Below, in pieces: positions 1-64,000 of a DNA stretch of 64,000 bases. The notes beneath the pieces were generated by a model, which was not told where the DNA came from, made no database searches, and was given only the letters and a program-made list of their open reading frames with translations. The stretch spans positions 62,001 through 126,000 of the forward strand of contig NZ_SOAZ01000006.1 of assembly GCF_004364155.1 (NCBI RefSeq), written 5' to 3'. The position numbers and the translations under genes are program-made. Source of the stretch: Fonticella tunisiensis (GTDB taxonomy: Bacteria > Bacillota > Clostridia > Clostridiales > Caloramatoraceae). How positions within the stretch are numbered: the stretch's first letter is position 1; every line of letters begins with the position of its first letter.

Positions 1-439
1 GATTTAATTTTAAACCACTGTTGTTTTTGGTCTTTTCATATGCCCTTTTAAGTTCATCCTGGCAAATTTGCGGTAGTCCCCCAATATCCCCTATTGCCCT
101 TACAACTACATTGTTTTTATGAAGTTCATTCACTTCACCCCTGAGATACTCCACAAGCAGGTTCATAAGCACACTTACTTCGTCACTGGGCCTTTTCCAA
201 TTTTCAGTTGAAAAAGCATAAAGGGTTAAATACTTGATTCCCAGTTTTGAACAGGCCTTAACTATCTCCCTTATCGTTTCCACTCCTGCACGGTGTCCCA
301 TAGTCCTTGGCATGTTTTTCTTCTTCGCCCATCTACCATTGCCATCCATTATTATAGCTATATGTGCTGGCAATTTATTTTTATCAATTTTACTTAGTAT
401 ATTTTCTTCTACGGAAGGCCTATTCTTTTTAAAAAACAT
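1..439 (-). CDS. uppS: Undecaprenyl diphosphate synthase (partial, C-terminus outside window)
   Basis: This cis-prenyltransferase condenses isopentenyl diphosphate onto farnesyl diphosphate to make the C55 carrier lipid for peptidoglycan and teichoic acid. The 146 visible codons begin [12 protein letters not shown] and include the family signature [15 protein letters not shown] (about residues 27-41), whose Asp binds the diphosphate, then a GHRAG motif and [13 protein letters not shown]. The start follows a GGGAGG ribosome-binding site. The left window edge cuts the gene, so roughly 100 C-terminal residues are missing. It is last in the rpsB-tsf-pyrH-frr series, separated from it by a hairpin. 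Identity is secure from the signature motifs. Confidence 0.95.
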
Positions 440-465
440 ATATCCGTCCTCCCTTATTTAAAAAT

Positions 466-481
466 CCCCTCAAAGGAGGGG
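466..481 (-). terminator. Hairpin with U-run upstream of uppS
   Basis: A CCCCTC/GAGGGG stem with a 4-nt loop is followed, in the minus direction, by ATTTTT. It lies between the 60-codon gene and uppS, so it probably acts as a partial terminator that lowers uppS expression from the upstream promoter. No separate uppS promoter is obvious. Confidence 0.65.
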
Positions 482-482
482 C

Positions 483-665
483 TTAAAAATAGGCAACATA
501 TATTTCATATATTTCTTTTTTTACGATATTGATTATTCTTAAATCGTTCCCTATTTTTGTTTTTTTAGTATCGAAAACTTCGATAATTCTAAAGTCTATA
601 CTACTATTATCCAACAAAGGTTTTATTTCATTCATCTTAAAACCTATATATTTTTCAGGATTCAT
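483..665 (-). CDS. Small conserved-looking protein of unknown function (60 aa) between frr and uppS
   Basis: I do not recognise this gene with confidence. The ATG comes one base after the frr stop codon, which suggests translational coupling. A GGAG lies inside the frr 3' end, about 15 nt upstream, which is far for a ribosome-binding site. The protein starts MNPEKYIGFKMNEIKPLL and ends in alternating hydrophobic/polar strands (YEIYVAYF). The pattern of short helix, then beta strands ending in an I-x-V-x-x-F strand, recalls small PASTA-like or potato-inhibitor-like folds, but that is only an impression. No signal peptide, cysteine or metal motif is visible. It could be spurious, but its position and the terminator directly after it favour a real gene. 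Confidence 0.65.
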   Translation of the reverse strand: MNPEKYIGFKMNEIKPLLDNSSIDFRIIEVFDTKKTKIGNDLRIINIVKKEIYEIYVAYF

Positions 666-666
666 A

Positions 667-1224
667 TTATACCGACATTATCTCCTTTTCTTTAGCCTCT
701 ACTAATTTATCCACTTCTTTAACATATATATCGGTTAGCTTCTGTATCTCATCTTCAGTTCTCTTTATTTCATCTTCTGAATAATTTCCTTCCTTTTTAA
801 GTGTCTTAAGCTTATCATTTCCATCTTTTCTCACATTCCTTATTGCTATCTTGGCTTCTTCACCAAGTTTCTTTACAACCTTAACGAGGTTTTTTCTTGT
901 TTCCTCTGTTAGTTCTGGTATCATAAGCCTAATAACCTGACCATCGTTTGTTGGATTTAAACCTAAATCTGATTTTAAAATGGCCTTTTCAATATCCTTA
1001 ATAGCGTTTCTATCCCATGGCTGTATAACTAAAAGTCTTGGTTCAGGTGCAGAAATCGTTGCCAGCTGTGACACATGTGTTGGGGTACCATAATAATCCA
1101 CCATTATTTTGTCAAGCATTGATGGATTTGCTCTTCCTGCTTTAAGGCTTTGAAGTTCTCTTTTAAACGCCTCAACACTTTTTTTCATCTTGTTTTCACA
1201 GGCAGTCGTAACTTCTTTAATCAT
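667..1224 (-). CDS. frr: Ribosome recycling factor
   Basis: RRF works with EF-G and GTP to split post-termination ribosomes into subunits. The 185-residue product has the normal family length and the expected two-domain pattern: a long helical domain ([20 protein letters not shown] near the N-terminus) interrupted by a beta domain (about residues 35-100, [16 protein letters not shown]), then helices with [16 protein letters not shown] and RNVRKDGND. The ATG is preceded by GGAGGGATAATT. It lies 12 bp downstream of pyrH and is almost certainly co-transcribed with it. Confidence 0.98.
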
Positions 1225-1236
1225 AATTATCCCTCC

Positions 1237-1950
1237 TTATAAATTTCCAACCAAAGTACCTATATTTTCTCCGCATAAAGCTCTCTTAATATTGCCAGGT
1301 TCGTCAAGTGCAAATACAATTATTGGTATGTCATTGTCTTTACAAAGTGACGTAGCCGTAGAGTCCATAACTTTTAAATCCTTCTCAAGGACTTCATAGA
1401 AGGAGAGCTTATCGAATTTTTTAGCGTCCTTATTGATTCTGGGATCGCTGTCGTATACTCCATCAACTTTTTTTGCCAGCAGAATAACCTCAGCTTCTAT
1501 TTCCGCCGCTCTCAAAGCTGCTGCAGTATCAGTTGAGAAGTAGGGATTTCCCGAACCAGCTGCAAATATTACAACTCTACCCTTTTCAAGATGTCTTACT
1601 GCTTTCCTTCTAATAAAAGGCTCAGCTATTTCTCTCATCTCTATTGCAGTCTGAACACGTGTAATTACTCCCATTCTCTCAAGGGAATCCTGGAGAGTAA
1701 GAGCATTTATGCAAGTTGCCAGCATTCCCATATAATCCGATGTGGTTCTATCCATACTTCTTCCATCTCTACCCCTCCAGATATTACCACCGCCGACAAC
1801 AGCAGCAACCTGAACACCCAAGTCTACGACTTCTTTAATCTCCTGTGATATTCTGTTTACTACATCAAAATCTATACCAAAACCATTAGTACCTGCCAGC
1901 GCTTCTCCGCTTAACTTAAGCATAATCCTTTTATATTTAGGATTTCCCAT
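1237..1950 (-). CDS. pyrH: UMP kinase
   Basis: This cytosolic enzyme of the amino-acid-kinase fold phosphorylates UMP to UDP with ATP, the step feeding all pyrimidine nucleotide pools; bacterial enzymes are hexamers regulated by GTP and UTP. Visible motifs are [12 protein letters not shown] at the N-terminus, the glycine-rich GGGNIWRGR loop (about residues 53-61), and DSDPR and TATSLC in the nucleotide-binding half. I chose the ATG after TTGGAGGTTATCAAT because it yields 237 residues, the usual length; an upstream ATG would add 23 atypical residues. The gene sits between tsf and frr, as in Bacillus, but behind a strong hairpin. Confidence 0.97.
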
Positions 1951-2008
1951 ATTGATAACCTCCAAGAAAATAATTAAACGCAAAATGGGCTTTCCTGCAT
2001 TTTCAAAA

Positions 2009-2034
2009 AAAGAGAACACAGGTGTGCTCTCTTT
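2009..2034 (-). terminator. tsf terminator
   Basis: A 12-bp stem (AAAGAGAGCACA paired with TGTGTTCTCTTT, one G-U pair) ends in a seven-T run on the minus strand, immediately after the tsf stop codon. It should stop or attenuate transcription before pyrH. No strong promoter is visible between it and pyrH, so some read-through is likely. Confidence 0.85.
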
Positions 2035-2037
2035 AAA

Positions 2038-2955
2038 TCATCCTCTGGTTTGCTTCATTACTTCTTCAGCAAAGTTTTCTTCCTTCTTTTCGATACCTTC
2101 ACCCTTTTCAAACCTTACAAACTTTTCAACCTTTATCTCAGTTCCAAGTTCCTTTGATTTGTTATCCAGATACTTCCTTATTGTCAAATCCTGATCCCTT
2201 ATCCAGAGCTGTTCAACAAGACATACTTCCTTATAGAACTTTTGGATTCTTCCTTCTACCATCTTTTCTATAACCTTTTCTGGTTTTCCTTCGTTAAGGG
2301 CCTGCTGTCTGTATATTTCTCTTTCCTTTTCGATTACATCCTGTGGAACTTCTTCCTTTGTAATATATTGAGGATTTGCAGCTGCAATTTGAAGTGATAT
2401 TTCCTTTGCCACTTCATTAAGTCCCTCTGCTTTATCAGCTGTAAGCTTAACCATAACAGCTATTCTACCACCGCCGTGTATATAGTCAGCAATTATGCCA
2501 TTTTCACCATTAAATCTTTCAAATCTTCTAAAAGTCATGTTCTCTCCAAGCTTAGCAATTAGCCCGGTTACTGCATCCTTAACCGTTATATCATTGTCTG
2601 CTATGTACTTTTCATTTAGAAGTTCATCAACAGCAGATGCAGAAGATAAAGCTGCCTGCTTTGCAAGATTTTTAGCCAGTTTAACAAATTCTTCATTCTT
2701 TGCAACAAAGTCGGTCTCACAGTTTAATTCAACAACAGCTCCAACCTTTCCATCCTCTGATATGTAAGTTTCAACGAGTCCTTCCGCTGCAATTCTTCCA
2801 GCCTTTTTAGCAGCTGCAGCAAGACCCTTCTCCCTTAATATTTCAATAGCCTTTTCCATGTCACCATCAGCCTGAGTTAGCGCTTTCTTGCAGTCCATCA
2901 TTCCGGCTCCAGTTCTTTCTCTTAATTCTTGTACCATTTTTGCAGTAATAGCCAT
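2038..2955 (-). CDS. tsf: Translation elongation factor Ts
   Basis: EF-Ts is the nucleotide-exchange factor that reloads EF-Tu with GTP. The N-terminal UBA-like module carries the signature [19 protein letters not shown] (about residues 7-25), and the core has the second signature [11 protein letters not shown] (about residues 80-90). At 305 residues it is of the long two-subdomain type. The ATG follows a TAAGGAGGAATTAC ribosome-binding site. It lies directly downstream of rpsB, separated by an attenuator-like stem, the arrangement found across bacteria. Confidence 0.98.
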
Positions 2956-2979
2956 TGTAATTCCTCCTTATGATATTAA

Positions 2980-3013
2980 AGGTAAGGGTTAAGCATCCCC
3001 TTTACCCTTACCT
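2980..3013 (-). terminator. rpsB-tsf intercistronic hairpin
   Basis: A perfect 10-bp stem (AGGTAAGGGT / ACCCTTACCT, 14-nt loop) fills the gap between rpsB and tsf and is followed in the minus direction by TTAATATC, which is a weak U-tract. It is more likely an attenuator or mRNA-processing/stability stem than a full terminator, since tsf has no promoter of its own here. Confidence 0.55.
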
Positions 3014-3020
3014 CGTTATA

Positions 3021-3719
3021 TTACTCAGCCATTTGTTCTCCTTGTTTTCCTTCAATTACAGCATCAGCTATTTTTGAAGCAATGAGCTTCACTGCTCTTA
3101 TAGCATCGTCATTTCCTGGTATTACATAATCAACTTCGTCCGGGTCACAGTTAGTATCTACAATTGCAACTACCGGTATACCAAGAATCTTAGCTTCAGC
3201 TATAGCATTCTTTTCTTTTCTTGGATCCACTACAAAAAGAACATCTGGAATCCTAACCAAATTCTTGATTCCTCCAAGGTTCTTTTCGAGCTTTTCCTTC
3301 TCATGTCTTAACTTTATAACTTCTTTCTTAGGAAGGATATCGAATGTTCCATCCTGTTCCATTTTTTCAAGCTCAGCCAGCCTGTTTATTCTAGTTCTTA
3401 TAGTCTTAAAGTTGGTAAGCATACCACCAAGCCATCTCTCGTTTACATAGTGCATTCCGCACCTGATAGCCTCTTCTTTTACAGAGTCCTGAGCCTGCTT
3501 TTTAGTTCCAACAAACAAAATTTCCTTACCTTCTGAAGCAGCACTCTTAACGAATTCATAAGCCTCTTCAATCTTCTTTACTGTCTTCTGAAGGTCAATA
3601 ATGTAGATTCCGTTTCTTTCTGTAAAAATGTACTGAGCCATTTTGGGATTCCATCTTCTTGTTTGATGTCCAAAATGTACTCCAGCTTCTAGTAATTGTT
3701 TCATTGAAATTACTGACAT
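3021..3719 (-). CDS. rpsB: 30S ribosomal protein S2
   Basis: S2 binds the junction of head and body on the back of the small subunit and is needed for S1 docking where present. The protein starts [20 protein letters not shown], with the S2 signature including RRWNPKM, and later has the conserved FVGTKKQAQ and VVDTNCDPD segments; its 232 residues match the family. The ATG follows AGGAGGTGCACT. A consensus promoter lies about 90 nt upstream, and the leader folds into a strong hairpin, consistent with autogenous control by S2 (inference). It is the first gene of rpsB-tsf-pyrH-frr-uppS. Confidence 0.98.
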
Positions 3720-3812
3720 AGTGCACCTCCTGGTTATTCCTCCGCCACATTCATTTTTCTAAAAGACCCTTCGGCACCTTTTTAGAAATTGTGCAGCGTG
3801 TGTATTTTCACC
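3720..3812 (-). promoter_or_regulatory. Structured rpsB leader (possible S2 autoregulatory RNA)
   Basis: The roughly 90-nt untranslated leader contains a 9-bp stem, TTTCTAAAA with TTTTAGAAA (3756-3764 and 3780-3788), capped by a G/C-rich internal hairpin. No U-tract follows it, so it does not look like a terminator. Firmicute rpsB leaders are known to be structured and S2-responsive. Calling this one a member is inference from position and structure. Confidence 0.5.
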
Positions 3813-3818
3813 TTAAGT

Positions 3819-3847
3819 AGTATATCATAGAAATATTTCAATGGCAA
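3819..3847 (-). promoter_or_regulatory. Sigma-A promoter of rpsB
   Basis: TTGCCA (3842-3847), a 17-bp spacer and TATACT (3819-3824) on the minus strand. It is the only good promoter between codY and rpsB. Confidence 0.75.
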
Positions 3848-3933
3848 CTGTGAAATTATAATAAAAGTAAAACTTTTAATTCAAAAACGTATTTATATTT
3901 TTATCAAAAATATTAACATATATACTAAAAAAG

Positions 3934-3956
3934 CTCAAAAGCTTTTAGCCTTTGAG
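3934..3956 (-). terminator. codY terminator
   Basis: CTCAAAGGCT paired with AGCTTTTGAG (3-nt loop) is followed by CTTTTTTAG on the minus strand. The stem overlaps the codY stop codon. Confidence 0.85.
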
Positions 3957-4724
3957 TTTTTTTAGTTCTTCAAGCAGCTTGTCATTTAATATTTTGATAT
4001 GAGTTCCTTTCATTCCAAGGGATCTGGATTCTATAACCCCTGCACTTTCAAACTTTCTGAGGGCATTTACAATAACTGATCTCGTAATTCCAACTTTGTC
4101 TGCAATCTTGCTTGCAACAAGGAGTCCTTCATTACCTTCCAGCTCATTAAATATATGTTCCACTGCTTCCAGCTCTGAATATGAAAGCGTTCCAATAGCA
4201 AGTTGAACCACAGCCTTTTTCCTTGCTTCCTCTTCGATTTCATCTTGCTTGGATTTAATTATTTCCATACCAACTATTGCAGCGCTGTACTCTGCAAGAA
4301 CTAAATCTTCATCTGTAAATTCTCTTCCGAATCTGGCAATTAAAAGAGTACCAAGCCTTTCTCTATTGCCAATTATAGGTACAATAGTTGTAATTTTATC
4401 CTTGTGAAGGCATTCGGTGGATTGTTCAAAAACGCAATCCCCATTTGCTCTCAGGTTTGATCTTGTTTCATTTACGCTGAGAAGTTTATTATTATACTCC
4501 TCAGGAAATTTTTGCTCTCCAACTACCTCGTCTTTTACAATTTCACATTCAAAATCATCTAAAAGACTGCATCCAAGTATTTTGCCCTTTCTGCTGACAA
4601 TGTAAACATTGCATTCCATAACTTTGCTCAGAGTTTTACATATATCAGAAAACATTACAGGTTCTGTAGCTGATTTTTGAAGTATTCTATTTAACATTCT
4701 TGTTTTTTCTAATAAAGTCTGCAT
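3945..4724 (-). CDS. codY: GTP- and branched-chain-amino-acid-sensing global repressor CodY
   Basis: CodY represses nutrient-scavenging, amino-acid and stationary-phase genes when GTP and isoleucine/valine are plentiful. The 259-residue product has the N-terminal GAF ligand domain (starting [16 protein letters not shown]) and a C-terminal winged helix ([20 protein letters not shown], about residues 200-219), whose helix-turn-helix is almost invariant in the family. I chose the ATG preceded by GAAAGGAG; a more upstream ATG would lie inside the promoter -10 region. It is monocistronic, with its own promoter and terminator. In Bacillus codY also sits in this neighbourhood, between topA and rpsB. 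Confidence 0.98.
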
Positions 4725-4787
4725 TGAATATTCTCCTTTCAATAATATATTAATTTTTGTGTAATAGAGCAGTGACAAAATTTTCAT

Positions 4788-4815
4788 ATCATATATAGTT
4801 ATTTTTAGCTGGCAA
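4788..4815 (-). promoter_or_regulatory. Sigma-A promoter of codY
   Basis: TTGCCA (4810-4815), a 16-bp spacer and TATGAT (4788-4793), giving a leader of about 55 nt before the codY ATG. Confidence 0.6.
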
Positions 4816-5137
4816 CTATTTTTTTATTACATAACTTTCTTAAATAACCTAACCTTATGATATAAGGCAGCCAGAACATTCAAAGCCCATGCTTAAATAA
4901 ACAGCAAGCTGCAGCAGGTATGGAGTTTTAATAAGCCAGAAGGTAATATAATTATACTAACCTATCGGTTTTGTATAATTGCAAATAAAATTTAGAATTG
5001 TTTCTTTCAGCTAAACAAAATTACAATAACACATACTTTTGAATAAAGCAATAGATCTTTGATATTTTTTCGGCAATTTTAACATAATTAATAAATTCTT
5101 AACACTTAAGGCATATAAAGGCCATAGTAATGCAAAT
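4816..5137. other. Intergenic gap between topA and codY, no gene seen
   Basis: This 320-bp AT-rich stretch holds no supported coding sequence on either strand. It contains a short perfect hairpin, CCTTAT-GAT-ATAAGG (around 4854-4868), with no U-tract, and several TATAAT-like strings without a matching -35. A minus-strand reading frame of about 30 codons near 4855-4960 lacks a start codon and ribosome-binding site. It may be the decayed remains of genes that separate topA and codY in relatives. Confidence 0.5.
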
Positions 5138-7210
5138 TCAATGCTTATTTTCTTTTTTCTTATATCCACACTCATCATTTACACACTTATACTCCTTACC
5201 TCCCTTTATACTTCTTTCGACTAGTATATCGCCGCACTCAGGGCACTTTTCACCGGTTGGCTTATCCCAGCTAACAAAATTACACTCAGGGTAGTTTGAA
5301 CATCCATAGAAGGTCCTTCCCTTTTTGGTTTTTCTTAACACTATCTTTCCACCGCATTTAGGACATGGCACATCTAGTTCCTCCACAAGTGGCTTTGCAT
5401 TTTTGCATTCTGGATATCCAGGGCACGCAAGGAACTTTCCGAATCGTCCCTTTTTAATTACCATGTTTCTGCCGCATTTTTCACACAATACATCCGTTGT
5501 TTCTACCTGCTCTTCAATTGTTATTTTATCAATTTTTTCTTCAGCCGCTTTAATTAGCTTCTCCAATGGCTTGTAAAAATTATCTACTACCTTTACCCAA
5601 TCCTCCTTATTTTCTTCTATCTCATCAAGTTTTTCTTCCATTTCAGCAGTAAACTCTACATCCACTATATCCTTAAAGTATTCTTTTAAAAGCTCCGTAA
5701 CTACCTCTCCAAGTTCAGTAGGCGCAAGTGTTTTCTTTTCCCTTACTATATATCCTCTTTCAATAATAGTGCTAATTATTGGCGCATATGTACTTGGACG
5801 TCCTATCCCATTTTCCTCCAATGCTTTAACCAGGGTTGCTTCTGTATACCTGGCGGGAGGTTGGGTGAAATGCTGTTTAGGTTCAAGCTCTTTTAAATTC
5901 AATACTTCCCCTACATTAAGGTCCGGAAGTTTATTTTCCTCTTCATCATCTATATCATATACTGCCATAAAACCCGAAAATTTTATAGTACTCCCACTTG
6001 ATTTGAATATATATTCACCACATTTTATATCTATCGAAACAGTATCATACAGCGCTTCAGCCATCTGGCTAGCTATAAATCTAGACCATATAAGTTTATA
6101 AAGTTTATACTGATCATTTGTAAGGGAATCCTTTATTTCATCAGGCTCTCTAAACACTGATGTTGGCCTTATGGCCTCATGAGCATCCTGTATATTTTTT
6201 TTTGATTTGTATGACCTCTTCTGTCTAGGCAAATATTCCTCCCCAAATTTATCCTTTATTAAACTTAGAGCAGCATTTTGTGCCTCCTCAGATACTCTTA
6301 CTGAGTCAGTCCTCATATATGTAATTAAACCAACAGTTCCTTCCTTCTTTAAATCAATGCCTTCATATAACTGCTGGGCAATGGACATAGTTTTTTTGGT
6401 AGAAAAGTTGAGCTTCTTATATGCATCCTGCTGAAGTGTGCTCGTTATAAAAGGAGGAAGCGGATTTTTCTTTTTTTCCTGCCTTTTAATATCAATTACA
6501 ATAAACGTACCTCCAGATAACTCCTCAATTATTGCATCAACCTGTTCCTTGCTTTCTAAATTTATCTTTTCCTTGTCCCTACCATAAAACTTTGATTCCA
6601 GTATTTTATGGCCTGTTTTAAATCTGGCAGTTAATGACCAATATTCCTTTGGGACGAATTCCCTTATTTCCCTTTCTCTGTCACAGATTAGCCTAACAGC
6701 TACTGACTGCACTCTCCCAGCACTCAAGCCCCATTTAACTTTTTTCCACAATATTGGACTTATTTTGTATCCCACAAGTCTATCCAATATTCTTCTTGCC
6801 TGCTGTGCCTCTACGAGGGACTTATTTATTTTTCTGGGATTCTTAATGGCATCTTTTATAGCGTTTTTGGTGATTTCATGAAATTCTATTCTGCATTCCC
6901 TATCTACATCAATATTAAGTATGTTAGATAAATGCCATGAAATTGCTTCTCCTTCCCTGTCTGGGTCTGTGGCGAGGTATATATTATCAGATTTTTTAGC
7001 TTCTTTTTTTAGTTCATCTATTAGCTTACCTTTACCCCTGATCGTTATATATTTAGGTTGATAATTGTTATCTACATCAACTCCAATCTGGCTCTTTGGC
7101 AGGTCCCTGATGTGTCCCATTGACGCTTTAACTTTATAATTCTTACCCAAAAACTTGCTTATGGTCTTAGCTTTTGCCGGTGATTCAACTATCACTAGGG
7201 ACTGACTCAT
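5138..7210 (-). CDS. topA: DNA topoisomerase I
   Basis: This type IA enzyme relaxes negative supercoils behind RNA polymerase by transient single-strand cleavage. It opens with the TOPRIM strand SLVIVESPAKAKTI, has the metal-binding DPDREGEAI motif (about residues 100-108), and carries the catalytic tyrosine in LITYMRTDSVR near residue 300. The C-terminal part has three four-cysteine zinc ribbons (CEKCGRN/CPGYPEC, CPKCGGK/CSNYPEC, CPECGD/CVNDEC). I chose the ATG after GGAGGTGTTACAGG, giving 690 residues; the longer reading adds 11 atypical residues. It lies downstream of dprA, as in many Firmicutes. Confidence 0.98.
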   Translation of the reverse strand: MSQSLVIVESPAKAKTISKFLGKNYKVKASMGHIRDLPKSQIGVDVDNNYQPKYITIRGKGKLIDELKKEAKKSDNIYLATDPDREGEAISWHLSNILNIDVDRECRIEFHEITKNAIKDAIKNPRKINKSLVEAQQARRILDRLVGYKISPILWKKVKWGLSAGRVQSVAVRLICDREREIREFVPKEYWSLTARFKTGHKILESKFYGRDKEKINLESKEQVDAIIEELSGGTFIVIDIKRQEKKKNPLPPFITSTLQQDAYKKLNFSTKKTMSIAQQLYEGIDLKKEGTVGLITYMRTDSVRVSEEAQNAALSLIKDKFGEEYLPRQKRSYKSKKNIQDAHEAIRPTSVFREPDEIKDSLTNDQYKLYKLIWSRFIASQMAEALYDTVSIDIKCGEYIFKSSGSTIKFSGFMAVYDIDDEEENKLPDLNVGEVLNLKELEPKQHFTQPPARYTEATLVKALEENGIGRPSTYAPIISTIIERGYIVREKKTLAPTELGEVVTELLKEYFKDIVDVEFTAEMEEKLDEIEENKEDWVKVVDNFYKPLEKLIKAAEEKIDKITIEEQVETTDVLCEKCGRNMVIKKGRFGKFLACPGYPECKNAKPLVEELDVPCPKCGGKIVLRKTKKGRTFYGCSNYPECNFVSWDKPTGEKCPECGDILVERSIKGGKEYKCVNDECGYKKKENKH

Positions 7211-7284
7211 CCTGTAACACCTCCGGTAAAATTTACATATCACGCAATAAATGTATTATAACAAACCTAAAAAGAAAATCAAGC

Positions 7285-8340
7285 TTAGCATAGTATATAA
7301 TAATTACCGTACGCCCTTTTAATAATACCTCCACATTCCAGTCTGCTTAAATTTGAAAGCAGTTCGTCAATCGCCATGCCTGATTGAGAGGACAAATCCC
7401 ATATGGTCATGGCTCCATTTTTAAGCAGATCAATTATTTTCGATTCAACGTTATTTTTGCTTGTTGTTATTATGTATTCATCAATAGAGAACTCCTCAAG
7501 TATATCCTCTACTCTTGATATAAGCTTAGCTCCATCCTTTATCAAATTATTTGTACCTAAACTGTTGGGACTAAATATATTTCCCGGCACTGCAAAAACA
7601 TCCTTTCCCTGCTCAAGGGCTAGAGTTGCTGTGATTAATGAGCCGCTTTTCTCGCCGGCCTCTACCACAAGGACATATTTTGAAATGCCGCTTATAATTC
7701 TATTTCTTTCAGGAAAATTATGTGCAAAGGGCCTTATATCTGGGTAGTATTCTGTAATCACGCATCCATGCTTTGCAATATCCATGAAAAGCTTTCTGTT
7801 TTCTGCAGGATAAATATATTTAAAACCGCTTCCCATAACACCAATGGTATATCCTCCAGCATCCAAACAGCCGAAATGAGCACATCCATCAATTCCTCTG
7901 GCCAGGCCGCTTATTACAGTAATGCCTCTTTTGCCAAGTTCGTAAGACAGTTTATACGCAGCCGTCTTCCCATACTCTGATGCCTTTCTTGAACCTACTA
8001 TTGCGATAGAATTTTCAACATCAATCAGATTTCCTTTAAAAAACAATCCCACTGGAGGATTATAAATATGCCTGAGCCTTTTGGGATATTCCACATCACT
8101 ATATAGTACAAATTCTACTTCTTCTTTTTTTATATATTCACTAATTTCCGAATATTTATTAATATTTTTTGACTTGTCAATGAGCTGGCAATTTGTTATG
8201 TCTATGCCTGCCTGTATGTAATCCTTTAAACTTAAATTCCAAAACTCCTCAGGCTTGAAGCCATTATTCAATATATCGATCTTCAATGAATTTTTGATCG
8301 GAAGATCACAAAACCAGAGCTTAAATATCAAATTTTCCAT
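7285..8340 (-). CDS. dprA: DNA-processing protein DprA (Smf)
   Basis: DprA binds incoming single-stranded DNA during natural transformation and loads RecA; it is also kept in many non-competent bacteria. The central Rossmann-like domain shows IVGSRKASEYG, GLARGIDG, VMGSGF and the FPERNRIISG segment, and an N-terminal SAM-like helical region and a C-terminal winged helix (NGAMTIWDLSSQSGMAIDEL) flank it. At 351 residues it is normal length. The chosen ATG follows GGAGGAATTGAA; a start seven codons earlier lacks a good site. It lies 74 bp upstream of topA. A second competence-associated gene, comM, lies 2 kb away on the other strand. Confidence 0.95.
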   Translation of the reverse strand: MENLIFKLWFCDLPIKNSLKIDILNNGFKPEEFWNLSLKDYIQAGIDITNCQLIDKSKNINKYSEISEYIKKEEVEFVLYSDVEYPKRLRHIYNPPVGLFFKGNLIDVENSIAIVGSRKASEYGKTAAYKLSYELGKRGITVISGLARGIDGCAHFGCLDAGGYTIGVMGSGFKYIYPAENRKLFMDIAKHGCVITEYYPDIRPFAHNFPERNRIISGISKYVLVVEAGEKSGSLITATLALEQGKDVFAVPGNIFSPNSLGTNNLIKDGAKLISRVEDILEEFSIDEYIITTSKNNVESKIIDLLKNGAMTIWDLSSQSGMAIDELLSNLSRLECGGIIKRAYGNYYILC

Positions 8341-8362
8341 TTCAATTCCTCCATACAGCAAC

Positions 8363-8391
8363 TTTATATGATATCAGTTCTTTTTGAACAA
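8363..8391 (-). promoter_or_regulatory. Candidate sigma-A promoter of dprA
   Basis: TTGTTC (8386-8391), a 17-bp spacer and TATAAA (8363-8368) on the minus strand, 22 bp upstream of the chosen dprA ATG. Confidence 0.45.
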
Positions 8392-8535
8392 ACTTTTAAC
8401 CTTTCAATTCTTTATTTTATATTTTTATGTTTTATCATTATGTAGAATTCTAGTCAAAAACTAAACATTCTATTCAACTATAAAATACTTTTCATGATCA
8501 GCCTGTTTTCTAAAAACAACTTCGTTATGTATAAA

Positions 8536-8564
8536 TTGAATAATATTTCTTGTATTAGTATAAT
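8536..8564 (+). promoter_or_regulatory. Sigma-A promoter of pepD
   Basis: TTGAAT (8536-8541), a 17-bp spacer and a perfect TATAAT (8559-8564). Transcription would start near 8571, downstream of which lies the pepD ribosome-binding site. Confidence 0.75.
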
Positions 8565-8636
8565 ATAGAATATATTTTATAGGTTATGCAAAAACCATCA
8601 TTATCATTTTTAAATTATATGAGAGGAAGGATTATC

Positions 8637-10094
8637 ATGAGCGGTATTTTAGAAGGACTTGAGCCCAAATCAGTATTTAAGTTTTTTGAAGAAATATCAC
8701 AGATACCCAGAGGTTCAGGCAATGAGAAAGCTATAAGCGACTATCTGGTTAATTTCGCAAAAAGCCGAGGATTTGAGTATATTCAAGATAAAGCCCTGAA
8801 CGTAATAATAAGAAAGCCTGGAACAAATGGCTTTGAAAATGCCCCAATCGTTATACTACAGGGACATATGGATATGGTAAATGAGAAGAACAATGGAACA
8901 GTACATAACTTTGAAAAAGATCCAATAAAATTAAGAATTGTAGATGACATGATATATGCAACCGGAACAACTCTTGGTGCCGATAATGGCATTGCTGTTG
9001 CCTACGCTCTGGCACTTCTCGATTCAAAGGATATACCTCATCCTCCAATTGAGGTTATAATAACTACTGAAGAAGAAACTGGCATGGGAGGAGCAGCTGC
9101 TTTATCCCCCGATAATATAAAAGGTTCTATATTAATAAACATCGACTCCGAAGAAGAAGGTGTATTTCTAGTTAGCTGTGCAGGAGGCGTAAGAGTTACC
9201 CAAAAGCTTCCGATTAATTTTACTGATGTGAATGCATCAAAAGTGCCATATATGATAAGTATAAGAGGTCTCAAAGGTGGCCATTCCGGAATGGATATAA
9301 ACAAGGAAAGAGGAAACTCGAACAAGCTTATTGGAAGAATACTTGACGATATTTATTCAGAGATAGAATTTCTTATAGGGAATATCAGCGGCGGTTCCAA
9401 GATGAATGCCATTCCAAGGGAGGCAGATGCCATAGTTATAATAAACCCTGAGGATGCTTCAAGGCTTGAAAATAAAGTCCTTGAATGGAACAGCATATTA
9501 AAAAATGAACTTAGAAAAGCTGATCCTGATGTATCTGTGAAATTAAAAAAATTGGAAGATAGAATTGAGAAAGCCTTCTCAATGGAAACAACAAGAAACA
9601 TAATTGCTTCACTTGTGTTAATACCAAACGGCGTTCAGAGTATGAGCAAGGACATAGAAGGTTTGGTTGAAAGCTCCACTAATCTGGGGGTTGTTACGAC
9701 AACTGATACACATGTATATTTCCAAAGTGCAATAAGAAGCTCTGTGAGAACTCTTAAATATAATATACTGAATCAATGCAAAATGGTGGCCAGGGTAACA
9801 GGTTCCAAATTTGAAGCAGATTCTGAATATCCTGAATGGCAGTACGATCCTAATTCAAAGATCAGGGCCCTGTTTCAGAAAGTATATAAGGATAAGTACG
9901 GAAAAGAAGCCAAAATAGCTGCCGTACACGCAGGCCTGGAGTGCGGACTTCTGAAAGAGAAAAAGGAAAACCTTGACATGATATCCTTCGGTCCAAATTT
10001 ATATGACGTTCATACCCCCAATGAACACATGAGCATATCCTCTGTTCAGAGAACCTGGGAATTTTTGCTGTCTGTTTTAAAGGAAATCAAATAA
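8637..10094 (+). CDS. pepD: Aminoacyl-histidine dipeptidase (cytosol non-specific dipeptidase, M20C)
   Basis: This M20-family di-zinc peptidase cleaves dipeptides such as carnosine-like Xaa-His and many others in the cytosol. Metal and catalytic motifs are present in order: QGHMDMV (about residues 80-86), GADNGIAVA with the bridging Asp (about 117-125), TEEETGMGGA with the catalytic Glu pair (about 147-156), a lid domain with GGHSGMDI (about 220-227), and HAGLECG near residue 437. The length of 485 residues matches the family. I chose the ATG after GAGGAAGGATTATC over an in-frame start 17 codons upstream. It is monocistronic, flanked by a promoter and a terminator. Confidence 0.93.
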   Translation: MSGILEGLEPKSVFKFFEEISQIPRGSGNEKAISDYLVNFAKSRGFEYIQDKALNVIIRKPGTNGFENAPIVILQGHMDMVNEKNNGTVHNFEKDPIKLRIVDDMIYATGTTLGADNGIAVAYALALLDSKDIPHPPIEVIITTEEETGMGGAAALSPDNIKGSILINIDSEEEGVFLVSCAGGVRVTQKLPINFTDVNASKVPYMISIRGLKGGHSGMDINKERGNSNKLIGRILDDIYSEIEFLIGNISGGSKMNAIPREADAIVIINPEDASRLENKVLEWNSILKNELRKADPDVSVKLKKLEDRIEKAFSMETTRNIIASLVLIPNGVQSMSKDIEGLVESSTNLGVVTTTDTHVYFQSAIRSSVRTLKYNILNQCKMVARVTGSKFEADSEYPEWQYDPNSKIRALFQKVYKDKYGKEAKIAAVHAGLECGLLKEKKENLDMISFGPNLYDVHTPNEHMSISSVQRTWEFLLSVLKEIK

Positions 10095-10123
10095 AAAAGA
10101 ATATAATTTTCTATTTTGATAAT

Positions 10124-10153
10124 AAAGGAACTATCTTTATAGAAAGTTCCTTT
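10124..10153 (+). terminator. pepD terminator
   Basis: AAAGGAACT paired with AGTTCCTTT (9 bp, 12-nt loop), followed by ATTATTTTAATTT on the plus strand. Confidence 0.8.
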
Positions 10154-10366
10154 ATTATTTTAATTTATTAGACGATTGTTTCATTGAAAAATAGCTTTAG
10201 TTTGTTGATCGCTGAAGATATTTTTATTATATCAATTATGATATTATCACATATTGTAGATCCATTATATAACATCACTTCATGTATATTTTTATAATAT
10301 TCGGTTTAAATGATTATACTTTTTATTTATGGCAATAATCTAAACTGAACTGAGAGGAGGTATACA

Positions 10367-11902
10367 ATGATTAGTAAAGTAAATTCCATTTCATTAATAG
10401 GTATAAACGGCTTTACTGTAAATATAGAAGTGGATATTCAAAGCGGTCTTCCTGCATTTAATATGGTGGGCCTTCCTGACGCCGTTGTTAAAGAGTCAAA
10501 AGAAAGGGTAAGATCTGCAATTAAAAATTCAAAATATGAATTCCCTGTAAACAGAATAACAGTCAATTTTGCTCCTGCTGATATCAAAAAGGAAGGCACA
10601 CACCTTGACCTGGCCATAGCAACAGGTATACTGCTGAGCTGTGGGGTTATCTCTGTCAATTCACATTTAAATATTTCTCAGTGCATTTTTATAGGAGAGC
10701 TCTCTTTAAATGGTGAGCTAAGAGGAGTTAAGGGAATATTGCCGATGGTACTTGAGGCTAAAAAAAGAGGCTTTAAAAACCTTTTTATTCCTGGAGAAAA
10801 TAAATATGAAATAGGTTTTGTCGAAGATGTCAATATATATACTCCTGCCACTTTAACCGAGCTGGTTGATTTCCTTAACGGCGAGATAGAACTTGGAAAA
10901 CTTGAAACAAACATTAAAAACTTCACAAAAGCTCATTTTGATGTTGATTTCAGCGAAGTTAAGGGACAGCGATTGGCTAAGAGAGCTGTAGAAGTGGCCG
11001 CTTCAGGAGGCCATAACCTTCTTATGATAGGCCCTCCTGGAGGAGGAAAAACCATGATTGCCCAAAGAATCCCAACTATACTCCCTGAATTGACTTATGA
11101 TGAAGCCATAGAAGTTACAAAAATATATAGTGTAGCAGGAATGTTAAGAAACAAAGGGCAAATGATGTTTAACCCTCCCTTCAGGAGCCCCCACCACAGC
11201 GTTTCAACAGCGTCCTTCATAGGTGGAGGCAGCAACCCATCGCCCGGAGAAGTTTCCCTTTCCCACAACGGGGTTCTCTTTCTTGATGAACTGCCTGAAT
11301 ATAGAAGGGATACTCTGGAAGCTTTAAGGCAGCCAATGGAGGATGGCATGGTAAGTATTTCAAGAGTAAAGGGTAAATTTACATTTCCTGCTAGATTCAT
11401 GCTTGTTTCTTCTATGAATCCATGCCCATGTGGATTTTATGGTTACCAACTTAAGGACTGTAGATGCTCTGAAATTCAAATTAAAAATTATCTGAATAAA
11501 ATATCGGGACCTCTGCTTGACAGAATAGATATTCATATATCCATTGAACCTGTACAGTTCAACGAAATAAACAGTGATAAGGTAGAGGAAACATCGCAGC
11601 AAATTAAGGAAAGGGTAGTAAAAATACGAAACCTCCAGCGGGAGCGTTTCAAGAATGATGGAATCTACTGCAACGCACAGATGAAAGCAAGACACCTTAA
11701 AAAGTACTGCAAAGTTGACGCCGGGGGAATGGAACTTTTAGAAAGCGCATTTAAAAACATGGCATTAAGCACAAGGGCCTACAGTAAGATTCTTAAAATT
11801 TCCAGGACAATTGCTGATATGGACAATTCAGAAATTATCAGAGAGAATCATATAGCTGAAGCAATACAATACAGAGTCCTGGACAGAAAATACTGGGGAT
11901 AA
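10367..11902 (+). CDS. comM: YifB/ComM family AAA+ ATPase (Mg-chelatase-like)
   Basis: ComM proteins are AAA+ helicases that, in transformable bacteria, help branch migration of donor DNA; in other bacteria the role is unproven. The 511-residue protein has an N-terminal ChlI-like domain (GLPAFNMVGLPDAVVKESKE, about residues 27-46), Walker A GPPGGGKTM (about 219-227), Walker B LFLDELPEY (about 304-312), the cysteine-rich SSMNPCPCGFYG loop and a C-terminal lid domain. The ATG follows GAGAGGAGGTATACA. Ends of the family match closely. No convincing promoter is visible in the 210 bp upstream. The gene ends at a strong terminator. Confidence 0.94.
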   Translation: MISKVNSISLIGINGFTVNIEVDIQSGLPAFNMVGLPDAVVKESKERVRSAIKNSKYEFPVNRITVNFAPADIKKEGTHLDLAIATGILLSCGVISVNSHLNISQCIFIGELSLNGELRGVKGILPMVLEAKKRGFKNLFIPGENKYEIGFVEDVNIYTPATLTELVDFLNGEIELGKLETNIKNFTKAHFDVDFSEVKGQRLAKRAVEVAASGGHNLLMIGPPGGGKTMIAQRIPTILPELTYDEAIEVTKIYSVAGMLRNKGQMMFNPPFRSPHHSVSTASFIGGGSNPSPGEVSLSHNGVLFLDELPEYRRDTLEALRQPMEDGMVSISRVKGKFTFPARFMLVSSMNPCPCGFYGYQLKDCRCSEIQIKNYLNKISGPLLDRIDIHISIEPVQFNEINSDKVEETSQQIKERVVKIRNLQRERFKNDGIYCNAQMKARHLKKYCKVDAGGMELLESAFKNMALSTRAYSKILKISRTIADMDNSEIIRENHIAEAIQYRVLDRKYWG

Positions 11903-11944
11903 AATCCAATGCCCTAATGGCTAGATTGTAGGGCATTGGATTTT
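11901..11944. terminator. Bidirectional terminator between comM and dusA
   Basis: A 16-bp perfect stem (arms 11901-11916 and 11929-11944, 12-nt loop) begins within the comM stop codon. A-rich and T-rich flanks on both sides suit termination of comM. The dusA stop lies about 80 bp beyond. Confidence 0.85.
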
Positions 11945-12022
11945 ATTTAAACGAAACCAATATCCTTATTCTGAATGGTGAATGAAAAAGTAAAAACTAT
12001 TACAGCAGGTTAATTTAATTTT

Positions 12023-13072
12023 TCAAGCTAACACAGCCTCATCGAGAACATCCTGAGGTAAAGAATCAAGTGCCTTAAAAAGTATATCCTTTCCACTATA
12101 TCCTTCAGGCCATGGAGGTGTTATAAGCTGTTTCCATGTTTTACTGCCCTTTTTATTGAAAAAAAGACCAAGGGTATGCACTAAAGCAGCGTATCCTTTT
12201 ACTCCTTCCTTTTCTATTTTCTCGATGTATGGAATTAAACCTTCAATGACCTGCCTCCTTGTTATATTATTTACTTTCCCATCATTGAAGAATTTATCTA
12301 CCTCCGCCAGCATAAAAGGATTATCATATGCTGCACGTCCAATCATTACTCCGTCTACATACCTTAAATGCCCTTCAATATCGCCAATAGTTTTTATTCC
12401 TCCGTTTATTACGATGTTTAAATGGGGTAACTCCCTTTTTAACTTATATACATCTTTATATCGCAGAGGTGGAACTTCCCTGTTTTCCTTTGGGCTCAGA
12501 CCTTCCAAAACAGCAATTCTGGCGTGTATTATAAAACGTTCTGCGCCTGCCTGTTCAACTGTTTTTACAAAACTCATCATATCTTCGTATTTATCCAAAA
12601 GAGTTCTCTCAAAATAGTCCGGAAGCACATTTTTCCCTTCTATGCCGATTCTGTGTTTTATTGTTACTGGTTTTTTTGTTGCTCTTTTCATAGCAGCAAT
12701 CATCTCAGCTACCTTCTCAGGATATGCCATCAATACTGCACCCATTTCATTTCCAGAAACTCTATCGGATGGACATCCTGCATTAAGGTTTATTTCATCA
12801 TAATCCCAATCCTCGGCTATTTTCACAGCTTCATATACTTCCCTTGGATCACATCCTGCAATTTGAAGGGCCACAGGCTTTTCAAATTGATCGAAGTCTA
12901 GAATTTTATGCCTGTCTCCATTTATTATGGCACTAGTAGTAATCATTTCCGTATACAAAAGCGATCTTCTTGTAATTAGGCGGCAAAAATATCTAAAGTG
13001 TCTGTCAGTCCTATCAACCATTGGTGCAATGCTCACCTTTGGACACTGATCCTTTAAAGCACTTTTTTCCAT
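12023..13072 (-). CDS. dusA: tRNA-dihydrouridine synthase, DusA type
   Basis: Dus enzymes use FMN and NADPH to reduce uridines in the tRNA D-loop. The sequence follows the DusA subgroup (U20/U20a) rather than the DusB/NifR3 type usual in Firmicutes: APMVDRTDRHFRYF at the N-terminus, LNAGCPSDRVSGNEMGAVLM with the catalytic Cys (about residues 89-108), KHRIGI, HARIAVLEGLSPKENREVPP and MIGRAAYDNPF for FMN phosphate. The chosen ATG follows GAGGAAGGTATA and gives 349 residues; an upstream in-frame ATG adds 22 unsupported residues. Its -35 overlaps that of the divergent small gene. Function is well supported; the exact position modified is inferred. Confidence 0.9.
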   Translation of the reverse strand: MEKSALKDQCPKVSIAPMVDRTDRHFRYFCRLITRRSLLYTEMITTSAIINGDRHKILDFDQFEKPVALQIAGCDPREVYEAVKIAEDWDYDEINLNAGCPSDRVSGNEMGAVLMAYPEKVAEMIAAMKRATKKPVTIKHRIGIEGKNVLPDYFERTLLDKYEDMMSFVKTVEQAGAERFIIHARIAVLEGLSPKENREVPPLRYKDVYKLKRELPHLNIVINGGIKTIGDIEGHLRYVDGVMIGRAAYDNPFMLAEVDKFFNDGKVNNITRRQVIEGLIPYIEKIEKEGVKGYAALVHTLGLFFNKKGSKTWKQLITPPWPEGYSGKDILFKALDSLPQDVLDEAVLA

Positions 13073-13125
13073 TATACCTTCCTCCGTACATTTTCTAGAT
13101 ACTTTTCTAAATAAATTATTTTTGT

Positions 13126-13153
13126 ATTTTAAAAACAATTTATTTGATTACAA
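13126..13153 (-). promoter_or_regulatory. Candidate promoter of dusA
   Basis: TTGTAA (13148-13153), a 16-bp spacer and TAAAAT (13126-13131). Its -35 overlaps the -35 of the divergent promoter at 13144-13172. Confidence 0.5.
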
Positions 13154-13172
13154 TTTATCTGTAAAGTATTAT
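13144..13172 (+). promoter_or_regulatory. Candidate promoter of the thiamine-binding-like gene
   Basis: TTGATT (13144-13149), a 17-bp spacer and TATTAT (13167-13172). The leader of about 90 nt shows no thiamine-pyrophosphate riboswitch signature. Confidence 0.5.
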
Positions 13173-13268
13173 TCCTCAAAAACATGTAAAAGATATATAT
13201 GATATATTGTTCATTTTGTATAAAGTTATTTTCATATTTGCAGGGACATCACAAGGAGGTGAACAGAC

Positions 13269-13508
13269 ATGATAAAAGCAGAAGTTGCCGTATACCCATT
13301 GAAAACAAACAGTGCATCAGGAGTCATTAATAATTCTATAGACAGCTTAAACAATCACAATATTAATTACAGGGTTGGCTCAACGCACACAGAAATAACC
13401 GGCTCTACTGACGATGTGTTTAACAGCCTTCAAACCATGTTTAGCGAAGCTGAGAGAATAGGAGGAGAGATAAACATGGTTGTTACCATTTCAAATGCCA
13501 GTGAATAA
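13269..13508 (+). CDS. YkoF/MTH1187-like small thiamine-binding-family protein
   Basis: This 79-residue protein looks like the MTH1187/YkoF family, a ferredoxin-like beta-alpha-beta fold; YkoF binds thiamine or its HMP moiety. It starts MIKAEVAVYPLKTNS, matching the first beta strand and its Y-P-L-x-T motif, then has a helix (SGVINNSIDSLNNH), a strand (INYRVGSTHTEITG), a second helix (VFNSLQTMFSEAERIG) and a last strand (MVVTISN). The ribosome-binding site CAAGGAGGTGAACAGAC is strong. No thiamine transporter or biosynthesis gene is adjacent, although thiN lies 35 kb away. Family assignment is moderate and the ligand is not shown. Confidence 0.7.
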   Translation: MIKAEVAVYPLKTNSASGVINNSIDSLNNHNINYRVGSTHTEITGSTDDVFNSLQTMFSEAERIGGEINMVVTISNASE

Positions 13509-13579
13509 TATGTTTATAAGTGCCCACGCTATGCATTTTTTGCTCATATTTAAGTTTTATATAATCATTTTAAAAGATG

Positions 13580-13608
13580 TGAGGTAAAATATTCAAATCT
13601 TTACCTCA
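13580..13608 (+). terminator. Terminator of the thiamine-binding-like gene
   Basis: TGAGGTAAA paired with TTTACCTCA (11-nt loop), followed by a six-T run on the plus strand. Confidence 0.8.
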
Positions 13609-13736
13609 TTTTTTAAATGATCAAGTAGTCAGTTAAACCTGCCATGAAAAAATTCCATTGCTCATCTGCTGATAATTTACACACTTTATTTACAATTGTG
13701 GGCTGTTATTCCTATTACAATATGCTTATAATATAA

Positions 13737-13765
13737 TTGAGAAATTTTATATATTATTATATACA
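13737..13765 (+). promoter_or_regulatory. Sigma-A promoter of degV
   Basis: TTGAGA (13737-13742), a 17-bp spacer and TATACA (13760-13765), about 40 bp upstream of the degV start codon. Confidence 0.6.
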
Positions 13766-13805
13766 CTTATAGACTTTTCAGTTTAATTGTTTGGGGGGCA
13801 TTATT

Positions 13806-14654
13806 ATGGGCAAAGTGAAAATATTTACTGACAGCACAAATGATCTCACCCCGGAAATCATAAGTAAATATGATGTTTCGGTATTACCTCTTTATGTTAA
13901 TTTTGATGATGGGACATATCGAGATGGAATTGATATGACCCCTGAGATGCTCTATAAAAAGGTTGAAGAAACTGGTAAGCTACCTAAAACCGCCTCTGCA
14001 TCGCCTGCTGATTTTTACAATGCCTTTAAACCATACATCGATGCTGGACAGGATATAATATACATAGGCATTTCATCAGCGTTATCGTCAACGATTCAAA
14101 ATGCTCGGATAGCTGCAACGGAATTTCCTGAGGGAAGAATCGAAATAGTAGATTCAATGAATCTATCAACAGGTATAGGGCTTCTGGTTTTAAAGGCTGC
14201 AGACTATGCAGCAGAGGGCCTAGGCGTTAAAGAAGTTGCCGAAAGAGTTAGAGAGAAGGTTCCTAAAGTTAGAACTGCCTTTGTAATTGATACCCTGGAC
14301 TACCTGTATAAGGGTGGTAGATGCAGCGCTCTTCAAAATTTCATGAGTGGAATATTTAAAATAAAACCTATTGTAAAGGTTGTAGATGGCAGGATGATTC
14401 TAGGACAAAAAGCAAGGGGTAAAAGGGAGCATGCGTTAAATACTATGCTAAATAACGTCCTGGCAGCAAAGGATAATATCGATCCAGACAGGATAATAAT
14501 AACCCACGCCATGGGAGAGAATGATGCTGAATACTTGAAAAAGGAGATTGCAAAGAACATAAATGCCAGAGAAATAATTATAACAAAGGCAGGCTGTGTT
14601 ATTTTCAGCCACTGCGGCCCCAATACCGTTGGAATAATTTATATTGAAAAATAA
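13806..14654 (+). CDS. degV: DegV family fatty-acid-binding protein (FakB-like)
   Basis: DegV/FakB proteins hold a fatty acid so that the kinase FakA can phosphorylate it to acyl-phosphate for PlsX/PlsY. The N-terminal KIFTDSTNDLTPEI strand, the Y-P/Y-V-N strand with FDDGTYRDG, SPADFYNAF, the GISSALSSTIQNA lipid-head loop and the C-terminal SHCGPNTVGIIY are all family hallmarks. The 282-residue length fits. I chose the ATG seven bases after GGGGGG; an in-frame TTG five codons earlier would start before that site. FakA is encoded at 45.8-47.4 kb, so this is a plausible partner, although most Clostridia carry several FakB paralogues. Confidence 0.92.
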   Translation: MGKVKIFTDSTNDLTPEIISKYDVSVLPLYVNFDDGTYRDGIDMTPEMLYKKVEETGKLPKTASASPADFYNAFKPYIDAGQDIIYIGISSALSSTIQNARIAATEFPEGRIEIVDSMNLSTGIGLLVLKAADYAAEGLGVKEVAERVREKVPKVRTAFVIDTLDYLYKGGRCSALQNFMSGIFKIKPIVKVVDGRMILGQKARGKREHALNTMLNNVLAAKDNIDPDRIIITHAMGENDAEYLKKEIAKNINAREIIITKAGCVIFSHCGPNTVGIIYIEK

Positions 14655-14660
14655 TGCTAT

Positions 14661-14692
14661 AAAAGGTAGTAAACGCAAGTTTACTACCTTTT
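14661..14692. terminator. Bidirectional terminator between degV and the metallo-hydrolase gene
   Basis: A perfect 14-bp stem (AAAAGGTAGTAAAC, loop GCAA, complementary arm) with T-runs on both sides. The right end touches the stop codon of the convergent gene. Confidence 0.88.
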
Positions 14693-15428
14693 ATTCCGAC
14701 ACCCATGTCCATCCAGGAAGCGCCAGCTCTATCGGTCCATCGTATACACTTCCTGCTTCCCTGACGAGATTTAGAGGATTTCCCTGGTGAGGAAGGTGCG
14801 TAAGCAGAAGTTTCTTAACATTTCCATCTCTAGCAACCCTGCCCGCATCGATGCTGTTCATATGTCCCGCCTTTGAACCATCCTGATTAGCATAAAAATT
14901 ACATTCGCATATCAATAAATCTACGTTCTTTGAAAAGGTAGACAATCCTTCAAAGTAACTTGTGTCGCCTGTATATACCACACTTTTATTTCCACTTTCA
15001 ATTCTCATTGCAAAACAGGATACTGGATGAATCGTTCTGCAAAAGGATATTGTAAAGGGTCCTAAATTCAACCTGTCGTGTTCGTCATATGAAACTCCAT
15101 ATGTATAGGGAACCATGGTAAGCATTCTAAAGCTGTTAACATCATGGTGATGTCCATATATATTAAGAGAATGGTTCATTTCATTTAATATAGTTTTAAT
15201 TTGTACTGCGTATTGAAGGGGACCTATATCTGCAATATGATCAAAATGATAGTGGGATATCACCACAGAATTTAACTGCTCAATTTTTATATGCTGTTGA
15301 ATCCCAGATAAAACAGCGCTTCCACAGTCAATCAGCAGGTTATAGCCTTTATCCTGAAACAAATAACCTGATGTTGCTCCCCCTGCTTCGGGAAAACCTC
15401 CCCAATTTCCAATTACCGTAACCTTCAT
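14691..15428 (-). CDS. MBL-fold metallo-hydrolase (YhfI-like)
   Basis: A metallo-beta-lactamase-fold hydrolase whose substrate is unknown. The metal motif SHYHFDHIADIG (HxHxDH, about residues 57-68) is intact, as are the downstream His and Asp ligands (TIHPVS, YTGDTS) and the LLTHLPHQG segment near the C-terminus. The sequence starts MKVTVIGNWGGFPEAGG and resembles Bacillus YhfI and the ribonuclease Z-like group, but it lacks the RNase Z exosite arm I would expect for tRNA processing. The ATG after GAGGAGGGGAAAGTTA gives 245 residues. It is last in the rbgA-rnhB-yraN operon. Confidence 0.88.
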   Translation of the reverse strand: MKVTVIGNWGGFPEAGGATSGYLFQDKGYNLLIDCGSAVLSGIQQHIKIEQLNSVVISHYHFDHIADIGPLQYAVQIKTILNEMNHSLNIYGHHHDVNSFRMLTMVPYTYGVSYDEHDRLNLGPFTISFCRTIHPVSCFAMRIESGNKSVVYTGDTSYFEGLSTFSKNVDLLICECNFYANQDGSKAGHMNSIDAGRVARDGNVKKLLLTHLPHQGNPLNLVREAGSVYDGPIELALPGWTWVSE

Positions 15429-15463
15429 TAACTTTCCCCTCCTCGTATAGATTGAAAAATATC

Positions 15464-15826
15464 TCAATCAAATGCATTTTTTATAATTGCTACCGATTTT
15501 TCTCTGTCCGTTTCACCGAGCAATACTTCGACCACATCAAACCTGATCATAGAATCCCAGAGATTCTTATTAGCAATATATAAAGTCGCAAGGTTTTTAA
15601 GCCTGTTCTGTTTAAAACTATCAACTGCTTCCCTTGGATATCCGAACTTAGAGCCTTTCCTTGACTTTACTTCTATAAAAACTATATACCTGCCATCTTT
15701 GGCTATTATATCTATTTCCCCAAATTTTGTTCTATAATTTTTATCAAGTATTTTATATCCATTGCGTATTAAATATTTTCTCGCAATATCCTCTCCGATA
15801 CTGCCAATTTTTTTATTATACGGCAT
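15464..15826 (-). CDS. UPF0102 nuclease-fold protein YraN
   Basis: YraN proteins have a restriction-endonuclease-like fold resembling Holliday-junction resolvases, but their cellular role is not established. The fold signature is clear: GEDIARKYLIRNGYKILDKNYR, then GEIDIIAKDG and YIVFIEVKSRKG, giving the D-(E-x-K) catalytic-type residues (about residues 38-55). The 120-residue length is typical. The ATG follows AAGGGGATTTTATT. The gene sits next to rnhB, a pairing conserved in many Firmicutes and Proteobacteria, which has led to suggestions of a DNA- or RNA-processing role. Confidence 0.92.
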   Translation of the reverse strand: MPYNKKIGSIGEDIARKYLIRNGYKILDKNYRTKFGEIDIIAKDGRYIVFIEVKSRKGSKFGYPREAVDSFKQNRLKNLATLYIANKNLWDSMIRFDVVEVLLGETDREKSVAIIKNAFD

Positions 15827-15846
15827 AATAAAATCCCCTTATACAT

Positions 15847-16614
15847 TTATACAATATTCTTAACAAATGTTTTTCTGTGAACATCCGATATTCCGTGTCT
15901 ACGAATTGCGTCAATATGTTCAGGAGTACCATAACCTTTGTTCTTTTCAAAATAGTAATTTGGGTATTTCTGTGAAATTTCATTCATAAAATTATCCCTT
16001 TCAACCTTTGCTATTATGGAAGCTGCACCAATGGATATTGAAATGTCATCTCCCTTTATAATGGATGTTTGTGGAATGTCTAACCCCTCCAGTCTCAAGG
16101 CATCAATTAAAATATGTTCTGGCCTTATCCTAAGCCCCTCTATAGCTCTAATCATCGCCAATTTCGTAGCATTTAATATATTAAACCTGTCAATCTCCTC
16201 TACTGAAGCATATGCAACTGAATATGCAAGACAGCTTTCCCTTATTTTTTTTGAAATTTCGCTTCTCTGATTCATAGACAGCTTTTTAGAATCCTTTATT
16301 TCAATTATATCCACTTCAGGATTTAATATAACAGCAGCTGCATAAACCGGCCCTGCCAGAGGTCCTCTTCCAACCTCATCAACGCCGGCAATGTAAGTTA
16401 CTCCTTCTTTTAAAAGCCTATCCTCATACATTTTTCTCCTGCGATATTCCTCAAGCCTTTTGTTGATCATTTTAAATTTGTTTTCAAATTTTAAAACAAG
16501 ATTATGTACGCCTCTTCTCTCATCCTTTATAAGCTCTTCCTTAAGCCCTATGAATTCCTGATAAGTAGAATTGCTGAGTATATGCTCAATCTCCCGTATA
16601 CTGTACTGTTTCAT
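15847..16614 (-). CDS. rnhB: Ribonuclease HII
   Basis: RNase HII nicks 5' of single ribonucleotides misincorporated in DNA and cuts longer RNA-DNA hybrids. The catalytic core starts with YIAGVDEVGRGPLAGPV (about residues 71-87), supplying the first Asp and Glu, and later has HILIDALRL and the SIIAKVERD segment. The 70-residue N-terminal extension is also seen in the Bacillus enzyme. The chosen ATG follows AAGGGGGATTAT and avoids a 10-residue upstream extension. It overlaps no gene and is 10 bp downstream of rbgA, in an operon with yraN. Confidence 0.96.
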   Translation of the reverse strand: MKQYSIREIEHILSNSTYQEFIGLKEELIKDERRGVHNLVLKFENKFKMINKRLEEYRRRKMYEDRLLKEGVTYIAGVDEVGRGPLAGPVYAAAVILNPEVDIIEIKDSKKLSMNQRSEISKKIRESCLAYSVAYASVEEIDRFNILNATKLAMIRAIEGLRIRPEHILIDALRLEGLDIPQTSIIKGDDISISIGAASIIAKVERDNFMNEISQKYPNYYFEKNKGYGTPEHIDAIRRHGISDVHRKTFVKNIV

Positions 16615-16624
16615 ATAATCCCCC

Positions 16625-17470
16625 TTATATTTGCGGCTTCTCAAGGCTTAACCTGCCAAGTCTGCCGCTTCTAAAATCATCCAATAGAAGGTTTGCAGCC
16701 CTTACTGTATTAACTTCGCCGCCTGATACTATGCATCCCCTCTTTCTTCCAATATTTTTCAATACTTCAAAGGCATCGGTATTTAAATCAATCTTATATC
16801 TGTCTTTTAATGCTTCTGGCTTTAAACTTACAAGCTCCTCAATAAGTTTCACAGCAAGCTCCTCAGGGTCCAGTATCTCATCCTTTATGGCCCTTATAAA
16901 GGCTAAGTGAAGAGCTACTTTTTCATCGTCAAATTTGGGCCAGAGAATACCCGGAGTATCTAAAAGCTCAAAATCTTTATTAACTTTTATCCACTGTTTA
17001 CTTCTGGTTACACCCGGTTTATCTCCTGTTTTTGCGCTTGATTTTGAGGATATTTTATTTATAAAGGTTGATTTTCCAACATTTGGTATGCCCAGTACAA
17101 GTGCTCTGACTGGCCTTCCAACGATTCCTTTTTCAACCCTCTTTTCAAAATGTTCTTTTACGCTTTCTTTAACTAGCGTATACACCCTGTTTATATTCCT
17201 TCCTGTTATAGAATCAACATCAAGAGCGCTAATTCCCATATCTTTATAACGTTTAATCCATTCTTTAGTTATATTTTCGTCCGCCATTTCGCATTTATTT
17301 AGAAGCACCACTCTCTGCTTATTTCCTATTAACTCATCTATGTCAGGATTTTTGCTGCTATCAGGAATTCTGGCGTCAAAAAGCTCTATTACCACATCTA
17401 TCAGCTTCAAACTGTCAATTATCTGCCTCTTAGTTTTTACCATATGCCCTGGATACCACTGTATACTCAT
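16625..17470 (-). CDS. rbgA: Ribosome biogenesis GTPase A (YlqF)
   Basis: RbgA is a circularly permuted GTPase required for late 50S assembly, where it helps L6, L16 and neighbouring proteins join. The permuted motif order is visible: G4 LLNKCEMAD first (about residues 60-68), then G1 GIPNVGKST (about 126-134), then G3 DTPGILWP. The N-terminal MSIQWYPGHMVKTKRQI is nearly invariant in the family and fixes the start, which follows GGTGAGGAAT. Its 281 residues are normal. A promoter lies about 100 bp upstream, after the rplS terminator, so it heads the rbgA-rnhB-yraN-hydrolase operon. Confidence 0.97.
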   Translation of the reverse strand: MSIQWYPGHMVKTKRQIIDSLKLIDVVIELFDARIPDSSKNPDIDELIGNKQRVVLLNKCEMADENITKEWIKRYKDMGISALDVDSITGRNINRVYTLVKESVKEHFEKRVEKGIVGRPVRALVLGIPNVGKSTFINKISSKSSAKTGDKPGVTRSKQWIKVNKDFELLDTPGILWPKFDDEKVALHLAFIRAIKDEILDPEELAVKLIEELVSLKPEALKDRYKIDLNTDAFEVLKNIGRKRGCIVSGGEVNTVRAANLLLDDFRSGRLGRLSLEKPQI

Positions 17471-17573
17471 ATTCCTCACCCGGTTAAGCATAAATCTATT
17501 TTTATGCAGAATAGTTTTCGCTGCCGGGATCTTCCCTCCTTTATTCGATGTCATAACTGTTTTGACTAATATT

Positions 17574-17602
17574 ATTTTATCCATTTAGAGTCTTTGTATC
17601 AA
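17574..17602 (-). promoter_or_regulatory. Sigma-A promoter of rbgA operon
   Basis: TTGATA (17597-17602), a 17-bp spacer and TAAAAT (17574-17579), giving a leader of about 95 nt that contains a small GCATAAA/TTTATGC hairpin. Confidence 0.55.
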
Positions 17603-17660
17603 ATTTATTGAAAAGGGCGGGTTGTTCCCCCATGTTCAATGGAGTAAGTTAAAGAAAATT

Positions 17661-17687
17661 AAAAGGGACTGAATAGCAGTCCCTTTT
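17661..17687 (-). terminator. rplS terminator
   Basis: AAAAGGGACTG paired with CAGTCCCTTTT (11 bp, 5-nt loop), just downstream of the rplS stop; AATTTTCTTT follows on the minus strand. Confidence 0.85.
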
Positions 17688-17689
17688 AA

Positions 17690-18037
17690 TCAGTCTATTA
17701 TTTCCTTTACTCTTGAAGCAGCCTTTCCTACTTTCTTTCTTAGGTAGTAGAGCTTTGCTCTTCTTACCTTACCCTTTCTTATAACTTCAATCTTTTCTAT
17801 TCTTGGTGAGTGTACAGGAAATGTCCTTTCAACACCAACACCATAGGAAATCCTCCTTACAGTGAAGGTTTCTCTCACTCCACCATTTTGTCTTTTAATC
17901 ACAAGACCTTCAAATACCTGAATCCTTTCCCTAGTACCTTCCTTAACCTTTACGTGAACCCTTACAGTATCACCAACGTTAAATGAAGGCAGGTCCTTTT
18001 TTAACTGTTCATTCTCAATTGCTCTTATGATATCCAT
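17690..18037 (-). CDS. rplS: 50S ribosomal protein L19
   Basis: L19 sits at the 30S-50S interface in bridges B6 and B8. The 115-residue protein has the conserved core [23 protein letters not shown] (about residues 22-44), the [16 protein letters not shown] strand-loop and [11 protein letters not shown] at the C-terminus. The ATG follows AGAAGGGGAGAAAGAAC. It is the last gene of the rimM-trmD-rplS run but has its own consensus promoter and a structured leader, so it can be expressed separately from the two RNA-modification genes, as ribosomal proteins need to be. Confidence 0.98.
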
Positions 18038-18043
18038 GTTCTT

Positions 18044-18100
18044 TCTCCCCTTCTTCCTAGACGTTCATGCATAAAAATGTAGCGGAACGCCCGTAATAAC
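18044..18100 (-). promoter_or_regulatory. L19-type ribosomal protein leader
   Basis: The rplS leader folds an 8-bp stem, GGGCGTTC with GAACGTCT (18085-18092 and 18059-18066), enclosing an apical CAT/ATG stem with a T-rich loop. A structured L19 leader upstream of rplS is known in low-G+C Gram-positive bacteria. Position, the GGCGTTC motif and pairing fit, but no covariance search was possible here. Confidence 0.6.
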
Positions 18101-18106
18101 ATTGTA

Positions 18107-18135
18107 ATTATAGCATGAATTTATATTTTAATCAA
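18107..18135 (-). promoter_or_regulatory. Sigma-A promoter of rplS, overlapping the trmD stop codon
   Basis: TTGATT (18130-18135), a 17-bp spacer and TATAAT (18107-18112). The -35 element overlaps the trmD TGA at 18132-18134. Confidence 0.8.
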
Positions 18136-18872
18136 CTATTATCTGAACATTCCTTTTTGATTCGTTCAAGCATCTTAATATCATCAGGACTTAAATCAGC
18201 TTTCTCAATTAAATCTCTGCGCCTTTCATAGGTTATTTTAAGGGATTGATACCTTCTCCACTCCAGTATTTTACTGTGGTTTCCTGAAAGAAGAACATCA
18301 GGTACCTTCATGCCCCTGAATACCTCTGGCCTTGTATATTGTGGATATTCAAGGAGACCTTCGTAAAAGGATTCATTCTCGAAACTTTCCTGAGTAGAAA
18401 GAACCCCTGGTACCATTCTGGAGACAGAATCTACAATTGCCATTGCAGCTATTTCTCCTCCAGTCAGTACATAATCTCCTATGGATATTTCTAAATCCAC
18501 AAGAGGCATTATTCTCTCGTCGATACCTTCATAATGTCCGCAAATTAACATAATATGTTTTATGTTGCTTAGTTCTCTGCATAAGTCCTGATTGTACTTT
18601 TTGCCCTTTGGCGACATGAGTATGGTATAAGGCTTATACCCATATATTTCTTTAATGCTTTCAACAGCATTATATATGGGTTCAGCCTGCATAACCATTC
18701 CAGCACCGCCTCCATAGGGATAGTCATCAACCTTTTTATGTTTGTTAGTAGTATAGTCTCTTATATCATGAACGTTCAATTCCACAATTCCTTTTTCCCT
18801 GGCGCGTTTAATTATACTGTGGTTAAAAACATCAAACATTTCAGGAAACAGGGTTAAAATATCAAATTTCAT
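18132..18872 (-). CDS. trmD: tRNA (guanine37-N1)-methyltransferase
   Basis: TrmD methylates G37 next to the anticodon with S-adenosylmethionine and prevents +1 frameshifting. It is a trefoil-knot SPOUT enzyme. Visible landmarks are MKFDILTLFPEMF, DYPYGGGAGMVMQAEP (about residues 51-66), LICGHYEGIDERI and the knot segment SIGDYVLTGGE (about 131-141). Its 246 residues are normal. The ATG overlaps the rimM stop by 4 bp (ATGA), showing translational coupling; the next gene, rplS, has its own promoter. Confidence 0.98.
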   Translation of the reverse strand: MKFDILTLFPEMFDVFNHSIIKRAREKGIVELNVHDIRDYTTNKHKKVDDYPYGGGAGMVMQAEPIYNAVESIKEIYGYKPYTILMSPKGKKYNQDLCRELSNIKHIMLICGHYEGIDERIMPLVDLEISIGDYVLTGGEIAAMAIVDSVSRMVPGVLSTQESFENESFYEGLLEYPQYTRPEVFRGMKVPDVLLSGNHSKILEWRRYQSLKITYERRRDLIEKADLSPDDIKMLERIKKECSDNS

Positions 18873-19375
18873 ATCAATCCCTCTAGTAAGTTAATTATCA
18901 TCCTGCCATTGTCTATATCAACCAATTTAACAACATCCTTTATGGCAGGTATTAGAATTGTTTTACCATGTTGACTTTTTATTTCATACACATCATTGCT
19001 TCCTGTAGAAAAAACAGAGGTTATGCTACCAAGCTCCTCTCCCTCTGTTGTCTCTACTTTTAACCCGATAAGGTCAGCAATGAAATAGCTGTCATCGGGA
19101 AGCTTAACGGCATTTTCCCTATCTACATAAATATATATGTTTTTATATTTTTCAGCATCGCTCATACTTTCTATTCCAGATAGCTTTAAAATGACGAAGT
19201 TTTTGAAAAATTTGGCACCTTCAATGTCAACCTTTTTATATTCCTCTCCATTTCTTATAAAGACATATTTTAGCTTTTTAAACCTTTTAATATCATCGGT
19301 TAGTGGGTAAACCTTTACCTCTCCCCTGATTCCATGGGTATTGATTATCTGCCCTACCTTTAAATATTGAAGCAT
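18869..19375 (-). CDS. rimM: 16S rRNA maturation factor RimM
   Basis: RimM binds S19 and aids maturation of the 30S head. The N-terminal domain begins MLQYLKVGQIINTHGIRGEVKVYPLTD, the family signature, and a C-terminal PRC-barrel is recognisable from YFIADLIGLKVETTEGEELG and IPAIKDVVKLVD. I chose the ATG after AAGGTGATGTGT, giving 168 residues; two in-frame ATGs lie immediately upstream but too close to that site. It overlaps trmD by 4 bp. An attenuator-like stem separates it from khpA, so expression is probably lower than that of rpsP. Confidence 0.95.
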   Translation of the reverse strand: MLQYLKVGQIINTHGIRGEVKVYPLTDDIKRFKKLKYVFIRNGEEYKKVDIEGAKFFKNFVILKLSGIESMSDAEKYKNIYIYVDRENAVKLPDDSYFIADLIGLKVETTEGEELGSITSVFSTGSNDVYEIKSQHGKTILIPAIKDVVKLVDIDNGRMIINLLEGLI

Positions 19376-19396
19376 ACACATCACCTTAATCGTTTA

Positions 19397-19423
19397 AAAA
19401 GAGTTAGAAAACCTAACTCTTTT
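19397..19423 (-). terminator. khpA-rimM intercistronic terminator/attenuator
   Basis: An 11-bp stem (AAAAGAGTTAG with CTAACTCTTTT) with a trailing TTTT run lies between khpA and rimM on the minus strand. No promoter is evident after it, so rimM-trmD probably depend on read-through. Confidence 0.7.
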
Positions 19424-19441
19424 ATAATAACACTAATATTA

Positions 19442-19669
19442 TTATATTATCTCAACAACCACCCTTTTATTCTGCTTGGTAGCTGCTGCTTTAACAACGG
19501 TTCTAATAGCCTTGGCTATACGCCCCTGCTTTCCAATAACCTTACCCATATCCTCAGGAGCAACCTTTAACTCAATTATTATCGATTGTTCTCCTGCAAT
19601 CTCCTTTACCTGAACTGCATCAGGATTATCCACCAGTGCCTTTGCAATGACTTCAATAAGGTCACGCAC
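19442..19669 (-). CDS. khpA: KH-domain RNA-binding protein KhpA (YlqC)
   Basis: KhpA is a small KH-domain protein that pairs with KhpB/EloR in Firmicutes to bind RNA and influence cell elongation and division. The single KH domain fills the whole 75-residue protein; the RNA-gripping GxxG loop is [12 protein letters not shown] (about residues 43-54), and the N-terminal [19 protein letters not shown] helix is typical. It lies 14 bp after rpsP, the same order as ylqC in Bacillus. The start follows GGAGGTACATTAGC. Confidence 0.93.
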
Positions 19670-19683
19670 GCTAATGTACCTCC

Positions 19684-19929
19684 TTATTCAATGATACCTG
19701 CCTTCTTTAAGAGGCTTCTTACAGTATCTGAAGGCTGCGCACCATTTGATATCCACTTCTTTGCCTTTTCAGCATCTATCTTTACATCAACTGGTTCAGT
19801 AGTTGGGTTGTAGTATCCTATTTCTTCGATGAATTTTCCATCTCTAGGTGCTCTTGAATCAGCCACTACTATTCTGTAGAAAGGATTCTTCTTAGCTCCC
19901 ATTCTTCTTAATCTTATCTTTACTGCCAT
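19684..19929 (-). CDS. rpsP: 30S ribosomal protein S16
   Basis: S16 is an early 30S assembly protein bound to the 5' domain of 16S rRNA. The 81-residue protein begins [26 protein letters not shown], the S16 signature, and continues with the conserved EEIGYYNPT and [12 protein letters not shown] segments. The ATG follows AGGAGGTGAAAAC. It is located after ffh and before khpA, the same gene order as Bacillus. Confidence 0.98.
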
Positions 19930-19961
19930 GTTTTCACCTCCTTACACTGCTCTTTTGTAAT

Positions 19962-21302
19962 CTATTTAAAGAAAGGAAATTTGAATTTTCCTTTTTTCAT
20001 ACCTTTTTGCATTCCTGCAAATTGCTTCATCATCTTTCTTGCCTGTTCAAATCCGGAAAGAAGCTTATTAACCTCCTGTATGCTTGTTCCGGATCCCCTG
20101 GCAATTCGCTTTTTTCTGCTTGCATTGATAATTGATGGGTTCTGCCTTTCCTGCTTTGTCATGGACTTTATAATAGCTTCCGTATGAGCCATTTCCTTCT
20201 CATCAATATCCAAGTCCCCGAGTTTACTTGCATCAAATCCAGGAATCATTTTAAGAAGATCCTTCAAAGGCCCCATCTTTTTCATCTGCTGCATCTGTTC
20301 AAGAAAGTCATCAAGTGTGTATTCCTGCTGCATTATTTTTCGCTGCAAATCAAGGGCCTTCTTTTCGTCTATACTCTCTTGAGCTTTCTCTATAAGGCTT
20401 AAAATATCTCCCATCCCAAGTATTCTTGAAGCCATTCTATCAGGATAAAAAATCTCTAAATCTGATAGCTTCTCTCCTGTACCAACGAACTTAATGGGTT
20501 TGCCGGTAACAGCATTTACGGATATGGCAGCACCGCCCCTTGTATCTCCATCAAGCTTTGTTAAGATAACTCCAGTAATATCAAGGTTACCGTTAAAATG
20601 TTCTGCAACGTTTACAGCATCCTGACCAGTCATAGCATCGACAACAAGAAGTATTTCATTGGGATTTACAGCCTCTTTAATGTTTTTAAGCTCATTCATA
20701 AGCTCCTCATCTATATGAAGCCTTCCGGCTGTATCTATTATTACATAATCATTTCCATTTCTTTTGCCATTTTCTATGCCGGCCCTGGCAATGTCCACGG
20801 GATTTGTTTTATCACCCAGCGAAAAAACAGGGACGTCAATCTGTGCTCCCAATACCTGAAGCTGTTTAATGGCTGCCGGTCTGTAGATATCGCATGCTAC
20901 AAGGAGAGGCCTTTTATTGTGTTTTTTAAGATGAAGAGCAAGCTTTCCTGCCATAGTAGTTTTACCGGCACCTTGAAGCCCAACGAACATTATAATTGTA
21001 GGAGGTACCTTTGAAACGATTAGCTTGCTCTCGCTCTTTCCAAGCAGAGCTATAAGTTCCTCGTTTACTATCTTTATGACATGCTGACCAGGAGTCAGAC
21101 TCTCCATAACCTCCTGACCTACAGCCCTGGCACTTACAGAGTTAATAAAATCCTTTACTACTTTATAGTTAACATCAGCTTCAAGCAAGGCAAGCTTAAC
21201 TTCCCTCATTGCATCCTTAACATCTTTTTCAGACAATTTGCCTTTTCCCTTTAATTTTCTAAAGGTTTCTTGAAGCTTTGAAGTTAAACCTTCAAAAGCC
21301 AT
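19962..21302 (-). CDS. ffh: Signal recognition particle protein Ffh (SRP54)
   Basis: Ffh with SRP RNA recognises signal sequences and transmembrane segments and hands ribosomes to FtsY. Domains run in order: the helical N domain (MAFEGLTSKLQETFRKLKGKG), the G domain with Walker A GLQGAGKTTMAGK (about residues 106-118), DTAGRLH and TKLDGDTRGGA, and a methionine-rich M domain (from about residue 300, with SGTSIQEVNKLL and a MQKGMKKGK tail). I chose the ATG after GGGAGGTTTAT. It is 14 bp downstream of ylxM and shares its promoter. Confidence 0.98.
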   Translation of the reverse strand: MAFEGLTSKLQETFRKLKGKGKLSEKDVKDAMREVKLALLEADVNYKVVKDFINSVSARAVGQEVMESLTPGQHVIKIVNEELIALLGKSESKLIVSKVPPTIIMFVGLQGAGKTTMAGKLALHLKKHNKRPLLVACDIYRPAAIKQLQVLGAQIDVPVFSLGDKTNPVDIARAGIENGKRNGNDYVIIDTAGRLHIDEELMNELKNIKEAVNPNEILLVVDAMTGQDAVNVAEHFNGNLDITGVILTKLDGDTRGGAAISVNAVTGKPIKFVGTGEKLSDLEIFYPDRMASRILGMGDILSLIEKAQESIDEKKALDLQRKIMQQEYTLDDFLEQMQQMKKMGPLKDLLKMIPGFDASKLGDLDIDEKEMAHTEAIIKSMTKQERQNPSIINASRKKRIARGSGTSIQEVNKLLSGFEQARKMMKQFAGMQKGMKKGKFKFPFFK

Positions 21303-21316
21303 ATATAAACCTCCCA

Positions 21317-21652
21317 TTACATTTCAATAAGATCGTCTATTAATCTAAGAACCATTTTTATATCCTCATTCGCAGCTTCCCTGGACAGAATTTTTTTTAT
21401 CCTTTCGAGCTTTTCCTTTTGAAGGAGGAACCTCTGCACCAGTCCAAGTTTTTCCTCATATTCTGCAAGTATTTTTTCACTTCGTCTTACAATGTCGTGG
21501 ACAGCCTGCCTTGAGATATTGAGCTCCTCAGATATCTCACTTAGGGACATATCCTCTTCATAATGATAAGACATTATAAGCCTTTGTTTATCAGTTAAAA
21601 GATTACCGTAAAAATCAAGAAGCAGTGCCGTTTTACTCCATTTATCAAACAT
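21317..21652 (-). CDS. ylxM: SRP-associated helix-turn-helix protein YlxM
   Basis: YlxM is a small helix-turn-helix protein, with a sigma-factor region 4-like fold, encoded beside ffh in most Firmicutes; in Streptococcus it associates with SRP and modulates its GTPase activity. The 111-residue sequence includes [22 protein letters not shown] followed by the recognition helix [13 protein letters not shown] (about residues 45-57), then a long charged helix. The start follows AAGGATGTGTTAAT. A near-perfect promoter lies 20-48 bp upstream, making it the first gene of ylxM-ffh-rpsP-khpA. Confidence 0.93.
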
Positions 21653-21671
21653 ATTAACACATCCTTAATAG

Positions 21672-21700
21672 ATAATAGCAAAAAGGATATGTGCTGTCAA
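21672..21700 (-). promoter_or_regulatory. Sigma-A promoter of ylxM-ffh operon
   Basis: TTGACA (21695-21700), a 17-bp spacer and TATTAT (21672-21677) on the minus strand, in the 80-bp gap after ftsY. Confidence 0.8.
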
Positions 21701-21733
21701 GTATTTTTACTTAACAACTGAATATTTGTTTTA

Positions 21734-22639
21734 TTAAAATAACGCATCAACAAATGCCTTTGGATCAAACTCCTGAAGGTCTTCCATTCCCTCTCCAACG
21801 CCTATCATTTTTACAGGAATGCTCAGCTCATCGTTTATTGCAACAACAACTCCACCTTTAGCTGTACCATCCAGTTTAGTTAATATAATGCCATTAACAC
21901 TTGCAACACCTATAAATTGCTTGGCCTGAATCAGGGCATTTTGTCCAGTGGTAGCATCCAAAACAAGAAATGTTTGCTTATAAGCTTCTGGGTATTCTCT
22001 TTCAACAACTCTATTAATCTTTCTCAGCTCTTCCATAAGATTCTTTTTATTATGAAGCCTTCCTGCAGTGTCGCATATTAAAACATCGACATGTCTTGCT
22101 TTAGCTGATTGAATGGCGTCGTAAATAACTGCTGCGGGATCGGCCCCCTCTTTATGCTTGATTACATCTACACCTGCTCTATTTCCCCATACCTCAAGCT
22201 GATCGATAGCTGCTGCCCTGAAGGTATCTCCTGCGGCCAGCATAATCCTGTATCCTTTACCCTTTAAATAGTTAGCCATTTTTCCAATGGAAGTTGTTTT
22301 TCCGACTCCATTTACACCTACTATCATATAAACCGCAGGCGTACTTTCAGGAAGGACGTTTTGAGCATTACCTCCCATTATTTCTGATAGTATATCCTTT
22401 AGATGTTCCTTAACCTGTCCCGCATCAGAAACCTTTTTCTCCTTAATTCTTTTCCTCAATAGATCAATTATTTTATTGGTTGTGTTTACACCAACGTCCG
22501 CCATAATGAGTATTTCCTCGAGTTCCTCATAAAGCTCATCATCTATTGTTTTTGTCAATGAAAGAAGCTGCTCAACCTTTTCGGTGATGTTGTTTCTCGT
22601 CTTAGTCAATCCTTCCTTAAGTTTATCGAACCATCCCAT
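21734..22639 (-). CDS. ftsY: SRP receptor FtsY
   Basis: FtsY docks the SRP-ribosome complex at the membrane through mutual GTPase activation with Ffh. The 301-residue protein has only a short basic N-terminus (MGWFDKLKEGLTKTRNNITEKV) rather than the long acidic A domain of enterobacteria, then the G domain with GVNGVGKTTSIGKMA (about residues 108-122), DTAGRLHNK and TKLDGTAKGG. Its ATG overlaps the smc stop codon by one base (TAATG), so the pair is translationally coupled. Confidence 0.97.
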   Translation of the reverse strand: MGWFDKLKEGLTKTRNNITEKVEQLLSLTKTIDDELYEELEEILIMADVGVNTTNKIIDLLRKRIKEKKVSDAGQVKEHLKDILSEIMGGNAQNVLPESTPAVYMIVGVNGVGKTTSIGKMANYLKGKGYRIMLAAGDTFRAAAIDQLEVWGNRAGVDVIKHKEGADPAAVIYDAIQSAKARHVDVLICDTAGRLHNKKNLMEELRKINRVVEREYPEAYKQTFLVLDATTGQNALIQAKQFIGVASVNGIILTKLDGTAKGGVVVAINDELSIPVKMIGVGEGMEDLQEFDPKAFVDALF

Positions 22640-25600
22640 TAATTGTTACCTCCTTTTAATTTCAGCGATATTGTCTTGGAAACCCCTTTTTCTTCCATGG
22701 TTACACCATAAAGAGCATCGGCGGCAGCCATGGATCCCTTTCTATGGGTTATAATTATAAACTGGGTATTTGATGAATAGTTTTTCAAAAATTCAGCAAA
22801 CCTGTTCACATTAGCATCATCAAGGGCAGCTTCTATTTCGTCAAGCACACAAAATGGAGTAGGTTTCATCTTTAGTATGGCAAAAATTAGCGCTATAGCC
22901 GCAAGTCCTCTTTCTCCACCTGAGAGCAGCGATAAACTCTGAAGTTTTTTACCAGGTGGTTGAACTATGATATCAATTCCTGAATTTAAAACATCATCAT
23001 CCTCAAGCCTCAAATCTGCATAGCCGCCTCCAAAAAGCTCTTTGAAGGTTTCGCTAAAGTTCTGCCTTATAATTTTAAATTTCTCTTCAAACTGATACTT
23101 CATTTTCCTTGTCATTTCATCGATTATATCCATAAGTGCCGTTTCAGCTTCATGAAGATCCTTTTCCTGTAACTTTAAAAACTCACACCTTTCAGTCACC
23201 CTTTTATATTCTTCAATCGAGTTAACATTAACATCACCAAGTGACTTAATATTGTTTTTTAACTCATTAACTCTTCTAGCTGCTTCGGCCGGATTTTTAA
23301 TATCCTTCCTGTATTTTTCTGCCTGAGGTATTGAAAGCTCATATTCATCCCAAAGTTTGTTCGCCAGAACATCCATTTCAGATTCAGTTTTCGATTTAGA
23401 CAGCTCAAGCCTGTGAATGGACGTTGTAATGTCCCTTAGAGTTTCCTGAATTGCTTCAAGTTCCTTTTCTTTTAGGTAAATTATACCTGTTAATTCTTTT
23501 TTGCCTATTTCAAGGTTTAACACCCTATCTTTGATTTCTACTATACTTTCTGCAGTTCTCTGTATATCAGACAAATTAATTTTTATTTCTTCTTCGACGT
23601 TTAATATTTTATTATTGAGTTCATCGATCTGCCCTTTCAAATTTAATATTTTATTATTAATGCTCCATACTTCTTTCTTCTGCACATCAACATTTTTTAT
23701 GATAGCTTCATACGCTTTACTTTTTTCTGCGAACACTATCTTCTTTTCCGTCAACTTTGATGAAATATGATCTTTGTAGGCCTGAGCATTCCTGTATTCT
23801 ATCTGAAGTTGTGATATCTCCTCTTCAACTATTTTCTGCCTCTTATCCAATCTTTCAAGGTTTAATTTATTCTCTTTAAGAAAGTCCTGATTTTTAATGA
23901 ATTCTTTATCTATTTGTTCCATTTCTATTTGGATATCTTTAATACTTTCCTCACAGGACTCCTTTTCTCTAATGTACAACCTCATTTTGTTTTCTTCATC
24001 GTTAATCTTTATATTCAAATTCTGTATTTCTGCTTTAATAGCTTCAATATTATCCTTTGAAACATTTATTTGATAAGTATTATCATTAATCCTATGGTCA
24101 ACTTTAATTATTTCGTCTTTTCCTTTATTTATTAGCTCCGTCAGCTCGCTTATTTCATTCTTTCTTGAAATAACTCCCGAGTTTTTAATGTTGCTACTTC
24201 CTCCTGTAAAGGATCCTCCTGAATTAATAACATCTCCGTCAAGGGTTACGATCCTAAAGTTATAATCGGTTACCCTTGCAAGGTGCTTCGCACTTTCAAG
24301 GTCATCACATATAAGAACTCTTCCAAGGAGGTTTGTCACAGCATTTTTAAACATATTGTCATATGAAATAATATCTGAAGCTATTCCTAAGAACCCCTTT
24401 ATGCCGTATATATTTTCCTTCAAAGAAGCCTCTCTTCCCTTGATTGTGGTGAGGGGAAGAAACGTTGCCCTTCCAAGATGGTTATTTTTAAGATAGTTTA
24501 TCATGTCACCTGCCGTATGTTCATTATCCACAACAATATTTTGTACGGATGCTCCGAGGGCTATTTCTATAGCAACTTCATACCCTCTGGGCACCTTAAC
24601 CAAATCACTTATAGTTCCAAAAACCTTCTTACTATCTTTGAATTTGGATATTATTGCTTTTACCGCCCTATTAAAACCCTCCATATCCTTTTCCATGTCT
24701 ACAAGGGTTTTATATCTTGCCTCTAAGGTTTTCAATTCCTCAAATATTTTTCCCTTTGAATGGTTTAATTTTTTTAGTTCTTCTTCAAGACTTTTAAGCC
24801 TTTGAAGTTCATTTTGAAGTTTGTTTTTTTCCAGCAGAAGCTTTTCATCATAGTGCTTCTTTATGCTTGTTGTTTTATCTATTTCTATATTTAACATAAT
24901 AAGTTTTTCATTTTTAGATTTAAGCTCCCTTTCCAGCTGGATTTTTCTGCTTTCCAGATTATTCATAATAATTGTTGATGAATTTATTTTATTGGTAGTT
25001 TCGGAAATCTCCTTAAGAATTTGAATAGCTTCTGATTTCCTATCCTCAATAAGTCTTTCATGCTGTATACACTTTTCATTAGCATCTGTATATTCCTTAT
25101 TTATTTCTTCAATAACGCGCTCTATTGATTCTACTTCCCTTTCTATTGAAGCCCTTTCTTCCTCTGCTCTGTCTATTAACTCCTGTGCTCTCTTCAGCCT
25201 TTCCCTCTCATTGTTTATTTCATTTTTTATTCTTTCCTTCTCTTTAAAAAAGTTTTCATGCCTTTCATTTAATAACTTCAAATTACCCTGTTTGTTTTCA
25301 TGGCTTTTCTCTATCTCCACTCTGAAATTGTTGGACTCTTCATATTCCTTTTCTAAATCCCCAAGCTCTTTCTTTATATTTTGAATAGATAATATAAGCT
25401 CATCTCTTTTCTTTTCATATGAAGCCTGCCCTTCAACTAGCTCTTCAATATTTGAAGAAAATTTAGTAAGCTTTTTGCTGGCTTCTTCATAATTGTTCAG
25501 TATAACGCTTATTTCCAGCTCCTTAAGTTCCTCTCTGAGAGCAAGATATTTTTTAGCAACCTGAGACTGATTATACAGGGGCTCAATTTGACCTTCAAGC

Positions 25601-26190
25601 TCCCTTATAATGTCAGAAATCCTTATAAGATTTTGTCTTGTATTTTCAAGCTTCCTTTCAGCTTCCTGCTTTCTCGTTTTATATTTAACTATACCTGCTG
25701 CTTCTTCAAACAGGTTCCTTCTATCCTCAGATCTTGTACTTAAAATCTCGTCAATTCTCCCCTGTCCAATAAGGGAATATCCATCCTTTCCTATACCTGT
25801 ATCCATAAATATTTCAACGATATCCTTCAATCTGCAGGGAGTTCCATTTAAAAGATATTCGCTTTCTCCCGATCTATATAATCTCCTTGCTATAGTTATT
25901 TCCGAATAATCCAGAGGAATTGTATTACAGCTGTTATCTATAGTAAGAGCAACTTCGGCACACCCCAAGGCCTTTCTGCTTTCAGTTCCTGCAAATATAA
26001 CATCTTCCATCTTTGCCCCTCTCAGGGTTTTAGCACTCTGTTCTCCAAGTACCCACCTTATACTATCTGATATATTACTCTTTCCGCTTCCATTGGGCCC
26101 GACTATAGCGGTTATGCCCTTTGTAAAATCCAGCTCAACTTTATCAGCAAAGGACTTAAATCCTTTAATCTCAAGTTTTTTAAGATACAA
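22639..26190 (-). CDS. smc: Chromosome segregation ATPase SMC
   Basis: SMC, with ScpA and ScpB, compacts and separates chromosomes by loop extrusion. The protein is 1183 residues: Walker A VGPNGSGKSN (about residues 30-39), two long coiled coils (about 170-500 and 670-1010), a hinge between them (with KVFGTISDLVKVPRGYE and GRVLICDDLE), the ABC signature LSGGERGLAAIAL and Walker B CVLDEIEAALDD near the C-terminus. The start is a TTG directly after GGAGGAGGGGTTGTA, giving MYLKKLEIKGFKSFADK, the family's usual N-terminus; no ATG fits. scpA and scpB are not in this window. Confidence 0.98.
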   Translation of the reverse strand: MYLKKLEIKGFKSFADKVELDFTKGITAIVGPNGSGKSNISDSIRWVLGEQSAKTLRGAKMEDVIFAGTESRKALGCAEVALTIDNSCNTIPLDYSEITIARRLYRSGESEYLLNGTPCRLKDIVEIFMDTGIGKDGYSLIGQGRIDEILSTRSEDRRNLFEEAAGIVKYKTRKQEAERKLENTRQNLIRISDIIRELEGQIEPLYNQSQVAKKYLALREELKELEISVILNNYEEASKKLTKFSSNIEELVEGQASYEKKRDELILSIQNIKKELGDLEKEYEESNNFRVEIEKSHENKQGNLKLLNERHENFFKEKERIKNEINNERERLKRAQELIDRAEEERASIEREVESIERVIEEINKEYTDANEKCIQHERLIEDRKSEAIQILKEISETTNKINSSTIIMNNLESRKIQLERELKSKNEKLIMLNIEIDKTTSIKKHYDEKLLLEKNKLQNELQRLKSLEEELKKLNHSKGKIFEELKTLEARYKTLVDMEKDMEGFNRAVKAIISKFKDSKKVFGTISDLVKVPRGYEVAIEIALGASVQNIVVDNEHTAGDMINYLKNNHLGRATFLPLTTIKGREASLKENIYGIKGFLGIASDIISYDNMFKNAVTNLLGRVLICDDLESAKHLARVTDYNFRIVTLDGDVINSGGSFTGGSSNIKNSGVISRKNEISELTELINKGKDEIIKVDHRINDNTYQINVSKDNIEAIKAEIQNLNIKINDEENKMRLYIREKESCEESIKDIQIEMEQIDKEFIKNQDFLKENKLNLERLDKRQKIVEEEISQLQIEYRNAQAYKDHISSKLTEKKIVFAEKSKAYEAIIKNVDVQKKEVWSINNKILNLKGQIDELNNKILNVEEEIKINLSDIQRTAESIVEIKDRVLNLEIGKKELTGIIYLKEKELEAIQETLRDITTSIHRLELSKSKTESEMDVLANKLWDEYELSIPQAEKYRKDIKNPAEAARRVNELKNNIKSLGDVNVNSIEEYKRVTERCEFLKLQEKDLHEAETALMDIIDEMTRKMKYQFEEKFKIIRQNFSETFKELFGGGYADLRLEDDDVLNSGIDIIVQPPGKKLQSLSLLSGGERGLAAIALIFAILKMKPTPFCVLDEIEAALDDANVNRFAEFLKNYSSNTQFIIITHRKGSMAAADALYGVTMEEKGVSKTISLKLKGGNN

Positions 26191-26284
26191 TACAACCCCT
26201 CCTCCTACAGGCTGTAAACCTTTGAAAGATACTAAAAAAGGGCCTATCCAAGAGATAATTACCCTTAAACTTTTACACCATTTC

Positions 26285-26313
26285 ATTTTAAGTTTTATTT
26301 ATAGCAATGTCAA
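26285..26313 (-). promoter_or_regulatory. Sigma-A promoter of smc-ftsY
   Basis: A perfect TTGACA (26308-26313), a 17-bp spacer and TAAAAT (26285-26290). The transcript would have a leader of about 85 nt before the TTG start. Confidence 0.8.
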
Positions 26314-26338
26314 CTTTTCCAATTGAGCTAAAAAATAT

Positions 26339-26361
26339 AAGAGCCTGCTTTGCAGGCCCTT
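26339..26361 (-). terminator. spoVS terminator
   Basis: A 10-bp G/C-rich stem (AAGGGCCTGC paired with GCAGGCTCTT, loop AAA), followed by ATATTTTTTAG on the minus strand, four bases after the spoVS stop. Confidence 0.88.
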
Positions 26362-26364
26362 TAA

Positions 26365-26625
26365 CTATCTGGGTTCTACTATAAATTTTATAGCCGTTCT
26401 TTCTTCTCCGTCTATCTGTACTTCTGAAAAGGCTGGAATAACTACCAAATCAATTCCATTAGGTGCAACAAAACCTCTTGTTATTGCTATTGCCTTAATC
26501 GCTTGATTTACAGCTCCGGCTCCAATAGCCTGAACCTCCGCAGCTGCCTTCTCTCTTAAAAGGGCAGCAAGAGCTCCTGCCACTGCTTTAGGTTGAGATT
26601 GTGCAGATACCTTCAGTATTTCCAT
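26365..26625 (-). CDS. spoVS: Stage V sporulation protein S
   Basis: SpoVS is an 86-residue Alba-like DNA/RNA-binding-fold protein; in Bacillus its loss blocks sporulation around coat assembly and it also affects septation. The sequence MEILKVSAQSQPKAVAGALA, GAGAVNQAIKAIAITRGFVAP and the terminal EERTAIKFIVEPR are close to family consensus. I chose the ATG that gives the standard 86 residues; GGAGG lies 11 nt upstream of it, whereas an ATG eight codons earlier has no ribosome-binding site. A sigma-H-type promoter precedes it, matching its control in Bacillus, and a terminator isolates it from smc. Confidence 0.96.
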   Translation of the reverse strand: MEILKVSAQSQPKAVAGALAALLREKAAAEVQAIGAGAVNQAIKAIAITRGFVAPNGIDLVVIPAFSEVQIDGEERTAIKFIVEPR

Positions 26626-26679
26626 CAATAATTCATCCTCCATTTCCATAGATAAATATGATAACGACTTCAGATATTA

Positions 26680-26708
26680 ATATTCTATATATTGATGGAA
26701 ATTCCTTC
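26680..26708 (-). promoter_or_regulatory. Sigma-H-type promoter of spoVS
   Basis: On the minus strand GAAGGAATT (26700-26708), an 11-bp spacer and ATAGAATAT (26680-26688) match the sigma-H pattern RnAGGAwww-N11-12-RnnGAATww at every defined position. It begins two bases after the preceding gene and gives a spoVS leader of about 50 nt. Confidence 0.65.
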
Positions 26709-26709
26709 T

Positions 26710-27780
26710 TTATTCCTTAATTTTTAAAAATTGATATATTGACATATTTCTTCCTATTTTACCATCATTAAAGGATAATTGCATGTTTGTAACAATTGAA
26801 TTTTGTCGTATTTTTATATTCTTTGTCGTATATTTGCTTATTTTTTTGTTAAAAAACCTTTTTCTCCCAGCGTATAATTTTGATATATCCAATGGGTTAA
26901 TGTCTATTACGATTTTATCCGATTGGGCATAATATTTCTCTATCACATATTCCATCATGTCGTTTAACAGTGAAGATTCCACCAGTTCCCTGAAGGATGG
27001 ATGAAAAGGACCTGCTACAACATCCCTTCCCGCTGCAATCTTCTCTGTGGCCTGAAGTCCCATTCTAATTATTGGTATATTTGCATTTGTAAATTCTTTA
27101 TATAGAGCCTTGGATATTGCGATGGCTTCATCTAACTCTAAAGGTTTGTATGTGCCACTTCGATACATATATTCCATATAAGTGTCTTTAATAACAAGTG
27201 CAGGGTAAATTCTTACAAAATCAGGCTTCAATTTTATAATTTCCCGGGCAGTATATAAATCCTTTTCAAGGGTATCTCCCGGCAGTCCTGTCATCATTTG
27301 CAGCCCCAGCTTAAACCCATATTCCTTAATGAGTTTTGAGGCTTCAATAACATCTTCCGGGGAATGCCCCCTTTCCGCAATGTATAAAACTTCATTACTC
27401 ATGGACTGTACGCCCAGTTCTATAACACCAACTCCATACCTTTTTAGGTTATCCAAAATAAACCCATTTATATAATCCGGCCTAGTTGATAGTCTTATAT
27501 CATCTATTTTACCATCATCCAGTGCTCCCTTTGCAGCCTCAAGAAGTTCATTTTGATAGTCTATAGGTATTCCAGTAAAGCTGCCTCCAAAAAAGGATAG
27601 TTCTACATATGTTTTATCCCTGTCCATAGTACTGAGGTAAGAGTCAATTTTGCTTTTTACATCATATGCACTTATATCTCTCTCCTCCTGAGCTATTTTC
27701 CTCTGATTACAGAAGATGCAATCATGAGGACATCCTTTATGGGAAACAAAAACAGGTATTATACAGTATCTTTTATTCAC
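26710..27780 (-). CDS. Radical SAM protein (Elp3-like core, no acetyltransferase domain)
   Basis: A radical S-adenosylmethionine enzyme whose substrate I cannot name. The [4Fe-4S] motif CPHDCIFCNQRK (CxxxCxxC, about residues 17-28) is near the N-terminus, followed by FFGGSFTGI, RPDYI and GVQSMSNEVL, as in the Elp3/HemN-like group, and a short C-terminal region (GPFHPSFRELVESS) of the radical-SAM C-terminal type. At 356 residues it lacks the GNAT acetyltransferase domain of true Elp3. It is often annotated near rnc and smc in Clostridia, and here overlaps the rnc stop by 8 bp, so it is co-transcribed with rnc. Confidence 0.88.
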   Translation of the reverse strand: MNKRYCIIPVFVSHKGCPHDCIFCNQRKIAQEERDISAYDVKSKIDSYLSTMDRDKTYVELSFFGGSFTGIPIDYQNELLEAAKGALDDGKIDDIRLSTRPDYINGFILDNLKRYGVGVIELGVQSMSNEVLYIAERGHSPEDVIEASKLIKEYGFKLGLQMMTGLPGDTLEKDLYTAREIIKLKPDFVRIYPALVIKDTYMEYMYRSGTYKPLELDEAIAISKALYKEFTNANIPIIRMGLQATEKIAAGRDVVAGPFHPSFRELVESSLLNDMMEYVIEKYYAQSDKIVIDINPLDISKLYAGRKRFFNKKISKYTTKNIKIRQNSIVTNMQLSFNDGKIGRNMSIYQFLKIKE

Positions 27781-28489
27781 CTTCTTCTACCCCCAGCTTA
27801 TTAAGGGCTTCCCTTGCAGCTCTCTGTTCTGCTTCCTTTTTACTCTTTCCTGTACCTTTGCCAAAACATTTGTTATCTAGATAAACATCTATATGAAAAG
27901 TCCTGTCATGGGCAGGTCCAGATTCACTTACCACTTTATATTCTATTGTTGATAGAAGATTTCTTTGAACGTACTCCTGAAGTTTGGATTTATAATCGTT
28001 GTAGTTATGATCCTTTACTATAACATCTATCTTATCAGTTAGATACTTCAACACAAAATTTCGAGCAGCTTCAAGGCCCTTATCAAGATAAATTGCAGCA
28101 ATAATTGCTTCACAGGCATCCGCAAGTAGAGAATCTTTATCCCTTCCTCCTGACAGTTCCTCTCCCTTGCCAATTAATATATATTTATTAATTTCGAGTT
28201 TTCGCGCCACTTCTGCAAGAGAACCCTCACATACGACACCGGCCCTTATCCTTGAGAGCTTTCCCTCCTGTTTGTTCTTATACTTCCTGTATAAATACTC
28301 ACTCACTATAACGCTAAGAACTGAATCTCCCAAAAATTCCAGCCTCTCATTATGGTCATTGTATTTAAGGTTATATTGATGGGCATATGAGCTGTGAGTT
28401 AGCGCCGTATTTAAAATATAAAGGTTTTCGAAATTTATTCCGAGCCTTTCTTGAAATTTCAATAACTGATTCTTTCTTTCAATATTCAT
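27773..28489 (-). CDS. rnc: Ribonuclease III
   Basis: RNase III cleaves double-stranded RNA, including 16S and 23S precursors, scRNA and regulatory duplexes. The endonuclease domain carries the signature HNERLEFLGDSVLSVIVSEYL (the core of it about residues 45-60) and DACEAIIAAIYLD, with the four metal-binding acidic residues, and the C-terminal dsRBD (about residues 165-235) ends with GKSKKEAEQRAAREALNKL. The length of 238 is normal. The ATG follows GGGAGGAGTATC. The leader holds a perfect 14-bp stem that could be a self-cleavage site. Confidence 0.98.
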   Translation of the reverse strand: MNIERKNQLLKFQERLGINFENLYILNTALTHSSYAHQYNLKYNDHNERLEFLGDSVLSVIVSEYLYRKYKNKQEGKLSRIRAGVVCEGSLAEVARKLEINKYILIGKGEELSGGRDKDSLLADACEAIIAAIYLDKGLEAARNFVLKYLTDKIDVIVKDHNYNDYKSKLQEYVQRNLLSTIEYKVVSESGPAHDRTFHIDVYLDNKCFGKGTGKSKKEAEQRAAREALNKLGVEEGE

Positions 28490-28505
28490 GATACTCCTCC
28501 CGACA

Positions 28506-28587
28506 CATTAAAGAAATAAAAGAACCTATTTCAATCAATTTAATAAAGCGACCTTGATCTTTTAAATGCTCTCTTATTTCTTTAATG
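28506..28587 (-). promoter_or_regulatory. Long inverted repeat in the rnc leader
   Basis: Two perfect 14-bp arms, CATTAAAGAAATAA and its complement (28506-28519 and 28574-28587), enclose a 54-nt internal region. The end of the stem is 17 nt from the rnc start codon. A long duplex placed here could be a substrate for RNase III autoregulation, as known for rnc in other bacteria; here that is inference. Confidence 0.5.
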
Positions 28588-28603
28588 AATACTCTATTTG
28601 AAA

Positions 28604-28637
28604 TATTGGCATGCAGTTACTAAACTGCATGCCAATA
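28604..28637 (-). terminator. Strong hairpin downstream of fabF
   Basis: A perfect 15-bp stem (TATTGGCATGCAGTT, loop of 4, complementary arm) starts eight bases after the fabF stop. Only TTT follows on the minus strand, so termination is probably incomplete and rnc may be read from the lipid operon. Confidence 0.6.
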
Positions 28638-28644
28638 GATTTAC

Positions 28645-29883
28645 CTAAATATATTTTTTCATTACCACGACTGCATTATGTCCGCCAAATCCAAAGGAAT
28701 TAGAAATTCCATATGTTATATCACAGGAAATCGCTTTATTTGGTACATAATTCAAATCGCAGTCTTCATCCTTTTCATTATAATTTATTGTTGGTGGCAC
28801 AATTGCATTTTTTATTGACAGTGCCAATATTGCCCCCTCAATTCCTCCTGCAGCCCCCAGAAGATGTCCGGTCATAGATTTTGTTGAACTTATGAGAGTT
28901 TTATATGCTGCTTCTTTGAAAACTTTTTTTATAGCCAGGGTTTCGAATTTATCATTGTATTCTGTTGATGTACCATGAGCATTAATATAATCAACATCAT
29001 CAGGGGTAATATCAGCATCTTTAAGGGCTGCCGCAATTGCAAGGGCTGCACCTTCTCCTTCCGGATCTGGCGAAGTCATATGATAAGCATCACAGCTTGC
29101 ACCATAGCCTACGATCTCAGCATAAATCTTTGCTCTCCTTGAAAGAGCATGTTCAAGCTCTTCAAGTATCAATATTCCAGCCCCTTCCCCCATAACAAAA
29201 CCATCCCTGTTCTTATCAAAGGGGCGAGATGCTTCCTGAGGGTTATCGTTGTTTGTTGATAGGGCCTTCATAGAGCTAAAGCCCGCCAGAGCAAGTGGAG
29301 TTATGGCAGCTTCAGTTCCGCCTGTAAACATCACATCAGCGTCACCCCTTTGAATAGCCTTATAAGCTTCGCCTATGGCATTTGTTCCTGACGCACAGGC
29401 TGTTACAACTGTTTCGTTAATTCCTCTTGCTCCAAATTTCATAGCCACCTGCCCAGCCGCCATATTCGCTATCATCATGGGGATAAAGAAGGGACTTACT
29501 CTTTTTGATCCTTTATCCTTATATACAGTCATCTGATCCTCAAAGGTTTCCAGTCCACCAACACCACAGCCTAATATAACACCAGCCCTGTCCCTATTTA
29601 TTTTACCCCAATCCAGTCCTGAATCACTTGAAGCCTGAATTGCTGCTGACAGGGCATATTGGGTGTTCCTGTCCATTCGCCTGGCTTCCTTTTTATCTAT
29701 ATAATCCTCAGCGTTGAAGTTTTTAACTTCAGCTGCAATTTTAACCTGAAACTCATCGGTATTAAATCTTGTTATATAGCCTATTCCACTTACTCCATTA
29801 ATGAGATTATTCCAGAATTCATTTATACTATTCCCAACCGGGGATATAATTCCAAGTCCAGTTATTACTACTCTTCTTTTCAT
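28645..29883 (-). CDS. fabF: Beta-ketoacyl-ACP synthase II
   Basis: FabF condenses malonyl-ACP with growing acyl-ACP in type II fatty-acid elongation. The Cys-His-His triad is visible: [15 protein letters not shown] (Cys about residue 163), [12 protein letters not shown] and [12 protein letters not shown]. The N-terminus [16 protein letters not shown] and C-terminal [11 protein letters not shown] are standard. I chose the ATG after GGGAGGGTTGATCAT, giving 412 residues. It is the last lipid gene of the fapR operon and is preceded by a small hairpin after acpP, a common way to keep the ACP mRNA more abundant. Confidence 0.98.
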
Positions 29884-29945
29884 ATGATCAACCCTCCCAT
29901 TTTGAGGGACAGGGAACAATGTTTGACGGATTCATATTTAAAAGC

Positions 29946-29961
29946 CCCGAATCACTTCGGG
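29946..29961 (-). terminator. acpP-fabF intercistronic hairpin
   Basis: CCCGAA paired with TTCGGG (loop GTGA) followed by GCTTTTAAAT on the minus strand, just after acpP. It probably acts as an attenuator or 3'-end stabiliser for acpP mRNA. Confidence 0.6.
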
Positions 29962-29968
29962 ACTGAAA

Positions 29969-30202
29969 TTACATATCAGCATGATCCTTTATATAGTCAA
30001 CTACGTCTCCTACTGTTTGGATCTTTTCCGCCTCTTCATCCGGTATTTCAATATCAAATTCCTCTTCAAGGGCCATTATTAACTCAACGATATCAAGGGA
30101 ATCAGCACCGAGATCATCAATAAATGAAGATTCCATAGTAATGTCATCAGGATCAACACCAAGTATATCTGAAATCCTTTCCTTAACCTTTTCGAACACC
30201 AT
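29969..30202 (-). CDS. acpP: Acyl carrier protein
   Basis: ACP carries acyl intermediates on a 4'-phosphopantetheine arm. The attachment serine is in [13 protein letters not shown] (Ser about residue 38), and the acidic helix II ([18 protein letters not shown]) is typical. The start is the ATG after GGGAGGTGAACGGT, giving 77 residues; an in-frame ATG three codons earlier overlaps that site. It is embedded between fabG and fabF. Confidence 0.98.
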
Positions 30203-30240
30203 ACCGTTCACCTCCCTTCAATCAACTCAAGTATATAATA

Positions 30241-30984
30241 TTACATAACCATTCCTCCGTCAACATTTATTACCTGTCCTGTTATATATTTTGAATCTTC
30301 AGAAGCTAAAAATATCACTGCTTTTGCAACATCTTCCGGCATACCCTGCCTTTTTAATGGTATCTTTGATATTATTTCATCCTTAATCCTGTCGCTTAAA
30401 ACTTCTGTCATCCTGGTTTCAATATATCCAGGTGCTATAGCATTTACATTTATATTTCTTGATGCAAATTCCTTTGCTGCAGATTTTGTTAGAGCTATTA
30501 CTCCAGCCTTTGAAGCAGCATAATTAGCCTGGCCAACATTTCCTGTAAGACCTATTATTGAAGCAATATTTATTATTTTTCCGCTTTTTTGCTTTATCAT
30601 GTATTTTGAAACCGATTTTATCGTATTAAAAGTTCCTTTTAAATTGATATCAATTACCCTTTCAAAGTCCTCTAATTCCATTCTCAGTATAAGTGCATCC
30701 CTTGTGATGCCTGCATTATTTACAAGTATATCTATCCTTCCATATTTTTCTATTACATATTTCACCATGCTATCTACCTGGTTGGAATCTGAAACATCAC
30801 ATCTAAAGGCTTCAGCACTGCCCCCGTTGTCCTTAATCTCCCTGACAACATCTAAAGCTCCAGATTCATTTCCAGAGTAGTTTACAATAACAGATGCACC
30901 TTCCTCTGCAAGATTTAAAGCAACTGCCCTTCCGATACCCGAGGAAGCACCCGTTACCAGGGCTACTTTGCCTTCAAATTTCAT
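30241..30984 (-). CDS. fabG: 3-oxoacyl-ACP reductase
   Basis: FabG is an NADPH-dependent short-chain dehydrogenase that reduces beta-ketoacyl-ACP. The cofactor loop VTGASSGIGRAVAL (about residues 10-23), NNAG (about 87-90), the catalytic serine in INIASIIG and the YxxxK pair in YAASKAG (about 152-158) are all intact, and the C-terminus ends in ITGQVINVDGG. The 247-residue length is exact for the family. The ATG follows AGGAGGATTTAA. It lies 12 bp after fabD in the FapR-regulated operon. Confidence 0.97.
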   Translation of the reverse strand: MKFEGKVALVTGASSGIGRAVALNLAEEGASVIVNYSGNESGALDVVREIKDNGGSAEAFRCDVSDSNQVDSMVKYVIEKYGRIDILVNNAGITRDALILRMELEDFERVIDINLKGTFNTIKSVSKYMIKQKSGKIINIASIIGLTGNVGQANYAASKAGVIALTKSAAKEFASRNINVNAIAPGYIETRMTEVLSDRIKDEIISKIPLKRQGMPEDVAKAVIFLASEDSKYITGQVINVDGGMVM

Positions 30985-30996
30985 TTAAATCCTCCT

Positions 30997-31935
30997 TTAC
31001 ATTTTGATTTCCTGAATCAATTTGTTTAGAGACTTTATATCCTCAACGTTATATATTTTTTTACTTCTATCAATTTTTTTAACAAAGGAAGACAGGGTTT
31101 TCCCCGGGCCTACTTCTATAAAGGTATTAACTCCATCATCAATAAGCTTCCTTACATTATCCTCCCATCTTACAGATGATGAAATTTGATTTTTTAACTT
31201 ATATACAGTATCTTTAGGACTATCATTATAAAATTCATTATCATAATTTGATACTATCTTAACTTCCGGCGCATTAATCTGTACTTTTTTTATTTCCTCT
31301 TCAAGCCTTTCCCCTGCTTCCTTTAACAGGCTTGAATGAAAAGGACCACTAACATTTAGCATTATTGTTTTCAATGCTCCCATTTCTTTAAGAGATGCTG
31401 CTGTTTTTTCTACCAGATCCTTTTCACCCGATATGACTATCTGGCCAGGACAATTATAATTGGCAACCTCAATAACTCCATATTTACTCATCTCCCTGCA
31501 GCATGACTCAATTTTTTCCCTTTCAATACCTATTATGGCAGCCATTGCTCCTTTGCCTGAAGGTACTGCCCTCTCCATAATTTCTCCTCTTTTTCTAATA
31601 AGCTGAAGCCCATCTTCAAAGTTGAAAACTCCTCCATATATTAAAGCTGAGTACTCACCCAGGCTGAGACCTGCTGCATATTGGGCCCTGATATTATGTT
31701 CCTTTAATACTTCTAAAATTGCCATTGAAGTTGTTACAATAGCAGGCTGAGTATTCTCTGTCTTACTTAACTCATCATCTGGTCCATAAAAGCATAGATC
31801 TTTTATATTTATATTAAGTATATCATTGGCTCCATCGAATATTTTCCTTGCACATTCATAGTTATCATATAGTTCCTTTCCCATTCCTGCATACTGTGCA
31901 CCCTGTCCGGCAAACAAAAATGCTGTCTTTTCCAT
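30997..31935 (-). CDS. fabD: Malonyl-CoA:ACP transacylase
   Basis: FabD moves malonyl groups from CoA to ACP, committing them to chain elongation. It begins MEKTAFLFAGQGAQYAGMG, has the nucleophile elbow AGLSLGEYSAL (Ser about residue 92; many enzymes have GHSLG) and the His of VSGPFHSSLL. I chose the ATG nine bases after AAGAGG, since two ATGs further upstream overlap that site and the fabK stop. The length is 312 residues. It is five bases downstream of fabK and co-translated with it. Confidence 0.96.
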   Translation of the reverse strand: MEKTAFLFAGQGAQYAGMGKELYDNYECARKIFDGANDILNINIKDLCFYGPDDELSKTENTQPAIVTTSMAILEVLKEHNIRAQYAAGLSLGEYSALIYGGVFNFEDGLQLIRKRGEIMERAVPSGKGAMAAIIGIEREKIESCCREMSKYGVIEVANYNCPGQIVISGEKDLVEKTAASLKEMGALKTIMLNVSGPFHSSLLKEAGERLEEEIKKVQINAPEVKIVSNYDNEFYNDSPKDTVYKLKNQISSSVRWEDNVRKLIDDGVNTFIEVGPGKTLSSFVKKIDRSKKIYNVEDIKSLNKLIQEIKM

Positions 31936-31940
31936 GATCA

Positions 31941-32873
31941 TCATCCTCTTAACCTGCTTAAAGTAGTATTGTATTCATCTATTATATCTTCAATGATTTT
32001 TTTGCAAGGTTTTATATCTTTAATCATGCCTGCAATCTGGCCTGCCATAACCGAACCGTAATTTACATCTCCCTCTATTACAGCTCTTCTCAGTGCTCCA
32101 ACTCCAATCTTTTCTATTTCTTCCTTCGAAGCTCCCTCGCCCTCAAGCCTTTCAAATTCTCTAGTAAGCTTATTTTTTAAGGAACGTACAGGATGGCCAG
32201 TTGTTCTACCGGTTACAACGGCATCTCTGTCTTTGGCATTTATCACTGCCATCTTATAGTTTTCATGTATTGCACATTCGTCTGAACAAATAAATCTTGT
32301 TCCAATTTGAACTCCTTCTGCCCCCAGAGCAAAAGCAGCAAGCATACCTCTTCCATCAGCTATACCTCCAGCGGCTATTACCGGAAGGTTAACAGCATCA
32401 ACAACCTGGGGAACAAGAGCCATAGTAGTAAGTTCACCAATGTGACCTCCCGATTCTGTCCCTTCGGCGATAATACCATCTACACCCTCTTTTTCCATTC
32501 TTCTCGCCAGTGCTACTGAAGGAACAACTGGAAATACCTTCGTTCCTACTTCTTTTAAGAACTTAATGTATTTTCCCGGATTGCCGGCACCTGTAGTGAT
32601 AACCGGAACCCTCTCTTCAATGATTACATTCATAACCTCATCTACATAGGGTGATAACAGCATCACGTTAACACCAAAGGGTTTATCAGTTAATTTCCTT
32701 ACATTTTTTATCTGCTCTCTTACATATTCGCCATTGGCTGTTCCGGCAGCAATTATTCCAAGCCCACCCGCATTAGATACTGCTGCTGCAAGATGGTATG
32801 TTGCAACCCATGCCATCCCCCCCTGAAAAATAGGGTATTTAATATTTAGCATCTGGCATATTCTGGAATCCAT
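31941..32873 (-). CDS. fabK: Enoyl-ACP reductase II (FMN-dependent)
   Basis: FabK catalyses the last step of each elongation cycle with FMN and NAD(P)H, replacing the triclosan-sensitive FabI. It has the nitronate-monooxygenase/NPD-type TIM barrel: YPIFQGGMAWVATYHLAAAV at the N-terminus, the GTESGGHIG phosphate-binding loop (about residues 138-146), PVIAAGGIADG and GAEGVQIGTRFI. At 310 residues it is of usual size. Nothing resembling FabI or FabL is in the window. Position between fabH and fabD supports the assignment over a generic nitronate monooxygenase. Confidence 0.94.
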   Translation of the reverse strand: MDSRICQMLNIKYPIFQGGMAWVATYHLAAAVSNAGGLGIIAAGTANGEYVREQIKNVRKLTDKPFGVNVMLLSPYVDEVMNVIIEERVPVITTGAGNPGKYIKFLKEVGTKVFPVVPSVALARRMEKEGVDGIIAEGTESGGHIGELTTMALVPQVVDAVNLPVIAAGGIADGRGMLAAFALGAEGVQIGTRFICSDECAIHENYKMAVINAKDRDAVVTGRTTGHPVRSLKNKLTREFERLEGEGASKEEIEKIGVGALRRAVIEGDVNYGSVMAGQIAGMIKDIKPCKKIIEDIIDEYNTTLSRLRG

Positions 32874-32883
32874 AATGCACCTC

Positions 32884-33870
32884 CTAAATTAACCAGTTTA
32901 TTAGCGCTGCTCCATATGTCAATCCAGCTCCAAAGCCAACAAGTACAATTTTATCACCCTTTTTAATTTTCTTTCTTTCATATTCTTCAAAAAGAGTTAC
33001 AGGTATTGAAGCTGAGGACATATTCCCATATTTATCGATAGTTATTCCTACCTTGTCCATAGATATTCCAAGTCTCCTGGCAGCCGATTCTATAATTCTT
33101 ATATTAGCCTGGTGCGGTACAAGATAATCAATATCATCTATTTTATGGCCGCTTTTATCGAGCAAGCCTATAATTGCCTCTGGCATGGCTTTAACAGCAA
33201 ACTTGAATACCTCGGGCCCATCCATATAAATGTAATTAAGCTTTTTTTGTATACTTTCTATGGAAGGAGGTATTCTTGAACCACTTGAGGGCAGATATAG
33301 ATATTTCCCTCCGGCTCCATCAGATTTAATATATTCCTCTATAATACCTTCTTCATCTGTTCTTGAAATAACTGCAGCTCCTGCGCCATCCCCAAAGAGT
33401 ATGCAAGTATTTCTATCGGTAAAGTCAGTAATTTTAGATAACAAATCACAACCTATTACAAGGACGTTCCTGTATGAACCTGACTTAATAAACTGCTTCG
33501 CTACTGTTAAAGCATATATAAAACCTGTGCACGCAGCCTCAAGATCAAAGGCCGCAGCATTAACTGCACCAATATTATTTTGTACAATGGCAGCAGTTGA
33601 AGGAAACATCATATCAGGAGTTACAGTAGCCACTATAATCAAATCTATCTCCTCAGCTGAAACTCCCGCCATTTTCAGCGCCTTTACCGCAGCATCAGTT
33701 GCAAGATCTGAACTGGCAGTTTCAGGCCCTGCTATCCTTCTTTCCCTTATACCTGTTCTTGTCCTTATCCATTCATCACTGGTTTCTACCATCTTCTCAA
33801 GGTCGAAATTAGTTAAAATATTTTCAGGCATACTAATTCCCATACCCGTTATTCCAGCATTATATGTCAT
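32884..33870 (-). CDS. fabH: Beta-ketoacyl-ACP synthase III
   Basis: FabH starts fatty-acid synthesis by condensing an acyl-CoA primer with malonyl-ACP; primer choice sets the straight- or branched-chain profile. The active-site Cys is in LEAACTGFIYAL (about residue 112), His and Asn in LVPHQANIRI and IDKYGNMSSASIP. The length of 328 residues and the N-terminus ITGMGISMPENILTN are normal. The ATG follows TTAGGAGAGATAGCA. It is 11 bp after plsX, in the order plsX-fabH seen in many bacteria. Confidence 0.97.
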   Translation of the reverse strand: MTYNAGITGMGISMPENILTNFDLEKMVETSDEWIRTRTGIRERRIAGPETASSDLATDAAVKALKMAGVSAEEIDLIIVATVTPDMMFPSTAAIVQNNIGAVNAAAFDLEAACTGFIYALTVAKQFIKSGSYRNVLVIGCDLLSKITDFTDRNTCILFGDGAGAAVISRTDEEGIIEEYIKSDGAGGKYLYLPSSGSRIPPSIESIQKKLNYIYMDGPEVFKFAVKAMPEAIIGLLDKSGHKIDDIDYLVPHQANIRIIESAARRLGISMDKVGITIDKYGNMSSASIPVTLFEEYERKKIKKGDKIVLVGFGAGLTYGAALINWLI

Positions 33871-33881
33871 TGCTATCTCTC

Positions 33882-34886
33882 CTAACCATTGATTTCATTA
33901 TATCCCTCTATCTCCTCCTTGATACTTTCAACAACACCTCCTCTCACGCACAGCACCGCCTGTTTTATAGCATTTTTAATTGCCTTGGCGTTTGAGCTGC
34001 CATGCGCCTTTATGACAGTGCCGTCTACTCCAAGAAGTATTGCACCTCCATGCTCTGTATAATCAAACTTCTTTTTGAATTTTCTAAATACAGGTTTTAA
34101 TAGCAATCCGCCAATCTTAGTTCTCGCGGAAGACATTATCTCTTCTTTCAATATATCAAATATCGTCTGTGCAACACCTTCAAACACCTTCAGTATTACA
34201 TTTCCTGTAAAGCCATCACATACAACCACATCTATATTTCCATCGGGTATTTCTCTGCCTTCTACATTACCCACAAAATTTAACCTGGACTCTTTGAGCA
34301 TTTTAAAGCACTCTTTCGTAAACTCAGTACCCTTTTCTTCCTCAGAGCCAATATTTACAAGCCCTACCTTTGGATTAGCTTTACTCAGAACTTTTTTTGA
34401 ATAAATGTTTCCCATTATTCCAAACTGCAGTATATTTTGTGTTTTACATTCGGCATTTGCGCCTGCATCCATCAACATAAAGGGTCCATTTTTTCCTGGA
34501 AGCACAGGGGCAAGGGCTGGTCTGTCGATACCCTTAATCCTGCCCACAATAAACAGTCCTCCTGCAAGTATAGCTCCAGTACTTCCGGCGGATATAAATG
34601 CGTCTCCCTTTCCTTCCTTAAGAAGCCTCATACCTACAACCATTGATGAATCCTTCTTTCTCCTTATTGCAAGAGTCGGAGATTCATTGTTTGATATAAT
34701 TTCGGTTGTATGTATTATTTGAAATTTTGATTCATCAGCTTTTTCAGCTGTTAAAACCTTCAATATCCGTTCTCTATCTCCAACAAGTGTGATATCAATA
34801 TCAAATTCATTTCTGGCCTGAATAGCTCCCTTTACAATTTCCTCAGGAGCATGATCCCCTCCCATGGCATCTATAACAATTCTCAT
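33882..34886 (-). CDS. plsX: Phosphate acyltransferase PlsX
   Basis: PlsX converts acyl-ACP to acyl-phosphate, the donor for PlsY in glycerophospholipid synthesis, and is a peripheral membrane enzyme. Family landmarks are MRIVIDAMGGDHAPEEIVKGA at the N-terminus, AFISAGSTGAILAG, LMDAGANAECK and VVCDGFTGNVILK. The 334-residue length is normal. Its ATG overlaps the fapR stop by 4 bp, so fapR and plsX are co-translated; this order is conserved in Bacillus. The acyl-phosphate made by FakA and its fatty-acid-binding partner joins the pathway at the same intermediate. Confidence 0.98.
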   Translation of the reverse strand: MRIVIDAMGGDHAPEEIVKGAIQARNEFDIDITLVGDRERILKVLTAEKADESKFQIIHTTEIISNNESPTLAIRRKKDSSMVVGMRLLKEGKGDAFISAGSTGAILAGGLFIVGRIKGIDRPALAPVLPGKNGPFMLMDAGANAECKTQNILQFGIMGNIYSKKVLSKANPKVGLVNIGSEEEKGTEFTKECFKMLKESRLNFVGNVEGREIPDGNIDVVVCDGFTGNVILKVFEGVAQTIFDILKEEIMSSARTKIGGLLLKPVFRKFKKKFDYTEHGGAILLGVDGTVIKAHGSSNAKAIKNAIKQAVLCVRGGVVESIKEEIEGYNEING

Positions 34887-35461
34887 TTTGTTTCCTCCTT
34901 CGACTCATCTATAGCAACAAGAATAAACTTGCCTCTGAAGACTTCCTGCTGATTTATGTATATAAAAACCCATACAAAAAACTTATTACCTCTGGTTCTT
35001 ATAACTTCTCCCTTCGCCACAAGCCTTTCGCCTGAAAAAACAGGCCTTTTATACTTTATATTAGCTACACCTGTCAGCGCAGCCTTTGCATCGACTATAG
35101 CAAGAGCGAGAGTTTCTGCCATGGAATATATATACTGTCCTTTAACAACCTTTGTTTTCTCAAAAACCATGCTTTTATTCGTATCCAGTATAGAAATGGC
35201 ATTTTTTCCTGGAACGATATCGATGAGCTCACCGACAAACTCTTTTCCTGCTATGGCTCTAACCTTTGTAAATTTGTTTTCTGCAACGCTTTTTATTCTC
35301 TCTCTGAGTTCAGGAATACCCAGTTCCATTCTATCGAGCCTTATTGTTTGAATGGATATATTAAACCTTTCTGCAAGTTCTTCGTCTGTTATAAACGGGT
35401 CTTCCTTAAGCAATTCCTGTAGCTTTGCCTGCCTCTCGCTTTTCTTCAACTTAGAATTCAT
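34883..35461 (-). CDS. fapR: Fatty acid and phospholipid biosynthesis repressor FapR
   Basis: FapR represses lipid genes until malonyl-CoA binds its hot-dog domain and releases it from DNA. The N-terminal helix-turn-helix spans DPFITDEELAERFNISIQTIRLDRMELGIPELRERI (about residues 20-55), a linker follows, and the hot-dog domain (about residues 90-190) has the malonyl-CoA-binding GKNAISIL and ALTGVANIKYKRPV segments. The ATG after AAGGAGTGGGACCT gives 192 residues. It heads the lipid operon, and its own promoter carries a FapR-type operator, so it is autoregulated and controls plsX through fabF. Confidence 0.97.
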   Translation of the reverse strand: MNSKLKKSERQAKLQELLKEDPFITDEELAERFNISIQTIRLDRMELGIPELRERIKSVAENKFTKVRAIAGKEFVGELIDIVPGKNAISILDTNKSMVFEKTKVVKGQYIYSMAETLALAIVDAKAALTGVANIKYKRPVFSGERLVAKGEVIRTRGNKFFVWVFIYINQQEVFRGKFILVAIDESKEETK

Positions 35462-35485
35462 AGGTCCCACTCCTTATATCTAATT

Positions 35486-35503
35486 TTATGACCTACTACT
35501 AAT
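35486..35503. promoter_or_regulatory. FapR operator
   Basis: The plus-strand string TTATGACCTACTACTAAT matches the FapR inverted-repeat consensus of the TTAGTACCT-n-n-TACTAA kind at all but two positions. It covers the transcription start just downstream of the fapR -10 element, a position suited to repression. Confidence 0.75.
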
Positions 35504-35507
35504 ATTA

Positions 35508-35536
35508 AGTATATAGGACATTTTTGAATAAATCAA
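35508..35536 (-). promoter_or_regulatory. Sigma-A promoter of the fapR-plsX-fab operon
   Basis: TTGATT (35531-35536), a 17-bp spacer and TATACT (35508-35513) on the minus strand; the FapR operator begins five bases downstream. Confidence 0.8.
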
Positions 35537-35605
35537 CATTTTTTATCTATATTTTTATTTATGGCTTTTATTTTTATAAATGCTAATATATTTGCATAAA
35601 ATAAA

Positions 35606-35630
35606 AAGAAAGTCTGCATGAGACTTTCTT
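35606..35630 (-). terminator. rpmF terminator
   Basis: AAGAAAGTCT paired with AGACTTTCTT (loop of 5), followed by TTTTATTTTAT on the minus strand, just after rpmF. Confidence 0.85.
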
Positions 35631-35637
35631 ACTTAAA

Positions 35638-35814
35638 TTATTTTTCAACTACTGCTCTGTTTTTGTAATATCCACAGTTTCCACAAACTCTATGAGCAAG
35701 CTTCATCTCATGGCACTGTGGGCATTCAACCATTCCTGGCATTTCAAGTCTCCAGGTCTGTGCTCTTCTCTTATCCCTTCTTGCCCTTGAATGTCTTCTG
35801 GCTGGATTTCCCAT
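35638..35814 (-). CDS. rpmF: 50S ribosomal protein L32
   Basis: L32 is a small 50S protein near the exit tunnel. This 58-codon gene starts MGNPARRHSRARRDKRRAQ and contains two CxxC pairs (CPQC and CGNC) that would bind zinc, so it is the zinc-containing C+ form rather than a C- paralogue. The start follows GAGGTGTAAC. It lies 12 bp after yceD, the standard yceD-rpmF pair, and is followed directly by a terminator. Confidence 0.97.
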   Translation of the reverse strand: MGNPARRHSRARRDKRRAQTWRLEMPGMVECPQCHEMKLAHRVCGNCGYYKNRAVVEK

Positions 35815-35826
35815 TGTTACACCTCC

Positions 35827-36318
35827 TCAATCACCTTTAAAAAGGTCTTTAAGTGCTGCAAATCTTGGATCGATATCATCCTTTTCACAATTGCAGGACT
35901 CAAAGTTCAAATTCTTACCGCATTTCGGACATAACCCTTTGCATTCCTCGCTACAAAGGAACTTTAGAGGAACTGATAATATAAGATTATCAACAACCAT
36001 TTCCTCTAAGTTGATGAAATCCTCATAAATAGGATAGACGTCATCATCGGGTGATTTCGAAAATTTCTCATCGAAATCAATGTCCAAAGACTTAATCAAA
36101 CTGGTTAAACATCTTGAGCATTGAGCTTCAATCAGTGCATGTATTCTCCCTCTAACTTTAATAACCTCACCATCATACTCAGCCTCGCCCTTTACAAGCA
36201 GGGGCTCACGCAGTTTTAATTTGAAATCATCCCTTTCCACCATATCACTTTCCAGGGACATCTCAAAGGGGAGAACATTTTTTCTGTGTTTTAATAAATC
36301 TGAAATATTAAGCTTCAT
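35827..36318 (-). CDS. yceD: YceD family protein (DUF177, YlbN-like)
   Basis: YceD/DUF177 proteins are encoded with rpmF throughout bacteria and are linked to 23S rRNA metabolism and ribosome assembly; the exact biochemistry is unsettled. The 163-residue protein starts MKLNISDLLKHRK, has the conserved CSRCLTSL motif (about residues 77-84) and an acidic EDFINLEEMVVDNLILSVPLK stretch, then a CPKCGKN...CNC zinc-like cluster near the C-terminus. The start follows GAGGTGAGCTT. It has its own consensus promoter with an inverted repeat around the -10. Confidence 0.9.
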   Translation of the reverse strand: MKLNISDLLKHRKNVLPFEMSLESDMVERDDFKLKLREPLLVKGEAEYDGEVIKVRGRIHALIEAQCSRCLTSLIKSLDIDFDEKFSKSPDDDVYPIYEDFINLEEMVVDNLILSVPLKFLCSEECKGLCPKCGKNLNFESCNCEKDDIDPRFAALKDLFKGD

Positions 36319-36347
36319 AAGCTCACCTCAAATAAATGCCAAAATTA

Positions 36348-36376
36348 ATTATATAAATTTGGCATATAAAAGTCAA
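36348..36376 (-). promoter_or_regulatory. Sigma-A promoter of yceD-rpmF with flanking palindrome
   Basis: TTGACT (36371-36376), a 17-bp spacer and TATAAT (36348-36353). An 8-bp inverted repeat, ATGCCAAA and TTTGGCAT (36336-36343 and 36358-36365), brackets the -10, an arrangement typical of an operator. Confidence 0.8.
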
Positions 36377-36385
36377 GAAAAACTA

Positions 36386-36424
36386 GAATAATATTCTATG
36401 GCAGACTACCATAGAATATTATTC
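36386..36424 (-). terminator. ackA terminator
   Basis: A perfect 16-bp A/T-rich stem (arms 36386-36401 and 36409-36424, 7-nt loop) 10 bp after the ackA stop, ending in TAGTTTTTCTTG on the minus strand. Confidence 0.8.
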
Positions 36425-36434
36425 CCATTATATA

Positions 36435-37631
36435 TTATCTCGAAACTATTTCCATTGTATCCCTTGCAATCATAAGTTCTTCGTTTGTAGGTATAACAAA
36501 CACTTTAACCCTGGCATTTTCAGTTGAAACATCAACCTTTTTGCCTCTAACATTGTTCTTAGCTTCATCAATTTCAATTCCAAGGAATTCAAGACCCTTA
36601 CATACTTCAAGCCTTGTTTTAGGTGAGTTTTCTCCAAGGCCTGCAGTAAATACAACTGCATCTACTCCACCCATTGCTGCAGCATATGCTCCAATGTATT
36701 TTCTTACTCTGTAATGGAATGCATCAAGAGCCAGCTTTGCCCTTTCGTTTCCATTTTCAGCAGCTCCTTCGATATCCCTAAAATCACTACTTACTCCAGA
36801 TAAACCAAGCACACCAGACTTCTTATTCATTATGTTGTTAACTTCCTCTGAATCCATTCCCTCTTCCTTTTGAAGGAATGTTACAATTGCAGGATCTATA
36901 TCCCCACATCTTGTTCCCATTACAAGCCCCTCAAGAGGAGTAAATCCCATACTTGTATCAACCGATTTTCCCTTGTTTACCGCAGCAAGGCTTGCACCAT
37001 TACCTAAATGGCATGTTATTATCCTGCATTCGCTTATATCTTTACCAAGCATTTCAGAAGCTATCAGTGAAACATATCTATGGGATGTTCCATGAAAACC
37101 ATATCTTCTTATTCCATATTTCTCATATAATTCATACGGAAGGGCATACATGTATGCATGCTTCGGCATCGTTTGATGAAATGCTGTGTCGAATACAGCC
37201 ACCATTGGAGTATCAGGCATTAAGGCCTTACATGCATTTATACCTATTAGGTTTGGGGGGTTATGAAGTGGTGCAAGGTGAGTACATTCTTCGAGGGTTT
37301 TCATAACGTCATCATTGATTAAAACTGATTCTGAGTACTTTTCTCCCCCGTGTACTACCCTGTGTCCAACGGCAGAGATTTCTGACATATCCTTTATAAC
37401 TCCATGCTTTTCATCAACCAATGCATCGAGTACAAGCTTAATAGCATCCTTGTGATCATTCATAGGGCTTTCAATCACAACCTTATCCATCCCTTCAGGT
37501 CTGTGGGTTAAAACAGAGCCTTCAATTCCAATTCTTTCAACAAGCCCCTTGGCCATTACTGATTCATCGCTCATATCGATCAATTGGTACTTCAATGAGG
37601 AACTACCACAATTTATAACCAATATTTTCAT
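36435..37631 (-). CDS. ackA: Acetate kinase
   Basis: AckA transfers phosphate from acetyl-phosphate to ADP, giving the ATP yield of acetogenic fermentation, or runs in reverse to activate acetate. The N-terminal [20 protein letters not shown] is the ASKHA phosphate-binding motif; later come [13 protein letters not shown] (about residues 87-99), the [10 protein letters not shown] signature and [13 protein letters not shown]. The ATG after AAGGAGTATGTACAT gives 398 residues. It lies 54 bp downstream of pta in a two-gene operon with a terminator. Confidence 0.98.
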
Positions 37632-37685
37632 ATGTACATACTCCTTTCCATACAGGAATTTAATGTTCACTAAAATTGCTTGAAA

Positions 37686-38690
37686 TTATATATCAAGTCC
37701 CTGTGCCTGAACCGCTGTTATAGCAACTACGTTTACTATATCCTCTGAGCTGCATCCCCTTGAAAGGTCATTTACCGGTGCTGCAAAACCCTGGCATATT
37801 GGCCCTATAGCCTCAGCACCAGCAAGCCTTTGTACAAGCTTATATCCTATGTTTCCTGCCTGAAGGTCTGGGAAAACAAGTACGTTTGCCTTTCCTGCAA
37901 CGTTGCTTCCGGGTGCCTTTAACTCAGCAACCTTTGGAACTATAGCTGCATCAAGTTGAAGTTCGCCATCTATCATTATATCAGGGGCCATCTCCTTTGC
38001 CAATCTTGTTGCTTCAACAACCTTTGCAACATTTTCATGCTTTGCACTGCCTTTGGTTGAGAATGAAAGCATTGCAACCCTTGGTTCAATTCCAGCAAGT
38101 GCCTTTGCAGTCCTTGCTGTCGCAACTGCTATTGCTGCAAGCTCCTGTGCATTTGGATTTGGATTTACTGCACAGTCAGCAAATAAAAATAATCCCTTTT
38201 CTCCATATGTGCTGTTTGGAACTTCCATTATAAAAGTACTCGAAACTATTGACATACCAGGTGCTGTCTTTATTATCTGAAGTGCAGGCCTTAAAAGATC
38301 TCCTGTTGAGTGAATTGCACCGGACACCATTCCATCTGCGTCTCCCATTTTAACCATCATAGTACCAAAATAAATTTCATCAAGCACTATTTCTTTTGCC
38401 TGTTCAAGCGTTACTCCCTTATTTTTTCTTAGTTCATAAAATTTTTCAGCGTAGTCAGCGGTTTTTTCATATGTTCTTGGATTGATTATCCTTATGCCAT
38501 CTACATTTACCCCTTCGCTTACAGCAACTTCTTTAATCCTATTTTCATCACCAATCAAGATAACCTCTGCCAGGCCTTCTTTTTTAATAATTTCTGCTGC
38601 TTTAACAGTTCTTGGTTCACTTCCTTCTGGAAGAACAATAACTTTTTTGTTTGATCTGGCTTTTTCCCAGATTTGTTCCATTAATCTCAT
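37686..38690 (-). CDS. pta: Phosphate acetyltransferase
   Basis: Pta converts acetyl-CoA and phosphate to acetyl-phosphate, the substrate of AckA. It is the short single-domain form (334 residues): IVLPEGSEPRTVKAA-like N-terminus (VIVLPEGSEPRTV), DGMVSGAIHSTGDLLRPAL (about residues 129-147), LFADCAVNPNP, ELQLDAAIVP and ANVLVFPDLQAGNIGYK. The ATG follows AGGAGTTTTATA. No clear sigma-A promoter is visible upstream, but a weak CodY-box match lies about 105 bp before the start. Acetyl-phosphate made here also links to signalling. Confidence 0.97.
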   Translation of the reverse strand: MRLMEQIWEKARSNKKVIVLPEGSEPRTVKAAEIIKKEGLAEVILIGDENRIKEVAVSEGVNVDGIRIINPRTYEKTADYAEKFYELRKNKGVTLEQAKEIVLDEIYFGTMMVKMGDADGMVSGAIHSTGDLLRPALQIIKTAPGMSIVSSTFIMEVPNSTYGEKGLFLFADCAVNPNPNAQELAAIAVATARTAKALAGIEPRVAMLSFSTKGSAKHENVAKVVEATRLAKEMAPDIMIDGELQLDAAIVPKVAELKAPGSNVAGKANVLVFPDLQAGNIGYKLVQRLAGAEAIGPICQGFAAPVNDLSRGCSSEDIVNVVAITAVQAQGLDI

Positions 38691-38793
38691 TATAAAACTC
38701 CTTTCTTCTACAAATTTCCTAAAGTTATATCTTCTATATAAAATTATAAATTCCTCCTATTACATATAATGTTTATAAATTAATAATTTATTT

Positions 38794-38808
38794 ATTTTTC
38801 AGACAAAT
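38794..38808. promoter_or_regulatory. Possible CodY box upstream of pta
   Basis: ATTTTTCAGACAAAT agrees with the CodY consensus AATTTTCWGAAAATT at 12 of 15 positions. It is about 105 bp upstream of pta and just before the tmcAL promoter. A three-mismatch hit in AT-rich DNA can arise by chance. Confidence 0.3.
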
Positions 38809-38819
38809 GTATGAAATTA

Positions 38820-38848
38820 TTTACATTTTGATTTTTAAAATGTAGAAT
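38820..38848 (+). promoter_or_regulatory. Sigma-A promoter of tmcAL
   Basis: TTTACA (38820-38825), a 17-bp spacer and TAGAAT (38843-38848), about 22 bp upstream of the start codon. Confidence 0.6.
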
Positions 38849-38870
38849 TAATAGTCTAGGAGGTAGTATT

Positions 38871-40106
38871 ATGAACGTTACTGGTATAGTTGTCGAATAT
38901 AACCCTCTTCATAACGGCCATATATTTCATTTAAATAAGACTAAAAAAATAACACAGAATGATTATGTTATAGCTGTGATGAGCGGCAACTTCGTACAGA
39001 GGGGTGAACCAGCTTTTATAAACAAATGGGCAAGAACCAAAATGGCTCTTGAAGCCGGAATAGACCTTGTGATAGAACTTCCGACTATATATTCCGTAAG
39101 CAGCGCCGAAGGATTTGCATTCGGTGCGATATCAATTCTAAACAGCCTGGAAATAGTAGATTCCATATGCTTTGGAAGCGAACTGGGAAGCATTTATGAG
39201 TTGAATATAATTGGCAAAATACTTGCTGAAGAACCCCCTTCATACCAGGGCTTACTGAAGTATTATTTAAAACATGGACTATCATATCCTGCCGCAAGGC
39301 TTCACGCCCTGACAGACTATATTTCAGATAAAAACATTCTAAGCCTTGGGAAAAACCATTTGAACACTATACTTCAAAGTTCAAACAATATACTTGCCAT
39401 TGAGTATCTTAAAGCGTTACATAAGCTTTCAAGCACAATAAAACCATATACAATAAAAAGAGTTAAAAGTAAGTACAACGATATACATCTTACAGGATAT
39501 ATATCCAGCGCCACAGCCATAAGAAAAAACTTTCATGACCTCAATGCTGTAAAGGAATCGATGCCTGACTTCACATATAAAATAATTCAGAATGAGATTT
39601 CCTGTGGGCGTGGACCAGTTTGTCTCAACGATTTTTCGCAAATGATTTTATATAAACTACGGGAAAGCAGCAGGGATTTTATAAAAAGTTTGATTGATGT
39701 TGGAGAAGGCCTTGAAAATAAAATAAAGTTTGCTGCCGAAGAGGCATCAAACATCGAAGAGCTTATATCAATGTTAAAAAATAAGCGCTACACTACAACA
39801 CGTTTACAGAGGATACTCATTTATGCACTGCTCAACATGACTAAAGATATACAAAATCAAATTAAAATGTCACCGGATTATATAAGAATTTTAGGCTTCA
39901 ATGAGAAAGGAAAGGATTTGATTAAATTAATCAAATCCAGGTGTAAGATGCCCTTAATTATCAACCCTTCAAAGAAGGACACTGACATACTTGTATACGA
40001 TATGCTTGCAACAGATATATACGTACTTGCTTATAAAAACAATGCATTCAGAAAGGCCAGACAGGATCTTAAGGTTCCTCCTGTTATAAAACCCGCTTCC
40101 ATATAA
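38871..40106 (+). CDS. tmcAL: tRNA(Met) cytidine acetate ligase (YlbM)
   Basis: TmcAL activates acetate with ATP to acetyl-AMP and acetylates C34 of elongator tRNA-Met, giving ac4C, which secures AUG reading. The N-terminal nucleotidyltransferase-like domain begins VTGIVVEYNPLHNGHIFHL, with the HxGH-type motif (HNGH about residues 15-18), then AVMSGNFVQRGEPAFINKWAR and the tRNA-binding C-terminal helices. The length of 411 is typical. The ATG follows CTAGGAGGTAGTATT. It stands alone on the plus strand and its stop codon lies inside the shared terminator. Confidence 0.95.
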   Translation: MNVTGIVVEYNPLHNGHIFHLNKTKKITQNDYVIAVMSGNFVQRGEPAFINKWARTKMALEAGIDLVIELPTIYSVSSAEGFAFGAISILNSLEIVDSICFGSELGSIYELNIIGKILAEEPPSYQGLLKYYLKHGLSYPAARLHALTDYISDKNILSLGKNHLNTILQSSNNILAIEYLKALHKLSSTIKPYTIKRVKSKYNDIHLTGYISSATAIRKNFHDLNAVKESMPDFTYKIIQNEISCGRGPVCLNDFSQMILYKLRESSRDFIKSLIDVGEGLENKIKFAAEEASNIEELISMLKNKRYTTTRLQRILIYALLNMTKDIQNQIKMSPDYIRILGFNEKGKDLIKLIKSRCKMPLIINPSKKDTDILVYDMLATDIYVLAYKNNAFRKARQDLKVPPVIKPASI

Positions 40107-40122
40107 TTTAGAAGCGGGTTTT
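40088..40122. terminator. Bidirectional terminator overlapping the ends of tmcAL and the patatin gene
   Basis: AAAACCCGCTTC paired with GAAGCGGGTTTT (12 bp, 11-nt loop). The left arm lies in the last tmcAL codons and the right arm in the last patatin-gene codons; the two stop codons are one base apart. Confidence 0.88.
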
Positions 40123-40899
40123 ATTTATCTTTTCTAAATGAGGCAATATTTCTGGTAACGCCTTCTCGGCTGCCTCTATTCCCCTCTTCACACAGATCTC
40201 AACGTTGTCAAACCTTGTAGGATCCATATCATTCAGATCAACCCTTATTAAATAATCGCAATCCTGTTTTTTTAAGGCAAAAAGTTCTCTTTCCATTAAA
40301 TCAATGGACTCATATAAAACATGGAAAATACTTTTACAGCTGCTTGTTGTCAGGTTAAATCCAACATCAACACCTATTACAAATTCAGTACCCGCATCCT
40401 TAAGAGCTCTGGCAGGAACCCTTTCGAGAACGCCACCATCTACGAATATCATATCGTCCTTTATATAAGGAACGAACACGCCAGGAACTGAAATGCTGGC
40501 CCTTACGGCTTCATGCACTTTTCCCTCGGTAATGATTTTTAAACATTTGTTCTTTAAATCCGTTGCAGTAACCATAAGGGGGATTTTTAAATCTTTAAAG
40601 TCACAATTTCTGGTTATTAGTTTTATAAATTCCTGTATCTTTTCTCCCTTAACAAATCCAATTCTTGGTATAGATACATCCAGATATACCTTTTGAGGAA
40701 GCTCTTTACACAGAGCCTTAACATATTTAAAATCAATCCCACAGCAGTATAAGGCTCCAATTAACGCACCTATGCTGCTTCCCGATAGAATATCAAATTC
40801 AATTCCGTGGCTTTTTAGTGCTTCTATTACCCCTATATGAGCCAGTCCTCTTGCCGAACCGGATCCAAGGGCCAAACCTATTTTATAATTCCTTTTCAT
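40108..40899 (-). CDS. Patatin-like phospholipase family protein (YlbK/RssA-like)
   Basis: A patatin-fold serine hydrolase, probably acting on lipids; the physiological substrate is unknown. The oxyanion-hole motif GLALGSGSARGLAHIGV (about residues 8-24), the nucleophile GSSIG (Ser about residue 41) and the catalytic Asp in FVDGG (about residue 153) form the expected Ser-Asp dyad. No signal peptide or membrane segment is visible. I chose the ATG after GGGGGTGTCTT, giving 263 residues. It lies between tmcAL and ylbJ, as a patatin-family gene does in the Bacillus ylb cluster. Confidence 0.92.
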   Translation of the reverse strand: MKRNYKIGLALGSGSARGLAHIGVIEALKSHGIEFDILSGSSIGALIGALYCCGIDFKYVKALCKELPQKVYLDVSIPRIGFVKGEKIQEFIKLITRNCDFKDLKIPLMVTATDLKNKCLKIITEGKVHEAVRASISVPGVFVPYIKDDMIFVDGGVLERVPARALKDAGTEFVIGVDVGFNLTTSSCKSIFHVLYESIDLMERELFALKKQDCDYLIRVDLNDMDPTRFDNVEICVKRGIEAAEKALPEILPHLEKINKTRF

Positions 40900-40925
40900 A
40901 AGACACCCCCCAATTATCATAAAAT
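40896..40925 (+). promoter_or_regulatory. Candidate sigma-E-type promoter of ylbJ
   Basis: TCATAAG (40896-40902), a 15-bp spacer and CATAAAAT (40918-40925) resemble the sigma-E pattern kmATATT-N14-15-CATACAnT with two mismatches in the -35 and one in the -10. ylbJ belongs to the sigma-E regulon in Bacillus. Confidence 0.4.
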
Positions 40926-40951
40926 GTACAAAGTACTTCTTTGAGGTTCTT

Positions 40952-42130
40952 ATGAAATATATATTTTCTACAGTAATAATTATGAGTTTTTTGCTCCTTC
41001 CGTTTTATAAAAATAAAAAATATCTTCTTGTAACTCTTCTTTTAACAGTTGTTGCAATGATGATCGCATATCCGGGGGCATCATTTAGTGCTGCGAAGGA
41101 GGGCATGAATTTATGGCTCTTTGTTGTAATACCTTCGCTCATACCTTTTTTTATAATCAACGATATGCTTATATCTTTAAGAGTCCCTGATAATATAGCA
41201 AGGCTTTTTTCACCTGTTGCAAAGTTTTTATTTAATACATCAGGATATGGTGCCTATGTATTTATTATGAGCATTTTTTCAGGATACCCTGCTGGAGCAA
41301 GGATAACATCCCAGCTCGTAGAAAATAAAAAAATAACCTCCAAGGAAGGCCTTAAAATATTGACCTTCAGCAGCACATCTGGTCCATTATTTATAATCGG
41401 GGCTGTAGGATCAGGTATGCTGAAAAGCACGATTGGAGGATACATATTGTTTATATCTCATATACTTGGTGCCGTTCTTAATGGAATCGTTTTAAGATTC
41501 TTTTTCCCGGGAGATATAAACATAAAAGATGAAAAAGTAAATAATTCCTGCGGCACTATATCCCTTGGAAACATGCTTTCAAAGGGAATATTGAATACCC
41601 TTATAACATGCGGCTTCATTGGAGGATATATAGTTTTGTTTTCTGTTATTATTGCTCTGCTTAACCAGATAGAGTTTTTCAAAACAATACATACATTTTT
41701 AACAGTATTTTTAATGCTTCCGTCAGAGACATCAGATATTATATCTTCTCTTTTAGAAACCTCCATCGAAATTTCAAATGGCTGTATGATTATCTCAGAC
41801 CTTTCTGTTAGTTTTGAAATGAAGCTTATACTTTCAAGCTTTATCATTGCATTTAGCGGCTTTTCAATTATCGGGCAGGCTGCAAGCCTGATATATAAAA
41901 CTAAAATCAGTCTTAGGAAATATTTTTTAAGCAAAATAAACCATGGTATACTTTCATCAATCGTGTGCTATCTGATTTTGAGGACCAATCTATTAAGCGT
42001 AAATTCTGGAGATAAAATGCTAAATTCTATTGCATTCCAGCCTGTTTTGATCGTTGAGCTTCTTCTTATAGTGCTGCTGCTTTTAAACATAATGGGTACA
42101 TTTATAGATAACATCCATCTAAAAAAATAA
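40952..42130 (+). CDS. ylbJ: Sporulation integral membrane protein YlbJ
   Basis: YlbJ is a polytopic membrane protein made in the mother cell in Bacillus, where its loss gives heat-sensitive spores; its transport function is not known. The 392-residue sequence has about ten hydrophobic segments, beginning at IFSTVIIMSFLLLPF and LLVTLLLTVVAMMIA, and includes the nucleoside-recognition/Gate-like GMNLWLFVVIPSLIPFFI (about residues 51-68) and YVFIMSIFSGYPAGAR. The ATG follows GAGGTTCTT. It is alone on the plus strand between two minus-strand genes and ends inside a shared terminator. Confidence 0.93.
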   Translation: MKYIFSTVIIMSFLLLPFYKNKKYLLVTLLLTVVAMMIAYPGASFSAAKEGMNLWLFVVIPSLIPFFIINDMLISLRVPDNIARLFSPVAKFLFNTSGYGAYVFIMSIFSGYPAGARITSQLVENKKITSKEGLKILTFSSTSGPLFIIGAVGSGMLKSTIGGYILFISHILGAVLNGIVLRFFFPGDINIKDEKVNNSCGTISLGNMLSKGILNTLITCGFIGGYIVLFSVIIALLNQIEFFKTIHTFLTVFLMLPSETSDIISSLLETSIEISNGCMIISDLSVSFEMKLILSSFIIAFSGFSIIGQAASLIYKTKISLRKYFLSKINHGILSSIVCYLILRTNLLSVNSGDKMLNSIAFQPVLIVELLLIVLLLLNIMGTFIDNIHLKK

Positions 42131-42159
42131 AGCACCTGCGTACTTTATTTTTTTAGATG
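42116..42159. terminator. Bidirectional terminator overlapping the ends of ylbJ and coaD
   Basis: A perfect 17-bp stem (arms 42116-42132 and 42143-42159, 10-nt loop) with seven A/T pairs next to the loop-proximal part. It contains the ylbJ stop on the left arm and the coaD stop on the right arm. Confidence 0.88.
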
Positions 42160-42645
42160 ATTTCTTTTAAACTTAGCTATTATGTCAGGAATAATCTCCT
42201 CAGGTACAAGCTCCCTAATGCATCCGCCATACATTGCAACCTGTTTTACAGCGCTTGAACTCAGATATGAATACTTGCTGTTGGTCATCATAAAAAGCGT
42301 TTCTATGTTATCATCCAGCTTGCTGTTCATCAGGGCCATTTGAAACTCATATTCAAAATCCGATACAGCCCTGAGTCCCTTTATAATAACCTTTGCACCT
42401 TTAGAATGCATATAGTGAATCAATAAACCTCTGAAGCTTTCTACCTCCACATTTTTCAAATGTGAAGTAACCTTCGTTATTAACCCTACCCTCTCTTCTA
42501 TGGAGAATAGAGGGTTTTTCTTTTCAGGGTTTTCAAGAACCCCCACTATCACTCTATCAAATATCTTTGCTGATCTTTCTATGATATCCAGGTGCCCATT
42601 AGTAATTGGATCGAAACTGCCTGGATATACTGCCACCTTATCCAT
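42145..42645 (-). CDS. coaD: Phosphopantetheine adenylyltransferase
   Basis: CoaD adds AMP to 4'-phosphopantetheine in the penultimate step of CoA synthesis. The class-I nucleotidyltransferase motif [13 protein letters not shown] (T/HxGH, about residues 9-21) is intact, as are [19 protein letters not shown] and the [13 protein letters not shown] segment. The length is 166 residues. It overlaps the rsmD stop by 8 bp, the conserved rsmD-coaD pair. The CoA product connects to ACP, Pta and the coaBC gene further right. Confidence 0.98.
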
Positions 42646-43201
42646 TATATTCCTCCTTATTCCAGAACGTTATTTTAGTTCTACCGTACCTCTCACTTCG
42701 ATATACTTTCAGAAGTCCTATTTTTTCTGGAAGTTCATCGGTTTTATCATGCTCGCTTGCTATAATGCCCTCGTCACTTAGAAGATCAAAATGGCTGATC
42801 AATTCAATCGCCTTTTCAATATAACCTTTGCCATATGGGGGATCAAGAAAAATGATATCGTATTTTTCTTCCCTTCTTGCCAGTATTTTTAAAGCTGTAA
42901 AAGCATCCTGATTATATGCCTCGCTTTTACCGTTAAAACCAAGATATTCTATGTTTCTAAGAAGTATTTTATAGGTGTTTCTATTATGTTCTATGAATAC
43001 ACATCTCTGAGCTCCACGGCTCACAGCCTCAAGTCCCAAATTACCTGTTCCTGCAAACAAATCAAGTATAATTGAACCGTCAATTTTATACTGAATGATA
43101 TTAAACAATGCCTCTTTAACCCTGTCTGATGTTGGACGTGTTTCAATCCCTTCGGGAGCAAGTATTCTTCTTCCTTTTGCAATTCCAGTTATGATCCTCA
43201 T
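42638..43201 (-). CDS. rsmD: 16S rRNA (guanine966-N2)-methyltransferase RsmD
   Basis: RsmD methylates G966 of 16S rRNA in the assembled 30S. It has the class-I methyltransferase SAM loop [20 protein letters not shown] (about residues 44-63) and the catalytic DPPYGKG motif (about 118-124) that flips and methylates the guanine amino group. The N-terminus [18 protein letters not shown] is family-typical. The length is 187 residues. It is translationally coupled to coaD. Confidence 0.95.
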
Positions 43202-43332
43202 TATTTAATCCTCCATAAAAAACTATTATTTATGGCAAAGCAATCCAAGGATTAAGTATATCACATTTTATTGTTAACCGACAATTTTATATTTTAACAT
43301 ATTTGGCATCAATAATACCACAGTTTAAATAA

Positions 43333-43370
43333 AAAAGAAAAGGGATGAAGTTAATCACCCCTTTTCTTTT
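43333..43370 (-). terminator. SASP gene terminator
   Basis: AAAAGAAAAGGG paired with CCCTTTTCTTTT (12 bp, loop of about 14), followed by TTATTTAAAC on the minus strand, just after the SASP gene. Confidence 0.8.
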
Positions 43371-43378
43371 TATATTGA

Positions 43379-43594
43379 TTATCTTCCAGCGAGGCCTCTT
43401 TCGTAGGCTTCTACCATTCTCTTAACCATTATTCCGCCTACATAGCCATTTTCCCTTGAAGTAAGGTTTCCTTTATCAATAGTTGCATAATTTGCAAGTC
43501 CTAATTCGCTTGCAACCTCGTATTTAAACTGATCGAGCCCCTTCTGAGCTTCTGGTATTAATACTCTGTTCCTTCCTGTATTGTTGTTTGCCAT
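43379..43594 (-). CDS. Alpha/beta-type small acid-soluble spore protein
   Basis: These proteins coat and protect spore DNA and are cut by the GPR protease on germination. The 71-residue protein has both family signatures: KYEVASELGL (about residues 25-34, containing the E-hydrophobic cut region) and GYVGGIMVKRMVEAYE (about 49-64). The ATG follows CAGGAGGTGCTTAAA; an in-frame ATG three codons earlier overlaps that site. Upstream, GAATA-N17-TAAATTA (around 43640-43670) is a poor but possible sigma-G promoter. It is isolated between rsmD and recG. Confidence 0.95.
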   Translation of the reverse strand: MANNNTGRNRVLIPEAQKGLDQFKYEVASELGLANYATIDKGNLTSRENGYVGGIMVKRMVEAYERGLAGR

Positions 43595-43714
43595 TTTAAG
43601 CACCTCCTGTTTTGTTTCTGTATTATTAATTTAACCACTTACATCGCTTATATTCAGGTAATTTCTACTATGGTGCCTAATGGATTTTTTAATTTTTAAA
43701 CTAACAGAATCAAC

Positions 43715-45754
43715 CTAATTAAACATGGTATAATCAAAACTATCCCCAAATTTATTATTAACTTCTCTTCTCAGCAGTTCATATTCACTTTCGAATATTT
43801 TCCCAGTTTCCACCAGTTCCCTTGCTATATCCCTAGTTTTCTTAACTATTTCAATGTCTCTTACTAGATCTGCCATTTTTAGTTCCGGAAGGCCATGCTG
43901 TTTTGTACCAAAAAACTCTCCAGTTCCTCTAAGTTCCATATCCTTTTCAGCTATAACAAATCCATCGTTTGTTTTTGTCATAATGTCCATTCTCTGGACA
44001 GCTTCATTGGTTTTTGCCTCTGCGATCAAAATACAGTAGGATTTATACTGTCCTCTGCCAACCCTCCCTCTAAGTTGATGAAGCTGGGCTAGCCCAAACC
44101 TGTCAGCGTTTTCGATCACCATTACCGTAGCATTTGGTACATTCACACCCACCTCAACTACAGTGGTTGATACGAGCACATGTATTTCTCCATTTTTAAA
44201 CTTATTCATCACTTCATCCTTTTCTTTTGGATTCATTTTTCCATGCAACAATCCTACGTTGTAATCTTTAAAATAGTTTTTACTTAAAAATTCTGCAGTT
44301 TCAACGGCCGATTCAGCTTCGAGCTTTTCAGACTCCTCCACAAGTGAACAGACCACATATGCCTGTCTTCCCTTTTCTATTTCTGTTTTAACAAAATCGT
44401 ATGCCCTATTCTTCATCGCAGGCCTTATAAAATAGGTATCCACCTTCTGCCTCCCGGGAGGAAGCTCGTTTATTATTGAAATATCCATGTCCCCATACAT
44501 GAAAAGCGCAAGAGTTCTCGGTATTGGAGTTGCAGTCATAACAAGAACATGAGGATTATGACCCTTGCTAATAAGCTCCGCCCTCTGCCTTACTCCAAAC
44601 CTGTGCTGTTCATCAGTAATTACCAGCGCTAGTTTCTTAAATTCCACATTTTCCTGTATAAGTGCATGGGTGCCCACTACAATGTCAATTTCACCGGATG
44701 CTATTCTTTTTAAAACCTCATCCTTTTCCCTTTTAGTCATACTTCCCGTAAGCAGCGCAGCCGTTATTCCCCATCTATTAAGGAGTCCCGTAATTGAATG
44801 ATAGTGCTGCTCTGCAAGTATTTCAGTTGGCGCCATCATAGCCGACTGAAATCCATTCATCGCACAATTAAACATAGCTATGATTGCAACTATGGTTTTT
44901 CCCGATCCAACGTCTCCCTGAACAAGCCTGTTCATAGGCTTTGTTTTTTTCATATCTGTCAATATCTCCCTAATACACTTGGATTGAGCACCTGTCAAGT
45001 TAAAAGGCAGGGCATCCTTAAATTCCTTCATTTCTTTGCATACAGGAATGGGATAAGCATTCTCCTTAACTGAAAGTTGGTTTTTAGCCATTATCAATCC
45101 CAGTTGGAGCACTAATAGTTCTTCAAATTTAATCCTGTCAATGCTGAGTTTTAAAACAAATTTGTCCGCCGGAAAATGTACATTTTTGAGTGCCGTAACT
45201 ATGTCTGGTATGTTATATATTTTTCTCAGATTCTCGGGAAGGAATTCGCTGACTTCCTTTTCTACGTTTAAAAGTGATTGATAAATTATTTTTCTAATAA
45301 CCTTTTGGGAAACATATTTATTAATAGGATAAATTGGATTTATACCTCCTACTGCTTCTCCGGGATTTTTTTCATACTGAGGCTCAATTAGTTGAACCTC
45401 TCCCATCCTTTTTGAAACTTTACCATAAAGAAGCACCCTTTCTCCCACTTTGAAAGTGTTTTTTATGTATGGTTGATTAAACCAAACTCCCACGATGTAA
45501 CCTGAACTATTTTTGAAAATAATTCTGTTTAAATACTTTCCCGTTGAAGTCTTTTTCGATGGATATATGAGGGAAACCTCGGCGATAATCGAGACCATTT
45601 CACCATCAACCATGTCGTATACTGGTTTTATGTTGTTTCTGTCCTCATAATCCCTTGGGAAATAATATATTGCATCTTTAACAGTATATATGCCGAGTAG
45701 ATTTAAATACTTTGAAAGCTTGGGTCCTACACCTTTGATATACTGTATTTCCAT
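43715..45754 (-). CDS. recG: ATP-dependent DNA helicase RecG
   Basis: RecG remodels stalled replication forks and Holliday junctions. The N-terminal wedge/OB domain (about residues 1-240, beginning MEIQYIKGVGPKLSKYL) precedes the helicase core: Walker A VQGDVGSGKTIVA (about 275-287), MAPTEILAEQHY, the DEQHRFGV box (about 377-384), TATPIPRTLAL, and the C-terminal QLRGRVGRG (about 590-598) with the TRG tail. The ATG follows GAGGAGGTGATTTAT. The length is 679 residues. It follows fakA, as in Bacillus. Confidence 0.98.
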   Translation of the reverse strand: MEIQYIKGVGPKLSKYLNLLGIYTVKDAIYYFPRDYEDRNNIKPVYDMVDGEMVSIIAEVSLIYPSKKTSTGKYLNRIIFKNSSGYIVGVWFNQPYIKNTFKVGERVLLYGKVSKRMGEVQLIEPQYEKNPGEAVGGINPIYPINKYVSQKVIRKIIYQSLLNVEKEVSEFLPENLRKIYNIPDIVTALKNVHFPADKFVLKLSIDRIKFEELLVLQLGLIMAKNQLSVKENAYPIPVCKEMKEFKDALPFNLTGAQSKCIREILTDMKKTKPMNRLVQGDVGSGKTIVAIIAMFNCAMNGFQSAMMAPTEILAEQHYHSITGLLNRWGITAALLTGSMTKREKDEVLKRIASGEIDIVVGTHALIQENVEFKKLALVITDEQHRFGVRQRAELISKGHNPHVLVMTATPIPRTLALFMYGDMDISIINELPPGRQKVDTYFIRPAMKNRAYDFVKTEIEKGRQAYVVCSLVEESEKLEAESAVETAEFLSKNYFKDYNVGLLHGKMNPKEKDEVMNKFKNGEIHVLVSTTVVEVGVNVPNATVMVIENADRFGLAQLHQLRGRVGRGQYKSYCILIAEAKTNEAVQRMDIMTKTNDGFVIAEKDMELRGTGEFFGTKQHGLPELKMADLVRDIEIVKKTRDIARELVETGKIFESEYELLRREVNNKFGDSFDYTMFN

Positions 45755-45777
45755 ATAAATCACCTCCTCAATGCAAA

Positions 45778-45801
45778 ATGAGCTTGCATACGCAAGCCCA
45801 T
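45778..45801 (-). terminator. fakA-recG intercistronic hairpin
   Basis: ATGGGCTTGC paired with GCAAGCTCAT (10 bp, one G-U pair, loop GTAT), followed by TTTTGCATT on the minus strand and sitting two bases after the fakA stop. It probably attenuates recG. Confidence 0.6.
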
Positions 45802-45802
45802 C

Positions 45803-47446
45803 TTATTCAACTGATATAATATAGTAATATAGCGGCTGTCCACCGTAATTTAAGCTTATGTCACAGTTTGGATATTTTTCTTCTATAAAACTTTGTACTT
45901 TCTCGGCTTCTTCCTTACTTATATCTTTACCGTAGAAAAGGCTAATAAGCTCACTTTCCTCAGTTATCATACTATCTATAAGCTCAAGTGTAACATTCTG
46001 TATGTTTTCTCCGGCCTTTATAAGCTTGCCATCCAGTATACCAAGTATGTTTCCTTCTTTTATATCAACATCGTTAAAAGTAGTATTTCTAACTGCATAG
46101 GTTACCTGTCCCGTTTTTACACCTGCAATAGCCGCATTCATTTCCAATTCATTTTCAGAGGGCGTTATATCAGGATTAAAGGTTATAACAGCTGTTATTC
46201 CCTGAGGGATGCTTCTTGTTGGAATAACTATTACATTTTTGCTGCTAATATCCCTCGCCTGCTCCGCTGCCATTATTATGTTTTTATTATTTGGCAGTAC
46301 AAAAATGTTTTTTGCATTAATGGAATTTATTGCATCCAATATATCCTGTGTACTTGGATTCATTGTCTGGCCGCCTTCAATAACAGAGTCAACGCCTAAA
46401 TCCTTGAATATTCCCATTATACCATCGCCCATGGCAACTGTAACGATTCCATATTCCTTTTCTTCCTGATGGGATTCTATCTCTTCCTTGACCTCATGAT
46501 CACTATCTTCCAGTATGTGTCTGTGCTGTTCCCTCATATTGTCGATTTTGATTTTAGAAAGCTCACCTAATTTCATAGCCTCATTAAGTACTGTACCGGG
46601 TTCATTTGTATGAATGTGCACCTTAATAAGGCTTTCAGTACCAACTACAACCATTGAATCTCCATAATGCATTATCTTGTTTTTAAACTCATCAGGGTCT
46701 GCATTTTTAGTTTTTATAATAAATTCTGTACAATATCCGAACTTTATATCTTCTTCAGGGTTCAGCTGAAGATGCGCTCCATAATGCTCTTTAGCTTCCA
46801 GATTTTTATTAGCTTCCGGCATTGCTGCATTGCCCTGAAGCCTTTTAAGCATTCCGAGGTATATAAGTACAAGTCCCCTTCCTCCTGCATCGACAACCCC
46901 AGCCTGTTTTAAAACCGGAAGCATCTCAGGCGTCCTGTTCAAAGTTAATTCAGCATGCTTACATATTTTTTCCATAAAGGTTAAAAAATCATCCACCGTT
47001 TTTGAAATTTCTACTGCCTTATCCGCTGACTCTCTGGCGACAGTAAGTATTGTTCCTTCCGTAGGCTTCATCACAGCTCTATAGGCGGTGTTAACACCTT
47101 CCTTAATTGCCAGGGCAAAATCCTTGGTGTTTATATCCTTTTTGTTCTTTAAGTGTTTCGAGATCCCTCTTAAAAGCTGAGAAAGTATAACACCTGAATT
47201 CCCCCTTGCCCCCATAAGCGAACCCATTGCAGCAGCATCAGCAATAGACTGCACTGTAATTTCCCTGGTATTTTGAATTTCAGCTACAGCTGACATCATT
47301 GTCGCTGACATATTAGTCCCGGTATCTCCGTCAGGTACAGGAAATACATTTAGGGCGTTTACTGCTTCCTTATTGTTTTCAAGTTCATAGGCTCCGCTCA
47401 ACAGCATTTCTTTTAAAAGTTGTCCATCAACCGTAGTATATTTCAA
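45803..47446 (-). CDS. fakA: Fatty acid kinase FakA (YloV, DAK2 domain)
   Basis: FakA phosphorylates fatty acids presented by FakB/DegV proteins, letting exogenous or released fatty acids enter phospholipid synthesis. The N-terminal DAK2 nucleotide-binding domain (about residues 1-200) has the metal-binding NVFPVPDGDTGTNMSATM motif, SLMGARGNSGVILSQLL and DAGGRGLV; a middle domain and a C-terminal dihydroxyacetone-kinase-like domain (about 340-547) follow. The 547-residue length is standard. It lies 18 bp after asp23; a FakB-family gene is at 13.8 kb. Confidence 0.95.
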   Translation of the reverse strand: MKYTTVDGQLLKEMLLSGAYELENNKEAVNALNVFPVPDGDTGTNMSATMMSAVAEIQNTREITVQSIADAAAMGSLMGARGNSGVILSQLLRGISKHLKNKKDINTKDFALAIKEGVNTAYRAVMKPTEGTILTVARESADKAVEISKTVDDFLTFMEKICKHAELTLNRTPEMLPVLKQAGVVDAGGRGLVLIYLGMLKRLQGNAAMPEANKNLEAKEHYGAHLQLNPEEDIKFGYCTEFIIKTKNADPDEFKNKIMHYGDSMVVVGTESLIKVHIHTNEPGTVLNEAMKLGELSKIKIDNMREQHRHILEDSDHEVKEEIESHQEEKEYGIVTVAMGDGIMGIFKDLGVDSVIEGGQTMNPSTQDILDAINSINAKNIFVLPNNKNIIMAAEQARDISSKNVIVIPTRSIPQGITAVITFNPDITPSENELEMNAAIAGVKTGQVTYAVRNTTFNDVDIKEGNILGILDGKLIKAGENIQNVTLELIDSMITEESELISLFYGKDISKEEAEKVQSFIEEKYPNCDISLNYGGQPLYYYIISVE

Positions 47447-47464
47447 TGTATGTACCTCCCTGCA

Positions 47465-47815
47465 TTATACTCTGATATCCTGCACATATACTGTAATTTT
47501 ATTTACTTTTAGTCCTGTTAACCCTTCAAGAGTATATTTAACCTTCTGAATTATATTGTTTGCAATTACGGATATTTTCGTTCCATACTCAACAATTATA
47601 TACAAATCAACAGATATTTCATCTCCACTGGACGTAATTTTTACACCTTTGCTCAAATTTTCCCTTCTCAAAAGTTCCCATAGACCATCTGTTGCTCTCT
47701 TTGATGCCATTCCAACTACTCCATAGCATTCCATTGTTGCGGTTCCAGCTATGTTAGCCAGCACTTCATCTGAGTATTCAACAAAACCATATTCGTTGTT
47801 TGTTCTAACAGCCAT
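47465..47815 (-). CDS. Asp23/Gls24 family envelope stress protein (YloU)
   Basis: Asp23/Gls24 proteins are small alkaline-shock or envelope-stress proteins whose biochemical job is unclear; YloU is always next to yloV/fakA. The 116-residue protein has the family core GFVEYSDEVLANIAGTATMECYGVVGM (about residues 10-36), VDLYIIVEYGTKI and VNKITVYVQDIRV. There is no signal peptide or membrane segment. I chose the ATG after TTGGGAGGTTTAAAA. It heads the asp23-fakA-recG operon and diverges from rpmB; a palindrome lies upstream of its promoter. Confidence 0.93.
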   Translation of the reverse strand: MAVRTNNEYGFVEYSDEVLANIAGTATMECYGVVGMASKRATDGLWELLRRENLSKGVKITSSGDEISVDLYIIVEYGTKISVIANNIIQKVKYTLEGLTGLKVNKITVYVQDIRV

Positions 47816-47868
47816 TTTTAAACCTCCCAAATATTTTGATACACAGAGGGATTTTATTCTTTGCTTTA

Positions 47869-47897
47869 ATTTTATATTAAAGATAAATTTTCTTCAA
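47869..47897 (-). promoter_or_regulatory. Sigma-A promoter of asp23-fakA
   Basis: TTGAAG (47892-47897), a 17-bp spacer and TAAAAT (47869-47874) on the minus strand. Confidence 0.65.
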
Positions 47898-47917
47898 GAC
47901 ATTTATATTAATTTAGG

Positions 47918-47939
47918 TGTAAAGTAAAATCACTTTACA
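47918..47939. promoter_or_regulatory. 22-bp palindrome between divergent asp23 and rpmB
   Basis: TGTAAAGT-N6-ACTTTACA is a perfect inverted repeat with 8-bp arms, 20 bp upstream of the asp23 -35 and 70 bp upstream of the rpmB -35. It looks like a dimeric repressor or activator site. I cannot assign the regulator. Confidence 0.45.
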
Positions 47940-48008
47940 AACTAACAAAGAGCATATATAATAATATTTGGTTAAAGTTCTTTTCTTTATACCGCCTCAA
48001 CAATTTTA

Positions 48009-48037
48009 TTGCAAATATATTATAATTCTGCTAGAAT
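48009..48037 (+). promoter_or_regulatory. Sigma-A promoter of rpmB
   Basis: TTGCAA (48009-48014), a 17-bp spacer and TAGAAT (48032-48037) on the plus strand, about 58 bp before the rpmB start. Confidence 0.7.
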
Positions 48038-48094
48038 ATAATGTGTTTGAGAGCGGTTTTTTTGTTTTACTGCAATATAAGGAGGTGTTACAAT

Positions 48095-48286
48095 ATGTCA
48101 AGAAGATGCGAAATATGCAATAAAGGTTTAGTATTTGGAATTCAATACAGCCACTCACATCGTAAATCAAACAGAACATGGGCACCAAACTTAAAAAGAG
48201 TTAAGGCTTTAGTTGATGGAACTACAAAGCGTATTTATGTTTGCACAAGATGTTTACGTTCAGGAAAAGTACAGCGCGCTCTTTAA
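48095..48286 (+). CDS. rpmB: 50S ribosomal protein L28
   Basis: L28 is a small 50S protein near the L1 stalk base. The 63-residue protein begins MSRRCEICNKGLVFGIQYSHSHRKS and has a second CTRCLRSGK pair, so it is the zinc-binding C+ form. I chose the ATG after AAGGAGGTGTTACAAT; a longer reading would start before the ribosome-binding site. It is alone on the plus strand, facing the thiN side and diverging from asp23, the same relative arrangement as in Bacillus. Confidence 0.98.
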   Translation: MSRRCEICNKGLVFGIQYSHSHRKSNRTWAPNLKRVKALVDGTTKRIYVCTRCLRSGKVQRAL

Positions 48287-48287
48287 T

Positions 48288-48318
48288 AAAAAAATGTGCT
48301 AATAAGGCACATTTTTTT
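48288..48318. terminator. Bidirectional terminator after rpmB
   Basis: AAAAAAATGTGC paired with GCACATTTTTTT (12 bp, 7-nt loop). Its right arm overlaps the stop codon of the convergent small membrane-protein gene at 48317-48319, so it serves both. Confidence 0.88.
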
Positions 48319-48493
48319 ATTTATATAAATTATTAAATCCTATTACGATAATTACAATGGATGCAGTTAAAACCCATATCCAGACGGGCAGAATAACTGC
48401 AAGAAGTATTCCTAGCCCTAAAAAAGCCACCGCCACAGGAAAGTATCTTCTAATATGTTTTATAAGTGGATGTTTTCTTCTACCATGGCCCAA
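48317..48493 (-). CDS. Small membrane protein, 58 aa, unknown function (second of a pair)
   Basis: I do not recognise this gene by name. It starts with TTG nine bases after AAGGAG, encoding a basic N-terminus (MGHGRRKHPLIKHIRRY) and then two closely spaced hydrophobic segments (FPVAVAFLGLGILLAVIL and WIWVLTASIVIIVIGF), giving a helical hairpin with the positively charged end inside. Its C-terminal half (LPVWIWVL..., FNNLYK) resembles that of the gene just upstream, so the two are probably paralogues. It is 21 bp downstream of that gene and ends in the rpmB terminator. The evidence for coding is the ribosome-binding site, the uninterrupted hydrophobic pattern and the paralogy. Confidence 0.75.
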   Translation of the reverse strand: MGHGRRKHPLIKHIRRYFPVAVAFLGLGILLAVILPVWIWVLTASIVIIVIGFNNLYK

Positions 48494-48514
48494 TCTGTAC
48501 CACTCCTTAGAATA

Positions 48515-48670
48515 CTACCTGTAATATAAATTGATTCCAAAAATGATAAGGACTATTCCAAGTATAACCAACCAAATCCATAGAGGCATCCAAAAAATTA
48601 TAAGTATTATTCCAAGCAATATCATTATAAAAGAATAAATGTTTCTGCTGCTTCGTCTTTTTTTAGGCAT
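48515..48670 (-). CDS. Small membrane protein, 51 aa, unknown function (first of a pair)
   Basis: I do not recognise this gene. It starts with ATG five bases after GGGGGG and encodes a strongly basic N-terminus (MPKKRRSSRN) followed by two hydrophobic segments (IYSFIMILLGIILIIFW and LWIWLVILGIVLIIFGI), ending NLYYR. The MPLWIWLVILG and INLYYR parts match the following 58-residue protein, indicating a tandem duplication. It sits after thiN, where Bacillus has the 26-residue SpoVM gene, but it is not SpoVM: SpoVM is amphipathic with one helix. A promoter with a mother-cell-like -10 lies just upstream. Confidence 0.8.
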   Translation of the reverse strand: MPKKRRSSRNIYSFIMILLGIILIIFWMPLWIWLVILGIVLIIFGINLYYR

Positions 48671-48696
48671 AAAAATCCCCCCAAAGTTACACATTA

Positions 48697-48724
48697 TATT
48701 ATATGCTCTTAAATATAAATATGT
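48697..48724 (-). promoter_or_regulatory. Candidate mother-cell (sigma-K/sigma-E-like) promoter of the small membrane-protein pair
   Basis: CATATAATA (48697-48705) preceded by AC 17 bp upstream (48723-48724) fits the sigma-K pattern mACm-N16-CATAnnnTA except one base, and CATATAAT is one base from the sigma-E -10. It also contains a TATAAT, so sigma-A cannot be excluded, though no -35 is near. Confidence 0.4.
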
Positions 48725-48742
48725 ACTCTGGAGGTTCCTTTT

Positions 48743-49381
48743 TTATATATCATGAGTTTTAATAACAAGTACTTCACCCGATGTAATTTTTATGCTGCAG
48801 ACGCTCCCAGTCATCTCATTGGAAACCCCATAGGCCCTTCCAAAGCTAATGGTGCCATTGTTAAGGCTGTACTTTAAGCCCGAAGTATATATACCTTGAG
48901 CATCTCCCTTAAGCGGTATAATCGATATAATATCCCCTCTATTCCCCTCTATGGTTATTTCATCCCTGCACAGATATATATATGAATCACTCGATGCAAT
49001 ATATCCTCTTATTCCCCTGTCATACAGGCTTGAAAGCAAAAATATGTTCCCAAGGCTGTGGTCTATTCTGCTCCCTACCCCTGCAAGTATGCAAATTTCA
49101 GTGCTGCCAAATTCAATCGCCTTTAAAACGCAAATCTCCGTATCGGTATAGTCCTTTTCCTTTGGAAATCGAATAATATTTACTTTACGACTTTCGAAAT
49201 GTTCCAAAATGCCTTTGTCAATCGAGTCGAAATCACCGACCAGATAATCAGGAATAATATTCCTTTTATATACATACTCAGCTCCTCCATCGGCACATAT
49301 AATTATGTCTGCGGTGGAGCATTCCTTTTCCACTATGTCTTCCTTGCCAAGTTTTCCATGAGCTATTATGACGGATTTCAA
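48743..49381 (-). CDS. thiN: Thiamine pyrophosphokinase
   Basis: ThiN transfers pyrophosphate from ATP to thiamine, giving the active cofactor, so it suits salvage of imported thiamine. The catalytic region IICADGGAEYVYKRNIIPDYLVGDFDSI (the core about residues 27-48) has the acidic ligands, followed by PKEKDYTDTEICVLKA and the DHSLGNIFLL motif that contacts thiamine. The C-terminal beta domain (IISIIPLKGDAQGIYTSGLKY) is present. The length of 212 residues is typical. It abuts rpe directly, and the order rsgA-rpe-thiN is that of Bacillus. Confidence 0.95.
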   Translation of the reverse strand: MKSVIIAHGKLGKEDIVEKECSTADIIICADGGAEYVYKRNIIPDYLVGDFDSIDKGILEHFESRKVNIIRFPKEKDYTDTEICVLKAIEFGSTEICILAGVGSRIDHSLGNIFLLSSLYDRGIRGYIASSDSYIYLCRDEITIEGNRGDIISIIPLKGDAQGIYTSGLKYSLNNGTISFGRAYGVSNEMTGSVCSIKITSGEVLVIKTHDI

Positions 49382-50035
49382 TTATATCACCAATTCCTTA
49401 AAGTTTCTTATAGTTTTTTCCACATCTGTGCTTCCAAAGATAGCTGAACCAGCTACTATAACATTAGCACCGGCATCCACAACCTCTTTAACGTTATTCA
49501 AATTAATTCCCCCGTCAACTTCAATTTCAACATCAATACCTCTTGAATTGACAATATCTCTAAGCTTTTGTATTTTATTTAAAGAACCATCTATAAACTT
49601 CTGTCCCCCAAATCCTGGATTTACCGTCATTAAAAGTACCATATCAACATCATTCAATACATATTCCAATATATCAAGGGAAGTAGCAGGATTTAAGGCA
49701 ACTGCAGCCTTTACCCCATGGCTTTTTATATTCTGTATGGTCCTGTGAAGATGTATGCACGCCTCTGCATGCACAGTTATGATATCAGCCCCGGCATTTG
49801 CAAAGGCAGGAATATATATGTCCGGATTTTCTATCATAAGATGAATATCAAATACCAGAGATGATTTTGATCTCAGCGCTTCTACTACAAGGGGACCTAT
49901 CGTTATGTTGGGTACGAAATGTCCATCCATTACGTCTATATGTAGATAGTCGGCACCAGCCTTTTCAACCTTGGCAATATCTTCATAAAGATTTCCAAAA
50001 TCTGCAGATAAAATAGATGGTGCTATTTTTACCAT
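49382..50035 (-). CDS. rpe: Ribulose-phosphate 3-epimerase
   Basis: Rpe interconverts ribulose-5-P and xylulose-5-P in the pentose phosphate pathway. The TIM barrel carries the metal and catalytic motifs [20 protein letters not shown] (about residues 32-45), HAEA and [13 protein letters not shown] (about 138-150), and EVDGGIN. The length is 217 residues. The ATG overlaps the rsgA stop by 7 bp, so the two are translationally coupled. Confidence 0.97.
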
Positions 50036-50913
50036 TTTTTCATCCTCCTGTTTTCCATAAGCTCTAATAGTATATCTCTATAATTATCATACCTTTTCTG
50101 TTGTATTTTCCCCTCTTCCACGGCTTCCTTTACAGAACATCCGTACTCCTTTATGTGCAAACATGATGAAAACTTACATCTACCTATATAATCCTTAAAC
50201 TCTCTAAAAGAATACTGAAGGTATTCTGGTTCCATAAAACTCAAATCTATAGAAGAAAATCCCGGAGTATCAACCAGATAAGTATTCTTTTCTACCTCAA
50301 TCAGCTCCGCATGCCTGGTAGTATGCTTTCCTCTGTTTATTTTTGAACTTATCTCCCCTGTTTCCATTTTCACTTTATCCTGTAAGCTGTTAAACAGAGT
50401 TGATTTACCAACTCCTGAAGGGCCGGCAAACACCGATACCTTGTTCTTAATCACATTTTTTAAACTGTCTATACCCTCCCCTGTTTTTCCGTTTGTCTTT
50501 ATAACCTTGTATCCTATATTCTCGTAAATGTTTTTCACCTCTTCAAAGGTATTATCCCCATCGAGGTCGCTTTTGTTCAGACAGATAATAGATGTCAAAT
50601 CGTTATGCTCAGATAGTATAAGAAGCTTATCCAGCAATATGAAGCTGATGTCTGGGTTTTTTAAAGCAAATACGATAATTGACTGATCCACATTGGCAAC
50701 CTGTGGCCTTATAAGTTGATTTTTTCTTTCTGAGATTCCAGTTATAACCCCATGGGATTCATCTATAAGCTCCACTTCCACCCTGTCGCCAACTATAGGG
50801 CTTAACTTATCCTTCCTGAATTTACCTCTTGCCTTGCATTCAATGAGTTTGCCATCCTCAAGTTCCACATAATAAAAGCCCGCAATTCCCTTCAACAGTA
50901 TACCCTTTGCCAT
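50029..50913 (-). CDS. rsgA: Small ribosomal subunit biogenesis GTPase RsgA
   Basis: RsgA checks the decoding centre in late 30S assembly. It is a circularly permuted GTPase: an N-terminal OB fold (about residues 1-70), NKSDL (G4) before [14 protein letters not shown] (G1, about 167-180) and DTPGFSSI (G3), then a C-terminal zinc domain with the Cys/His ligands in [19 protein letters not shown] (about 246-264). I chose the ATG after GGAGGGCAAT, giving 294 residues. It follows prkC by 36 bp, matching prkC-cpgA in Bacillus. Confidence 0.97.
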
Positions 50914-50949
50914 ATTGCCCTCCATACATTACTGCTTGTTTGAATTATA

Positions 50950-52692
50950 TCAAGGTTTATTTGGGGACTGGTTTGGTAGTTGGTCCTCAATGTTTTCCTT
51001 ATTACTTTCATTATTGTTTTCCTTATTGTTTTCTTCATTCTGCTGCACCTTGTTGGAATTTACCTTGACATCTACCCTCGTACCTTCCGAAACTTCTTTA
51101 TTTGCCATTATACTTTGGTCTATGATCACTCCGTCGATATACTTTGTATCCTGCCCGTATTCAATATTGCCAAGCACCAGATTGCTGTTTTCAAGCTCCT
51201 TTTTTGCCTGTTCAAGCGTCTTTCCAATCAGCAGTGGAACCCTAACGTATTTTATTTCAGGTCCATCGCTCACGATTATATTGACCTCGCTTCCTTCAAT
51301 AACTTGGGTATCCGGTTTAGGCTCCTGGTCTATAATTAGTCCCTTCGCAACATCATTGCTCTTCCTTCTTTCAACGGAACCTAATTTAAGCCCTGCCGAT
51401 TGAAGTCTGTATTCAGCCTCAATGATATCTGACTTTACAAGATTTGGCACAGTAACTTTCTTAGGACCTGAACTTAGTATAACCTTTACAGTTTCATTTT
51501 CCTTTATACTTGAACCTTCATCAGGAATTACCCTTAATACACGCCCTTCTTCCATCTCACTTGGCTGGCTATCGATAACCTGCATGGCAAGTTTATAATC
51601 TCGAAGAATTTTTTGTGCCTCCTCCTGCTTCAATCCGACTATTTTAGGCACCTGAGTTTCATTTACTACAAAATAAGTCTTATATGCAAAATAAAGGAGT
51701 GTCCCAAGAATAAAAAGTGAAACAAGAAGTATTAAAAACTTCCAAATTCTCTTTCTTTTGTACGATTTTCTATCCTTATTCTCCAGTACCCTTCCTATAT
51801 CCTCTACAGGTATTATTTTAGTGTATCCATCATCATCATTTGCAGCGGTTGTCAGGGTCTGATTTGGATTCCTCTGTGCGGCAAGGATATCGTTTATAAT
51901 ATCCCTCGCACTCTGATATCTTTTTGTCATATCCTTTTCCATGGCTTTAACGACTATATCATTTACAGCATCAGGAATATCACTATTCATCCGTGATGGC
52001 TCAACAAGCGTATCCTGTATATGTTTTATAGCTATGGATATCGGGCTATCTGCCTCATAGGGAAGTTTGCCTGTCAGCATTTCGTACATTACAACTCCCA
52101 GAGAATATAAATCAGTCCTGTGATCGCTAAATCCCCCTCTGGCCTGCTCCGGTGAAAAGTAATGAACGGATCCCATTATCTTGCCAGTATTGGTCATTGT
52201 GGAGGATGTCGATGCCCTGGCTATACCGAAGTCAGTTACTTTGACAAGCTTATCCTCGGTTATAAGTATGTTATGTGGTTTTATATCTCTATGGACAACA
52301 CCATTTTTATGTGCATGTTCAAGTGCCAGAGCTATTTTATAAGAAATTTCAAGCGTTTCCTTATAATCAAGCCTACCTTTATCTCTAATATATTCTTTAA
52401 GGGTTTTGCCATGAACATATTCCATAACTATGTAGTATATTCCATCCTCTTCTCCAACATCATAAATCCCCACAATATTTGGATGAGATAAGCTTGCTGC
52501 AGCCATTGACTCCCTCTTAAACTTCTTTATAAATTCTTCATCCGTTGTAAACTCCGGCCTCAATATTTTAACAGCAACATATCTATTTAAAAGCTGACAT
52601 TTAGCTTTATAAACCAGGGCCATACCTCCATCTCCGATTTTCTCAAGCAGAAGGTATCTGTTTCCAAGTATTTTGCCTGCAAGGTTATTCAT
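50950..52692 (-). CDS. prkC: PASTA-domain serine/threonine protein kinase PrkC
   Basis: PrkC senses muropeptides and lipid II through its outer PASTA repeats and phosphorylates cell-wall, translation and germination targets. The kinase domain (about residues 1-270) has KIGDGGMALVYKA, the VKILR lysine, VVHRDIKPHNILI and DFGIARA; a single membrane helix follows (FLILLVSLFILGTLLYFA, about 320-340), then three PASTA repeats each ending in an SDGP/SSGP-type turn, and an Asn/Glu/Ser-rich tail (about 545-580). The ATG after AAAGGGTGATGAAG overlaps prpC by 8 bp. Confidence 0.97.
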   Translation of the reverse strand: MNNLAGKILGNRYLLLEKIGDGGMALVYKAKCQLLNRYVAVKILRPEFTTDEEFIKKFKRESMAAASLSHPNIVGIYDVGEEDGIYYIVMEYVHGKTLKEYIRDKGRLDYKETLEISYKIALALEHAHKNGVVHRDIKPHNILITEDKLVKVTDFGIARASTSSTMTNTGKIMGSVHYFSPEQARGGFSDHRTDLYSLGVVMYEMLTGKLPYEADSPISIAIKHIQDTLVEPSRMNSDIPDAVNDIVVKAMEKDMTKRYQSARDIINDILAAQRNPNQTLTTAANDDDGYTKIIPVEDIGRVLENKDRKSYKRKRIWKFLILLVSLFILGTLLYFAYKTYFVVNETQVPKIVGLKQEEAQKILRDYKLAMQVIDSQPSEMEEGRVLRVIPDEGSSIKENETVKVILSSGPKKVTVPNLVKSDIIEAEYRLQSAGLKLGSVERRKSNDVAKGLIIDQEPKPDTQVIEGSEVNIIVSDGPEIKYVRVPLLIGKTLEQAKKELENSNLVLGNIEYGQDTKYIDGVIIDQSIMANKEVSEGTRVDVKVNSNKVQQNEENNKENNNESNKENIEDQLPNQSPNKP

Positions 52693-53413
52693 CTTCATCA
52701 CCCTTTCTGGCTATGATAATGGATATGTTATCACTTCCTCCCCTTTCATTAGCCAGGTTGATCAAATCATCCACAGCATCTTCCCTTTTATCCAATATCA
52801 TCTTCCACATTTCTTCGCTGCTTACGTAGGACGTCAATCCATCACTACATAAAAGTACACAGTCCTTATCCTCCAAATTTTCAATCTTAGTATCGACAAC
52901 GACATATTTATCAATCCCAATTGCACGTGTTATCAAATTCCTCTGAGGATGCATTTGGGCTTCTGCTTCAGTTATACTTCCTTTATTGATAAGCTCCTGA
53001 ACATAGGAATGGTCTTCGCTTATTTTTCTTATCTCTCTTACATTTATTATGTAAGCCCTGCTGTCTCCCACGTGTCCCAGATAAAGTTTATTTTGTAAGA
53101 TAAGGCAGCAGGTTACGGTAGTGCCCATTCCCTTATATTTTTCATCCTTCAATGATTCCTCAAACACTTTACGATTTGCTTCAAGAATACCATCTCTTAT
53201 AAGTTCGTCCTTTTCATGATAACTATTAATGTTTTCAATTATAAACTCCCTTAAAGTCGTAGCTGCTATCCTGCTTGCAGTTTCTCCTGCATTATGTCCT
53301 CCCATCCCATCAGCTACTATAAGAAGCGTATATTTGCTGCCTTTAAAAGTTAATACATAATCCTGATTTGTTTCCCTTATTCTTCCTCTATCAGTTTTAC
53401 ACTTTATATACAA
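52685..53413 (-). CDS. prpC: PP2C-type serine/threonine phosphatase PrpC (Stp)
   Basis: PrpC dephosphorylates PrkC and its substrates. The PP2C motifs are intact: DRGRIRETNQDY near the N-terminus, VADGMGGHNAGETAS (about residues 36-50), GHVGDSRAYI (about 113-122), and the C-terminal SDGLTSYV and RGGSDNISIII metal ligands. The start is most likely a TTG seven bases after TGGGGG, giving MYIKCKTDRG, the usual N-terminus; an ATG ten codons upstream would place atypical residues before it. It is coupled to prkC by overlap. Confidence 0.95.
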   Translation of the reverse strand: MYIKCKTDRGRIRETNQDYVLTFKGSKYTLLIVADGMGGHNAGETASRIAATTLREFIIENINSYHEKDELIRDGILEANRKVFEESLKDEKYKGMGTTVTCCLILQNKLYLGHVGDSRAYIINVREIRKISEDHSYVQELINKGSITEAEAQMHPQRNLITRAIGIDKYVVVDTKIENLEDKDCVLLCSDGLTSYVSSEEMWKMILDKREDAVDDLINLANERGGSDNISIIIARKGDEDE

Positions 53414-53426
53414 TATACCACCCCCA

Positions 53427-54458
53427 TCATAACTTGTTGCCAATATATCCTCTTCTCAGCTGACCGCAGGAGGCATCGATATCGCTGCCAAGTTCTCGCC
53501 TTATGGTAGTCTGAATTCCACTTGAAACCAATATATCCCTGAACCTTTCAACTGCTTCTCTATCGGACTTATTATATTTTCTTTCCTTAACTTTATTGAG
53601 GGGTATAAGATTAACATGACATAACATATCCTTTATCCGCGCAGAAAGTTCTCTTGCATGTTCTTCTCTATCGTTCACCTCATGTATGAGGGAATATTCA
53701 AAGGTAATTCTTCTATTTGTCTTATTTATATAATATCTGCATGCATCAAGCAGTTCATCGATATCATATCTTCTCGCAACGGGCATTATCTGTTTTCTTA
53801 TATTATCATTTGGTGCATGTAAGGACACTGCAAGTGTTATTTGAAGATTAAGGTCAGCAAGCCTTTTTATTTCAGGAACAAGTCCACAGGTTGAAATTGT
53901 AATGTGCCTCATACCGATATTTAGACCTTCACTGTGATTCACAATTCTTAAAAATTTCACCACGTTTTCAAAGTTATCAAGTGGTTCACCCGTTCCCATA
54001 AGCACAACGTTTGAAACCTTCAAACCTGAATCCCTCTGTACCTTAAGGATTTGACCCAACATTTCACCAGCGGTTAAATCCCTGTTTTTGCCCCCAATTG
54101 TTGAAGCACAGAAGCTGCATCCCATGCTGCAGCCCGCCTGAGTAGATATACATATTGAGTTTCCGAAGGAATATTTCATTAGTACGCATTCAATTAAATT
54201 TCCATCTTTAAGTTCCATAAGATATTTAACAGTTCCATCTATACTTGACTCCTGCTTTGCAGCTATCTCCATGTTTTTAATAAATCCCAAACTGGAAAGC
54301 TTTTCCCTGAGATTCTTCGGAAGGTTTGTCATCTCGTCAAAGGATTCAACACCCTTATGTATCCACTTGAAAATTTGTTTTCCTCTAAACATCTTTTCGC
54401 CATTATTGACTACAACGTCCTCAATTTCGTTTATCTGCATATCTCTAAATTCAATCAT
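53427..54458 (-). CDS. rlmN: Dual-specificity 23S rRNA/tRNA adenine-C2 methyltransferase RlmN
   Basis: RlmN is a radical SAM enzyme that methylates A2503 of 23S rRNA and A37 of some tRNAs through a methyl-cysteine intermediate. The cluster motif is CSMGCSFCAS (CxxxCxxC, about residues 109-118), followed by GTGEPLDNFENV and SLHAPND; the second catalytic Cys is in DIDASCGQLRR near residue 330. The 343-residue length fits. It follows rsmB by four bases and precedes prpC, as in Bacillus. It lacks the changes that mark Cfr resistance enzymes, as far as can be judged by eye. Confidence 0.96.
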   Translation of the reverse strand: MIEFRDMQINEIEDVVVNNGEKMFRGKQIFKWIHKGVESFDEMTNLPKNLREKLSSLGFIKNMEIAAKQESSIDGTVKYLMELKDGNLIECVLMKYSFGNSICISTQAGCSMGCSFCASTIGGKNRDLTAGEMLGQILKVQRDSGLKVSNVVLMGTGEPLDNFENVVKFLRIVNHSEGLNIGMRHITISTCGLVPEIKRLADLNLQITLAVSLHAPNDNIRKQIMPVARRYDIDELLDACRYYINKTNRRITFEYSLIHEVNDREEHARELSARIKDMLCHVNLIPLNKVKERKYNKSDREAVERFRDILVSSGIQTTIRRELGSDIDASCGQLRRGYIGNKL

Positions 54459-54462
54459 TAAA

Positions 54463-55803
54463 TCACCATTTTCTTCTAAGTTTACTTATAAAGAAACCAT
54501 CAACATCATGCATGTTTGGAAATAGTTTTATATATCCATTTTTACACGTTTGAACCTTAAATCTCTCAGGTAATACGAAACATATGTCTACCAGTTCAAA
54601 ATTGTCATGCTCATTTAAAAACTTCTTTATTATTTCTTCGTTTTCCTCATGAGTTATTGTGCATGTGCTGTATACCAACGTTCCATTTATTTTTAAATAT
54701 CTCGATGCATTTTTTAAAATTTCATATTGGACTTTTTGAAGGTTTATTATATCCTTCATTGTAACATTCCATCTAATTTCAGGTTTCTTCCTAATTAGTC
54801 CAAGCCCTGAACATGGAGCATCTACTAAAACTCTATCTGAAGAATTCTCGAATTCCTTCATAAAAATCGATGAGTCCTTCAGATAAGTTCGAATAATATC
54901 TATTCCAAGCCTTGAAGCATTCTGTTCGACTAACTCCAACTTATGTTCATGGATATCAAAGGCCAGAATTTCACCGTTGTTTTTCATAAGCTGTGCAATA
55001 TGGGTGGTTTTACCACCGGGTGCGCTGCACAAATCCATTACCCTTTCTCCAGGCTTGGGGGCTAGCACTCTAGATACAAGCATGGAACTCTCATCCTGAA
55101 CAGTGAAAAGCCCCTTTATAAACTCCTCAGACTTTTCGATAGGACCATATCCCTTAAGCACTAAGGATTCCTCAACCTTACCGTCATATACTTCAATTCC
55201 TTTTTCATGCAGTACCTTTTTAAGTTCATCTCTGGTGCATTTCAAGGTGTTTACTCTTATTGACAAAGAAGGAGGTAGATTATTTTTCTTCATTAAATCT
55301 ACCACAAAATCCCTTCCTAACTCATTTGAAAACTTCTTTACATACCATTCTGGATGGGAATATTCTATCGAAAGTCTTTTAATATCATCCTTTATGTCTA
55401 TTCTATCAAATTCATTCCTTCTCCTCAGAATATTCCTGAGTACCCCATTTACAAAGGAGGAAGATTTTTTATCCTTAAGCTTAACAATTTCCACTGATTG
55501 ATTAACCGCTGCAAAATCTGGTACTTTATCCATGAAAAATATCTGGTATACTGCTATTCTGAGACAGTTAAGCACCCATAGGCTCATCTTTTCAATCTTC
55601 ACTCGTGAAAACCTTTGAATAAAGTAGTCTATTCTAGCTTTCCATCTTAAAGTTCCATAAAGTATCTCTGATGCAAAGGCCCTGTCAATTTGTTCAAGGT
55701 TGTACTTCTTAAAATAATGGTTTAACCTAATATTCGAATATGCTTTATTTTCATCAATGTCACAGAGCGTTTTAACTGCTACTAATCGTGATTTGTCCTC
55801 CAT
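54463..55803 (-). CDS. rsmB: 16S rRNA (cytosine967-C5)-methyltransferase RsmB
   Basis: RsmB (Sun/Fmu) makes m5C967 in 16S rRNA. The N-terminal NusB-like RNA-binding domain (about residues 1-140, with AFASEILYGTLRWKARID) precedes the Rossmann methyltransferase: MDLCSAPGGKTTHIAQLM (about 256-273), the DAPCSGLGLIRKKPEIRW motif (about 323-340) and the catalytic Cys in VYSTCTITHEENEE. The 446-residue length is normal. The ATG follows CAGGAGGATATTAA. It overlaps nothing and is four bases from rlmN. Confidence 0.97.
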   Translation of the reverse strand: MEDKSRLVAVKTLCDIDENKAYSNIRLNHYFKKYNLEQIDRAFASEILYGTLRWKARIDYFIQRFSRVKIEKMSLWVLNCLRIAVYQIFFMDKVPDFAAVNQSVEIVKLKDKKSSSFVNGVLRNILRRRNEFDRIDIKDDIKRLSIEYSHPEWYVKKFSNELGRDFVVDLMKKNNLPPSLSIRVNTLKCTRDELKKVLHEKGIEVYDGKVEESLVLKGYGPIEKSEEFIKGLFTVQDESSMLVSRVLAPKPGERVMDLCSAPGGKTTHIAQLMKNNGEILAFDIHEHKLELVEQNASRLGIDIIRTYLKDSSIFMKEFENSSDRVLVDAPCSGLGLIRKKPEIRWNVTMKDIINLQKVQYEILKNASRYLKINGTLVYSTCTITHEENEEIIKKFLNEHDNFELVDICFVLPERFKVQTCKNGYIKLFPNMHDVDGFFISKLRRKW

Positions 55804-55825
55804 TTAATATCCTCCTGGAAAATTG

Positions 55826-56524
55826 TTAGTCCCTTGAATCCCTTGTTATAATAAGCAATCTTAAAAGCTGCGAAACAGCCATGAGTGTAGCTGCTACATA
55901 GGTAAGGGCAGCAGCATCCAGCACTTTTCTTGCCCCTCTTACTTCGTCATCATCTATTATATAGTTTTCTTCAAGCTGCTTTATTGCCCTTGAGCTTGCG
56001 TTATACTCCACGGGAAGGGTAATCAACTGGAATATAACTGCCCCCGAAAAGAGCCATATTCCAAGATTTATAAAAGCAGAGAAACCCATAAAGAACCCTA
56101 ATATTATAAATACCCATGAAAGATTTGAGCCAATATTGACAACGGGTACAAGGCTATTTCTGATTGAGAGCGGCGCATAGCCTGACTGATGCTGAAGTGC
56201 ATGACCTGCTTCATGGGCAGCCACTCCAATTGATGCTATGGAATTACCATAGTATACATCCTCAGAAAGTCGTAAAACCTTTCTTGACGGGTCATAATGA
56301 TCCGTTAAATGTCCTCTTATTACCTCTATGGGCACATCGTATAATCCATTTCTATCCAGAATAATTCTTGCAGCCTCAGCTCCTGTTATACCTTTGTAGG
56401 ATCTTACCTGTAAGTACCTTGAAAAAGTAGAGCTGATCCTGCTCTGTGCATATAATGAAAACAAAATTGCAGGTATTAACATTATATAAGTAGGGTCAAA
56501 ATATCCAAAATAAAATGGAAACAT
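55826..56524 (-). CDS. Zinc metallopeptidase, YugP family (DUF2268/neutral zinc membrane type)
   Basis: A membrane-embedded zinc peptidase of the YugP family (PF04298); substrates are unknown. The active-site motif AAHEAGHALQH (HExxH, about residues 108-118) is intact. Hydrophobic segments occur at the N-terminus (YIMLIPAILFSLYA), after the active site (LSWVFIILGFFMGFSAF and LGIWLFSGAVIFQLITL) and near the C-terminus (ALTYVAATLMAVSQLLRLLI). The start is the ATG after GAGGTGGTTATAT, giving 232 residues. It lies between fmt and rsmB, a place where Clostridia but not Bacillus carry it. Confidence 0.92.
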   Translation of the reverse strand: MFPFYFGYFDPTYIMLIPAILFSLYAQSRISSTFSRYLQVRSYKGITGAEAARIILDRNGLYDVPIEVIRGHLTDHYDPSRKVLRLSEDVYYGNSIASIGVAAHEAGHALQHQSGYAPLSIRNSLVPVVNIGSNLSWVFIILGFFMGFSAFINLGIWLFSGAVIFQLITLPVEYNASSRAIKQLEENYIIDDDEVRGARKVLDAAALTYVAATLMAVSQLLRLLIITRDSRD

Positions 56525-56534
56525 ATAACCACCT

Positions 56535-57464
56535 CTATTCAAGCTTTTCTCCTGATTTTAAGTTATGTCCATTAAGATAAGCAGCAACATTCATTCTTTT
56601 TCCTCCCACTTCCTGAAGCTCTTTTATTATTATACTTCCTTTCCTGCATGCCACTTCAATCCCTTCCCTTGAAACCTTCAATATTTCTCCAGGATTGCTG
56701 CGATCACCTTCATCTATCTTATCAGCCTTCCATATTTTTATCATGGTACCTTTATAGTAGCAGTAGGCACCTGGCCAGGGAGTAACTCCTCTTATGAGGT
56801 TATATATATCTTTTGCATTTTTATCCCAATTGATGCGTCCAAGTTCCTTTTTTAACATGGGAGCATAGGTGGACATGGAATCATCCTGTTTCTCAGGTTT
56901 CAACTGTCCTGCTTCAAGTGCTTTTAAAGTTTTAATTAATACATCTGCTCCCAGGATCATAAGCCTATCATGTAGTTCCCCTGCTGTTTCCCCTTCCAAA
57001 ATATCGATCTCTTCCTTTAAAAGCATATCACCAGTATCGAGACCTTCATCCATAAGCATTGTTGTAATCCCGGTTCTGGTATAACCATTTATTATTGCCC
57101 AGTTGATTGGAGCAGCTCCCCTCAAGCGTGGAAGAAGGGATGCATGAACATTTATGCATCCATGTACTGGTATTTCTAAAACTTCCTTGGGCAAAATTTG
57201 ACCATAGGCTATAACAACTATAACGTCAGGGTTAAGCTTCCTTAAACTTTCAATGGATTGATTATCCTTCCTTAACCTTTCAGGCTGAAAAACCGGTATA
57301 TTATGCTTCAAGGCAATCTCTTTCACAGGAGTAAATTGTACTTTCTGACCTCTTCCCTTTGGCCTGTCGGGTTGAGTAAACACACCTACAACATCATATT
57401 CCTTAATCAGCCTTTCCAGCGACGGAACAGAAAACTCCGGAGTACCCATAAAAACTATCCTCAT
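56535..57464 (-). CDS. fmt: Methionyl-tRNA formyltransferase
   Basis: Fmt formylates initiator Met-tRNA with 10-formyl-tetrahydrofolate. The N-terminus MRIVFMGTPEFSVPSLERLI is typical, and the formyl-transfer site has INVHASLLPRLRGAAPINWAIING (Asn-His-Asp chemistry, core about residues 107-125) and the DTGDMLL loop. The C-terminal OB-like tRNA domain (about 205-309) includes GVTPWPGAYCYY. The 309-residue length is normal. It follows def by 13 bp; formylation and deformylation are co-expressed. Confidence 0.98.
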   Translation of the reverse strand: MRIVFMGTPEFSVPSLERLIKEYDVVGVFTQPDRPKGRGQKVQFTPVKEIALKHNIPVFQPERLRKDNQSIESLRKLNPDVIVVIAYGQILPKEVLEIPVHGCINVHASLLPRLRGAAPINWAIINGYTRTGITTMLMDEGLDTGDMLLKEEIDILEGETAGELHDRLMILGADVLIKTLKALEAGQLKPEKQDDSMSTYAPMLKKELGRINWDKNAKDIYNLIRGVTPWPGAYCYYKGTMIKIWKADKIDEGDRSNPGEILKVSREGIEVACRKGSIIIKELQEVGGKRMNVAAYLNGHNLKSGEKLE

Positions 57465-57477
57465 TTTATCACCAACC

Positions 57478-57921
57478 TTAAGCTTTCTTTATCCTGTCAA
57501 CAAAAAGTATTCCATCTAAATGATCAATCTCATGGCAGAGGGCCCTTGCAAGAAGCCCTGTTCCTTCAATGATTACTTCCTCTCCATTTTCATTTAATGC
57601 CTTAACTTTAACCTCAGCAGGCCTTTCAACAATCCCCCTCTCTCCTGGAATGCTAAGGCACCCTTCTTCCTCTGTCTGAGTTCCTTCAGAGTCAATAATC
57701 TCGGGGTTTATAAGCTTTATTGGTCCTTCTCCAACATCTATTACTATTATTCGCTTTAAAACTCCAACCTGTGGAGCTGCAAGTCCAACTCCATCCTCAT
57801 GATACATTGTTTCCACCATATCGTCGATTAAACTTTTTATCCTATCATCTATTTTTTCAACTGGTCTGCTTTTCTTCCTGAGAATTTCATCTCCCATTAT
57901 CCTCATCTGTCTCAATGCCAT
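57478..57921 (-). CDS. def: Peptide deformylase
   Basis: Def removes the formyl group from nascent proteins and is an Fe(II) enzyme. The three motifs are present: [10 protein letters not shown] (about residues 43-52), EEGCLSIPG (about 87-95) with the metal Cys, and [12 protein letters not shown] (about 129-140) with the HExxH. The 147-residue length marks the compact type. It sits between priA and fmt, the usual order. Confidence 0.98.
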
Positions 57922-57932
57922 TTTATGACCTC

Positions 57933-60359
57933 CTAAATCATGCTATATGGATTAACATCAAAACTAAAATTAATAGATGTCCCAGCTAACTTTTTACTAG
58001 CTGTTTCATTTATAATTTCATAATACTTATGAATTTCACCTTTAAAGATAATATGCCACCTATAATTATTTTTTATTTTCGATATATGGTTTGGTACGGG
58101 TCCGAGAATCTCTATATCTTTTCTGCCATATAAATATCTAAATTCATCCTTCAGTTCCATACACGCTTTTATAAGTTCATCTTCCTTCGGAGAGGTTAAC
58201 AAAACATAAAGGATGTCAGTAAAGGGAGGATGATTTAACATCTTTCTTATCTGTATTTCTCTATTATAAAAATTAACATAGTCGTGTTTGCTTGCATAGA
58301 TTATGCTGTAGTGTTCAGGATCATAGGTTTGAACTATAACTCTGCCAGCTTTGTCTCCTCTTCCAGCTCTCCCAGAAACCTGGGTTATTAGCTGGAAAGT
58401 CCTTTCAGAGGATCTGAAATCAGGAAGATTCAGTATCATATCAGCAGCCAGAATACCTACAAGCGTTACGTTTTTGAAATCCATTCCCTTACTTATCATT
58501 TGAGTTCCTACCAGTATGTCCGCATTATTGTTTTTAAATTCATTATAGATCCTTTCATGCTCACCCTTTTTTCGGGTGGTATCCATATCCATTCGTAGTA
58601 CCCTTGCATTCGGAAAATACTTTTTTATTTCGCTTTCGATTCTTTCTGTTCCAGTTCCAAAATATTTTATGTACTTGCTTTCACAGTTCGGACATACCTG
58701 GTGCATTTTAGATTCAAATCCGCAATAATGGCATATAAGCTTATTGTTTGAGGAGTGATAAGTAAGTGATACATCGCAATGTGGACATTTGCTTACATAG
58801 CCACAAGCCCTGCATGATACAAAGGTTGAGTATCCTCTTCTGTTTAAAAATAAAATTGTTTGATGACCTCTATTTAAATTTTCTTTTATCGAGTCAAAAA
58901 GTTCCACGCTGAATATGGATCTGTTTCCTGCCTTCAACTCTTCCCTCATATCAACTATTCTTACTTCAGGTAGATTTTTATTATCAACTCTTCTAGTAAT
59001 TTCAACAAGTCCATATGCTCCAGATTTCGCATTATAATAACTCTCAAACGAAGGCGTAGCCGAACCCAGTATTAAAAGGCCTTGATTTTGCTTTATTCTG
59101 AATTCAGCTATTTCCCTGGTATGGTACTTGGGTGTCATCTCAGATTTATAGGAATACTCGTGCTCCTCATCTATTATTATGAGTTTAAGGTTGTTTACCG
59201 GGGCAAAAACCGCAGATCTTGCACCCACAACCACCTTAACCTCTCCGCTTTTTATTTTTCTCCATTCATCGAACCTTTCGCCATTAGAAAGCCTGCTGTG
59301 CAGCACTGCAACTACTTCCCCAAACCTTCCCTTAAACCTTTCTACGGTCTGTGGCGTTAGGGCAATTTCAGGAACTAAAACAATTGCTCCGTACCCATGC
59401 TTTAAAAATTTTTCTACGAGATTTAAATAAATCTCCGTTTTTCCGCAGCCAGTTACTCCATGTAGTAAAAATGTGTTAATACCATTTTTATATCCCTCAA
59501 TTATAGCAGTTAGTGCCTTTTTTTGATCTAAAGTAAGCTCAACCTTAGGGTACACATGCTCATCCTTCACAGGTTCTCTGTAAATTTCCTTTTTGATCTT
59601 TACAAGAAGACCTTTGCCTTCAAGTCCCTTTATAACACCTGGAGTACACTTATATTTGCGGCATAATTCTGTAATTGTGTGTTCATCTTTATTATCAATT
59701 ATCTGTTTTAATATTTCCGCCTGTTTTCTGTATCTTGGAGGAGGATTTTGAATAAACTCATTACACTTTTCTACCTCAAGTGGAACATATATGTCAAGGG
59801 TTTTTTCCTTAACCTTCTGATCCATTTTCCTTTTTAACTCTATTATACCTTCCCTTTCCATATTAAAAATGATAGATCTTTTTAATTTTTTATTAAAATT
59901 CTTTTCAATCACGCTTATATCGACATATTTCTTGTCATCTATGCAACTTAATATTTCATTATATTTATCGGGGATTTTAATTGACAAGGGCGCTTTAAGC
60001 TTTATATATATGTTCTCCTTTAAACTTATCCCCGCCGGAACTATGGTTTGGATTGCATCCCACATTGTACAGTAATATTTATTTTTAATAAAATATGCAA
60101 GCTCAATTAATTCTTCTGTGAGTATAACATCTTTATCTGCCACATCAATAATTTTTTTTAGCTTATAATGGGTGAGTTCAGTACCTTGCTTTATTTTCAT
60201 TACATAGCCTTCAGTATATTTATTCGAGCTTCCGAAAGGAACAATAACCCTCATTCCTGATCTAATAAGTTCTTCCAATTCATCAGGTATAATATAGTCA
60301 AATTCCCTGTCCATTTCTTTGGCTGAATTGTTGATAATAATTGATGCAATTTTAAACAT
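57933..60359 (-). CDS. priA: Primosomal protein N' (replication restart helicase)
   Basis: PriA reloads the replication machinery at repaired forks. The N-terminal 3'-DNA-binding domain and winged helix (about residues 1-280) precede the helicase core with [12 protein letters not shown] (about 302-313), the [12 protein letters not shown] box, [10 protein letters not shown], and a zinc domain of paired CxxC clusters ([23 protein letters not shown]; about 515-565), then the [15 protein letters not shown] and QVSGRAGRG motifs. The ATG after GGAGGAGAGCC gives 808 residues. It precedes def and fmt. Confidence 0.98.
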
Positions 60360-60402
60360 GGCTCTCCTCCACAACCAGCGCAATTTTCACGTTATTAAAA
60401 AA

Positions 60403-60416
60403 AGCGCCTCAGCGCT
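60403..60416 (-). terminator. coaBC-priA intercistronic hairpin
   Basis: AGCGC-TGAG-GCGCT followed by a seven-T run on the minus strand, overlapping the coaBC stop codon. The stem is short but G/C-rich; it probably attenuates priA. Confidence 0.65.
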
Positions 60417-61602
60417 CTATAGTCAAAATATGATCCAATATTACATGTGCAAGCTCTTCCTTAGTCATAATCGGCGACTCAATCATCCTTCCGTCCCTCA
60501 ATATAATCTTAACCCTGTTAGTATCTACTGCAAATCCTGCACCCTCCATGGTTATATCATTTGCAACTATCATATCAAGATTTTTCTTACTTATCTTTGA
60601 CAATGCATTGTTGATAAGATCATCCGACTCAGCAGCAAAACCAACAAGTATTTGATTTGTTTTTTGTCCGCCAAGCGTCTGCAATATATCCTTATTCCTT
60701 GTAAGACTGATGCTTAAATCATCATCAGATTTCTTGAGCTTACTTGTACTCTTAGTTTCTGGCCTATAATCAGCCACCGCTGCAGACTTTATAACTATAT
60801 CAACTTTATCAAATCGTTTTAAAACCTCATTGTACATATCATCAGCGCTATGTACTTTAACAAGTTCTACCCCTTCAACAGGCTTTAAACCCGTAGGACC
60901 TGATATTAATACAACCTCAGCTCCCCTATTTCTGGCAGCCCTGGCAATAGCATAGCCCATCTTCCCTGTTGAACGGTTTGTTATATACCTTACAGGATCG
61001 ATGTCTTCCTGTGTAGGACCAGCAGTTACCAGTATTTTTTTACCGGTTAAATCCTTTGGTTCATAAAGCAGCATTTCAATGACATCAACTATTTTTTCAG
61101 TGTCAGCCAGCTTTCCTTTGCCTACAACGCCGCATGCAAGCCTTCCCTCATCCGGTTCAACAAAGTAGTAATTAAGTGATTTTAAAAAGGATATATTCCT
61201 CTGAACTATAGGGTTCTCATACATGTTTGTATTCATAGCAGGAGCAATTAAAACAGGTGCCTTTGTCGCCATCACCGTAGTTGTCAGCATATCATCGGCT
61301 ATACCTCCAGCAATTTTTCCAATGACATTGGCTGTTGCTGGGGCAATTACAAAAAGATCAGCCTTTTCTGCCAGGGAAATATGCTGAATTTCCCAGCTTT
61401 TGGGCTCCTGAAACATATCTGATATCACATAATTCTGACTCAATGCTTGAAAACTTAAGGGAGTTACAAATTTTTTAGCTGACTCTGTCATAATAACATG
61501 TACATTTATATTCTTTTTTTTTAGTTTACTTACAATATCGAGGGCCTTATAAGCAGCAATTCCTCCGCTTACTCCAAGTACAACGGTTTTATTTTCAAAC
61601 AT
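60409..61602 (-). CDS. coaBC: Bifunctional phosphopantothenoylcysteine decarboxylase / phosphopantothenate-cysteine ligase
   Basis: CoaBC makes 4'-phosphopantetheine from phosphopantothenate and cysteine. The N-terminal FMN decarboxylase (CoaC, about residues 1-185) has GVSGGIAAYKALDIV, IQHISLAEKAD with the active-site His, the PAMNTNMYENP motif and GRLACGVVGKGKL with the catalytic Cys. The CoaB ligase half (about 186-397) has VTAGPTQEDIDPVRYITNRSTGKMG (core) and KKNLDMIVAND. The ATG after AAGAGGTGTGACA gives 397 residues. CoaD, the next enzyme, is encoded at 42 kb. Confidence 0.98.
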   Translation of the reverse strand: MFENKTVVLGVSGGIAAYKALDIVSKLKKKNINVHVIMTESAKKFVTPLSFQALSQNYVISDMFQEPKSWEIQHISLAEKADLFVIAPATANVIGKIAGGIADDMLTTTVMATKAPVLIAPAMNTNMYENPIVQRNISFLKSLNYYFVEPDEGRLACGVVGKGKLADTEKIVDVIEMLLYEPKDLTGKKILVTAGPTQEDIDPVRYITNRSTGKMGYAIARAARNRGAEVVLISGPTGLKPVEGVELVKVHSADDMYNEVLKRFDKVDIVIKSAAVADYRPETKSTSKLKKSDDDLSISLTRNKDILQTLGGQKTNQILVGFAAESDDLINNALSKISKKNLDMIVANDITMEGAGFAVDTNRVKIILRDGRMIESPIMTKEELAHVILDHILTIER

Positions 61603-61613
61603 TGTCACACCTC

Positions 61614-61835
61614 TTATTTTATACCTGATTTTACGCTTTCGTACTTGATTTTCCCTTCGTTAATTTCATTTATTGCAATCGTAACAGGCTTTGTTGATTC
61701 TATATCAACGAGGGTTTTTGCTCCATCCACAATCTGTCTGGCCCTTCTGGCCGCTATAACCACAAGAGAGTACCTGTTATCAACCTTCTCAAGAAGTGAA
61801 ACTATTGATGGATTAATCATAGAATTGCTACTCAT
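61614..61835 (-). CDS. rpoZ: RNA polymerase omega subunit
   Basis: Omega stabilises the beta' subunit during RNA polymerase assembly. The 73-residue protein contains the conserved helix DNRYSLVVIAARRARQIVDG (about residues 19-38) and the KPVTIAINEINEGKI segment. It overlaps the gmk stop by 8 bp. The gmk-rpoZ pair is also found in Bacillus and Proteobacteria. Confidence 0.97.
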   Translation of the reverse strand: MSSNSMINPSIVSLLEKVDNRYSLVVIAARRARQIVDGAKTLVDIESTKPVTIAINEINEGKIKYESVKSGIK

Positions 61836-62448
61836 TTAAACCAACCTCCTGTAAAAGCATGCCTGATTTTTTCATACGATCAACTCTGCATTTTTCAGCA
61901 GTTATAATGCTCTCTATCTTTTTAACAGCTTCACTAACCACATCATTTATGACTACATAATTATAATTGGATACATAATTGATCTCTTTAAAAGCTGAGT
62001 TAAAGCGAGTCAAGAGAGACTTTTCGGTTTCTGACCCTCTTTTGATTATCCTATTCTTTAATTCCTCCATAGAAGGAGGCATAATGAATATAAAGACGCC
62101 TTCCGGATAATTTTCTTTAACCTTCAATGCTCCCTGAATGTCTATTTCAAGTATAACATCACTGCCACCATTAAGCGACTGCTCCACGTATGATTTTGGA
62201 GTACCATATAAATTGCCATATACCTCGGCATGTTCAAGAAACTCGTTTCTTTTGATCATCTCCTGGAACTCTTCATGGGTTATAAAGAAATAATTTTTCC
62301 CGTGCACTTCTCTCTCCCTCGGCTGCCTCGTAGTACAGGATATTGAAAGCTTTATATCATTGTTCCTTTCAAGCAGCGCCTTACACAGTGTTCCCTTACC
62401 AGCTCCTGAGGGTCCAGAAATAACTATTAGAAGTCCCTTTTGTGACAT
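61828..62448 (-). CDS. gmk: Guanylate kinase
   Basis: Gmk phosphorylates GMP and dGMP, feeding GTP and (p)ppGpp metabolism. Walker A is VISGPSGAGKGTLCKALL (about residues 8-25); SCTTRQPREREVHGKNYFFI (about 37-56) forms the GMP-binding region, and the lid has PPSMEELKNRIIKRG. The 206-residue length is normal. It lies 18 bp after remA and overlaps rpoZ. Confidence 0.98.
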   Translation of the reverse strand: MSQKGLLIVISGPSGAGKGTLCKALLERNNDIKLSISCTTRQPREREVHGKNYFFITHEEFQEMIKRNEFLEHAEVYGNLYGTPKSYVEQSLNGGSDVILEIDIQGALKVKENYPEGVFIFIMPPSMEELKNRIIKRGSETEKSLLTRFNSAFKEINYVSNYNYVVINDVVSEAVKKIESIITAEKCRVDRMKKSGMLLQEVGLNE

Positions 62449-62466
62449 CTCGTTCCCCTTCCTATT

Positions 62467-62742
62467 TTATTCTTCATCTTCTTCAATATCTTCTTCAATA
62501 TCCTTTGATGAAAGCCTGTGAGCGACTGTTTCAGGCTGCACTGCAGACAAAATTATATGATCGCTGTCTGTTATAATAACCGCCCTGGTTCTTCTTCCAT
62601 AGGTAGCATCTATGAGCATTCCTCTATCCCTGGCCTCCTGTATTATTCTTTTAATTGGAGCCGATTCAGGGCTTACTATAGCCACGAGCCTGTTAGCTGA
62701 AACTATATTGCCGAATCCTATGTTAATAAGTTTAATTGCCAT
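62467..62742 (-). CDS. remA: Extracellular matrix regulator RemA family protein (DUF370)
   Basis: RemA is a small DNA-binding protein that forms ring-like oligomers and activates matrix and osmoprotection genes in Bacillus; in Clostridia its targets are unknown. The 91-residue sequence begins [22 protein letters not shown] and has the conserved [30 protein letters not shown] core (about residues 25-54), where the ATYGRRTR segment contributes DNA-contacting arginines. The acidic tail ([11 protein letters not shown]) is longer than I would expect. The order yicC-remA-gmk is that of Bacillus. Confidence 0.95.
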
Positions 62743-62756
62743 AAAACAACCTCCTG

Positions 62757-63635
62757 TTATTCAATGTTTTGAACCTGTTCTCTTATTTTTTCAAGCTCAC
62801 TTTTAATTTCAACCACTAATTTCGTTATGTATAGATCATTTGACTTTGAGCCAATAGTATTTGTTTCCCTATTCATTTCCTGAATTAAGAAATCAAGCTT
62901 TCTTCCAACAGGTTCACTGCTTAAAAGTGAATTTACAAACTGATCTATGTGGCTTTTAAGCCTTACGATTTCCTCAGTTATATTGCACTTATCTGCAAAA
63001 AAAGCTATTTCATTTAAGAGCCTTGATTGATCCAATTCTATATCCTTTAAAAACTCCGACACTCTCTGGGAAATTTTCTCCCTATACTCCTCGACTACTC
63101 TGGGCGACCTTTCTTCAATATCCAAAACTAACCTGTGAATAAAAGCACATCTTTCCTGTATATCCCTGCTTAATTTTAATCCTTCTCTGCTCCTCATGTC
63201 AATAAACATATCCAGGGCTTCATCCAAGGCCCTTGAAAGAATTTCCCATGTTTTTTCAAGATCTTCTTCCTTATTTTCAACGGTTATGACTTCCGGTGAT
63301 TTAGCCAATAGCGATACAGCAATATCATCCTTCAGGTTAAACCTGTCCCTAAGCATTATAAAGGCATCATAATAGGCTTTTGCAAGCTGTTCATCGACGT
63401 TAATGGATATATCGTCATCGCTAAATTTTTCCTGATTTATGTACACATCTATCTTACCACGAGATATCCTTGACGCAATATATTTCCTTATATTGTCCTC
63501 AAGTGCATAAATCTGTTTTGGAAGCCTTATATTGATATCCAGATACCTGTTATTAACAGCTTTAATCTCCACATTAAAGGCTTTGCCATCCTCCTCTGTA
63601 CTGCCCCGTCCATATCCTGTCATGCTTTTAATCAT
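62757..63635 (-). CDS. YicC/YloC family endoribonuclease
   Basis: YicC-family proteins are endoribonucleases (E. coli YicC degrades RyhB); YloC of Bacillus belongs to the same family. The 292-residue protein starts [11 protein letters not shown], the family hallmark, and has the conserved [17 protein letters not shown] segment (about residues 22-38), a long helical middle and the C-terminal [24 protein letters not shown] (core about residues 253-272). The start follows GGTGGGTGAAAAAA and avoids a 10-codon upstream extension. It heads the long right-hand operon, with a promoter about 70 bp upstream. Confidence 0.95.
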
Positions 63636-63702
63636 TTTTTTCACCCACCAGTTTATTTTCTCCATTTAATTTCTTTAATGTATTATTTCTTAATTCTTTC
63701 TC

Positions 63703-63732
63703 ATTATACCTAATTATATCATAATCTTTCAA
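63703..63732 (-). promoter_or_regulatory. Sigma-A promoter of the yicC operon
   Basis: TTGAAA (63727-63732), an 18-bp spacer and TATAAT (63703-63708), about 65 bp before the yicC start. It could drive the whole run of minus-strand genes from yicC to at least rpoZ. Confidence 0.65.
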
Positions 63733-63826
63733 GCTTATTTTATAAATTAACTCGTTGTGCTAAATAAATTTGAAGATCAGCGCTGCGATAAAAATATATT
63801 TCATTCACCAGCACGCTTAACAAAGA

Positions 63827-63908
63827 AGTTCTAAGGCTTGAGATTTGAAAAATCAAGAACTTTCGTTAAACTCGCCTTGCTTAAGTCACGAAAGTTCCAG
63901 GATTTTTC
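63827..63908. repeat. Compound inverted repeat with two mutually exclusive stems
   Basis: GAAAAATC and GAACTTTCGT (63847-63854 and 63857-63866) are mirrored by ACGAAAGTTC and GATTTTTC (63888-63897 and 63901-63908), an 18-bp imperfect stem with a 21-nt loop. AAGTTCT (63827-63833) can instead pair with AGAACTT (63856-63862) of the same left arm. It lies between the partial right-end gene and the yicC promoter. It may be a dispersed repeat or a regulatory RNA. Confidence 0.55.
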
Positions 63909-63924
63909 TGCTTAACAAAATAAA

Positions 63925-63945
63925 AGCCCATGAAATTCACGGGCT
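63925..63945 (-). terminator. Terminator of the right-end gene
   Basis: AGCCCGTGAA paired with TTCATGGGCT (one G-U pair, tiny loop) followed by TTTATTTTG on the minus strand; it overlaps the stop codon of the partial gene at the window edge. Confidence 0.7.
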
Positions 63946-64000
63946 AAAAATCAATGCTGCATATTTTGTTCATTGCCTTTTTTAGTGTTTCTTCACTTGA
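63944..64000 (-). CDS. C-terminal end of an unidentified gene (partial)
   Basis: The last 18 codons of a reading frame entering from the right, ending ETLKKAMNKICSIDF before a TAG stop and a terminator. The coding call rests on the open frame and the hairpin right at its stop. Too little is visible to name the protein. Confidence 0.5.
   Translation of the reverse strand, partial: SSEETLKKAMNKICSIDF

Follow-up and report, generated by a model that had tools for sequence, protein, structure and literature searches.

In B. subtilis, SpoIVA reaches the forespore membrane via SpoVM, and the binding of SpoVM involves Gly486 in the C-terminal tail of SpoIVA. In C. difficile, transcription of spoVM is controlled by sigma-E, and CD25622, a 50-amino-acid gene upstream of spoVM, is co-transcribed with it (PMC5607322). 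SpoVM is nearly dispensable in this species, and a CD25622 insertion with a polar effect on spoVM caused no stronger defect than the loss of spoVM alone (PMC5607322). As this insertion adds nothing to the spoVM phenotype, the partner gene may matter little. CD25622 was described as mainly restricted to Peptostreptococcaceae (PMC5607322). In several clostridia, no SpoVM could be detected (Galperin 2012, PMC3533761). Two further systems are relevant to the locus described here. Sigma-K of C. difficile uses AC and CATATAAT (PMC3789822), and for the sigE-sigG hairpin of B. subtilis a translation block on read-through RNA has been proposed; RNA that starts at the internal sporulation promoter cannot fold this hairpin (PMC5942855).

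Here we analysed a window of 64,000 nucleotides (the whole stretch of DNA examined) from Fonticella tunisiensis, a member of the Caloramatoraceae, in which a sequence-only reading had pointed to two open reading frames of 51 and 58 codons in the interval between thiN and the rpmB hairpin. Both are present on the minus strand (Table 1), and we call them genes A and B. They probably encode small mother-cell sporulation membrane proteins of a "spoVM module." Gene B starts 21 nt past the stop codon of A, with AAGGAG about 9 nt 5' of its start codon. Its stop codon overlaps the hairpin common to the rpmB side, so that there is no space for a further gene such as spoVM; the terminator scan did not list this hairpin. 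Judged by the neighbour asp23, the closest relatives are Fervidicella metallireducens and Caloramator species, followed by Clostridium species. The host genome carries SpoIVA and sigK (sigma-K), and SpoIVA was found in 60 of 60 relatives. The genome sets used are samples, some of them incomplete.

Table 1. Features of the A-B locus, in positions of the window
Feature	Position	Strand	Basis
thiN (thiamine pyrophosphokinase), upstream neighbour	48743..49381	-	conserved synteny
Promoter-containing hairpin: 5' arm CCUCCAGAGU.., -10 apical, 3' arm ..ACUUUGGGGGG holding the Shine-Dalgarno sequence of A, then AUUUUU	48677..48734	-	folding energy, layout in relatives, arm covariation
Sigma-K-like (mother-cell-type) promoter: AC 48723-48724, 17 nt, CATATAATA 48697-48705	48697..48724	-	conserved in relatives; chance level in window alone
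G6 Shine-Dalgarno sequence of gene A, within the 3' arm of the hairpin	48677..48682	-	sequence
Gene A, 51-amino-acid membrane protein, ATG at 48670, 51 codons (MPKKRRSSRNIY...MPLWIWLV...INLYYR)	48515..48670	-	conserved frame, coding-type substitutions
Gene B, 58-amino-acid membrane protein, TTG start at 48493, 58 codons (MGHGRRKH...LPVWIWVL...NNLYK)	48317..48493	-	orthologue of spoVM-preceding gene, sister families
Hairpin flanked on either side by T-runs, in the rpmB-B interval; putative terminator common to both strands	48287..48320	.	sequence inspection
rpmB (ribosomal protein L28), convergent neighbour	48095..48286	+	ORF/synteny

The slot had been taken for the spoVM position, and the gene order in relatives agrees with this. 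In two sister families (f2, which comprises Clostridium species, and f3) the order is thiN - B - spoVM - rpmB, and SpoVM peptides of these families, such as MKIVAIKLPKFLSSFIKFIFRKS, are matched by NF033436. Many Clostridium genomes have spoVM only, without B. In location, between thiN and rpmB, A and B agree with SpoVM. In the Caloramatoraceae (f1), 16 of 17 genomes have B in the slot, the exception (G001) being a genome whose slot was not located, and A is present in 10. None of the 17 has spoVM in the slot, the gap from B to rpmB being too short wherever it was read. A SpoVM search of the 17 whole genomes gave fragments only, with a best E value of 0.077; the same search gave E < 1e-7 in most sister-family genomes. 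Neither A nor B matched the SpoVM models NF033436 and PF08183 (cut-off for a peptide of about 26 residues), and hhalign of the B profile against the SpoVM profile gave a probability of 0.04%. By gene order, B is the gene normally preceding spoVM, with spoVM itself lost in the Caloramatoraceae. The order in another family, f23 (12 sampled genomes), is thiN - A - B - rpmB, without spoVM. The Caloramatoraceae and f23 are without detectable SpoVM, yet they keep SpoIVA and A/B-type genes. Two observations concern single groups. SpoVM peptides of three Clostridiaceae loci (L025, L028, and L032, g16), such as MKIIAFKLPGILSAIIKFFTKKK, reach 17 bits with the NF033436 model, below its cut-off of 31, so standard annotation will overlook them. 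In one Caloramatoraceae genome (L031, G016), A is split over two frames, perhaps through a sequencing error or because the gene is decaying.

The -10 element with AC 17 bp before it that had been described upstream of A is present, and position, pairing, and promoter together had been called unusual. In the window alone it is at chance level, as AC-N17-CATANNNTA was found 2 times with 2.3 expected and CATATAATA once with 1.9 expected. The promoter is significant only because it is conserved in relatives. We compared 38 upstream regions, 14 from Caloramatoraceae, 17 from f2 and f3, and 7 from f23. CATANNNTA occurs in 11 of the 14 Caloramatoraceae regions (1.4 expected from shuffles, maximum 5) and in 13 of the 17 f2/f3 regions. 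GTAACA is often conserved and sets AC 16-17 nt upstream of the -10 element, and the combination of a -35 AC, a spacing of 16-17 nt, and a -10 CATANNNTA, which defines a sigma-K promoter, is conserved in f1 and f2. The scan listed no sigma-A promoter (TTGACA, 16-18 nt, TATAAT) at the site, and a loose sigma-A pattern was seen in 1 of 14 f1 regions and in none of the f2/f3 regions. The CATA promoter motif was not seen in the SpoVM-less family f23. It is possible that the conserved promoter serves the early sigma-E and not the late sigma-K, or both, which would alter the timing and leave the mother-cell assignment unchanged. CATATAAT is one base off the sigma-E -10 element, and spoVM of C. difficile is under sigma-E control (PMC5607322). 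We lean against this possibility, as 0 of the 38 regions contained the sigma-E pattern (-35 ATA, 13-15 nt from CATACAMT; -10 relaxed to CATA.AAT), whereas AC stands at 16-17 nt in 16 of the 31 f1/f2/f3 regions. Of the two sigma classes proposed from the sequence, the -35 AC and the spacing fit sigma-K and do not fit sigma-E. These comparisons support a conserved promoter of the mother-cell (sigma-K) type.

The promoter lies within a long hairpin with a folding energy of -23.6 kcal/mol (z -4.2). An equal layout is found in 5 further Caloramatoraceae, with z values of -3.6 to -8.2. The 5' arm stands just past thiN, and a T-run follows the 3' arm in most Caloramatoraceae that have the hairpin. 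The arm sequences vary between genera. When arms were swapped between 5 divergent genomes, cognate arms gave -17.7 to -32.0 kcal/mol, with weaker pairing for all non-cognate combinations in the same row; in Clostridiaceae, used as controls, cognate and swapped arms did not differ. The hairpin is missing from nearly all Clostridiaceae and from some Caloramator. It has a GC-containing stem followed by AUUUUU, and its loop exceeds the range of the terminator scan, so it was not listed. The layout is of the sigG type: the 5' arm is upstream of the internal start, the ribosome-binding site is in the 3' arm, and the arms covary. A start at the internal promoter would give a transcript without the 5' arm. 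Read-through transcripts of the thiN operon would fold the hairpin, leading to termination or to a closed ribosome-binding site of A, and transcripts from the sporulation promoter would begin past the 5' arm, so that A would be translated. We infer from this layout that the hairpin may terminate transcription or block translation. A promoter in a hairpin would be a compact means of silencing sporulation genes behind a housekeeping operon. In family f23, the thiN-A intervals of L070-L085 (for example, L073) contain hairpins that look like strong terminators (z up to -8.1) and carry a GTATNATATA-like element in their loops; their layout resembles the promoter-in-hairpin of the Caloramatoraceae, and the motif differs.

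A and B have the features by which we define the A/B type, namely, 50-60 amino acids, a basic N-terminus, a hydrophobic stretch with a central P and W, and a gene that immediately precedes spoVM or occupies the spoVM slot. We searched 291 whole Clostridia genomes separately for B, for SpoVM, and for A, and compared the matches by position. For 71 of 140 placed spoVM genes, an A/B-model match in the orientation of spoVM lay no more than 260 nt upstream, at a median distance of about 30 nt (mostly 20-50 nt). All genomes with both B and SpoVM matches have them adjacent except G197, where the B match is weak. Reading 60 further spoVM upstream regions added about 15 small hydrophobic ORFs with two segments, directly upstream of spoVM, that the models had missed. 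Across the Clostridia (71 of 291 genomes) an A/B-type gene stays beside spoVM, and on these placements it is a common spoVM partner. It could be argued that A and B are general envelope membrane proteins of the thiN operon, expressed during growth, and that nothing more than inherited gene order ties them to spoVM, since the slot lies within the conserved housekeeping cluster rsgA-rpe-thiN-rpmB-asp23 and thiN is only 72 nt upstream of A. This is improbable, because B follows spoVM and not thiN or rpmB where the cluster is broken: at L086, L087, and L091, B adjoins spoVM with no thiN or rpmB within the 3-kb locus. The conserved mother-cell promoter and the hairpin between thiN and A also argue against growth expression, as does the enrichment of B in genomes with SpoIVA, which was found in 73 of 80 genomes with B versus 135 of 211 without B (Fisher p 1e-6, a statistic that ignores phylogeny). 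Seven genomes with B have no SpoIVA match, and 4 of these are rated more than 90% complete. Some genomes show other arrangements. In Clostridium sp. OS1-26 (L127, 495-2831) an insertion puts B and spoVM about 1.8 kb from rpmB. In L260, L271, and L287 (f55) a different gene precedes spoVM, encoding 87 amino acids with three hydrophobic segments (e.g., MGGFIITIIIALIAGWLGN...) and ending 86-114 nt before spoVM. In G117, G191, G253, and G292 (f28), SpoIVA appears as two matches of weaker E value per genome and is perhaps split or duplicated.

The analysis confirmed that A and B are real, conserved coding sequences; their frames, whose conservation in relatives had been named beforehand as a test, are kept across several families. 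Third codon positions carry more changes than the other two in 5 of 5 genome pairs, with, for example, 11/3/29 and 7/4/17 changes at codon positions 1/2/3. Orthologues of A were found in 10 of 60 relative genomes, all Caloramatoraceae (38-53% identity), and those of B in 28 of 60, many of them in the sister family. Across an alignment of 26 B members from many families, one G and the central P never vary. The 38-residue hydrophobic stretch with its central proline suggests a membrane hairpin. Two hydrophobic helices had been described; AlphaFold2 gave one continuous helix (residues 10-56) with a low pTM of 0.37, so that the fold is uncertain, and Foldseek of the predicted model against viral models gave no match. 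A syntaxin segment matched among PDB profiles (E 0.0099) was set aside as a match of transmembrane composition. As anticipated for genes this short, A and B escape annotation: they belong to no family in Pfam, NCBIfam, or PHROGs, sub-threshold matches in Pfam and NCBIfam were scattered and mutually inconsistent, and Rfam gave no family match at the locus. Hairpins that close the ribosome-binding site, as proposed here for A, are common in type I toxin-antitoxin systems, and the size, hydrophobicity, and basic N-terminus of A and B generally resemble the small hydrophobic toxins of such systems or holin-like proteins. We regard such an identity as very improbable, as the chromosomal position is fixed over many families, the genes are tied to spoVM and are not mobile, and PHROGs and Pfam gave no match and Rfam no antisense RNA family. 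That A and B are chance ORFs in AT-rich DNA, short and without family-library annotation as they are, is refuted by frames conserved over several families with third-position-biased substitutions, by Shine-Dalgarno sequences on both genes, and by the invariant G and P.

The common (P/L)xWIWxL core noted earlier (PLWIWLV in A and PVWIWVL in B) and the N-L-Y end are present in both proteins. BLASTP of A against B gave 42% over 33 residues (E 6e-7, single comparison), and a profile-profile comparison of the two families gave a probability of 97%. A and B are distantly paralogous; the duplication proposed from the sequence is probably not a recent local event. In a weak tree (36 rows, 54 columns), B of five families forms one clade (support 95/86) apart from the A-like proteins, and there is no supported position for the Caloramatoraceae A genes. 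A-like genes occur in at least 3 families. As B orthologues and A-like genes are found in several families, we rejected a recent duplication in the host genome as unlikely. Given the separation of the five-family B clade from the A-like proteins, the A and B types seem older than the families sampled, and different lines would since have lost A, B, or spoVM.

As mother-cell sporulation proteins, A and B would be produced by the sporulating mother cell and would insert in the mother-cell/outer forespore membrane via the hydrophobic stretch that has P-x-W-x-W at its centre. In this membrane A and B may act with SpoVM, or without SpoVM in the Caloramatoraceae, at the membrane-coat interface covered by SpoIVA, possibly as a SpoIVA anchor. 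The C-terminal tail of SpoIVA, including the glycine, is kept in most SpoVM-less Caloramatoraceae nearly as in SpoVM-bearing relatives, which fits a remaining membrane partner and is no proof of one. A stronger proposal would be that in the Caloramatoraceae and in f23 the A/B proteins took over the job of SpoVM, anchoring SpoIVA to the forespore and allowing coat assembly without SpoVM; we consider this tentative and rather unlikely. A strict replacement of SpoVM by A was considered and is weakened, as A and B coexist with SpoVM in family f25, and both A and SpoVM are missing from some Caloramatoraceae. As members of the spoVM module, A and B are good candidates for overlooked spore-building parts. 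A widespread, unannotated family that lies beside spoVM and is kept where SpoVM was lost would be a concrete candidate for the missing SpoIVA-localising factor.

Among characterised genes, CD25622 is the closest by position. It resembles A and B in size, in its place directly upstream of spoVM, and in its nearness to rpmB, and, on position and size, likely belongs to the same family. C. difficile has spoVM, whereas the host has two genes and no spoVM. The small genes upstream of spoVM occur in many clostridial families and not mainly in Peptostreptococcaceae. SpoVM itself (NF033436, PF08183) shares with A and B the genomic slot, a mother-cell-type promoter, very short length, and membrane association. 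Unlike the KLPKF-type amphipathic helix of SpoVM, with about 22-29 amino acids, A and B have 50-58 amino acids, are hydrophobic, and show no profile similarity to SpoVM. The promoter resembles the P2 promoter of C. difficile sigK in its -10 CATATAAT and -35 AC (PMC3789822), although P2 drives a different gene and the start site here is a predicted one. The hairpin shares with the sigE-sigG intergenic hairpin of B. subtilis the long layout around an internal sporulation promoter (PMC5942855). In contrast to that hairpin, the 3' arm here enters a T-run and could terminate transcription too, and the gene that would be controlled encodes a small membrane protein.

Follow-up and report, generated by a model that had tools for sequence, protein, structure and literature searches.

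IS982-family insertion sequences end in AC(N)6T(N)5TT according to the accessible part of PMC7335449, and the family listing given there includes ISCth1, with a 7-bp duplication, and ISClce1, with a length of 1157 bp. The Clostridium stem-loop families Clop-1 (93 bp) and Clot-1 (74 bp) are reported in the excerpted text of PMC2267715, and GCGAAGC-type hairpins are extraordinarily stable as DNA according to the excerpt of PMC10527192. We here analysed a repeat upstream of yicC in a 64,000-nt stretch of the Fonticella tunisiensis genome (the window), which is a relic of a non-autonomous DNA transposon (MITE) with ends from an IS982-family element of the same genome. Taken alone, the window copy is an ordinary broken MITE. 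Our overall reading, to which we assign a probability of roughly 0.78, is that the palindromic core of this MITE with IS982-family ends comes from a wider family of hairpins, which is conserved at the tip and was spread as DNA by some enzyme. The features of the locus are as follows.

62757-63665, minus strand: yicC (Pfam YicC-like_N, 1.4e-49; YicC-like_C, 3.3e-48)
63703-63732, minus strand: promoter-like site between element and yicC, TTGAAA, 18 nt, TATAAT, 11/12, from the sequence pattern
63743-63749, no strand: surviving right-hand target-site sequence TAAATTA, which fits TAANTTA, the left one being lost (sequence and end analysis)
63750-63762, plus strand: terminal inverted repeat ACTCGTTGTGCTA (end analysis; comparison with the IS982 family end as given in the accessible part of PMC7335449)
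63750-63911, minus strand: left-truncated MITE copy, element bases 91-253 of 253 (alignment to the intact copy in L015; other copies 90-96% identical; model score 72.9 bits)
63848-63866, no strand: one arm of the core stem (inverted-repeat search)
63867-63887, minus strand: apical loop, degenerate relative to the wide consensus TTGTYTGAGCGNAGCGAGTTTA (sequence compared with cross-phylum tips)
63888-63906, no strand: other arm of the core stem (inverted-repeat search)
63911-63912, no strand: truncation junction, the end of element homology, with 90 bp of outer left arm lost (alignment to the intact copy)
63925-63945, minus strand: intrinsic terminator closing the upstream gene, separate from the element (terminator prediction)

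An earlier note on this DNA had described an inverted repeat with a 21-nt loop upstream of yicC, and this repeat is real: the core arms are 19 nt long, 79% complementary and 21 nt apart, and the repeat folds better than dinucleotide shuffles on the plus strand (z -2.97, 1 of 200 shuffles as good) as well as on the minus strand (z -4.51, 0 of 200). The alternative pairing described for the same arm, AAGTTCT (63826-63832) with AGAACTT (63856-63862), is also present, and the sequence noted on both sides, GCTTAACAAA, does occur twice, at 63815-63824 and at 63910-63919, where it spans the truncation junction. The extent of 63780-63945 proposed at that time has to be corrected, since the homologous stretch starts further left and covers 63750-63911. 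The statement that no ordinary terminator explains the repeat needs a qualification as well, since the intrinsic terminator lies within the proposed interval, if separate from the repeat. The upstream gene, which ends beside this terminator, has a translation resembling an aminotransferase as judged by eye. Alignment with the intact copy in L015 showed that the window copy has lost its first 90 bp together with the target copy on the left, an incompleteness that explains its score of 72.9 bits. The two states proposed by the earlier note can be traced to the same event: in intact copies the left arm pairs with AAGTTCT of the right arm, and since truncation took that left arm, the inner AGAACTT is the sole partner left. 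The truncated copy at yicC is probably inert.

In the host genome (3.1 Mb, 64 contigs), a DNA search with 63780-63920 gave at least 40 long matches at 90-100% identity, self included, from 40 scored of 195 first-look candidates, which establishes a dispersed repeat. The core pattern, at up to 3 mismatches, occurs at 34 places (reversed control 0), and a covariance model built from 11 cores yielded 94 matches at E up to 0.01, of which 12 are, by eye, the same copy on the opposite strand. Far from lacking a second copy, which had been named as an outcome against the earlier note's proposal, the genome thus holds about 82 core copies, 50 of which score 98 bits or more. From aligned copies and end analysis, the intact element is a 253-bp palindromic MITE with inverted ends ACTCGTTGTGCTAG, and a search for the terminal inverted repeat that allowed up to 2 mismatches gave 126 places, against 1 for the reversed control. 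For the end analysis 30 copies were fetched; in 18 both ends could be recognised, and in the other 12 at least one could not. Perfect 7-bp target duplications with the consensus TAANTTA flank 12 of the 18, and mean identity of the duplications is 6.44 of 7 within copies vs 5.43 between copies, a value reached by 0 of 10000 permutations. The same ends additionally delimit other size classes, one of about 146 bp that lacks the core tip and one of about 300 bp with longer ends. The host copies are young, with a mean core identity of 0.95. Beside one of them, at L120 1333-1434, lies a purine riboswitch.

A candidate partner for these ends is present in the same genome. An element of about 1.16 kb on contig C36 (locus L068, 1171-2327) has the same ends as the MITE and is flanked by a TAATTTA duplication. 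It encodes a 265-aa frame that scores over the cut-off, with E 3.1e-78, against NF033520, the model of the IS982 family transposase. A second copy on C39 is 94% identical with an open frame of 323 aa, and a third carries stop codons. By inspection, the full-length end ACTCGTTGTGCTAGTTC in the host genome fits the IS982 family end 5'-AC(N)6T(N)5TT, as the accessible part of PMC7335449 gives it. MITE and insertion sequence have only about 17 bp in common, by inspection, at their ends. The earlier suggestion of a mobile miniature repeat is therefore borne out by the number of copies and their terminal inverted repeats, by the target duplications and by the IS982-family element as a partner, and from the common ends and the common 7-bp duplications we infer that an IS982-type transposase most likely mobilised the MITE in the host genome. 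Among the relatives listed with the covariance-model search none belongs to the same genus, and no empty site came to light. Next to the IS982-family element, at L068 2343-3549, lie two frames that, judged by eye, seem to be the two halves of a split IS110-type transposase.

The core extends beyond this genome. A nucleotide search of 60 relatives listed weak core matches in G002, G009, G018 and G020, its tally of 5 of 60 apparently counting the host genome as well, and the covariance model found the core in 27 of 147 related genomes and 15 of 42 genera, host genome included; at most 25 places were scored per genome, so that counts are lower bounds. In 11 aligned cores, the hairpin, two asymmetric internal loops and the tip are retained, while the stems change on both sides, with at least one double-sided change in 20 of 33 pairs. 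Stem and outer arms are genome-specific in every core-bearing genome compared. Among the core copies examined outside the host genome no target duplications were found, and mobility there is therefore argued from copy number. In G087, 13 placed copies, too small a number for a firm result, gave no clear replication-strand bias by eye, with the origin not located. Individual loci showed a core copy between 5S and 23S rRNA genes (G005, L098 1501-1610), four full and one partial core match on the same strand within 1.6 kb (G063, L102 1-1612), and a copy flanked on both sides by one terminator-like stretch of about 30 bp, resembling by eye a long target duplication (G009, L160). The outer arms of G018 copies (e.g. 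L127, L171), like GGNNCTGTTGC, resemble IS6-family ends; IS6 ends for this family were rejected, since G018 gave no match to the IS6-type transposase domain PF13610.

The apical tip crosses phyla. A scan of 257 Gb of genomes, one per species, for the motif TTGTYTGAGCGNAGCGAGTTWA recovered at least 116 stretches in several phyla, where about 0.5 chance matches are expected by our own estimate for uniform composition. Record titles among the matches listed include Clostridia, Burkholderiales, Pasteurellaceae, Neptuniibacter, Legionellaceae, Flammeovirga and Saprospiraceae, and additionally Calditrichaeota, Gastranaerophilales, Bdellovibrionales, Geobacteraceae, Selenomonas and Halanaerobiales. 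Only the loop was used in the scan, and yet in the stem test, for which 125 of 127 tip matches were used, a run of at least 6 stem pairs lies beside the loop in 73 of the 125, vs 3.6% when flanks of different matches were cross-paired. When up to 2 mismatches were allowed, all 20 genomes chosen for an exact match carried the tip, at between 1 and 124 places each, against 0 or 1 with the reversed pattern. Its distribution is patchy, with presence in 15 of 398 genomes of a phylum-wide sample, and viral contigs contain 48 tip stretches, only 11 of them distinct. With the seven inner bases left free, the fixed flanks of the tip were matched in 20 of 30 high-copy or related genomes and had no match in the other 10. 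In the host genome the motif occurs at 13 places at up to 2 mismatches, and most young copies, the window copy included, have a degenerate tip. The tip is therefore not universal, and its degeneration in the host would fit a loss of its role after the IS982 ends took over.

Within the tip, two base-pairs form a mini-stem. Across 88 tips from nine genomes, counted from the rows listed, with those of G147 (mostly G-C at the outer pair, a few mismatched) left out, the outer pair is Watson-Crick in 83, where 33.4 are expected from column frequencies, and the inner pair is C-G in 86. G-C, C-G and A-T all occur at the outer pair, even within one genome (33 C-G, 5 G-C, 2 A-T and 3 others in G165). 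The triloops are mostly GNA and AAA, both of which use sheared pairs, and C(GNA)G is the motif of an extraordinarily stable DNA mini-hairpin. We lean towards a DNA form of the hairpin because of this resemblance of the tip to stable GCGAAGC-type DNA mini-hairpins. The tip TTTGAGCGAAGCGAGTTT in the apical loop, as in the L120 core, forms a mirror repeat, for which tandem sheared G.A pairs could be the reason.

The wider family is most likely a hairpin repeat spread in trans and carried in the host by IS982 ends. In the mechanism we propose, an IS982-type transposase would act on the common ends ACTCGTTGTGCTAG and duplicate 7 bp of a TAANTTA target, the MITE body being one long imperfect palindrome whose core belongs to the wider dispersed hairpin family. 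In that family the tip TTGTYTGA-xC(GNA)Gx'-GAGTTTA is the conserved part, while the stem sequence varies from genome to genome. The hairpin may spread as single-stranded or as cruciform, extruded DNA, with some enzyme recognising the tip; recognition via a mini-hairpin tip rather than via stem or ends would leave stems and arms free to drift with their pairing retained. In the host lineage, the hairpin would have gained IS982 ends and with them passed to ordinary transposition. Among the 100 of 183 neighbouring ORFs scanned no partner gene stood out: the 139 Pfam families matched have at most 3 members each, and none is enriched. That the family as a whole is an undescribed mobile hairpin DNA family of several phyla, recognised by its tip and copied by an enzyme between sites and lineages, with IS982 ends gained in the host lineage, is a tentative proposal that we place somewhat short of even odds.

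Several other explanations have to be weighed against this. The wider family could consist of RNA, with transcribed copies whose hairpin terminates transcription, stabilises RNA or binds a protein, and with selection keeping the pairing of each copy, an explanation we consider doubtful. It would accommodate complementary outer arms in each copy without target duplications, and in its favour convergent genes flank 12 of 24 G018 copies and divergent genes none, by crude ORF calls. The cross-phylum set (genome_contigs) has 21 convergent, 14 divergent and 39 tandem contexts among 74 classed of 127 (31 dropped at contig edges, 22 inside crude ORFs), a weaker convergent excess than in G018, and neither set reveals a clear orientation to transcription, tandem copies numbering 6 and 4 in G018 and 26 same vs 13 opposite across phyla. 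Mismatches of the G.T type exceed A.C in several sets, which would suit RNA; the counts are 83/55 in genome_contigs, 31/7 in G087, 11/13 in G009, 8/8 in G139 and 1/12 in viral contigs, with the tip placed in 14 of 24 G018 copies, so that they lean to the tip strand in some sets, not in others, and settle neither DNA or RNA nor the strand. The intact element folds as one long imperfect hairpin with z -8.96 as RNA, but DNA does as well with z -9.22, and the GCGNAGC contained in the tip recalls the GCGAAGC-type hairpins whose extraordinary stability as DNA is stated in the excerpt of PMC10527192. Rfam also speaks against RNA: on 20 loci (19 model matches and one MITE copy) the core has no match, only rRNA and a purine riboswitch being found beside copies, and the window at gathering score and 63600-64000 at E up to 5 gave only chance-level matches below the cut-offs. 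As to the window itself, a two-state regulatory RNA controlling yicC, as the earlier note considered, is hardly credible: two alternative pairings are possible, but they are a by-product of truncation in a copy that is one of about 82 and lies upstream of the yicC promoter-like site, and the same repeat is found near unrelated genes. A yicC riboswitch or leader RNA was rejected, since a single yicC-linked copy would be expected and the repeat is dispersed at about 82 copies.

Pairing specific to each copy could also arise without selection, if arm-to-arm copying (quasipalindrome correction, template switching) kept the arms complementary. Arms do score higher against their own partner than against that of other copies in G018 (35.9 vs 18.9), G087 (51.6 vs 27.5), G009 (34.0 vs 22.1) and G134 (40.4 vs 24.3), with at most 1 of 2000 permutations reaching such values, which is the pattern such copying would yield. 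The preference is weak in G136 (42 of 2000) and was not found in G020 (110) or G139 (607), and flanks outside the arms displayed no copy-specific complementarity in the same permutation test. In the host genome it is absent or slight (71 to 172 of 2000 permutations, 27 of 29 copies used), as expected from the young age of the copies. Mismatches in the middle arms and the two internal loops are, however, retained in nearly all copies and across genera, and since correction should erase them, we regard this route as unlikely, although it may apply to the outer ends. A REP family of the ordinary kind, mobilised by a Y1 transposase (RAYT or IS200), is, finally, quite improbable, even though dispersed palindromes in high copy number, a hairpin with conserved features and a patchy spread are in keeping with it. 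Y1_Tnp is found in 22 of 27 core-bearing vs 89 of 120 other relatives (tallied by eye), no Y1_Tnp match is listed for G022, G079 and G114, each with at least 23 scored copies, GTAG or CGTC stands at 7 of the 140 arm feet, a frequency that hardly exceeds background, and the best 25 of 139 neighbour families include no Y1 family. We therefore keep to a MITE relic with IS982-family ends and a core from the tip-conserved hairpin family, spread as DNA.

A literature search by sequence and topic, with subscription journals mostly outside its scope, found no description of the tip or the MITE. By itself the MITE would add a new member to a known kind of element, and the tip-defined family would be a variant of dispersed extragenic palindromes. 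What could be of interest is that a single apical motif of 22 nt, in which a mini-stem of two base-pairs covaries and the middle base is free, sits on stems unrelated to one another in several phyla and reaches 124 places in one genome. Should its enzyme or a binding protein come to light, this would account for a class of palindromes outside genes that is left blank by annotation, and the tip would serve as a sequence handle for counting and tracing them. The IS982 case would also show how a repeat can change its means of movement.

Among the systems compared, integron attC sites carry conserved R and L boxes at the base and a variable tip, and were rejected by inspection of the sequences listed for 80 of the 116 stretches, since the hairpin family has a conserved tip and a varying base. 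REP sequences (GTAG/CGTC), as far as the accessible part of PMC3733652 describes them, are likewise extragenic dispersed palindromes with tens to more than 100 copies, genome-specific stems and a patchy distribution across phyla; unlike the repeats here, with about 110-350 bp, they measure 20-40 bp according to the same text. In contrast to REPs, the hairpin family has no end tag, its conserved part is the tip, and it has no link to a Y1 transposase. Clop-1 and Clot-1, compared by description only and as the excerpted text presents them, are structured intergenic repeats in clostridia as well and could be related. With GCGAAGC-type DNA mini-hairpins the family has in common a C(GNA)G or C(AAA)G tip with a covarying closing pair, although these are known as a physical structure and not as the mark of a repeat family. 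The host element also resembles IS982-family insertion sequences and MITEs, as given in the accessible part of PMC7335449: the ends start with AC and fit AC(N)6T(N)5TT, the duplication has 7 bp as in ISCth1, and the insertion sequence has about 1.16 kb and a DDE transposase of the IS982 model. The body of this MITE, however, is no internal deletion of the insertion sequence in its genome, and its hairpin family occurs elsewhere without IS982 ends.
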